IMG/VR virus record: IMGVR_UViG_3300020439_000038 | Location: 1 to 33,278 of that record | DNA length: 33,278 bases | DNA from: a virus | Strand: one strand, 5' to 3' | Shown here: positions 1 through 33,278 of the stretch, piece by piece | How positions within the stretch are numbered: position 1 is the first letter of the stretch | How the letters are laid out: each line of letters starts with the position of its first letter | The notes under the pieces: generated by a model | Told to the model about the DNA's origin: nothing | Database searches by the model: none | Seen by the model: only the letters and a program-made list of their open reading frames with translations | Position numbers and translations under genes: made by a program

Positions 1-453
1 ATTGCAGTCAAGCAAAACAAAGAACGAGATAGAGTAGTGCCTGATGATATTATGATTGCAACTCACACAGGTGCCGCTACATCTATGTATAATGTCATCA
101 AAGGTAATTTACCAAGAGGTGTTGATGGACAAGTGAATATTGTGCTTAACAATAAAAATAACACAATTAAATTTAAGAGTAGTGACTTTGCAGATAAAAA
201 AGTAGAAAATGTACAAGACTTTGAGTATTTTAGAATAAAACGAGAAGGTCAGCGTATAGATACTTCCGAGAAAGCACTTGAAAAGGTAATGACATGGGTC
301 AAGAGTAACATACCTAGAAATAGAAAACTTATAGATCTTTTCAGAGACAAAGAAGGTATCATAGTTAAAGAACCTACAAAAGCAACAAGAGACCGAAGTG
401 AAGTTGAAAAGTTCGGTGTCGGCAGAAGAATTAAACAGAGACTTAGTACCTAA
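1..453 (+). CDS. Unknown phage protein, 3' part only (5' end outside window)
   Basis: The frame is open from base 1 to the TAA at 451-453, so the gene begins upstream; a GTG at 37 is only an internal possibility. The visible 150 residues are basic and mostly hydrophilic, with no membrane segment. A beta-rich first half is followed by a charged helical part and an Arg/Lys-rich C-terminus (FGVGRRIKQRL). I do not recognise the family. Its stop codon overlaps the start of the gp5-like gene in a TAATG junction, so it is translated in the same structural operon and is probably a tail or baseplate assembly factor. That role is inferred from position only. Confidence 0.6.
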   Translation: MAVKQNKERDRVVPDDIMIATHTGAATSMYNVIKGNLPRGVDGQVNIVLNNKNNTIKFKSSDFADKKVENVQDFEYFRIKREGQRIDTSEKALEKVMTWVKSNIPRNRKLIDLFRDKEGIIVKEPTKATRDRSEVEKFGVGRRIKQRLST

Positions 454-2582
454 TGGAAAATTTTGCACAAGCATTCAAAGAATTTGATACTCAATCATTC
501 ATGGGTAAGAATGGTTTTGTTTGGTTTTACGGTGTTGTCGAAGATCGTCATGATCCATTATATCTTGGTCGTGTTAGAGTAAGATGTATTGGATGGCATA
601 CAGATGATAAAACATCTGGATCTGGAATACCAACCGATGATTTGCCATGGGCAGATGTAATAAACCCTATAACATCTGCTTCAATGTCTGGTATAGGTAG
701 ATCACCAACTGGAATGGTTCCTGGAACACATGTATTTGGATTTTTTAGAGATGGTGTAGAGGGCCAAGAACCAGTCGTACTTGGTACAATAGGGGGCATT
801 CCTGAAAGACTTGCAAATAGTGAAAAGGGTTTTTTTGATCCTAGAACACCTGAACAAAGAGAACATGATCCGTGCCCTCCATTGTTTATTGAACGTGCAA
901 ATAGTATTAACAAAAGTAAGATAATAAATCATTTTAAAATATTTACAGACAATATAGAAGATGGTACAAAACTTCATGAATTACATGGTGTAAGTTCTTG
1001 GGCAAAACACAAAGCATATCTTGTTGCATCACGAGATGACATAGCACAAAAAGCAGAAATTGTAGTCAAAGGAAAACGCAAAGGTATTAATACAAATCAA
1101 TATACAGATCCCTATACCGAACCAAGAATAGTTGATGCAGTAAATGAAGAAGAAATTACACTTGCATCAATAATAAATTACTCGTCACATCCTAATGAAA
1201 ATAGAACTCAATTTAGTAAAGAGGGTTTATTGGAATTTAGTTTGCCTACAACAAATATTTTAGCATCAGCAAAACATAAATCGAAATATGATTTCACAGA
1301 TACAAAAAATCCTTTTACTAGCGTAATTTTAAGAACCCATAGAATTAATCAAGAGTTAGAAGATTATAGAGTAGCGTTACATTCTAATATAGAGACATCA
1401 AATCCTGATAAAAAAATAAATCAACCAGCAAGCACAGGAACATTAGGTGAGCCATCTTATCCGTTTAATCATGTGACATATACTGAGAGTGGTCATTTGT
1501 TTGAGATGGATGATACACCTAATAAAGAACGATTTAGATTGATGCATAGATCAACTTCTTATATTGAGTATTTACCAGATGGCGATAGAGTTGATAATAC
1601 CATAGGTGAAAAATATGATATGGTTGATTCTCATATTAATACACATGCTTTAGGAAATTCATTTACAAATATAAATGGTTTCTATGACTTATATGTAAAT
1701 GGTACTTCAAAAACTGTATCTCCAAGTCCTAATGATAGTACATCGTCAAGTGCATATAACGTAAAGATCGGATCAGGAAGTGGTACAATAGCAACGGTAG
1801 ATGGTGACATTAACATTGTTGCAGGCGGTAATGGTAGAGTTTTATTAAAAGGCACAGATGTTATTTTTACTTCAGGTGATGGAAAACCGATTGATCAAAA
1901 AACTTTTGGTTTAGATAATTATAATCTCAAGGGTATCAATATGGGTCAAATTGATCTTAGATCTAAAACCATGAATTTTGAATCTGATGGTGCAGTGCAA
2001 TTTGATACATCTAATTTTAACATTGTATCATCTGGAGATTATACGGTCAATTCAAATAAAACTATTAAGATGTCATCAACTTTTGGTAGTTTAGAAACTA
2101 TAAATGGGTTGCTAACTTTAGGAATACCAGGAAAAGTTAATATTGGAAAACAAATAAATGTTCTTGGTGGGAGAATCGAAACTAATTCTATTAATCCATT
2201 AGGAGGTTTTGATGTGAATGTAGGTCCAGAAGGATCTTTAACCTCATCTAAAATGTCTGCACTTGGTTTCACCTCAAAAACATTTGGTAGTTTTGAGGTT
2301 GATGCAGATCTTCAAATTGCTATGAATTCGCTTGGTCCAATTTCGCTATCAACAACATTGGGTGCAGTCACATTAGAAAATGCATTGGGAACTATCGAAA
2401 TTCAATCTTTTGGTAAAATAGCAATAGAAAATAAGATAGGAACATTAGGTACAATTTTAGATGAATTAATGAAAGCATTATTGCAATTGAATGTTCCTAC
2501 TGGTGTAGGTCCTAGTGGCACTCCTATTAACGCTCCTGCATTAACCGCAGTTCAAACAAAATTAAAGGCATTATTAGCATGA
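453..2582 (+). CDS. 5: gp5-like baseplate hub / tail spike protein without lysozyme domain
   Basis: 709 aa. Residues about 21-117 match the OB-fold domain of T4 gp5 (start GFVWFYGVVEDRHDP, then LGRVRVRCIGWHT, and GTHVFGFFRDG followed by EPVVLGTIGG). Residues about 339-385 (SGHLFEMDDTPNKERFRLMH) resemble the gp5/VgrG stretch leading into the spike. Residues about 430-690 are short repetitive beta strands rich in Gly, Asn, Ser and Thr, as expected for the trimeric beta-helix needle. T4 gp5 carries a lysozyme domain between OB fold and needle; here residues about 120-335 hold an unrecognised segment with no visible lysozyme signature. The protein probably forms the central hub and membrane-piercing needle. 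The start shares TAATG with the preceding gene; the stop overlaps the next start as ATGA. Confidence 0.88.
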   Translation: MENFAQAFKEFDTQSFMGKNGFVWFYGVVEDRHDPLYLGRVRVRCIGWHTDDKTSGSGIPTDDLPWADVINPITSASMSGIGRSPTGMVPGTHVFGFFRDGVEGQEPVVLGTIGGIPERLANSEKGFFDPRTPEQREHDPCPPLFIERANSINKSKIINHFKIFTDNIEDGTKLHELHGVSSWAKHKAYLVASRDDIAQKAEIVVKGKRKGINTNQYTDPYTEPRIVDAVNEEEITLASIINYSSHPNENRTQFSKEGLLEFSLPTTNILASAKHKSKYDFTDTKNPFTSVILRTHRINQELEDYRVALHSNIETSNPDKKINQPASTGTLGEPSYPFNHVTYTESGHLFEMDDTPNKERFRLMHRSTSYIEYLPDGDRVDNTIGEKYDMVDSHINTHALGNSFTNINGFYDLYVNGTSKTVSPSPNDSTSSSAYNVKIGSGSGTIATVDGDINIVAGGNGRVLLKGTDVIFTSGDGKPIDQKTFGLDNYNLKGINMGQIDLRSKTMNFESDGAVQFDTSNFNIVSSGDYTVNSNKTIKMSSTFGSLETINGLLTLGIPGKVNIGKQINVLGGRIETNSINPLGGFDVNVGPEGSLTSSKMSALGFTSKTFGSFEVDADLQIAMNSLGPISLSTTLGAVTLENALGTIEIQSFGKIAIENKIGTLGTILDELMKALLQLNVPTGVGPSGTPINAPALTAVQTKLKALLA

Positions 2583-2737
2583 CAGAAGACGTTATATTTG
2601 AAGAACAAAATATAAGAAATAAGCAATTAGAAAATGTTTTGAAAAAGACAATCGATTTTAATGTTAAATACTTAGAGTATCTAGAAACAAAATTAGAAGA
2701 ATTGAAAACACAAAGGGATGAAATACTAAATGGCTGA
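2579..2737 (+). CDS. Small coiled-coil protein, 52 aa
   Basis: This short ORF starts at an ATG overlapping the gp5 stop (ATGA, 2579-2582) and ends in a TGA at 2735-2737, inside the start of the next gene (ATG at 2730). It fills the only gap between the two large genes exactly. The product is highly charged and predicted helical, with leucine/isoleucine spacing typical of a coiled coil (LEYLETKLEELKTQRDEIL). No family is recognised. A role as a small assembly chaperone or virion linker is inferred only from size and position. Overlaps at both ends are typical of a translated gene in this operon. Confidence 0.7.
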   Translation: MTEDVIFEEQNIRNKQLENVLKKTIDFNVKYLEYLETKLEELKTQRDEILNG

Positions 2738-5700
2738 TGCACCAGTAGAATTCGATCAGGCTAAACTTTTTCAGCAAAATGATCCTATTTTAAATGCGGT
2801 ATTGACAAATATCGCAACATTTGCGGGCGATGTTTCTGGTGGTTTAGGTACGCTAATACAATTTCTTAATATTACAAAAACATTTTTAAGATCTGTTGCA
2901 GATCCAATTGCATTAATTCTCATACCTGCTATTGATCAATTGATAGAGGCGATTGAAGATCTTAAAAACATTGGTTTCGGAACATTAACAGTTTGGCCAT
3001 GGGAATCAGGGCAAGTAGAGTCTGGCATTGATACAACTCAGGCATTACAGGCAATCGAAGCAATGATCGCATCATTGAATGAGATTAATCCTGAAAAATT
3101 AAGATGGAATCCTTCAAAAAATGAATTTGAGACTATTAATGTTATTGGTGATAGGGATCAATTATTTCAACAAACTGGTATAAGTTTTAATTTTAGTGCT
3201 TATGAAAATATAACAATCGAAGATAATGAGGTAATTACAACAAAAAGTCTTGATGACGATTGGGTCAATAACACACTTAACACAATTTATAATTATCTTA
3301 ATCCAAAAGAATGGGAAGATGGTGATGATGCCGCAAAAAGAGTTATCAATTCACTGAATGAATCTTTTAAAATAAGAACACTGACTCCTGCACAGTTTGT
3401 GTCAGAAGTAAATAGTTCTTTTAGTGATTCAAATGATCCAGCAAGACCAGTAGGTTCTGGTGATTATGTAGCATTTGTAGGGTTTTTTGCTTTACCTACG
3501 CATCATGCTTTACGTGATATGATAAACGCTTTGCTAAAATTTTTCACAAATTTTCTTAGAAATATTCCAGATTTACAGGACGATAAGATAACTGAAATAG
3601 AGTTAGGACATCCTCTTGTTATATCTGGTATTGAAAAAGAAATTGATATTGCCATGGGCGAGGCAACTGTTCAAGTGGATAATGAGTTATTAAATTTATC
3701 TAATGAAATATCTGAAAATATAGTTGATTCAGGAATAGCAGACGATGCGACACAAGAAGCAAGTAGATTAAAAGGTATTATAGATGATGCAAAATTAAAA
3801 TTTCAAGAATATGGTTCTGAAATATCAAATTATAGTAGTAGAATACTCGAATTACAACAAGAACTTTTATCAACACCTGATGCAATTAGTGTAGAGCAAG
3901 AAATAGCGAGATTGTCTGGTTTAAAGACAACGGCCCAAAAAAACTATAGAGAGCAATTTATTATACAACAAGAATTTGGAAGAAAATATACTCAAGAAAT
4001 TGCTAGAAGTCAAAATTTAAAAGAAGCATATAACACATCATTAGAAAAGGCATCTCAATTAGAAGCAAAAAGAAATGCTTTAGAAAAAAGAAAAGAAAAT
4101 ATTTCATTAGATAACACGACATTAAAAAAGAAATATTATACGTTAGACGAAACTTCTAAACGTGATCTTTCTGCTATTACTGAACAAAAAATATTTACTC
4201 CAAAAAATAACAAACACAATGGTGTTACTATACCATTTTTTGAACCTGGACAAATAATACAACAGGGTCATGTTTTTAATGATTTTACTGCTGAAGTTGT
4301 AAGTCATTCTCAAATTATAGTTCAGGACGGACAGGTTATATCAAATAAGGTTAAAGTTCGAAAAGTAAGAGGTGCAATAAGACCAAGTACAACTTCACCA
4401 CAACAGACAATAAATGTACCACCGATTATTGCTTTAGATGGAAAAAAATTAGATACATTTGGGGTTTTGAAAACCGGTCAAGGTTTATCTGGTGCTAGAG
4501 AATCACTGGAATTTCCTATGTTTGCTCCAGCAAATCCTGATGTGCCGCAGACACAACCTGCAATAAAGTTTAAGGCTTCAATCGTTAGTGGTACAGATAC
4601 ATTATTTACAGTTTTGCCTGTTAATGATGAGGTAATACAATATGGAGAAAGTATAGACATTTATAAAGATGAAAAATCTTTAAACAAACCGTCTTTTCAA
4701 ATGACTATGGAAAATTTTGTTGAAAATTTAACGGTTGGTTCTCCTATTCTTCATAATTTTTTAACGACCGCACCTGTAAGTGAATTTGATATACCTGTAA
4801 ATCCTTTTGATAGATTGAGTTGGTCTGTATTTCCTGGTGTTGGTGTGACTCCGGTAATTAAAAAAGTAAAAATTGGTGGAAAAGATATTGAAAAACAAGA
4901 TATAAAAACGCAATTATTTATTCCGTATGAAAAAAATCCATCATCAAAAACGATTGTATATCGAGAAATGAAAGAGATAACAATTGAAATTGGAAGACTC
5001 ACAAAAACTGGAGATATAGAACCTTATCCAAAAGAAAACATTAAAGTTCCAGATGATGGATCACAGGTCACAGGTGTTCAGACTAATGCAACTTTAGAGA
5101 CACCATTTACACTTATGAAAATAGATGGTGCAAGATCATCAATACCAAATTGGAAATTTACAAGAATACAAGATTTATTTCCAATTTATGGTGAAGTAAT
5201 AGATGCCATTGTAAATAAGTTAGAGTTTGCAAAAGATTTAGCAGGAGGGGCTTTAGAAGATATAAACAAGTGGATCGAATATTTTGAAAAATTAGTCAGA
5301 GATCTTAAACAACTTAATCAAGATATTCAAAATCTTTTACAATTTTTAGCATCAGGTCTAGACAAAGCAGGATTGTACAGTGCAAGTTTTTCAGGAAATG
5401 ATGGTGTTGCAGGTTTTAAGAAAAGACTTTCAGGTGCAAAAATAAAAAATGTAAATTTAGAACCTGTGAAAGAATTTTCTTTAGAGCCTGTATCAGTTAC
5501 TAACAGAAGACAGAATCCTATAACAGGTGCTCAAGAGACAATCACAAGTGAAGTTCTCAAATTGGTAGCAAAAGAAAATCCAGAGTCAGTTGGAGATCAA
5601 TTACTAACCTGGTCTGATTTAGATTCACTAAAATATAGCGGAGGATTTGTTTTTTATGCACAAGGTAATGATACAAAGTTGTTAGAGAAGTTTTTATTAA

Positions 5701-6347
5701 CAAGCGGTTTAAAGACCTCAGAAGAAAAAGAAAATCCTCAATCACTGACATCAACAGACGGTGTTGGAGATGGAGGTATTGATTTTGCAGAAGTAAATTC
5801 ATTATTAGAAAACGTTCAACCACTTGTAGATAAGATTCAAGTACAACAAATTGGAGAAGAAAATGACAATGTATTCATTGATGCAAATTCTGCTGAAAAT
5901 GTTAGAAAAAATACACAGATAAAAATTCTGTTTAAGAATCAAAGTTCAGTATTGACACCAGAGGAAAAACAAAAAATCAAAGATGCAAAAAATAATGACT
6001 TTATTTTTGACGTTGATATTCAGTATGGTTCTGTTTTTACGGCAAGAACTGATGATGTGTCTCTTGGTAACGTCATACTTTCTAAAGATAATTTTCAAAC
6101 TGCTACGCCTTTATCTTTTGCAATTCAACCTGTTCGTGAAACAATTACAATAAATGACAACGAAATACAAGTTGTAAATGCAATAATTGTCAAACCACAA
6201 GAAAATTTAGAATCACTGACCAATTACAAATTGAAAATATTAACAACGGTTTTAAATACTGGAAATCAATTGCTTAAAGAAGAATTCGAATTAGGAACAG
6301 GTTTTAAGACTGCCGCAACTCAAATTTCTGATATTGGATTACTATAA
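2730..6347 (+). CDS. Large virion protein with coiled coil and C-terminal Ig-like domain (unassigned)
   Basis: 1205 aa. Residues about 20-80 form amphipathic, hydrophobic helices (FLNITKTFLRSVADPIALIL). Residues about 299-472 are a long Gln/Glu/Lys-rich coiled coil. A second helical segment lies at about 816-884 (DINKWIEYFEKLVRDLKQLN), followed by the phrase GLYSASFSGNDGVAGFKKRL, which resembles tail proteins of marine T4-like phages. Residues about 1063-1200 look like an SbsA-type Ig-like domain, as in the next gene. I cannot match it to a named T4 protein. Its place between the gp5-like hub and the wedge genes argues for a tail or baseplate component. It overlaps the upstream 52-aa ORF and joins the next gene by TAATG. 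Confidence 0.7.
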   Translation: MADAPVEFDQAKLFQQNDPILNAVLTNIATFAGDVSGGLGTLIQFLNITKTFLRSVADPIALILIPAIDQLIEAIEDLKNIGFGTLTVWPWESGQVESGIDTTQALQAIEAMIASLNEINPEKLRWNPSKNEFETINVIGDRDQLFQQTGISFNFSAYENITIEDNEVITTKSLDDDWVNNTLNTIYNYLNPKEWEDGDDAAKRVINSLNESFKIRTLTPAQFVSEVNSSFSDSNDPARPVGSGDYVAFVGFFALPTHHALRDMINALLKFFTNFLRNIPDLQDDKITEIELGHPLVISGIEKEIDIAMGEATVQVDNELLNLSNEISENIVDSGIADDATQEASRLKGIIDDAKLKFQEYGSEISNYSSRILELQQELLSTPDAISVEQEIARLSGLKTTAQKNYREQFIIQQEFGRKYTQEIARSQNLKEAYNTSLEKASQLEAKRNALEKRKENISLDNTTLKKKYYTLDETSKRDLSAITEQKIFTPKNNKHNGVTIPFFEPGQIIQQGHVFNDFTAEVVSHSQIIVQDGQVISNKVKVRKVRGAIRPSTTSPQQTINVPPIIALDGKKLDTFGVLKTGQGLSGARESLEFPMFAPANPDVPQTQPAIKFKASIVSGTDTLFTVLPVNDEVIQYGESIDIYKDEKSLNKPSFQMTMENFVENLTVGSPILHNFLTTAPVSEFDIPVNPFDRLSWSVFPGVGVTPVIKKVKIGGKDIEKQDIKTQLFIPYEKNPSSKTIVYREMKEITIEIGRLTKTGDIEPYPKENIKVPDDGSQVTGVQTNATLETPFTLMKIDGARSSIPNWKFTRIQDLFPIYGEVIDAIVNKLEFAKDLAGGALEDINKWIEYFEKLVRDLKQLNQDIQNLLQFLASGLDKAGLYSASFSGNDGVAGFKKRLSGAKIKNVNLEPVKEFSLEPVSVTNRRQNPITGAQETITSEVLKLVAKENPESVGDQLLTWSDLDSLKYSGGFVFYAQGNDTKLLEKFLLTSGLKTSEEKENPQSLTSTDGVGDGGIDFAEVNSLLENVQPLVDKIQVQQIGEENDNVFIDANSAENVRKNTQIKILFKNQSSVLTPEEKQKIKDAKNNDFIFDVDIQYGSVFTARTDDVSLGNVILSKDNFQTATPLSFAIQPVRETITINDNEIQVVNAIIVKPQENLESLTNYKLKILTTVLNTGNQLLKEEFELGTGFKTAATQISDIGLL

Positions 6348-9300
6348 TGGCATTTAACAGAAAAACAATAGATTCATCTGCGGATGATTATAATGTAGAT
6401 GAAATAAGTTCAGAAGATTTTGAATCAAATTCTATTTTTGTACCTATTGATACTGATTTTGCAGTAAGTTTTAATGCACCAATAGATGTTGAAACAGTAT
6501 CAGTTTTTACAAATAACACAGATATTGAAACAAGCGAGAGAGGTAAAAGAGGATCGATACAATTGTCTTGTATTGGCGATAATGGTTTAGGTTCAGATGC
6601 AGATTCCCTTGGATTAAGATTAAAAAAGCAAACTACAAAACCAAATTTTGTTGAGACTGCATCAACAGGAGCATTGATAAAGGATGAAACGGCTACCATA
6701 GAAGTCGAAATGTTAAATGCACCTGAAGTTTCGAATGCAAATTCAACATTTTCAATCTCACCTGTAACAAAATTAGCAAGCAATTCAACATATGTATTCA
6801 ATATCACCTCTGATGTACAAGATGAAGACGGAAAACAGACAGTCTTTACTGTAGGCACAGGGTTTGTAACTGATAATACTAGAAGTTTAATTTTAAGTGA
6901 AAAACCTTTCAAAGGTTCTATCATTAATCTACCTATTGAAAATGAATTGAAATTTGAACAAGGTGAGCAAGTAAAAAAAAGTGGTAGAAATTTACCAGTT
7001 GCTACAATTCTTGAGCATGAAAAAATTTCAAGAATTAATTATGAATTAAATCCTGGATGCTATTTTATAAATGTTGCTTTTACTGCGGCCAACCCTTGTG
7101 TTATAACGACCGCAATCGATCACGGTCTGTTTTCAGATAATAAAATTACAGTTTATGACATTGTGAGTGGTGTTGGTCTTAGTAAAAGAACATATAGTAT
7201 TGCAAGTGTAGGTACCAACACAATCACACTTGATGGTATTGATACTTCAGATGGTACTGCTGGCCGAATAAATTTTTATGTAGATTTTTCAGCAGACGAT
7301 GAAATTGTAACAACTGCCAGATCGACCAATATACAAATAAAAGCGATCTCAAATCCTACCAAAAATTTTCAAGATTTAGAATTTAATAAAGAGATAATAC
7401 AATTTTTACCTACTACAGAAACTACAAATTATGCAAAAAGTATTCGTTTTAATCAATCTGAAAATCAATTAAGTTATGTTCCAGTTACAGGATCTGAATC
7501 GAATATTATTCAAAGTACAGATAATTTTGCAAATAATATTATTTTAAAACAAGATGATATAACAATGTTTGTGAAGGCTAACACAAATCCTAGTCATAAT
7601 GTGCATCCATTCAATACTTCTGCACCGACAGTTATAGATTTTGAACCGGATGCAGATGATGCGATTACCAGAACTTTAGAGGTAGTAGAAATAACAAGAA
7701 GTGGATCTTCCGCTACAGTATTGACAAATTCAATACATGCTTTGAATGTGGGTGACACAATAAAAATAGAAAATTGTTCGCAAACAGATTATAACAAAAC
7801 TACAACAGTTCAAACAATAGTAGATTCATTTACTTTTACATATGAAGTCTCAAACGAACCTAGATCACCAGCGACACCAGATACAGATAGAATACAAATA
7901 AAAACTGGATCAAGTCCTACCGCTCAAGCAACGGCCTTTCAAGTAAGATTCAGTCAATCAATGAATACAAGCACATTAAGTGTAGCGAATGCTACTCATT
8001 TCATTTATGCTAATGGCACATCAACAACTTCTGGTTATGATAAAACTTTAGCAACTGTTCAATTGTCAGAGGATAATTTTGCCACATCAACAGGTTTAGT
8101 AAATTGCAAATCTATATCCGCAAATACAGGCAATTCTTTATTTACGATAGTGCCTGAGGTATTATTGCGTGGTAAATCATATAAAGTAAAAGTGAAAACA
8201 ACTGCTCAAGATCTAGGTGGCACAAATACTGATTTGGATTTCATAACAACAAATACATTCTCTACTGGCACGAAAAGTTTTAATCCCGCAACAGGAAAAG
8301 AATTAGTATTTGTAGATAATATAGCACCGAGAATACGAAAAATTTCTTTAGGCTCTAGTGTTATTGACAGTTCAATTGCATCAGAGATAACAAGCCCAGA
8401 AGATTTAGATTCGTTAGCAACAAATTTAGGGGGTGATTCATTTATCGTTCAGTTTAATGAGAGTATGAATATTGCTACAGTTAATGTTAATTCAACAAAT
8501 ACAGATCCTTTTGGTAGTATTCAGGTATCATCTGATGATTTTGAAACAGTAGTTCAGATGTCAGCACAGCCAACTATTACCACGACTTCGGAAAATAACG
8601 ATACTTTCACTTTTGCGCCCAGTGCAAATCTTTCAGAAACGACAAATTATTTAATAAAAGTCACAACTGGTGTTGCAGATGATTCTGCTAATAAAAATTT
8701 TCTTGAAAATGATAATGTCTCATCAATAAAAGTATTCACAATTGGTAGTGCAACTGGAGATTTTATTGCTAATGAAACTGTAATTGGAACAAGAACCGCT
8801 ACTGTTACTGCCAACAGTGCGGCCGTTACTCTTAATGAAACTTTTTTAGGCACTACATCTTTAGCGAAAGGAATTTTGAGGGCACATGTTCCTGGTAGTG
8901 GAACATTAACATCGATAGAATATACAGAAACTACGAGTGAAGATGGCACTGTTAAAGAATTTGTTCCTGGAGAAATTTTGACAGGTCTTACTTCGGGTTC
9001 AACAATAACAACATCAAATGCTACAATTACTCAAGCCGCCTCTGGTGTAGTGATATCATATAATGATGCTACTGCAAAATTGACGATGAGACATTCGAAT
9101 ACAGATATTGCGTTTGATACTACTGATGGCATATTAACCGGAGTGACATCTGGTGTCAAAGGAAGTATGACCGCAGTCAGTAATGCAGGTATTACAACTA
9201 CAACACAAGGTCTAAGTGCTACCGTTTCAATGAGACAGGCAGATGATACTGTAGTAACTCTAGATTCAAATAGAACAAACATTTCAAGATTTTCTAATGT

Positions 9301-10003
9301 GATTGTTAAATTTAATCAAACAATGAACGTTGATACAATAGTTGTCAATTCGACAGATTCACAAGTAACTTCAGATCATACAATTATTTTTTCAAAAGAT
9401 TCTAGTTTTACAAACTGCATACCACTAGAATCAAATCCGACTATCAGTGAGAATGGAACCAAATTTGAATTTAGACCTACAATATTAGCAAATACATCAT
9501 TGAATCTTACACAAGGTGATTTACATTATGTAAGAATCACGAGAGATGCTAAGACCAAAGGTGGTGCAAATTTAGCATCAGTACAGACTTCGAGTTATGC
9601 TAATGTGCAAACTGGTCAAACTTTTGCAGGTATAAATGCATCAGTTTTTAATCAAGACGGTTCTGAAGTTAGATTGGGTACAAGTGACAATTCAAGCAAA
9701 ACTTCAAATGCATCAGTTAATTCACCAATTATATTTCATTTTAATGAATCGATTAATTTATCACACTTTGCAGCCAGCACTGGTAATGAAATTTTAATTG
9801 ACAATGATTCTGCTTTTGGTTCCGTGGTAGCATGTACTTTATCAAAAACAGGAACACATGGAAATCAAATTATAGCAGTACCCAATGCCGCCTTGAGTTC
9901 AGGTACGAGATTTTATGTCAAAGCAAATACAGGCGGTCAAAACGAAGGTGGTCGAACCATATCTGGCGCACAGGAATTTGGATCTTTTACAACTGCATCA
10001 TAA
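6347..10003 (+). CDS. Multi-domain SbsA/Big_5-like Ig-fold virion protein
   Basis: 1218 aa, almost entirely beta, Ser/Thr/Asn-rich and nearly free of cysteine. A strand pattern typical of bacterial SbsA-type Ig-like domains recurs: FAVSFNAPIDVETVSV (about residue 38), FQVRFSQSMNTSTLSV (530), FIVQFNESMNIATVNV (698), VIVKFNQTMNVDTIVV (985) and PIIFHFNESINLSHFA (1126). Each ends with a strand pair like TNYLIKVTTGVAD. Between them lie two FCCH-like modules (nt 7069-7275 and 7684-7910) and TSG-type modules (nt about 8930-9160). A surface-exposed baseplate or fibre-like structure is likely, perhaps binding glycans or other virion proteins. The start overlaps the upstream stop as TAATG. Exact function is unknown. 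Confidence 0.72.
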   Translation: MAFNRKTIDSSADDYNVDEISSEDFESNSIFVPIDTDFAVSFNAPIDVETVSVFTNNTDIETSERGKRGSIQLSCIGDNGLGSDADSLGLRLKKQTTKPNFVETASTGALIKDETATIEVEMLNAPEVSNANSTFSISPVTKLASNSTYVFNITSDVQDEDGKQTVFTVGTGFVTDNTRSLILSEKPFKGSIINLPIENELKFEQGEQVKKSGRNLPVATILEHEKISRINYELNPGCYFINVAFTAANPCVITTAIDHGLFSDNKITVYDIVSGVGLSKRTYSIASVGTNTITLDGIDTSDGTAGRINFYVDFSADDEIVTTARSTNIQIKAISNPTKNFQDLEFNKEIIQFLPTTETTNYAKSIRFNQSENQLSYVPVTGSESNIIQSTDNFANNIILKQDDITMFVKANTNPSHNVHPFNTSAPTVIDFEPDADDAITRTLEVVEITRSGSSATVLTNSIHALNVGDTIKIENCSQTDYNKTTTVQTIVDSFTFTYEVSNEPRSPATPDTDRIQIKTGSSPTAQATAFQVRFSQSMNTSTLSVANATHFIYANGTSTTSGYDKTLATVQLSEDNFATSTGLVNCKSISANTGNSLFTIVPEVLLRGKSYKVKVKTTAQDLGGTNTDLDFITTNTFSTGTKSFNPATGKELVFVDNIAPRIRKISLGSSVIDSSIASEITSPEDLDSLATNLGGDSFIVQFNESMNIATVNVNSTNTDPFGSIQVSSDDFETVVQMSAQPTITTTSENNDTFTFAPSANLSETTNYLIKVTTGVADDSANKNFLENDNVSSIKVFTIGSATGDFIANETVIGTRTATVTANSAAVTLNETFLGTTSLAKGILRAHVPGSGTLTSIEYTETTSEDGTVKEFVPGEILTGLTSGSTITTSNATITQAASGVVISYNDATAKLTMRHSNTDIAFDTTDGILTGVTSGVKGSMTAVSNAGITTTTQGLSATVSMRQADDTVVTLDSNRTNISRFSNVIVKFNQTMNVDTIVVNSTDSQVTSDHTIIFSKDSSFTNCIPLESNPTISENGTKFEFRPTILANTSLNLTQGDLHYVRITRDAKTKGGANLASVQTSSYANVQTGQTFAGINASVFNQDGSEVRLGTSDNSSKTSNASVNSPIIFHFNESINLSHFAASTGNEILIDNDSAFGSVVACTLSKTGTHGNQIIAVPNAALSSGTRFYVKANTGGQNEGGRTISGAQEFGSFTTAS
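7684..7910 (+). repeat. FCCH-like module in SbsA-like protein
   Basis: ITRSGSSATVLTNSIHALNV, then CSQTDYNKTTTVQTIV and FTFTYEVS followed by SPATPD. A more divergent copy precedes it at about 7069-7275 (CVITTAIDHGLFSDNKITVY). Confidence 0.55.
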
Positions 10004-10007
10004 GGAG
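10002..10007 (+). promoter_or_regulatory. Shine-Dalgarno AAGGAG fixing the start at 10012
   Basis: AAGGAG lies 4 nt before ATG 10012. The reading frame is open further upstream to 9832, but the upstream part lies wholly inside the previous gene and reads as an unlikely protein. This site therefore sets the start. Confidence 0.75.
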
Positions 10008-10011
10008 AACA

Positions 10012-10269
10012 ATGGCATTAAATCTAACGTTATTAACAAATCAAATAGAGGCGGCAATGAAAGTTTCACAATTGGATCCTTCAGTTCAGTCTCAAAGAAC
10101 AATGGCTCAAGATCTTGCAAATGCAATTGATGTTTTTGTCAGAGGTGCAACTGTTACAACTGAAGTCACTGGCACCGCAACTGGTGGGGTTTGCACTCCG
10201 TCTGGACCAGTTAGTGGAGCAATAGTCAAAGGTGCAGGGACAGGAGCACCAAACGTTGGTATAAGTTAA
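10012..10269 (+). CDS. Small virion-associated protein, paralogue A
   Basis: 85 aa from ATG 10012, chosen for the AAGGAG 4 nt upstream. The N-terminal half is predicted helical (ANAIDVFVRGATV) and the C-terminal half is Gly/Thr/Pro-rich. It is clearly homologous to the next gene: both have a DPS-x-QSQR motif, ANAI, RGATV and TATGGV in the same order. It ends with a TAATG overlap into that gene. Family not recognised. It sits directly before gp25 in the baseplate operon, so a small structural or assembly role is inferred. Confidence 0.75.
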   Translation: MALNLTLLTNQIEAAMKVSQLDPSVQSQRTMAQDLANAIDVFVRGATVTTEVTGTATGGVCTPSGPVSGAIVKGAGTGAPNVGIS

Positions 10270-10541
10270 TGGCATTCAATAAAGCAAAATTAGCATTAGA
10301 TTTAGAAAATGCATTCAAAATTTCTCAATCGGATCCTTCTACACAATCTCAAAGAAGAGTGGCAGAGGCAATTGCAAACGCAATTTTTACTTATTATAGA
10401 GGTGCTACGGTAAATACTTTAATTGACGTATGCACTGCAACTGGAGGGGTAAATTCAAGTGCTTTTTCTCCAGGACCAATACCTGGAACAATAACTGCAC
10501 CCGCAACTGTTAAAGGTGTTGCCATTGGCACACTTTCATAA
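10269..10541 (+). CDS. Small virion-associated protein, paralogue B
   Basis: 90 aa. Tandem paralogue of the gene just upstream, with the shared order DPSTQSQR, ANAI, RGATV, TATGGV and a Gly/Pro-rich tail ending KGVAIGTLS. Nucleotide similarity is also visible around the shared GGATCCTTC and TCTCAAAGAA strings. The start overlaps the previous stop (TAATG) and has no Shine-Dalgarno, so it is probably read by coupled translation. Its stop codon TAA at 10539-10541 overlaps the promoter box in front of gp25. Function is unknown; a structural role is likely from context. Confidence 0.75.
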   Translation: MAFNKAKLALDLENAFKISQSDPSTQSQRRVAEAIANAIFTYYRGATVNTLIDVCTATGGVNSSAFSPGPIPGTITAPATVKGVAIGTLS

Positions 10542-10547
10542 TAAATA
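10540..10547 (+). promoter_or_regulatory. Putative T4-type late promoter box (AATAAATA) before gp25
   Basis: AATAAATA matches the T4/cyanophage late consensus (TATAAATA / NATAAATA) at 7 of 8 positions. It ends 5 nt before the gp25 ATG at 10553, and no Shine-Dalgarno is present. The 15-bp string ATAAATAATAATATG is repeated exactly before gp8 (17132-17146). Part of the match is the stop codon of the upstream gene, so chance cannot be excluded. Confidence 0.5.
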
Positions 10548-10552
10548 ATAAT

Positions 10553-11038
10553 ATGGCTACCGAAGATACAACAAGACAATATTATATTTCGCAAAGTGAT
10601 AAATACAATTCATTTGATGATGTTGCAAGAGATTATCTTAAAAAGAAATTAAAAGCAACTCAATATACAGACTTTGGTGTTAAATTTAACAAAAATCCAA
10701 ATACAAATGATATTGCAATGTTAAGAGGTGATAATGCAGTAAAGCAATCAATAAAAAATTTAATTCGAACTAATAGATTTGAAAGATATATGAGACCTGA
10801 TGTTGGTTGTGATCTGACAAAATTATTGTTTGAACCTTCAAATCAAATAACAGAGTTACGGATAAAAGAACTTATAAGCGAGACAATAAAAAATTATGAA
10901 AAAAGAGCAATATTGAAAACAGTGAGTGTTAAATCTGTAAGAGATGGATTAGGTTATGACATAACAATTGTTTTTGCTATAAAAGGAAGTGATCAAGCGG
11001 TAACTTTTACGACTTTTCTAGAAACAAATCGAGGATAA
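10553..11038 (+). CDS. 25: gp25 baseplate wedge protein
   Basis: 161 aa. It matches the gp25/GPW family of contractile-tail baseplates, the conserved sheath-like wedge protein that nucleates the sheath. Key stretches are FGVKFNKNPNTNDIAML near the N-terminus, KQSIKNLIRTNRFERYM in the middle (the family's helix, then F-R-P), DVGCDLTKLLFEP, and the C-terminal strand pattern VRDGLGYDITIVFAI. T4 gp25 is about 132 aa, so this form is slightly longer at the N-terminus. It is followed after 3 nt by gp6, the usual gp25-gp6-gp7-gp8 order. A late-promoter-like box lies 5 nt upstream and there is no Shine-Dalgarno. Confidence 0.92.
   Translation: MATEDTTRQYYISQSDKYNSFDDVARDYLKKKLKATQYTDFGVKFNKNPNTNDIAMLRGDNAVKQSIKNLIRTNRFERYMRPDVGCDLTKLLFEPSNQITELRIKELISETIKNYEKRAILKTVSVKSVRDGLGYDITIVFAIKGSDQAVTFTTFLETNRG
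11031..11035 (+). promoter_or_regulatory. Shine-Dalgarno GAGGA for gp6
   Basis: GAGGA at the 3' end of gp25, 6 nt before the gp6 ATG at 11042. Confidence 0.6.
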
Positions 11039-11041
11039 TTT

Positions 11042-12931
11042 ATGGCTTCCCCATCAAACTTGAGATTGACAGGATTAGATTTTGAAGAATTAAGAACTAA
11101 TTTTAAAAACTATTTAGCAACTCAAGATGAATTCACAGATTATGATGCTACTGGTTCTGCTTTTTCTGTTTTGTTAGATGTGATGGCGTATAACACACAT
11201 GTAAATGCATTTTATTTAAATATGGTTGCGAATGAAATGTTTATAGACAGTGCTATTAATAGAAATTCTTTAATGTCTCTTTCAAAAATGTTGGGATATC
11301 TTCCACGTTCAAGAAAAAGTTCTTATGCAAATGTCAATATATCCGTTACTCCTAATGATAGTCCTACAAATATAACAATAGCAAAAAATACGAGATTTAA
11401 ATCTGAAATTAATGGAATTACTTTTTCTTTTGTAACTGACAAATCTTACTCGGCATCTGCTAATGGTAATTCAACAATAACAATCCCAAACGTTAAATTA
11501 TTACAAGGAGAACCATTAACATTTAGATATGTTGCAAACACTGCAAATGAGGCAATTAAATATAAAATTCCAAATAGAGGAGTTGATACAGATTCAATAA
11601 CTGTAATTCTACAAGAAAGTGAAGAAAATACAACTCAAAGTTCATACAGTTTAGCAACAGATCTCTTAAATATTAATTCATCTTCGAATGTTTTTTTCAT
11701 TGAACCTGATTCAGATGACACGTATCAAGTGAGATTTGGAGATGGTGTTTTAGGCAGAAAAGAAAAGACAGGTAATTTAGTTATAATCGGATATAATATT
11801 ACAAACGGCACGTTAGGTAATGGTGCTAGAATTTTTTCACCAGTATCAACTGTTGGAGGATATTCTGGAGCGACTGTCACTACAATATCTTCATCGGTCG
11901 GTGGATCAGATGAAGAAACCAATGACAATATAAGATTCAATGCACCTAGAAATTATGAGGTGCAAAATCGTGCAGTTACATCCAATGATTATAAAAGAAT
12001 TATTACAAGAGAATATCCTCAAGCAGAATCGGTTATAGTTTATGGAGGAGAAAATGCAGACCCACCTCAATATGGAAAGGTTTTTATCGGTGTCAAACCA
12101 AAATCAGGTTTAGCAATTACGACATCCGTTAAAGATTTTATTAGAGATATTTTAAACAAATACAATGTTGGTTCTATTACACCTGAATTTGTAGATATTG
12201 ATTACATTTTTCCTATAATAACTTTAACAGTTAATTACGATGCACGATTTACAAGTAAAACGGATTCGGTTTTAAAACGTGATGTGATCGATTCAATAAC
12301 CTCTTATTCACAAAATGAACTTCAAGAGTTCTCAAAAGAATTAAGAGTTTCTAGATTGACAAGAGCCATTGATGATACAAATTCATCCATAGTTGGTAAT
12401 GAAGTAACAATGAAACTCAAGAAATCTATTAATCCAACTCTCAATGAAAAATTAAATTATTCAATTAAATTTAGCAATCCTATACATTATCCTCACGTAG
12501 GGCATTTGGGTGCAGTGACATCAACAGAATTTACTATTTTAGACGGTGAAAATATTTCTCGTTCTGGTTGTAAGTTTGATGATAAGGATGGTGATATTCG
12601 TGTATTCAGAATTGTCGATGGAATAAAAACAATAGTTTATGATAAACAAGGAACGGTTGATTATAAAAAAGGTGAAGTTACTTTGAATCTTTTTAATCCT
12701 TCAGCATATGTAGGTTCAACATTAGATATTATCATAAAACCTGATAAATTAGATGTGAGACCACTTAGAGAACAGGTTGTATTGATAAGCGAGAGTAATT
12801 TAAATATAACAATGAATGATGTTTCAAGTGTGAAATCTGGCCTTACAACCGCCACTGATACAGGTGCAACAACTACATCGACAACAACAAGTACAACGAC
12901 TTCCTCAACTACTTCATCATCAACATACTAA
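11042..12931 (+). CDS. 6: gp6 baseplate wedge protein
   Basis: 629 aa, close to T4 gp6 (660 aa), the protein that forms the dimeric ring of the inner baseplate. The conserved N-terminus is clear: LRLTGLDFEELRTNFKNYLA, then DYDATGSAFSVLLDVMAYN and NMVANEMFIDSAINRNS, then MLGYLPRSRKSS. The middle (YQVRFGDGVLGRKEKTGNLV, RAVTSNDYKRIITREYPQA) matches the baseplate J/gp6 family core. Residues about 600-629 form a tail made almost only of Thr and Ser, unlike T4 gp6. It is encoded by an ACA/ACT/TCA-rich low-complexity stretch. The stop is 1 nt before the gp7 start. Confidence 0.92.
   Translation: MASPSNLRLTGLDFEELRTNFKNYLATQDEFTDYDATGSAFSVLLDVMAYNTHVNAFYLNMVANEMFIDSAINRNSLMSLSKMLGYLPRSRKSSYANVNISVTPNDSPTNITIAKNTRFKSEINGITFSFVTDKSYSASANGNSTITIPNVKLLQGEPLTFRYVANTANEAIKYKIPNRGVDTDSITVILQESEENTTQSSYSLATDLLNINSSSNVFFIEPDSDDTYQVRFGDGVLGRKEKTGNLVIIGYNITNGTLGNGARIFSPVSTVGGYSGATVTTISSSVGGSDEETNDNIRFNAPRNYEVQNRAVTSNDYKRIITREYPQAESVIVYGGENADPPQYGKVFIGVKPKSGLAITTSVKDFIRDILNKYNVGSITPEFVDIDYIFPIITLTVNYDARFTSKTDSVLKRDVIDSITSYSQNELQEFSKELRVSRLTRAIDDTNSSIVGNEVTMKLKKSINPTLNEKLNYSIKFSNPIHYPHVGHLGAVTSTEFTILDGENISRSGCKFDDKDGDIRVFRIVDGIKTIVYDKQGTVDYKKGEVTLNLFNPSAYVGSTLDIIIKPDKLDVRPLREQVVLISESNLNITMNDVSSVKSGLTTATDTGATTTSTTTSTTTSSTTSSSTY
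12868..12928 (+). repeat. Low-complexity Thr/Ser codon tract at the 3' end of gp6
   Basis: About 60 bp of imperfect ACA/ACT/TCA triplets encode a Thr/Ser-only tail on gp6. The pattern suits replication slippage, so length may vary between relatives. Confidence 0.7.
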
Positions 12932-12932
12932 A

Positions 12933-15900
12933 ATGACTGATTATCTTTTAGACGAAAAAAATAATAAAGTTATAAATTCGATTGTTCCATTAGTCGAACA
13001 ACAATTTCCTGAATTTATTAGAGAAGATGCTGAAACATTTGTCAATTTTTTAAAAGCATATTATAAATGGATGGAAGCGAGTGAATTAACACTGACTGAT
13101 ACCATACAAAACGAATTCAGACTTACTTTAGAAGATGATGATACAAATTTTGCTTTAGAAGACGGAACAACTCTCATCCTAGAAAGCACGAGAGAAACTA
13201 CAAATACAAGTATTTTAAGTTCATTTGAAAAAAACGAAACTATCACTGGTCAAACATCAGGTGCCGTTGGTGTTGTAGATAGAGACATGACCTCTTCTAA
13301 TACTGTAATATATGTTACCGGTCTTTCGAGATCAAAATTTTTGTCAGGTGAAGAAATAATAGGAAAAAATAATCGTACAAAAGCAACTGTATCTAAATTT
13401 GAAAAAAATCCATTATTCGCATCAAAATCATTATTATCAGAAAGAGACATTGATACTGTAGATGATGATATTGTAAAATACTTTCAACAAGAATTTGCTA
13501 TTAATGTTAATGAATCTATTTCTACCGAAAAAAGAGATTTTTTCAAACGTATTTTTGATCTCTATAGATCAAAAGGTTCAGAGTATTCTTTTGATATATT
13601 CTTTAAATCCTTTTTCAATGTTCAAGATTTAGATTTTTATAGGCCTAAAGTTGATCTTTTATCTCCTTCATCAGGTAATTACAGAAGACAAAAAACTTTA
13701 AGAATTATTACAAGTGATTCTAATGACAGATTTGAATCGAGAATCATAACAGGAAAAACATCATCGGCTACTGCTACAGTAGATAGTGTTCAAAAATTTC
13801 AATCTGGTGCATTAGAGGTTACAGAATTATTTTTAACAGATATAGTTGGAACTTTTGTAGTTGGTGAAGAAATAAATTCCAGTGAATTTGAAGGTACGAC
13901 TGGTACAGGAACCGCTCAAGGTGTTATTACTAATATTAATATTTTAAATGCAGGTACAAATTATAAAATTGGTGATACAATAACGATTACCGGAGGTGGT
14001 GGTCAGGATGGAGCGGCTAGAGTATCGCAAATAGGAACTGGTGCTATTACAGGATTTACAATTTTTGATGGTGGTGATGGTTATGTGAATACTGCTGTAT
14101 TAACTGTAAATAATTTTGCTACTGGAGGTACAGGTGTATCTGGAGATGTTAGTAACATTGCTCACACATTCACCTTTTCTATTAATGAAGATGTAATTGG
14201 TAATTTTACGTCTGTGGCATTAAATGAATTAAATTATGGCCTTTCTGGACAGGAAACAACATTAGTTTCTACACGATTAGTAGATGCATTAGGATTTTCT
14301 GCGTTGCAAATAGGAACAATAGCAAATGTTAGAGCAACTGGATTAGGTTTTGGATATGAACTATCTCCTATCATTTCTATTATTCAAGACAATATCGTAA
14401 AGTTTAATGATCCTGCAGTAGGTATAATAAATTTAAATTCTGATCCCGATTCAATTGAAGAAACGAATGCAATATCTGGTGTATTTAGAACAGGTGAGAG
14501 AATAACATCTAACTCTGGAAACAAAGTTGGTACTTTTTTGGGTATAGTATCTAATGCATCAAGTATATCTGATCCAACAAGATTTCGTGCTAGAACTATA
14601 GAATATCAAGGCACTTTTAATTCAGGAAGAAACGATCTTACAGTTAATACTTCAAATTATATTAATACGACAATACCAACGGTATATGACATTCAATTCA
14701 ATGCACCTACAACTACTGATGGACTAGAAGATACAAATTCATTTGTTTTTCGAAGAGGTATCAATGCGGCCAGTACGACAGAATCTACTAACACAGATAC
14801 TACTATACAATACACATCAACATCCACAGACGTTTCAGGTGCCTTTCAAACTTTACAATTTCCTATCACAAGCGTAACAAGATCAAGCACAACTGCAACA
14901 GTTACTACTCCTGTCAAACATGGTTTAGATGATGGACAAAAAGTTATTTTAACTGGCGCAGATCAATCTGATTATAATGGCGAAAAAACAATTACTGTTG
15001 CATCTGATTCTACTTTTACTTTTACCGTTTCTGGTTCTCCAACAACTCCTGCTACAGGTACAATTAAGTATGATGAAAATGTTTCCGTTAAATTTACATT
15101 GCCTAAAGGTCATAAAGCGGATGATAGATTTTTATTTTCTGCAATTGATTTTGTTTCTAATGAAAAAATTACAGGCTTCATTTCGTCTGCAAATGCAACA
15201 GTAAATACTGGTACTGCTATTGCGGATGGTGGTATAAGAGGTAATAATGCAGTCATTGATGTTGCAGGATTGGCCGCAGGATCTGTAAAAGAAATAGATC
15301 TTATAAATTTTGGCGTAGGTTTTACAAGTGCTCCTACATTATCTTTAGCAAATAAAGGTGGTGGAAATGCCAATCTAACTGCAAATATTGGTGCAGTAGG
15401 TGAAACAACAGGTGAGTATTTAAATGAAAACGGAAGACCTAGTTCTATTAAAAAAATAACTGATAGTGAATATTATCAAGATTATAGTTATTCTCTAAGA
15501 ACACCAAAACAAATTGTAGATTACGAAGAGACAGTTTATGATCTTTTACATCCTGTTGGCTCAAAACTTTTTGGTGAATTTAGACCAACACCACCAACTT
15601 TGCAAATGGGGTTCGATCATTTATTAACATCTGAAAATAATGAAACATTAATTTTAGAAGATGGCGACAATATTTTGATGGAACAATATTTTGAACCATC
15701 TCATAAAATCTCATTGGAAAAATTACAGACATTAGATGTTGGAGGAACTGGAAGAACTATTATTGTTACAGGAAATTCTGATGTTATAACATCTGATGAG
15801 GGTTTGACAGATGAATTAACTCTTGAAGATGATTCAGGAGTAATGATTCTTGAAACCTTTGATAACTTTTTATTAGAAACTGGTTTTACATCTACAGATT

Positions 15901-17135
15901 TTCCAGAAAATTTTCCTGAAGGTGCCAAGATTATCATAGATGATGAGCAAGCATTTGAAATATCATATGGTGAAATGCTTCTTGAAAAAACTTTATCAGG
16001 TACTGTAAATTGTTCATCTTCAAATGTACTCTCTTATTTTGTATTTGGAAATTCCTCTGCAAGTTTTAATGTTGGTGAAGAGGTTTTTCAGGGTGATAAA
16101 GATAATTTAATATTGGATAATGATAATGGATCAAATTCATTAGATATTCGATCTAATTTTTTGACTCTTGAAACAGGATTTAATTTTGTTTATGAGGATA
16201 ATAATTTATCATTATTAGAAAGTACGATAGATCCTTTAAATTCAAATACAGGTGATTTATTACTAGAGAGTTCTAATTCATCTTTTTCCTACGTTCTATA
16301 TTCTGAAACACAGAACACAACTTCAAACGGTACGGTTCAAGAATATTCGACTGATGCATCTAATAATAAAATTTTAGTGCTTCATTCGACTGGAGCAAAT
16401 GATTTTGTTTTGACATCAAATGCAAATGGTGTAACTTCACAAGCAACCGCAAATATAACGAGTTTCGATAAAAATTTAATATTAGGGGTAGGTACAAATT
16501 TTGAAGAAGAACTTACAATAAATGATGTTATCACATTACAAGGCGGAACTGAACAGATGCAGGTATTGAGTATTTTAAATTCTACTGCAATTATATGTAA
16601 CACTACTATAGGTGATGGTTCAACTGTCAAATTTGATAATAACATAGTAAATCATTTAATGCTAGAAACAACATTAAGAGGCACAACATCTGCTAATGGA
16701 TTAAATGATGGCAATAATACGTTGATTGGTGTAGATTCTTTTTTCACTGAAGATCTTTTAGTAGGTGACGTTATATGCCTTTCGTCAAATACTTCTATCA
16801 AAGCACAAGTTTCATCTATTATTAATAGCACGGCAATAACTACAAATGTTGTTATTGGTGACGGATCATCAAATGTTGATATAGAATTAAAAATTTCAAG
16901 AAACATGGACCTTGAGCAATCGGAATTGACGGTATCTTTGTCAAATAAATATGAAGGAACAAATAATTTCATGGGAATAACAGACAACGATGGTTTAGGT
17001 TTAATTCAATTAGAAGATGGAATTGGACTATTGAATGTTCTTTATACAACGTCTAACACATCATCTGGAAAATTGCAAATGGAAGAATTATCCACTTTTG
17101 CAAATGTCGAACCAAAAATCATTGTTACATCATAA
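12933..17135 (+). CDS. 7: gp7 baseplate wedge protein, strongly enlarged
   Basis: 1400 aa from ATG 12933, 1 nt after the gp6 stop; in-frame ATGs further upstream lie inside gp6 and are rejected. T4 gp7 is 1032 aa. Residues 1-245 show the pattern of marine T4-like gp7: VEQQFPEFIREDAETFVNFL, YYKWMEASE, KRDFFKRIFDLYRSKGSEYS, FFKSFFNVQDLDFYRPKVDL. A second conserved part is at about 845-880 (YYQDYSYSLRTPKQIVDYEE and HPVGSKLFGEF). Inserted between and after these are repeated modules: TSG (nt 13222-13410, 13741-13935), Gly-Tyr (13945-14115, 15295-15385), FCCH-like (14869-15075), LEDG micro-repeats, and two tandem GD modules (16487-16645, 16729-16890). It should link gp6, gp25 and gp8 in the wedge. 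The modules may be exposed decorations. Confidence 0.85.
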   Translation: MTDYLLDEKNNKVINSIVPLVEQQFPEFIREDAETFVNFLKAYYKWMEASELTLTDTIQNEFRLTLEDDDTNFALEDGTTLILESTRETTNTSILSSFEKNETITGQTSGAVGVVDRDMTSSNTVIYVTGLSRSKFLSGEEIIGKNNRTKATVSKFEKNPLFASKSLLSERDIDTVDDDIVKYFQQEFAINVNESISTEKRDFFKRIFDLYRSKGSEYSFDIFFKSFFNVQDLDFYRPKVDLLSPSSGNYRRQKTLRIITSDSNDRFESRIITGKTSSATATVDSVQKFQSGALEVTELFLTDIVGTFVVGEEINSSEFEGTTGTGTAQGVITNINILNAGTNYKIGDTITITGGGGQDGAARVSQIGTGAITGFTIFDGGDGYVNTAVLTVNNFATGGTGVSGDVSNIAHTFTFSINEDVIGNFTSVALNELNYGLSGQETTLVSTRLVDALGFSALQIGTIANVRATGLGFGYELSPIISIIQDNIVKFNDPAVGIINLNSDPDSIEETNAISGVFRTGERITSNSGNKVGTFLGIVSNASSISDPTRFRARTIEYQGTFNSGRNDLTVNTSNYINTTIPTVYDIQFNAPTTTDGLEDTNSFVFRRGINAASTTESTNTDTTIQYTSTSTDVSGAFQTLQFPITSVTRSSTTATVTTPVKHGLDDGQKVILTGADQSDYNGEKTITVASDSTFTFTVSGSPTTPATGTIKYDENVSVKFTLPKGHKADDRFLFSAIDFVSNEKITGFISSANATVNTGTAIADGGIRGNNAVIDVAGLAAGSVKEIDLINFGVGFTSAPTLSLANKGGGNANLTANIGAVGETTGEYLNENGRPSSIKKITDSEYYQDYSYSLRTPKQIVDYEETVYDLLHPVGSKLFGEFRPTPPTLQMGFDHLLTSENNETLILEDGDNILMEQYFEPSHKISLEKLQTLDVGGTGRTIIVTGNSDVITSDEGLTDELTLEDDSGVMILETFDNFLLETGFTSTDFPENFPEGAKIIIDDEQAFEISYGEMLLEKTLSGTVNCSSSNVLSYFVFGNSSASFNVGEEVFQGDKDNLILDNDNGSNSLDIRSNFLTLETGFNFVYEDNNLSLLESTIDPLNSNTGDLLLESSNSSFSYVLYSETQNTTSNGTVQEYSTDASNNKILVLHSTGANDFVLTSNANGVTSQATANITSFDKNLILGVGTNFEEELTINDVITLQGGTEQMQVLSILNSTAIICNTTIGDGSTVKFDNNIVNHLMLETTLRGTTSANGLNDGNNTLIGVDSFFTEDLLVGDVICLSSNTSIKAQVSSIINSTAITTNVVIGDGSSNVDIELKISRNMDLEQSELTVSLSNKYEGTNNFMGITDNDGLGLIQLEDGIGLLNVLYTTSNTSSGKLQMEELSTFANVEPKIIVTS
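13222..13410 (+). repeat. TSG module (two half-repeats) in gp7
   Basis: Two half-repeats of the pattern F-x-x-x-E-x-I-x-G-x-T/N-x-x-x-A/G-x-V. The first contains NETITGQTSGAVGVV and the second FLSGEEIIGKNNRTKATV. The same pattern occurs in gp8, gp13, gp14, the DUF4815 protein and the SbsA-like protein. Confidence 0.6.
14869..15075 (+). repeat. FCCH-like module in gp7
   Basis: About 65 residues with TATVTTPVKHGLDDGQKVIL, then GADQSDYNGEKTITV, TFTFTVSG and TPATG. Near-copies lie in the SbsA-like protein (7684-7910) and the DUF4815 protein (19756-19975). The pattern is like the phage-tail modules often labelled E1-FCCH-like; that name is from memory and not searched. Confidence 0.65.
16487..16890 (+). 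repeat. Tandem GD modules in gp7
   Basis: Two copies (16487-16645 and 16729-16890) share a GVGTNF/GVDSFF start, then L-x-x-x-D-V-I, an I-x-N-S-T-A-I strand and an IGDGS end. A third copy lies in the DUF4815 protein at 20219-20390. Confidence 0.65.
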
Positions 17136-17138
17136 ATA
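17131..17138 (+). promoter_or_regulatory. Putative T4-type late promoter box (CATAAATA) before gp8
   Basis: CATAAATA matches the late consensus NATAAATA and ends 5 nt before the gp8 ATG (17144). No Shine-Dalgarno is visible. Its downstream bases are identical to those before gp25. The gp7 stop codon lies within it. Confidence 0.55.
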
Positions 17139-17143
17139 ATAAT

Positions 17144-18946
17144 ATGCCTAATCTAGTTACAAATAAATTTAAAATTCATAACGCTGAACAATTTATAGAA
17201 TCTCTGAGTGAATCTTCAGCAACAAATTTATATCTTTTTATTGGCAAAGTAGATGCATGGAGTGATGAAACCAATCCTCCAGCACCAACAGATTCCGTGG
17301 CAAATTCTTCTTTCGATTATTGGAGATCAATGATATCAGCAAAGAAGATAACATCTGCCGATGTTAGTCATATTATACCAAGAGTTGATTGGGAATCCAA
17401 TACTGCTTATACTGCACATAGTCAAAAAAATAATGAACAATCTGCAAATAATTTTTATGTAGTAACAGATCAATTAAATGTTTATAAATGTCTTCAAAAT
17501 AATGTTGCTAATGGTGCATCAACAATAAAACCTACTGGTACAGGCACAGGACTTATAGAATTGAGTGATGGTTACAAGTGGAAATTTATGTATTCTATAT
17601 CTCCTCAAGACACCTTAAAATTTACGACCTCAGAATATATACCAGTCAAAAAAGTCGGTAATATAAATGATGGATCTCTACAATATACAGTAGAGCAGGC
17701 TTCGGTTGATGGTGCGATAGACGTAATCAATAGAACATCAAATGGAAATTTTCTGGCACAATTCTCTACGACTCCAACTGATAGCACAGGTGTTGAGTCG
17801 AGAGATTTTGTAGTTGGTGAAATTATTACTGGACAAACATCTGGTAATAAAGGTGTCGTTATTTCTTATTCTACAGGTGCAAATACTCTCACATATTTTC
17901 CAAATGCAAATGCATTATTTACAAGTTCAGAAATTGTCTCTGGTAATACTTCAGGAGCACAAGCAACTTTAAGTGCTGATATAATTTCGACATATAAATT
18001 TGAAGAAAATACGTTTGCATCAGTTACAAATACGACTGTATTACAATTGGCTACTGATGCTAATACAACTACAGATGGTGTATATGTTGGATCCACATTA
18101 TATGTGGTTAATAATGCAGGTAGAGGAGAGCAATCAAAAATTTCAGCATATGATGCCGCCTTGAGAAGAGTGACAGTAGAAACACCATTTACTATAACGC
18201 CAAATACAAGTTCAGGTTATACTATATCACCAACTTTAACTATTTCAGGTGATGGTAATGAGGCAAAGGCGAGAAGCACAGGAAACACAACATTTGGTGT
18301 AAAAGAAATATTAGTCACAAATAAAGGATTGAATTATACGACTGCAAGTATTACAATTTCTGCTAATTCATCGCATGGAAGTGGTGCAAATGCTGAAGTT
18401 ATTATTGGACCAGTTGGAGGTCATGGATTTAATGCAATTGAAGAATTAGCAGGAAACAGAGTAATGGTTGATTCAAGAATAACTGGAAATGAATCAGGGT
18501 TTTTTACAACTGAAAATGAATTTAGACAGGTTGGTTTAGTACGAGATCCTTTACAGAGTGCTAATGCAAATGCTTTTTTTACATCAGATTTATCAGATCA
18601 ATCAACAAAGATAACTATATCTCAAGTTGGTGGTACTTTTCAAGCAGATGAAGTAGTTTTTCAAGGCGATTCATTATCAAATAGTACGGCCAATGGTGTA
18701 GTGATAGACTTTCTAAATAATAATAAATTAAGACTGAATCAAGTTCAAGGTACATTTGTATCTAATTCAACGGTTAATACTGTAACTGGTAATTCATCTG
18801 GCGCAAGTGCCACAGTAGTAGCAAATGGAGTGACAAGTCCTGATATGAAACCATATAGCGGAGACATATTGTATATCGAAAATAGAACAAACGTAACTAG
18901 AGCAACAAATCAAATAGAGGATTTCAAGATTGTTCTTGAGTTTTAA
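17144..18946 (+). CDS. 8: gp8 baseplate wedge protein
   Basis: 600 aa against 334 for T4 gp8. The N-terminal 175 residues match marine T4-like gp8: LVTNKFKIHNAEQFIESLSE, LYLFIGKVDAW, SFDYWRSMISAKKITSADVS, FYVVTDQLNVYKCLQNN and LSDGYKWKFMYSISPQDTLK. The rest is beta-rich and modular: two TSG-type stretches (nt 17806-17985 and 18634-18835) and a Gly-Tyr module (18300-18425). The C-terminus (PYSGDILYIENRTNVTRATN, then IEDFKIVLEF) matches the end of cyanophage-type gp8. It forms the outer wedge together with gp7. A late-promoter-like box lies 5 nt upstream of the start. The downstream gene begins after 8 nt with its own Shine-Dalgarno. Confidence 0.9.
   Translation: MPNLVTNKFKIHNAEQFIESLSESSATNLYLFIGKVDAWSDETNPPAPTDSVANSSFDYWRSMISAKKITSADVSHIIPRVDWESNTAYTAHSQKNNEQSANNFYVVTDQLNVYKCLQNNVANGASTIKPTGTGTGLIELSDGYKWKFMYSISPQDTLKFTTSEYIPVKKVGNINDGSLQYTVEQASVDGAIDVINRTSNGNFLAQFSTTPTDSTGVESRDFVVGEIITGQTSGNKGVVISYSTGANTLTYFPNANALFTSSEIVSGNTSGAQATLSADIISTYKFEENTFASVTNTTVLQLATDANTTTDGVYVGSTLYVVNNAGRGEQSKISAYDAALRRVTVETPFTITPNTSSGYTISPTLTISGDGNEAKARSTGNTTFGVKEILVTNKGLNYTTASITISANSSHGSGANAEVIIGPVGGHGFNAIEELAGNRVMVDSRITGNESGFFTTENEFRQVGLVRDPLQSANANAFFTSDLSDQSTKITISQVGGTFQADEVVFQGDSLSNSTANGVVIDFLNNNKLRLNQVQGTFVSNSTVNTVTGNSSGASATVVANGVTSPDMKPYSGDILYIENRTNVTRATNQIEDFKIVLEF
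17806..17985 (+). repeat. TSG module (two half-repeats) in gp8
   Basis: VVGEIITGQTSGNKGVV is followed about 30 residues later by FTSSEIVSGNTSGAQATL. The first half shares the string TGQTSG with the copy in gp7. Confidence 0.65.
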
Positions 18947-18949
18947 GGA
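18945..18949 (+). promoter_or_regulatory. Shine-Dalgarno AAGGA for the DUF4815-type gene
   Basis: AAGGA 5 nt before ATG 18955. It begins in the gp8 stop codon (18944-18946). Confidence 0.65.
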
Positions 18950-18954
18950 TAATA

Positions 18955-21900
18955 ATGCCTAAATTAACTACCGATTTCAACGTATCACCTTATCATGACG
19001 ATTTTGATGAAGCAAAAAAGTTTTTTAAAATCTTATATCGACCCGCATTTTCTGTGCAAGCAAGAGAACTTACACAGATGCAATCTATTCTTCAAAATCA
19101 AATCGAACAATTAGGTGATTATAATTTTTCTGATGGTGATAGGGTATATGGTGGTGAAATTTCTCTCAATACAAAAATAAATTCTCTTAAATTAAAAACA
19201 AATTATTCAGGAACTGAAATAGTTGTATCAAATTTTGAAGGAAGAATAATTGAAGGTAATACGTCTGGAGCAAGAGCAACGGTAGTAAAGGCAGAAAAAT
19301 TTACACAAACAACTCTTAACACATTGATGATTAATTATCTCGATGAAAAGGTTTTTGTAGATGATGAAATTATTCAAACGATAGATACTGGCACAACATA
19401 TTTTGCAAATGTTGCAGGTGAAGCAGAGGGATTAGAAGATGTTACAACATTAACTTCATCGGTTGCCTCAGGAAACGGTTCAATAGTTTCAATTGAAGAG
19501 GGTGTTTTTTATATTGGCGGTTATTTTGTATATGTGTCTCCACAAACGATTGTACTTGAAAAGTACGAAAGTAATCCTACGTATCGTATTGGTCTTTCAA
19601 TAGTAGAAAGTATAATTACAAGCGTTGATGATACGTCTTTATTAGACAATGCTTTAGGTTCTCCAAACTATACTGCACCTGGAGCAAATAGATATAAAAT
19701 TGATCTCACATTAACTGCTAAAAATATTTTTCAAACAGGCACTCCAATAGTATCTTCAGGTTTGACTTTTACCGCATCATCAAACACTGCAACAGTCACT
19801 ACATCTACTGATCACAATTTAGAAGATGGTGCAATTGTTGTAGTATCAGGTGCAAATCAATCTGAATATAATGGTAGATTTCCAATTGCAAATGTAACCA
19901 GCGGAACAACTTTTACATATTTTGTTTCAGGAAAACCAGCAACACCTGCAACAGGATCACCACAATATTCTCAGGTAATTACAAATCCATTAGAGGCACG
20001 ATCGGATGTTGATTTTATTGAATTACTTAGAGTAGAAAGTGGTATTGTAACAAAAGAGATTGTTAATCCATTATATGGTGCTATTGGTGACGTACTTGCA
20101 AGAAGAACATTTGATCAATCAGGAGACTTCACTGTAAAGCCATTTACGATTGCATTTGAAACACATAAGATTGCAGGCGTTGCCTCGACAAGAACGAGTG
20201 CTAATGCATGTACAAACTTCACAGGTTCTGGTACAGGTTTTGTTTCGCAATTGACCGATGGAGATGTCATTTTTCTTTCTGGAAATACTAACAAAACTGC
20301 TACAATATCAACGATTGCAAATAATACAACTCTAACATTATCTTCAGGAACGTCATTAGGTGACGGAACAGAGAATCAAAAAATAGGTGTTGATACTAAA
20401 GTAACCGCCGCATTGAGTCCTGGTAAAGCGTATGTTAAAGGATATGAATATGAAACAGTTACTACATCATTTATCGACATTGATAAAGGTAGAGATACAA
20501 GAACTGTTTCTGGTGAGCAACAAGGTATGGACTTTGGACCATTCTTAAAAGTTACCGATGTTCATGCAATGACAGGTTTTGATCTTAGTGTAGATTTAGC
20601 ATCAATAGGTACTGGAACAGGTGCGGCCGGATTAGATTTGATAGAACTTCATTGTGTAAAATGGCCTACAGATTATTTCATTGGTGGAACAACTGATCCT
20701 GATAGACCCACTATAAAAGCAGATGAGGCAACCGCAAGTACGAATAATAATATTGATTTTATTGCCATTAATCCAAACGATACTGCAAACACAAAGATAG
20801 GCACTGCAAGAATTAGACAATTAGATTTTAGAGCAGGTAGAAGTAGCACTATTGATAGTTTGTATTATAATTCAGTTCCAGCCGCTGGTACTGAAGCAAA
20901 TACCTATCATAGACTATACCCCGCAATTTATGATGCACATTTATTTGATTTTAGATTTGAAAAAGTAAGCGGAACAGTAGCCGCCGCAAATGCAAATACA
21001 TCAATAGTAAGATTGGCGGCTTCATTAGGTGGAGGAGGTTCTCAACCCACGAAATTATTTCCTACTGCAAACACATTATATGGCGTTGAAGTCACAGTAA
21101 ATACATCTTTTCTTGGTGTCACAACATCAGACACAAGAAAGATTGTGGAATGGACTGGAAATGAAACTGTTTTTACACCATCAACTACATACACTGCCGT
21201 ATTAGACAGTCCTTTATCACAACCAACTACGGCAACATCGACATATAGTTTAGATTTTAGTATAAAAAATGTAAGATCGGGTGTTAAGGTCGATGCTTCT
21301 CAATCAGATGCAAATAACAAAATATCTGATGGTTTTAACGTTGATCCAAGCGGAAAACTTGGTGGTGTTGAAACAGGTGAAACTATACTTTTTAAAGCGA
21401 ATGATGATGAAAGAACATTAATTTTTCCATTGCAGAATTCTACTGTAGCAAATTTAAATCCTACAGGATCAAGTTCTACAACATATAGATTCAAAAGAAC
21501 GTTTAGTGTAACTTTAAATTCAACTTCAGGCGGTACCGCCACTGCACCATCTGGTGAGGCTTTTTATCCTGCTACTACAAAAACACTTTCTGAATCGGAA
21601 GCAGATGCAAATTATATAGTAACTGCTACGGCAGGAACAAATCAAGGTAGGGTCATAGAATTCTCTAATACTTCTGGATCGACTTTACATGCAGGTTCAT
21701 CTTATACAAGAGCAATAGAACTTGAAAATAATGGTGGTACTTTAGTTGTAAAAGCAAGATCGGATGCAACTGGAGCACCTGATTTTGCATCACACACTGT
21801 TCAAGTAATTGCTACTATGCAACGTGCAAATGCTACCAATAGTGGTGCAGGTTCTCAAATTTCTAAGAAAACAATTGTCACAGGAAATACCACAGTTGCA

Positions 21901-24900
21901 AATGTTGATCATAATTCCACGAATAAAATTCAAGCAGATTCTGGTCAAATTACATTTGGCATATCAATGAATGTGCAACCAGGTGCAAACAACTCTTTAA
22001 AAATTTCTGATGTAAAAAAATTAGTCGCAGTTATTGATTCTCTCAATCCAGATGCTAATGTTAAGACTTCAATGGTCACCTCATCTATTGCTGATTCTGC
22101 TAATCAACATAACATTACTTCAAGATTTGAATTTGATTCTGGTCAGAAAGACAATTACTATGATTATGGAAAAATCTCATTAAAACCAGGCGAAGACAAA
22201 CCAGTAGGACAGGTAATTGCAATTGTAGATTACTACACACATAGCGGTACCGGTCCATTTACAGTTGATTCATACATTTATAGTGGCGCTGGTAATACAC
22301 CATATACTGAAATACCTTCTTATACTTCACCTGTATCAGGAAATAAATTTCAATTACGTGATGTCATTGATTTTAGACCAAAAAGAATCGGTATCGAAAC
22401 CGCTAATACAAATGGTGGTGATACAGGAACAAACGATATTACTGCCACTGCAAATGTGTTTCAAGGTAAAGTTTTACCAGATTTTGATTATACTTTTGAT
22501 ACAGATTATGCACATTATTTACCAAGAAAAGATAAAATTGTTCTAACCAGAGATAGAAATTTTAAAGTCATTAAAGGTGTTTCTGATTTAAATCCCGTTT
22601 TACCTGCAGACGATGAAGATTCTATGACTTTATATTCAATGGAGATACCTGCTTATACATTTAATTCAACTGATATTCAAGCAAGATACGTTGATAATAA
22701 ACGTTTTACAATGAAAGATATTGGAACACTCGAAAAACGTATAGAAAATCTTGAGTATTATGTCTCTCTTAATCTTTTAGAGAAAGAAGCAGATGGTTTG
22801 ACAATCACTGATACGAATGACAATGATAGATTTAAAAATGGTATTCTTGTTGATCCTTTTGCTGGTCATAATATTGGTGACGTATTCAATGATGATTATA
22901 ATATGTCAGTTGATTATGAAAATAAAACTTTAAGACCTCCGTTCAAAAGTGATTTACACAGATTAGAGTTTGATGCTAATACTCAAAATAGCACACTCGT
23001 AAATAATGGTGGAATACTTACTTTACCATTTTCATCTAGTCCATTTTTAGATCAACCACTTACAGGAAATCTTTTAGGTAAAAATGAGCAAAAGACAATT
23101 TCTGTAAATCCATATTCTTTTTCAAATTATATTGGTACTTGTGATTTAGATCCACCTACAGATAACTGGTATGATACTTCGATTAGACCTCAAGTTGTAG
23201 TAAATCTTGAAGGACAATATGATAATTGGACAGATATGCCTACCGCTAATGGTCATGGGTCTCATTATAACGATTGGGAAGATATTTGGTCTGGCAAACA
23301 GATAATAGAAGATGTGAAAGTTGGTACTAGAGATGCAGGAGATTCTGCAAGTAATGATAGAAGAGCAAAGACCACAAATCAAAACAAAACTTTGTCTGGT
23401 CTTAAAAAAGGAAACGTACCTGAAAAAATAATTAAAACAATTGGAAATAAAGTTGTAAATATCTCTGTATTGCCAAAAGTGAGAGAGCAAACAATAAGTT
23501 TTGTTGCAAAAGGTATTAAACCTAATAAAAACGTTTATGCTTTTTTCGATGACATTAAGGTAACGAGTTTTGTTAAACAGGCCTCTTTGTTGAATTTATC
23601 AAATGTCAGCACATCAAATGTTTTTAGAACAACATCCTCAAACTATGAAACTGTAAAAATAACTGGATCTGCAGGTAATTCTGGAAACACTGCTAAAGTT
23701 GTTTATATGTCTGATAGAAATGATGTAAATTCGTGTTCAATAATGATTATAAATCAATCAAATGAAGATGCTTTCTCAATCGGATCGGTTGTACAAGGTA
23801 TAGACACATTGGCTAATGGGACAATTTCATCTGTTACAAACTATACTTTAAGTGACGGTCAATTGACAGTATCAAATGAAGGTGTAACTGCTGGTATATT
23901 TAATATTCCTTCAGATAGATTTACTTCTGGAGAATTGGTCTTTAGATTGACAGACGATTCAGATAATATTTTAGCAAGCACAACATCGGTTGCCGAAAGA
24001 ATTTTTCATAATAAAGGTGTAATTGATTCTAATAGAGAAGATAATGTAATATCTGTCAGACCTTTGATTAAAAAACGTGATGATATATCAACGGAAAACA
24101 TCGTTAAAAGTTATGCAACACCAAGAAGATCGGAATCAAATAAATTTTTTGCGCCATTGTCACAATCATTTTTTGTATCCGAAGACAACTATCCTTCAGG
24201 TGTATTTTTAGATAGTATTGAATTATATTTCAGTCAGAAAGAATCTTCTTTAGGATCAAAGAACAGTATAACACTTGATTTACGACCAATGGTCGAAGGT
24301 GCTCCTAGTCCATCGGTTGTAATTCCTGGTTCTCAAGTTACTTTAAGTCCAGCAAGAGTGACCGCTAATACTAGCACACCGGTAGCAAATTCCTCTGGTG
24401 GTTTTCCTGATACGTCACTTGGAAATTCATTAACTGCTAACAAAAGCGGATCAAACGTAGGATCAAAAACGATTTTCAAATTTGATTTTCCTGTGTTCTT
24501 GAATCCAGGAGAATATGCTTTCACGTTAAATTCTGCAACATCTGAATATAAATTGTATGCTTATGAATTAGGTGCCAAACATACAGGAACCGACAGAAAA
24601 ATTACAAAGCAACCATATGTGGGTAAATTATTTAAACCGTCAAATGCAGAAACGAGAACTGGTTTAGAAAATGAGGGATTGATGTTTAAAATTAATAGAT
24701 GTAATTTTTCTTCAGATTTTGCACATGCAAGATTAACAAATAAGGTGACATCTTCAAGCAATGCTTCTTCCAATTCAATTATGGATAGCATGAAAGTCAT
24801 CTCTGACACAATTGAATTTGCAAACACCTCATCAATTTTTCATTATTATACAACTGCAAAAAATGCGGCGGTCAAGGGTAGTGCAACCCAATTTGTGCCT

Positions 24901-25863
24901 AATAAAAACGTTGATTTTAAAACACAACAACAAATAACTTATGAGACTGATGAATTGATAGATGCGTATGGAAATTCTTTTCAATTAAATGTCTATTTTA
25001 CTTCTGCAAATACAATAATTAGTCCTGTATTTGACGAAACAAGAGCAGGAATTATTTCAATTGAGAATGATGTTAATAATGCTGGTATTAAAAACTCAAA
25101 TATTCTTATTATAAGTTCAGGATCAAGTTTATTACAATCTGAATATGGTGGTGATACAGGAAGATATGCATCAGCAAATGCCGTTGATGGAAACACCAGT
25201 GCCTTCACTGTATCAGATCCTGATATCGGAAGTAATACTGCAACAATTGCCGCCAATGTAGGATCAGATGGAAAAATTAATGACATAAAAGTTGTTAATC
25301 CAGGTAGCGGATATTTAACGAATCCGACAGTAACAGTGGCCACTGCATTATCAGGTACAGATCCTGTTATAAGAATCGTGAGTGAAGGTTCAAATTCTTC
25401 AAATATGCTGACTGCAAATACTCAACATTCTAGAGGAGGAAATTTAACTGCAAGATACATTTCTAGAAGAGTTACATTAGAAGAGGGTTTCGATGCTTCT
25501 GATATACGTGTTTATATGAACGCCTATAAACCAAGAGGTACAAATATTTACGTATATTATAAAGTTCTTTCAGGTGAAGATTCTGAAAATTTTGATGACA
25601 AACCATACGTTCTTATGGAACAAGAAACATCAGGAGGGTTATTCTCTTTAAATGAAAATGATTTTAAAGAATATGTTTTTAAGACCAAGGATGAAAAAAT
25701 TAATTATTCATCAAATGATGGTACTGCAACATTTAGAAATTTTAGAACATTTGCAATTAAACTTGTTTTCACTAGAGATTTGGATATTCAAACAACATTT
25801 ATCGGAATACCAAAAGTTACAGATCTAAAAGCGTTAGCATTAGATAGCGTAGGTAATCCATAA
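18955..25863 (+). CDS. Giant DUF4815-type baseplate/fibre-attachment protein
   Basis: 2302 aa, the largest gene here. The N-terminus (SPYHDDFDEAKKFFKILYRP, then VQARELTQMQSILQNQIEQL) is the hallmark of DUF4815 phage proteins. Further family-like stretches follow: PGKAYVKGYEYETV (about 488), LRDVIDFRPKRIG (1135), DKIVLTRDRNFKVIKG, FTMKDIGTLEKRIENLEYYV (1250), KPNKNVYAFFDDIKVTSF (about 1520), LSQSFFVSEDNYPSGVFLDS (1734) and GFDASDIRVYMNAYKPRGTN (about 2180). It also holds a TSG module (19230-19290), an FCCH-like module (19756-19975), a GD module (20219-20390) and a Gly-Tyr module (25275-25385). Its place after gp8 suggests it replaces T4 gp9/gp10 at the baseplate rim, where fibres attach; that is inference. 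It joins the next gene by TAATG. Confidence 0.78.
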   Translation: MPKLTTDFNVSPYHDDFDEAKKFFKILYRPAFSVQARELTQMQSILQNQIEQLGDYNFSDGDRVYGGEISLNTKINSLKLKTNYSGTEIVVSNFEGRIIEGNTSGARATVVKAEKFTQTTLNTLMINYLDEKVFVDDEIIQTIDTGTTYFANVAGEAEGLEDVTTLTSSVASGNGSIVSIEEGVFYIGGYFVYVSPQTIVLEKYESNPTYRIGLSIVESIITSVDDTSLLDNALGSPNYTAPGANRYKIDLTLTAKNIFQTGTPIVSSGLTFTASSNTATVTTSTDHNLEDGAIVVVSGANQSEYNGRFPIANVTSGTTFTYFVSGKPATPATGSPQYSQVITNPLEARSDVDFIELLRVESGIVTKEIVNPLYGAIGDVLARRTFDQSGDFTVKPFTIAFETHKIAGVASTRTSANACTNFTGSGTGFVSQLTDGDVIFLSGNTNKTATISTIANNTTLTLSSGTSLGDGTENQKIGVDTKVTAALSPGKAYVKGYEYETVTTSFIDIDKGRDTRTVSGEQQGMDFGPFLKVTDVHAMTGFDLSVDLASIGTGTGAAGLDLIELHCVKWPTDYFIGGTTDPDRPTIKADEATASTNNNIDFIAINPNDTANTKIGTARIRQLDFRAGRSSTIDSLYYNSVPAAGTEANTYHRLYPAIYDAHLFDFRFEKVSGTVAAANANTSIVRLAASLGGGGSQPTKLFPTANTLYGVEVTVNTSFLGVTTSDTRKIVEWTGNETVFTPSTTYTAVLDSPLSQPTTATSTYSLDFSIKNVRSGVKVDASQSDANNKISDGFNVDPSGKLGGVETGETILFKANDDERTLIFPLQNSTVANLNPTGSSSTTYRFKRTFSVTLNSTSGGTATAPSGEAFYPATTKTLSESEADANYIVTATAGTNQGRVIEFSNTSGSTLHAGSSYTRAIELENNGGTLVVKARSDATGAPDFASHTVQVIATMQRANATNSGAGSQISKKTIVTGNTTVANVDHNSTNKIQADSGQITFGISMNVQPGANNSLKISDVKKLVAVIDSLNPDANVKTSMVTSSIADSANQHNITSRFEFDSGQKDNYYDYGKISLKPGEDKPVGQVIAIVDYYTHSGTGPFTVDSYIYSGAGNTPYTEIPSYTSPVSGNKFQLRDVIDFRPKRIGIETANTNGGDTGTNDITATANVFQGKVLPDFDYTFDTDYAHYLPRKDKIVLTRDRNFKVIKGVSDLNPVLPADDEDSMTLYSMEIPAYTFNSTDIQARYVDNKRFTMKDIGTLEKRIENLEYYVSLNLLEKEADGLTITDTNDNDRFKNGILVDPFAGHNIGDVFNDDYNMSVDYENKTLRPPFKSDLHRLEFDANTQNSTLVNNGGILTLPFSSSPFLDQPLTGNLLGKNEQKTISVNPYSFSNYIGTCDLDPPTDNWYDTSIRPQVVVNLEGQYDNWTDMPTANGHGSHYNDWEDIWSGKQIIEDVKVGTRDAGDSASNDRRAKTTNQNKTLSGLKKGNVPEKIIKTIGNKVVNISVLPKVREQTISFVAKGIKPNKNVYAFFDDIKVTSFVKQASLLNLSNVSTSNVFRTTSSNYETVKITGSAGNSGNTAKVVYMSDRNDVNSCSIMIINQSNEDAFSIGSVVQGIDTLANGTISSVTNYTLSDGQLTVSNEGVTAGIFNIPSDRFTSGELVFRLTDDSDNILASTTSVAERIFHNKGVIDSNREDNVISVRPLIKKRDDISTENIVKSYATPRRSESNKFFAPLSQSFFVSEDNYPSGVFLDSIELYFSQKESSLGSKNSITLDLRPMVEGAPSPSVVIPGSQVTLSPARVTANTSTPVANSSGGFPDTSLGNSLTANKSGSNVGSKTIFKFDFPVFLNPGEYAFTLNSATSEYKLYAYELGAKHTGTDRKITKQPYVGKLFKPSNAETRTGLENEGLMFKINRCNFSSDFAHARLTNKVTSSSNASSNSIMDSMKVISDTIEFANTSSIFHYYTTAKNAAVKGSATQFVPNKNVDFKTQQQITYETDELIDAYGNSFQLNVYFTSANTIISPVFDETRAGIISIENDVNNAGIKNSNILIISSGSSLLQSEYGGDTGRYASANAVDGNTSAFTVSDPDIGSNTATIAANVGSDGKINDIKVVNPGSGYLTNPTVTVATALSGTDPVIRIVSEGSNSSNMLTANTQHSRGGNLTARYISRRVTLEEGFDASDIRVYMNAYKPRGTNIYVYYKVLSGEDSENFDDKPYVLMEQETSGGLFSLNENDFKEYVFKTKDEKINYSSNDGTATFRNFRTFAIKLVFTRDLDIQTTFIGIPKVTDLKALALDSVGNP
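19756..19975 (+). repeat. FCCH-like module in DUF4815-type protein
   Basis: Contains TATVTTSTDHNLEDGAIVVV, GANQSEYNGRFPIANV, TTFTYFVSG and TPATGS. Same order and spacing as the copies in gp7 and the SbsA-like protein. Confidence 0.65.
20219..20390 (+). repeat. GD module in DUF4815-type protein
   Basis: FTGSGTGFVSQLTDGDVIFL, then ATISTIANNTTLTL and SLGDGTENQ. Parallels the two tandem copies at the 3' end of gp7. Confidence 0.6.
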
Positions 25864-26072
25864 TGAAAGTTAAAACAGATCATCCAAATTATTTGAAAGA
25901 TCTTGATAATAATGCCATACTTGCTAATGATAAACAGGCATTGTTGAAACATAGAAAAAAATTATCGGAGTCACAACAAATAAATAATTTGAGAAACGAA
26001 GTGAATGAATTAAAACATAAATTAGACTTGGTTTTATTTCACCTTCAAGACATAAGAGGAAAACATGCCTAG
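25863..26072 (+). CDS. Small coiled-coil protein before the fibre gene
   Basis: 69 aa, charged and helical. The C-terminal half has heptad-like leucines (INNLRNEVNELKHKLDLVLF). The N-terminus contains YLKDLDNNAILANDKQALLK, a pattern I associate with small marine T4-like phage proteins at this locus, but without a known function. The start overlaps the upstream stop (TAATG) and the last 8 nt overlap the fibre gene, so the three genes are coupled. It may be a fibre-attachment or assembly factor in the T4 gp11 position; this is inferred from gene order only. Confidence 0.72.
   Translation: MKVKTDHPNYLKDLDNNAILANDKQALLKHRKKLSESQQINNLRNEVNELKHKLDLVLFHLQDIRGKHA
26055..26060 (+). promoter_or_regulatory. 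Shine-Dalgarno AGAGGA for the fibre gene
   Basis: AGAGGA 4 nt before ATG 26065, inside the 3' end of the 69-aa gene. Confidence 0.6.
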
Positions 26073-27933
26073 TGTAAGTTCAGTAGAATTAACTAATACA
26101 TTTGACGATTGGCGTAATAGAACCAATGATATTGTAACAGAAATTAATAATGCAAATAGTGTAGATCCAACCAGTGCTATTGTTTTTGCTAACTCGACAT
26201 CAGGATTTCAAGTTGCAGAAGTTGTTTCTGATTCTGTAACAGGAACACTTGTTACTGGAACGAGACTTACATTTACTGGTGGTAATATTAATTTTACTTC
26301 AGCAAATACCACATCATTGGGTAATGTACATCAGACACATATTTTAGGAGGCACTGCAATTGATGTAGCATCTCCATCATTAGCCGATACATCAATCTCA
26401 AATACCTTTATATACAATAGTAAAGTCGATCTCAACGGACAAAAATTTATAACTGGTTCATCAACAATGGATTTTGATGGTGCAACTATTACAAGTTTAG
26501 GAACGATATCATCTGCAAATTTAACTGCTACAGTTGATGCCGCCGTTCTTCTCACTAATCCATCAATTAATGTGAATAGTGAGACTGTTGGAGGTATTAC
26601 ATTATCTGCTGGAACGCATGATTTTAATGGTGCTAATATACAAAACATGTATATGAACACATCTCGTGTGGAATCTAGTACGGTTGAAGCAAGTAATGTT
26701 GTCGTGAATGGAGCAGGTTTTCTCGTAAGTACCAATGCCGTAGCCTTAGCAATAGACGTTGGATTGGCTCATACATCTAATGTAGGTATTGGTAAATATA
26801 CTGAAGTTTCTACCGACATTGGTTCAGAAAAAAGACCTACATCATCTAAAGGTAAATTACACATTAGAACAGAATATGCGGCCGCAAGTGATTATGCCGC
26901 CTGGGACGGTGCTAGTGGAACAATAAGCACTTTTAATGTAGATACTTTTGCTGATGAATTGGTATTGGAAAGTAATACTGATGCTGGAATGACTATTTTA
27001 TGTAATACTGCATCAAATGGTGTGATCGCTTTTGCTGATACTGACGATACTGATATTGGATTTGTCACGTATGATCATACAAATGATAGAATGATGATTG
27101 GTGCAAATGCCGCAAATGCATTTATGATTGATAGTGAATTTGGATCATCCGTACAGATACCAGGCAATCGTACTCTTGGAACACAGGCAGGAAAACTTCA
27201 TGTAAATGTTGGTGCAACGGATGGAACAACAGGGTTATATATCGATTCGAATGCCGAAGACGAAAAAGCAATACAAATCGATGCAGATCAAACGACAGTA
27301 AATGTCGTTAATATCACAACAACTACTTTAACATCTGGAAGTGCAATTGCGATAGATGATAATTCTGCCAGTACAGGAGGTAGAACATTAATTGATATTA
27401 AACAAAATCATGCAAGTGCAACTGGTGGTACTGCATTGAAAATTGCAACCGATGGGATGAAGGCAGTTGATATTATTCAAAATAAAGTAGATAAAGTAGC
27501 ATTAAATGTGTCTGCCTCTGGAGTTCAAACTGAACCATTAGTAAGTTTTATTAATTCAGGTAATGCTGATGACATTACACTTTTTGTAAAGAATGCTAGA
27601 ACAGATGGTGGTCTTATCATGCAAGTTGCGAATAATTCTACAACTGGTGCTTTTGTAGTATCCGCTAATGGAAACATAGGTATAAATGATTCAACACCTA
27701 CTTATAAGTTGGATGTCAATGGAACATTTAGAACTACAGGTGCGGTAACTTTTGGTTCAACGTTGAGTGTTACATCTGGTGTTACTTTAAGTTCAACATT
27801 AGGTGTTTCAGGAATTGCTACATTTACAAGTGGTTCGGGTACAACAACAATTATAGGTAATAGCGTAATTAGTGATGGTGTTGAATGTAGATTGAAAGTA
27901 TTAGATTCAGATGGATCATTAATTAATAGTTAG
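26065..27933 (+). CDS. Tail fibre protein
   Basis: 622 aa. The N-terminus TNTFDDWRNRTNDIVTEIN is the attachment-type motif of many marine phage fibres. The body is Gly/Ser/Thr/Asn-rich beta repeats (FTGGNINFTSANTTSLGNVH) with parallel DFDGATITSLGTISS and DFNGANIQNMY units. The C-terminus has the common fibre phrase TPTYKLDVNGTFRTTGAVTF followed by short TLSVTSGVT and TLGVSG repeats. I see no S74 autochaperone peptidase at the end, so trimerisation may need another protein. It lies where T4 has gp12/wac, just before gp13, and could be a short fibre, whisker or receptor-binding fibre. Its stop is 12 nt before gp13. Confidence 0.8.
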   Translation: MPSVSSVELTNTFDDWRNRTNDIVTEINNANSVDPTSAIVFANSTSGFQVAEVVSDSVTGTLVTGTRLTFTGGNINFTSANTTSLGNVHQTHILGGTAIDVASPSLADTSISNTFIYNSKVDLNGQKFITGSSTMDFDGATITSLGTISSANLTATVDAAVLLTNPSINVNSETVGGITLSAGTHDFNGANIQNMYMNTSRVESSTVEASNVVVNGAGFLVSTNAVALAIDVGLAHTSNVGIGKYTEVSTDIGSEKRPTSSKGKLHIRTEYAAASDYAAWDGASGTISTFNVDTFADELVLESNTDAGMTILCNTASNGVIAFADTDDTDIGFVTYDHTNDRMMIGANAANAFMIDSEFGSSVQIPGNRTLGTQAGKLHVNVGATDGTTGLYIDSNAEDEKAIQIDADQTTVNVVNITTTTLTSGSAIAIDDNSASTGGRTLIDIKQNHASATGGTALKIATDGMKAVDIIQNKVDKVALNVSASGVQTEPLVSFINSGNADDITLFVKNARTDGGLIMQVANNSTTGAFVVSANGNIGINDSTPTYKLDVNGTFRTTGAVTFGSTLSVTSGVTLSSTLGVSGIATFTSGSGTTTIIGNSVISDGVECRLKVLDSDGSLINS

Positions 27934-27945
27934 TTAAGAGATTAA

Positions 27946-28950
27946 ATGGCTAAACCAAGTTCAAGAGAAGCACTAAAACAATATTCCTTACGTATGTTAG
28001 GCAAACCTGTCGTAGAAATCAATGTTGATGACGATCAACTTGAAGACAGAATAGATGAGGGTTTGCAATATTTTCAAGAATATCATTTTGATGGTGTCGA
28101 AAAAACATATGTCAGAAGAAAAATAACTGGTTCGACATTGAACATTTCGAGTGTTACAGGTACGTTTGATGCAGGAGAAGTTATTACAGGTGGCACATCT
28201 AATGCTACCGCCACAGTGCATTCAGCAAATTCTACAGTCATAACTTTTAAAAATCATAAAGACGGAAATGGCACTCAAAACAATAACACCTCTTCAACTT
28301 TTACCACATCTGAAACTATTACAGGAGGTGGTTCTGGAGCAACCGCAACTGCAGGTTCAGTAACATTTGGGGACATTGATAATCATTTTATACCATTAGA
28401 TGATAGAATTATTGGAATCGTAAATATTTTTGATATCAATAGTACAACTGGAGGCCAGACCACTGCAAGTATGTTTAACTTTAGATATCAATTTCATTTA
28501 AATGAAATGCCTTATCTCGCTTCAGGATCACTAGCAAATTATCAAATGACTCAAGGAAATTTACAATTGCTAAACGATATATTTGTTGGTAAAAAACCTA
28601 TACGTTTTAATAGACATCAAAATCGATTATATCTAGATTTGGATTGGGTAAATGATGATATAAGAATTGACGAATTTGTAGTTGTAGAGTGTTTTGCAGT
28701 TGTTAATCCTGATTCATTTACAGATGTTTATAATGATATTTTCCTGAAAAAATATGTAACTGCTTTATTCAAAAGACAATGGGGAGCAAATTTAATTAAG
28801 TACGATGGCGTACAACTACCAGGTGGTGTAAATTTAAACGGAAGACAATTATTTGAAGATGCCACTCAAGAACTTAATCAAATTGAGGAAGATATGCAAT
28901 TGCGTAACGAACTTCCTGTTGATATGATGATTGGAGCAGGACCTTTCTAA
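27946..28950 (+). CDS. 13: gp13 neck protein with an inserted module
   Basis: 334 aa (T4 gp13: 309 aa). The N-terminus LKQYSLRMLGKPVVEINVDD, with QLEDRIDEGLQYFQEYHFDG, and the C-terminal half (MFNFRYQFHLNEMPYLASGS, YLDLDWVNDDIRIDEFVVVE, ELPVDMMIGAGPF) match gp13 of marine T4-like phages. This protein closes the packaged head and connects it to the tail. Residues about 60-143 are a double TSG module (AGEVITGGTSNATATVHSAN and SETITGGGSGATATAG), of the type found in baseplate proteins, sitting between the helical bundle and the NHFIPLDDRIIGIVNIF strand. It joins gp14 by TAATG. Confidence 0.9.
   Translation: MAKPSSREALKQYSLRMLGKPVVEINVDDDQLEDRIDEGLQYFQEYHFDGVEKTYVRRKITGSTLNISSVTGTFDAGEVITGGTSNATATVHSANSTVITFKNHKDGNGTQNNNTSSTFTTSETITGGGSGATATAGSVTFGDIDNHFIPLDDRIIGIVNIFDINSTTGGQTTASMFNFRYQFHLNEMPYLASGSLANYQMTQGNLQLLNDIFVGKKPIRFNRHQNRLYLDLDWVNDDIRIDEFVVVECFAVVNPDSFTDVYNDIFLKKYVTALFKRQWGANLIKYDGVQLPGGVNLNGRQLFEDATQELNQIEEDMQLRNELPVDMMIGAGPF
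28126..28375 (+). repeat. TSG module inserted in gp13
   Basis: Two half-repeats, GTFDAGEVITGGTSNATATV and FTTSETITGGGSGATATAG, separated by an Asn/Thr-rich linker. They interrupt the conserved gp13 core. Confidence 0.65.
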
Positions 28951-29810
28951 TGACCACAAGCGTATATTTCAATCATTTTGAAAACACACCAGAACAAAAT
29001 CTACATCAAGATCTCATCATAGAAGCAATAAAAAACTATGGTATAGACGTTTATTATTTACCTAGAAAATATGTAAATGAAGATTTACTATATGGTGAAG
29101 ATACTATATCAGAATTCAATCAAGCACATTTAATAGAGATGTATGTTAAATCTGTTGATGGGTTTGAGGGTGAAGGTGATTTTGTATCTAGGTTCGGATT
29201 AGAAATACGTGATCAAGTTGTATTCTCAGTAGCAAGAAGACGTTTTGATAACCTAGACATCACAGAACAAGACAGACCTTTAGAGGGTGATGTAATATTT
29301 TTTCCATTAAACAAAAAACTATATGAAATAAGATTCGTAGAACACGAATCAATGTTTTATCAATTTGGTAAATTACCTATCTTTGATTTAACATGCGAAT
29401 TGTTTCAATACGATGATCAGAGAATTGATACTGGTGTTGAAGATATAGATGAAATTGAAGATACGTTAGCATATTCTATAAATCTATCTATGGGTGATGG
29501 ATCTGGAGCGTATGTAGATGATGAAACAGTTTATGTTGGAGATTCTGTAGGTTCAGCAAACACAAAAGCAAGAGTTGTTTCTTGGAATGCTACTGATAAA
29601 ACATTAAAGATTACAGACGTAGTAGGCACTTTTGGAGCCACATCAAATATTGTTGGTGATACAAGTGGTGCATATTATAGTCTAAGCACAACACCAGATA
29701 CTAGAGTTTTTACTAATGATGTATCTGCAAATAATGTTACAATTGAAACTGAAGCAGATTCAATTATAGACTTTTCTGAATCTAATCCATTCAGTGAAAG
29801 TAATTATTAA
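28950..29810 (+). CDS. 14: gp14 neck protein with C-terminal module
   Basis: 286 aa (T4 gp14: 256 aa). It matches gp14 of marine T4-like phages: YFNHFENTPEQNLHQDLIIE, GIDVYYLPRKYVNEDLLYGE, FNQAHLIEMYVKSVDGFEGE, FVSRFGLEIRDQVVFSVARR, PLEGDVIFFPLNKKLYEIRF and FGKLPIFDLTCELFQYDDQR. It works with gp13 as the neck platform between head and tail. Residues about 187-247 form a TSG-type module (VYVGDSVGSANTKARVVSWN, then FGATSNIVGDTSGAYYSLS) before the acidic/aromatic end ESNPFSESNY. The start overlaps the gp13 stop. The stop overlaps the 3' end of a convergent minus-strand gene by 3 nt. Confidence 0.9.
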   Translation: MTTSVYFNHFENTPEQNLHQDLIIEAIKNYGIDVYYLPRKYVNEDLLYGEDTISEFNQAHLIEMYVKSVDGFEGEGDFVSRFGLEIRDQVVFSVARRRFDNLDITEQDRPLEGDVIFFPLNKKLYEIRFVEHESMFYQFGKLPIFDLTCELFQYDDQRIDTGVEDIDEIEDTLAYSINLSMGDGSGAYVDDETVYVGDSVGSANTKARVVSWNATDKTLKITDVVGTFGATSNIVGDTSGAYYSLSTTPDTRVFTNDVSANNVTIETEADSIIDFSESNPFSESNY

Positions 29811-30151
29811 GTTACTCCAGGTGATAGAGTAATGATACCCTCCGCAATTCTTTCGACTTCTACCGTGTCGTGTGTCCATTCAATATCATAATAATAACGA
29901 CCATGTGCCATAGAAGCAGTTTGAGTAGCGGTTGCTGAAATAGTAACGTTTGATCCTGACGTAGAAGTTGTGAAATCTAATCTTAATGATGTATTTGATG
30001 TGTCATAAGATTTTTGCATTCTAGCGGCAATCGAACCAGCAGTTATTGTAACGTTTGCATTATTTGCGTTTTTTGCAGTAAATGTTTTTGAGAAGGTACA
30101 ACCCTGATCAATTTCAAAATTAATACCTTGTTTTTTTATAGATAAGGCCAT
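29807..30151 (-). CDS. Lone minus-strand small beta-rich protein
   Basis: 114 aa on the opposite strand to every other gene here, between gp14 and gp15. The sequence reads like the small Ig-like phage tail proteins of BppU-N type: an opening FEIDQGCTFSKTFTAKN, a central IAARMQKSYD, and an ending HGRYYYDIEWTHDTVEVERI then EGIITLSPGVT. No signal peptide or membrane segment is seen. It has its own late-promoter-like box 5 nt upstream (30157-30164, minus) and no Shine-Dalgarno. Its 3' end overlaps the gp14 stop by 3 nt. A virion or tail-decoration role is suggested by the fold pattern and the late box. The function is unknown. Confidence 0.72.
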   Translation of the reverse strand: MALSIKKQGINFEIDQGCTFSKTFTAKNANNANVTITAGSIAARMQKSYDTSNTSLRLDFTTSTSGSNVTISATATQTASMAHGRYYYDIEWTHDTVEVERIAEGIITLSPGVT

Positions 30152-30156
30152 ACAAC

Positions 30157-30164
30157 TATTTATA
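30157..30164 (-). promoter_or_regulatory. T4-type late promoter box (TATAAATA) for the minus-strand gene
   Basis: Perfect TATAAATA on the minus strand, ending 5 nt before the start codon at 30151. It overlaps the plus-strand box at 30161-30168 by 4 bp. Confidence 0.68.
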
Positions 30165-30168
30165 AATA
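30161..30168 (+). promoter_or_regulatory. T4-type late promoter box (TATAAATA) before gp15
   Basis: Perfect TATAAATA ending 8 nt before the gp15 ATG (30177) in a 25-bp divergent intergenic region. No Shine-Dalgarno is present. Confidence 0.68.
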
Positions 30169-30176
30169 TATTTACT

Positions 30177-31106
30177 ATGCTAGGACAAACTTTTTATCAT
30201 CAAACAATCAGAAAATATGTAGTTCTTTTTGGAACTTTATTTAATGATTTAAATATCGAGAAGAAAGATTCTTCCGGTAATGTAGTTTCTCGACAAAAAG
30301 TTCCCATAGCATATGGACCAAAACAAAAATTTCTTACACGAATAAGACAAGATCCAAATATTGACAGACAAGTTGCCATACAATTACCACGTATGGGATT
30401 TGAGATGACATCTCTTACATATGATCCTATAAGAAAATTAAATTCTGTTGGTAAAATTATTGGAAGACCTGCAAATACTGAGGGTAGAAACACACTTAGA
30501 AAAATGTTTAATCCTGTGCCTTATAATATGGATTTTCAATTGTTTGTTTTCGTTGATAATGCTGAAGACGGTACTCAAATACTAGAACAAATTTTACCCT
30601 TCTTTACTCCTGAGTTTAACGTGACGATAAATGCAGTTTCAGAATTAGGAATAAAATTAGATGTTCCAATATCATTTAACTCTGCATCATTAGAGGATAC
30701 ATTTGATGGTGAATTTACTGCACGTAGAACATTAATATGGACTCTTGACTTTTTTATGAAAGGATTTTTATATCCAGATATTAAAGGTGGTGGTAAAATT
30801 ATTAAAAGTGTTCAAGTTGATTTTCATGAGTTTGATGGTCTTGGTGACAACATACCTGATTTGGATAGAATGAGATTAGAATCTAGCACAATATCTGCAT
30901 CTGATTTCTTATCATTAGAAGACGGTGATGAATTTATTTTAGAAACAGGAGGTGTTCAGGGTGATTCGATTAGTAGAATATCTATAACACCAGTTGGCGG
31001 TAAAGATGTAGATGTAGATCCAAAAGGCGATTTTGATGCTAATACCACTATTACAATTTTTAATCCTGCAGTTGATAGTGACCCAGAAACTGGAATAGAC
31101 TCATGA
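30177..31106 (+). CDS. 15: gp15 tail terminator / tail completion protein
   Basis: 309 aa (T4 gp15: 272 aa). It matches gp15 of T4-like phages: MLGQTFYHQTIRKYVVLFGT, LFNDLNI, KVPIAYGPKQKFLTRIRQDP, QLPRMGFEMTSLTYDPIRKL, YNMDFQLFVFVDNAEDGTQI and ILPFFTPEFNVTIN, with ARRTLIWTLDFFMKGFLYPD near residue 190. The protein caps the tube and sheath and joins the tail to the neck. The C-terminal region from about residue 231 is an extension with SDFLSLEDGDEFILETGG, a micro-repeat otherwise seen in gp7. It overlaps gp16 by ATGA. The late-type box in front suggests a separate transcript. Confidence 0.92.
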   Translation: MLGQTFYHQTIRKYVVLFGTLFNDLNIEKKDSSGNVVSRQKVPIAYGPKQKFLTRIRQDPNIDRQVAIQLPRMGFEMTSLTYDPIRKLNSVGKIIGRPANTEGRNTLRKMFNPVPYNMDFQLFVFVDNAEDGTQILEQILPFFTPEFNVTINAVSELGIKLDVPISFNSASLEDTFDGEFTARRTLIWTLDFFMKGFLYPDIKGGGKIIKSVQVDFHEFDGLGDNIPDLDRMRLESSTISASDFLSLEDGDEFILETGGVQGDSISRISITPVGGKDVDVDPKGDFDANTTITIFNPAVDSDPETGIDS

Positions 31107-31516
31107 GTAGTGCATTTGATGATTTAGATAAAATATTAAACGTTGCAGAAAATGCGGTTATTGAAAGAGAAAAACCGCCAAAGATTGAACCTCGTAAAAG
31201 TGATGATGAATTAGATACAGATTATCAATATGCGAGAGAAAATTATTACAATGTAATTGAGCGTGGTCATGATGCACTAGATGAATTATTAATGGAAGCA
31301 AAAGAGAATGGTAACGCACGTATGTACGAAGTTGTAGGACAACTCATAAAAGTTATTGGTGATCAAAATCAAAATCTTCTCGGCCTTCATCAGCAAGTAA
31401 AAAACATCACAAAAGAAGTCAAGAACGTTCCTGAGAAAGTTACAAATGCTTTATTTGTTGGTAGTACGGCAGAGTTGCAAAAACTTCTGAAGGGTAAGAA
31501 GAATGAAGACGTTTAA
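31103..31516 (+). CDS. 16: gp16 small terminase subunit
   Basis: 137 aa (T4 gp16: 164 aa). Charged and helical: an acidic N-terminus (SAFDDLDKILNVAENAVIER), a linker DDELDTDYQYARENYYNVIE, and a central coiled-coil helix (HDALDELLMEAKENGNARMY, EVVGQLIKVIGDQNQNLLGL). The C-terminus is short and basic (LQKLLKGKKNED). This matches the marine T4-like gp16 pattern, in which the helical centre forms a ring that regulates the packaging motor gp17. The start overlaps the gp15 stop as ATGA and the 3' end overlaps the next gene by 14 nt. Unusually, gp17 does not follow directly: two further genes intervene. Confidence 0.87.
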   Translation: MSSAFDDLDKILNVAENAVIEREKPPKIEPRKSDDELDTDYQYARENYYNVIERGHDALDELLMEAKENGNARMYEVVGQLIKVIGDQNQNLLGLHQQVKNITKEVKNVPEKVTNALFVGSTAELQKLLKGKKNEDV

Positions 31517-32432
31517 ATCATTCATTATAGAAAGAACGGTATCAAGGCAGAGTAGTTTATCTTCTTTGTTGTTTAGTTTTAAACGACATTCAGTTGATGA
31601 TGTGGTGATACCATTAGGTTCTTCAATAATTGAAAGATTGTGGCCCGATAAAATACGTTCCAAGGCATTTCATCTTACCGATGAGTCTGGTGTAGAACAA
31701 TTAAAAAAAATACAAGGATCAAAAAAAGCAATATCTGCATTTTTTAATATGGATAGTTATTTTTTAGAGGCAGGTATTCGGACAGATGGTGGTTTTGTTG
31801 CTGAATTAACAGGTGACATTCTTGTGGCTGGACCAGATGACCTTAATACTGAAGTAGATAATTCTGGTAGAAGATACATGACGTTTCAAACACTTAGACA
31901 AGGTTCCGAGGGTGGAGGATTGGGTGGTGGTGCAAAATTAGGAGGTATGAGAAGAGATTTATTTAATATGTTTAAAAGACTTGTTGATGAGTATGATGAA
32001 TGGATAGAACCAGATTCTATATTGGGTAGTGTGAAAGAAATTAAGAAAGATCCATTCTTTGCATGGGAGATGATAGGTACTAATATTAAAGCCGCATCAC
32101 GCAGAACACAAAGTTTCGTATTTAATATGGCCATCAAAGATTATCTTGATGAAATGGAGAAAGTGATGAGAAAAAACTCCAAAGTTTTGAAATTATTATT
32201 TTATGATTATGCTATGAACAAAACATTTAGATACGAAAAAGACAAAGACCAATCACAATGGGATGAAATAGTGGTAAATAATTTTGTAGTTGATAAAATA
32301 CATGTTACTCCTGCATATTCTCAATGGTATGAGGATGACGAAACCATTGAGGGTTTTTCAATTATGCGATGGGATGATATATGGAACTTAGAACGATATA
32401 TTCAAAAGACAACTAAGATAAAAAATGTTTAA
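31503..32432 (+). CDS. Predicted head-internal protein with T4-like capsid-targeting N-terminus; possible ADP-ribosyltransferase-like
   Basis: 309 aa. The first residues MKTFKSFIIER closely resemble the T4 capsid-targeting sequence (MKTYQEFIAEA) of the internal proteins and Alt. The F-I-I-E stretch fits the I/L-x-E cleavage rule of prohead protease gp21, with cleavage after Glu10. Residues about 55-105 (AFHLTDESGVEQLKKIQGSK, KAISAFF, GIRTDGGFVAELTGD) form a conserved-looking core, with a His-x-Thr pattern that could be ADP-ribosyltransferase-like. That part is speculative. Residues 135-150 are very Gly-rich. The C-terminus (IEGFSIMRWDDIWNLERYIQ) is compact. Inserted between the small and large terminase genes. 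If packaged, it would enter the host with the DNA. Alternative: an unknown packaging accessory protein. Confidence 0.6.
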   Translation: MKTFKSFIIERTVSRQSSLSSLLFSFKRHSVDDVVIPLGSSIIERLWPDKIRSKAFHLTDESGVEQLKKIQGSKKAISAFFNMDSYFLEAGIRTDGGFVAELTGDILVAGPDDLNTEVDNSGRRYMTFQTLRQGSEGGGLGGGAKLGGMRRDLFNMFKRLVDEYDEWIEPDSILGSVKEIKKDPFFAWEMIGTNIKAASRRTQSFVFNMAIKDYLDEMEKVMRKNSKVLKLLFYDYAMNKTFRYEKDKDQSQWDEIVVNNFVVDKIHVTPAYSQWYEDDETIEGFSIMRWDDIWNLERYIQKTTKIKNV

Positions 32433-32437
32433 ATCTT

Positions 32438-32442
32438 AAGGA
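32438..32442 (+). promoter_or_regulatory. Shine-Dalgarno AAGGA for the nuclease-like gene
   Basis: AAGGA 9 nt before ATG 32452, in a 19-nt A-rich spacer. Confidence 0.55.
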
Positions 32443-32451
32443 TAAAAAAGA

Positions 32452-33204
32452 ATGACCGCACAAAAAGGTTTTGTTTATGAGCAAAATGTGGCAAAATATT
32501 TAAAACCTATCGGTCTTGTTCCATCAAATTTTACTCCTGCTGGTTCAGGTAGTGATCAACCTGATCTCATGTTAGAATATAAAGACAAAAAAGCGGGTTG
32601 CGAATTAAAAATAACAGATGCTTCTGCTGGTTCTCTAGTTCTAAAATATAATCCAAAAGACAAAAAATGGGGTTTCGGCATAATTAAAGAAAGCGAAAAG
32701 GAAAAACTTTTTATTAAAGAGTTGGCAGATTTCGTTAATTTATTTGATAATATAAATGACTCGTGGAAAGATACTCCATATAAAGTTGATAAAGCATTTC
32801 AAGATGATAAATGGAAAGCGACCGCAGGTAAATTATCAAATAGAGAACGGTATGAGAGAGACCTTAAATTATTTCCTGATGTAAAAGGAGAGATACCAGC
32901 AACAAAAATTGAAGAATATTATGGTAAAAAATCTACATATTATGTTAATATAGGCACTCATGGTTTTTATTTGTTTGGTAGAAACAATCCTTTTGATCTA
33001 AAAAATGTGCCTATGTTCAGTCAAAACGCAACCGCAGGCTACAGAGCAAGGGTACAATATAAAGGTGGTGGTAATTATCAATTCACATTTGAAATGAATT
33101 TTAAAATGAGAAAAAAGTCTCAATACAATATAGGTGCCTGCACAAAAGCAAGTGTAATAATTGTAAAAAATAACGTAGATTTATCCTGTTTTCCGGAGTT
33201 GTAA
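32452..33204 (+). CDS. PD-(D/E)XK nuclease-like protein
   Basis: 250 aa. A textbook PD-(D/E)XK signature is visible: an early helix with Glu10 (GFVYEQNVAKYL), then SGSDQPDLMLEY carrying Pro37-Asp38, then 12 residues later GCELK carrying Glu51-x-Lys53. These would be the metal-binding and catalytic residues of a restriction-endonuclease fold. The C-terminal half is beta-rich and basic (YRARVQYKGGGNYQFTFEMN, KMRKKSQYNIG) and may bind DNA. No HNH or GIY-YIG motif is seen. It lies between gp16 and gp17 and overlaps the gp17 start (TAATG). Possible roles are host or rival DNA degradation, packaging-linked cleavage, or a free-standing homing-type nuclease. None is proven. Confidence 0.7.
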   Translation: MTAQKGFVYEQNVAKYLKPIGLVPSNFTPAGSGSDQPDLMLEYKDKKAGCELKITDASAGSLVLKYNPKDKKWGFGIIKESEKEKLFIKELADFVNLFDNINDSWKDTPYKVDKAFQDDKWKATAGKLSNRERYERDLKLFPDVKGEIPATKIEEYYGKKSTYYVNIGTHGFYLFGRNNPFDLKNVPMFSQNATAGYRARVQYKGGGNYQFTFEMNFKMRKKSQYNIGACTKASVIIVKNNVDLSCFPEL

Positions 33205-33278
33205 TGGCAGGTGAAATATACTTAGGAAATCCTCTACTCAAAGCCGCCAACGTGGCCATGGAGTATGACGAGGAAACG
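33204..33278 (+). CDS. 17: gp17 large terminase subunit, first 25 codons only
   Basis: The ATG at 33204 overlaps the preceding stop (TAATG) and the frame stays open to the window edge. The visible residues MAGEIYLGNPLLKAANVAME, then YDEET, resemble the start of gp17 in marine T4-like phages, where a YLGNxxLK phrase precedes the ATPase domain. The Walker motifs and nuclease domain lie beyond the window. Identity rests on this short stretch and on its place downstream of gp16. Confidence 0.72.
   Translation, partial: MAGEIYLGNPLLKAANVAMEYDEET

Follow-up and report, generated by a model that had tools for sequence, protein, structure and literature searches.

Does a gene lying beside the terminase genes of a T4-like virus encode a protein that is packed into the head and delivered to the host? 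The question is raised by an open reading frame of 309 codons in IMG/VR virus record IMGVR_UViG_3300020439_000038, for which a sequence-only reading had proposed such a role on the basis of its N-terminus, MKTFKSFIIER. Host defenses encounter injected head proteins before any other phage product, and only a handful of such proteins are known in T4. We analyzed positions 1 to 33,278 of the record (33,278 nucleotides, here called the window) together with related viral sequences. In our view, the product of the gene is likely a cargo protein that a marine T4-like phage packs into its head and delivers to the host. Packaging and cleavage of the 309-aa protein are highly probable from sequence comparison, and its delivery to and activity in the host, argued by analogy, are fairly probable.

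The gene in the terminase region

Overall, the window corresponds to the baseplate–neck–terminase part of a T4-like phage, and its gp6 was nearest to those of the Pelagibacter phages Mosig and HTVC008M and the Methylophilales phage Melnitz (37–39% identity). The 309-aa gene begins with ATG, and its start overlaps the 3' end of gp16 by 14 nt. The features discussed below are as follows:

30161–30168, plus strand: TATAAATA, a T4-type late promoter-like element before gp15-gp16-cargo-gp17 (exact match; putative function)
31103–31516, plus strand: gp16, terminase small subunit (phrog_445, E 1.7e-36; PF11053)
31503–32432, plus strand: putative capsid-tagged cargo protein of 309 aa, unnamed family (open reading frame; homologs in about 96 loci)
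31503–31532, plus strand: predicted capsid-targeting leader MKTFKSFIIE, 10 codons (conserved leader followed by a variable linker; the matrix recovers T4 IPI–III; residues 1–14 disordered in the model)
31533–31550, plus strand: unconserved linker from leader to folded body, residues 11–16 (length and sequence differ among homologs)
31656–31742, plus strand: most conserved core, residues 52–80 (R52, F56, H57, K74, S78 and F80 invariant; strand 51–59, helix 61–70, strand 77–80)
32259–32306, plus strand: C-terminal conserved strand, residues 253–268, WDEIVVNNFVVDKIHV (D254 and E255 invariant)
32452–33204, plus strand: untagged gene of 250 aa with a PD-(D/E)XK-like motif, seen by eye (phrog_26930, E 1.9e-16; relatives in P-SSM2, S-H25 and P-TIM40 are cyanophage hypothetical proteins)
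33204–33278, plus strand: beginning of gp17, terminase large subunit, truncated at the end of the window (N-terminus MAGEIYLGNPLLKAANVAMEYDEE)

The MAGEIYLGNPLLKAANVAMEYDEE start at 33204 is the same as that of gp17 in loci L001 and L005, where gp17 was assigned by phrog_2/5989. The description of the gene as lying between the terminase genes was correct in that gp16 precedes and gp17 follows it, but the gene is not alone there, the 250-aa gene occupying the same gap. This neighbor returned no relatives when used as a query against viral contigs. Its cyanophage relatives (P-SSM2, S-H25, P-TIM40) lie a few genes from a T4-GC190-type cytidylyltransferase, which carries the tag in P-SSM2 and S-H25.

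Exact matches to TATAAATA numbered only two in the window, against a chance expectation of 5.4, and transcription of the cargo gene would go with that of the late packaging genes. An opposed, overlapping pair of TATAAATA elements occupies 30157–30168, as if two late promoters stood back to back, flanked by a leftward gene (29807–30151; phrog_1084/phrog_3304) and gp15.

In T4, the gp16 and gp17 genes overlap, with nothing between them. In marine relatives, the gp16–gp17 gap is an insertion hotspot: it holds a dioxygenase and a tryptophan halogenase in HTVC008M, plastocyanin, oxidase and carbon-metabolism genes in S-SM1, two tagged genes in L001, and four genes in a row with tag-like starts in L005–L007. 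The row in L005 (3282–5964, with equivalents in L006 and L007) encodes proteins starting MKTYKEFIKE (83 aa), MRTFKEQMMW (330 aa), MKTFKEYWDS (162 aa, phrog_6437) and MLKSFKSFISE (309 aa), the 330-aa protein being a paralog of the window's 309-aa protein (31% identical). In L001, a tagged 399-aa protein (1144–2343, MKTFKSYLNE) and an untagged 423-aa protein (3272–4543), which are distant paralogs (25% identity, E 3e-9), flank the homolog. Confinement of the 309-aa family to this gap was considered and rejected; in contig G009 the homologs lie in another island, and the two terminase genes are almost next to each other.

The N-terminal leader

The leader MKTFKSFIIE fits the T4-type pattern, with F4, F7, I8 and E10 at the positions where the pattern has aromatic residues (4 and 7) and L/I-x-E (8–10). 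In the T4 tag, residues 4 and 7 matter most for targeting and residues 8 and 10 for processing (PMC9026906), and these mapped positions are the conserved positions of the marine leaders. Homologs were collected with patterns from the body only (ISAFF[NE]M, WDEIVV and others), the tag not being used, and the search reached homologs below 30% identity. The strict tag was present in 69 of the 77 distinct proteins that the first search yielded and in 127 of the 154 distinct homologs with a complete N-terminus in the extended set. The other leaders were mostly near-variants (e.g., MKSFVQHLKE, MKSYLDLLLTE), and homologs with a degenerate leader, the kind that would have spoken against the proposal according to the sequence-only reading, amounted to only about 10 of the 154 (MRTFKEQMMW, MLTLKEYAV, MKTLLEYSV, MFQTFV). 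Where Glu10 was absent, a shifted L-x-E was frequent (MKSFQQHLKQHLKE, MKSFKGYLKNSQAQLLPE). Among the 113 tag-matching leaders without an inserted second residue, F4 was kept in 111, Y/F7 in 108, L/I/V8 in 110 and E10 in 105. Close IMG/VR relatives (80–86%) whose surroundings were examined kept both the leader and the gp16–gp17 position.

Across the homologs, the conserved leader is followed by a stretch of variable length and sequence and then by the conserved body. In the AlphaFold model built with 52 sequences, residues 1–14 formed the only long stretch below pLDDT 50. Judged from alignment and model, this layout of leader, variable linker and conserved body is the one to be expected if the leader serves targeting and is then removed, and a gp21-type cut is predicted after Glu10 (Ile8-Ile9-Glu10 / Arg11).

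The capsid-targeting sequence was originally defined on T4 IPI, IPII and IPIII. We trained a 10-residue weight matrix on the marine family leaders only and scored every T4 start codon opening a frame of at least 35 codons. The top four of these 3,402 candidates were gp61.1, IPIII, IPII and IPI, so that the likeness of MKTFKSFIIER to the T4 tag, noted in the sequence-only reading, goes beyond chance, with the three internal proteins ranked second to fourth. The top-scoring gp61.1 (AF158101, complement of 18966–19130; locus L191) is a 54-aa product encoded beside gene 61.2 that starts MKTFKEFIKE/D and scores 20.8, far above IPI–III; from its sequence, it is possibly a further, unrecognized tagged internal protein of T4. 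A literature search for the tag peptide MKTFKEF found no papers.

The processing machinery was sought in relatives, the window being a fragment without the gp21–gp23 region. Three homologue-bearing contigs (G001, G003 and G009) encode both the gp21 protease (S77) and gp23, and each gp23 has L/M-x-E at the aligned T4 maturation cut (LQE/A, LAE/S and MTE/A). Capsid targeting and gp21-type processing, as originally proposed, are thus strongly supported by comparison, through the conservation of the leader, the matrix, gp21 and the gp23 site. The leader itself, its conservation and portability, the presence of gp21 and the gp23 site in relatives and the late-operon position are all well supported by sequence analysis. 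From these we infer that the 309-aa protein would be present in virions, cut at Glu10, ejected and enzymatically active.

When the marine matrix was applied to cyanophage S-SM1, the highest score among 3,984 candidate starts went to the one annotated for the cytidylyltransferase T4-GC190 (MKKFSAFLNE/A), a protein detected by mass spectrometry in purified S-SM1 virions (Sullivan et al., PMC3037559). By itself this agreement is of modest weight, as 41 virion proteins are found among about 230 genes and the score of 6.3 compares with 5.6 for the best non-annotated frames. The P-SSM2 member of T4-GC190 starts MKSFSQFLTE. T4-GC190, detected in purified virions (PMC3037559), thus shares with the 309-aa protein the same kind of leader in a marine T4-like phage, whereas it is an unrelated enzyme and a core gene in cyanophages, the gene studied here being sporadic cargo.

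The likeness to T4 IPI, IPII and IPIII extends to a leader of 10 residues that follows the same pattern (MKTYQEFIAE, MKTFKEF...) with an L/I-x-E cut site, accessory and variable bodies, and a phage-encoded gp21 (here in relatives). The bodies are unrelated, however, and the predicted protein is much larger, with 309 aa against about 95–193 aa for the internal proteins; its gene is placed among the late packaging genes, between gp16 and gp17, whereas those of T4 lie at the ip loci. On sequence grounds, we regard the 309-aa protein as a new, unnamed family of a kind that is already known, T4-type head-packaged cargo.

The body of the protein and the transferase question

The segments AFHLTDESG, VEQLKKI and QGSKKAISAF, singled out in the sequence-only reading as a possibly transferase-like core, are indeed the most conserved part of the family, with R52, F56, H57, K74, S78 and F80 invariant in 52 sequences. 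Over the whole body, eight charged or polar residues (R52, H57, S78, E101, D119, R124, D254 and E255) were invariant in these 52 sequences, which are 26–87% identical, and they suggest an enzyme. The structure model made with the 52 sequences reached pLDDT 86.5 and pTM 0.84 and replaced an earlier model from four sequences that was too poor to use (pLDDT 53). In the model, about half of the body is helical, and the strands follow in the order 51–59, 77–80, 98–110 and 255–268.

A more specific form of the head-packaged cargo explanation likens the 309-aa protein to T4 Alt: it would be an ADP-ribosyltransferase packed into the head, the marine equivalent of Alt, and would modify proteins of the host upon entry. 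Its catalytic residues would be H57 on strand 1, S78 on strand 2 and E255 on a late strand, with a helical bundle (128–239) inserted. The invariant residues in 52 divergent sequences suggest an active site, and the order of H57, S78 and E255 is compatible with the ADP-ribosyltransferase triad (R/H, S/Y, E), order alone being compared; the strand order likewise resembles the ADP-ribosyltransferase plan. A TreTu ADP-ribosyltransferase occupied ranks 1 and 3 of the Foldseek search of the PDB, although at non-significant values (E 1.2–2.5, probability 0.07–0.08). In addition, an independent tagged phage protein in L159 is a clear ADP-ribosyltransferase (PF18760, E 9.7e-24), and, according to one survey, the context of about 44% of the ADP-ribosyltransferases in phages points to packaging in the head (PMC9503650).

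Against this assignment, the 309-aa protein and its 51 homologs gave only chance-level matches in Pfam, PHROGs, NCBIfam and PADLOC, and none of the 52 members had a significant match in the PDB by sequence. Full-profile matches to apolipoprotein in the PDB were rejected, as they cover the helical region and seem to reflect composition. A spliced core profile found nothing in the PDB, and when the family profile was compared with that of a tagged YHGT-type family, only the leader aligned. Structure prediction followed by Foldseek, the check that had been suggested for an ADP-ribosyltransferase fold, produced no significant match in the PDB (best E 1.2, probability 0.08); against viral models there was likewise no significant match and no ADP-ribosyltransferase. 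The transferase-like core thus stood as far as the order of the H57, S78 and E255 strands, and the database, profile and fold searches did not bear it out. An ADP-ribosyltransferase-like domain is a tentative assignment from sequence and model, and the Alt-like role is equally tentative. With Alt, the 309-aa protein would share the principle of an enzyme that travels in the head and goes to work as soon as it enters the host, after removal of its leader by gp21; Alt differs in its leader (MELITELFDE), and between the two bodies we found neither sequence similarity nor a significant fold match. A tblastn search of INPHARED with the 309-aa protein and the 330-aa paralog gave no match among annotated phage isolates.

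Tagged gene islands and proposed delivery to the host

We sampled the spread of the tag by searching the viral collection with a degenerate DNA pattern for MKTFKx(F/Y)xxE. In this pattern-based sample, at least 109 complete open reading frames of at least 60 aa fell into at least 55 clusters with unrelated mature parts, a measure of the portability of the leader. Among the matches listed, recognizable domains of the tagged bodies included ADP-ribosyltransferase (polyvalent class), HicA, HD, S-adenosylmethionine lyase, plasmid fertility inhibition factor, GNAT, cytidylyltransferase, poly(A) polymerase and 5'-nucleotidase. The tagged proteins with a HicA toxin domain (L112, 12007–12630), an HD domain (L125, 1226–1783, minus strand) and a polyvalent-type ADP-ribosyltransferase domain (L159, 6037–6813) are candidates for injected effectors.

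Tagged genes were clustered. In G009 (134.5 kb), all nine lay within one stretch comprising 28 of the 217 gene calls (p 2.8e-9), and in G003 seven of eight lay in one island of 12 of the 91 genes (p 7e-7), both p-values being optimistic because the island bounds were set after the data had been seen. In G001, three of five were in the gp16–gp17 gap. On the same contigs, genes for replication, recombination, the tail and the sheath lacked the tag except for one weak score in G001. Given the untagged replication and tail genes, we rejected the explanation that the tag is simply how marine phage proteins in general begin.

A packaged protein might act in head assembly instead of in the host, as a core or scaffold filler of the kind partly proposed for T4 IPIII; IPIII mutants slow T4 head assembly (PMC9026906), and the half-helical body of the model would suit such a role. 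We consider this improbable for the 309-aa family, which is sporadic, occurs in up to three tandem paralogs and is absent from isolates, unlike core head genes; its invariant charged residues look catalytic, and its companion tagged genes include enzymes and toxin-like domains. That the leader is some other recurrent N-terminal element of accessory genes, such as a translation-friendly or protein-binding start, would account for its occurrence on many unrelated accessory proteins, more than the few known internal proteins of T4, but is very improbable, since the matrix singles out three T4 internal proteins, the conserved positions are those mapped for targeting and cleavage, a tagged cyanophage enzyme is present in virions, and replication and tail genes on the same contigs are untagged.

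Under the favored explanation of a host-delivered head cargo, the protein would be produced together with the packaging genes from a late operon, and its leader would draw it into the prohead core. The phage gp21 protease would cut after Glu10, so that the leader is lost and Arg11 becomes the first residue, and the cargo would be ejected into the host cell along with the DNA. The enzyme-like domain would then act before phage gene expression, probably on host defense or host macromolecules. Delivery and early action are argued from the T4 internal proteins and from the ADP-ribosyltransferase survey (PMC9503650): the T4 protein IPI acts as an inhibitor of a type IV restriction enzyme, and infection of strain ECOR17 requires IPIII (PMC9026906, PMC9391042). 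It had also been proposed that a tagged effector at this locus could be a host-takeover system. The tagged-effector part was right and indeed understated, related phages having rows of tagged genes, and host takeover would be expected by analogy with the roles of the T4 internal proteins.

Of greater interest is the finding that, in marine T4-like phages, entire islands of unrelated proteins carry the tag. We lean slightly toward a broader reading in which the tag is a general delivery system of uncultured marine T4-like phages, the islands hold interchangeable tagged effectors and the 309-aa family is an unrecognized class of effector enzyme. If this is true, islands, one of them between the terminase genes, would carry sometimes tandemly duplicated effectors with transferase, nucleotidyltransferase, toxin-like and anti-defense domains, and each virion would carry a multi-protein payload more varied than that of T4. 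A simple, testable tag would allow many "hypothetical proteins" to be predicted as injected effectors and would offer a route to new anti-defense and host-takeover enzymes.

Polyvalent and MuF-fused injected effectors (PMC5512222, PMC9503650) are comparable in that diverse host-directed domains, ADP-ribosyltransferases prominent among them, are delivered by the virion. Theirs are joined to large polypeptides or head proteins, whereas the tagged marine cargo would consist of separate small proteins, each with a short cleavable tag, apart from two fused versions. In these fusions (L051, 5470–7341, 623 aa; L054, 5473–7248, 591 aa), a 309-family body is joined to another domain (SDLDQVEKYADRLFAA...), which elsewhere forms a separate tagged protein, as at 81274–81660 of G009.
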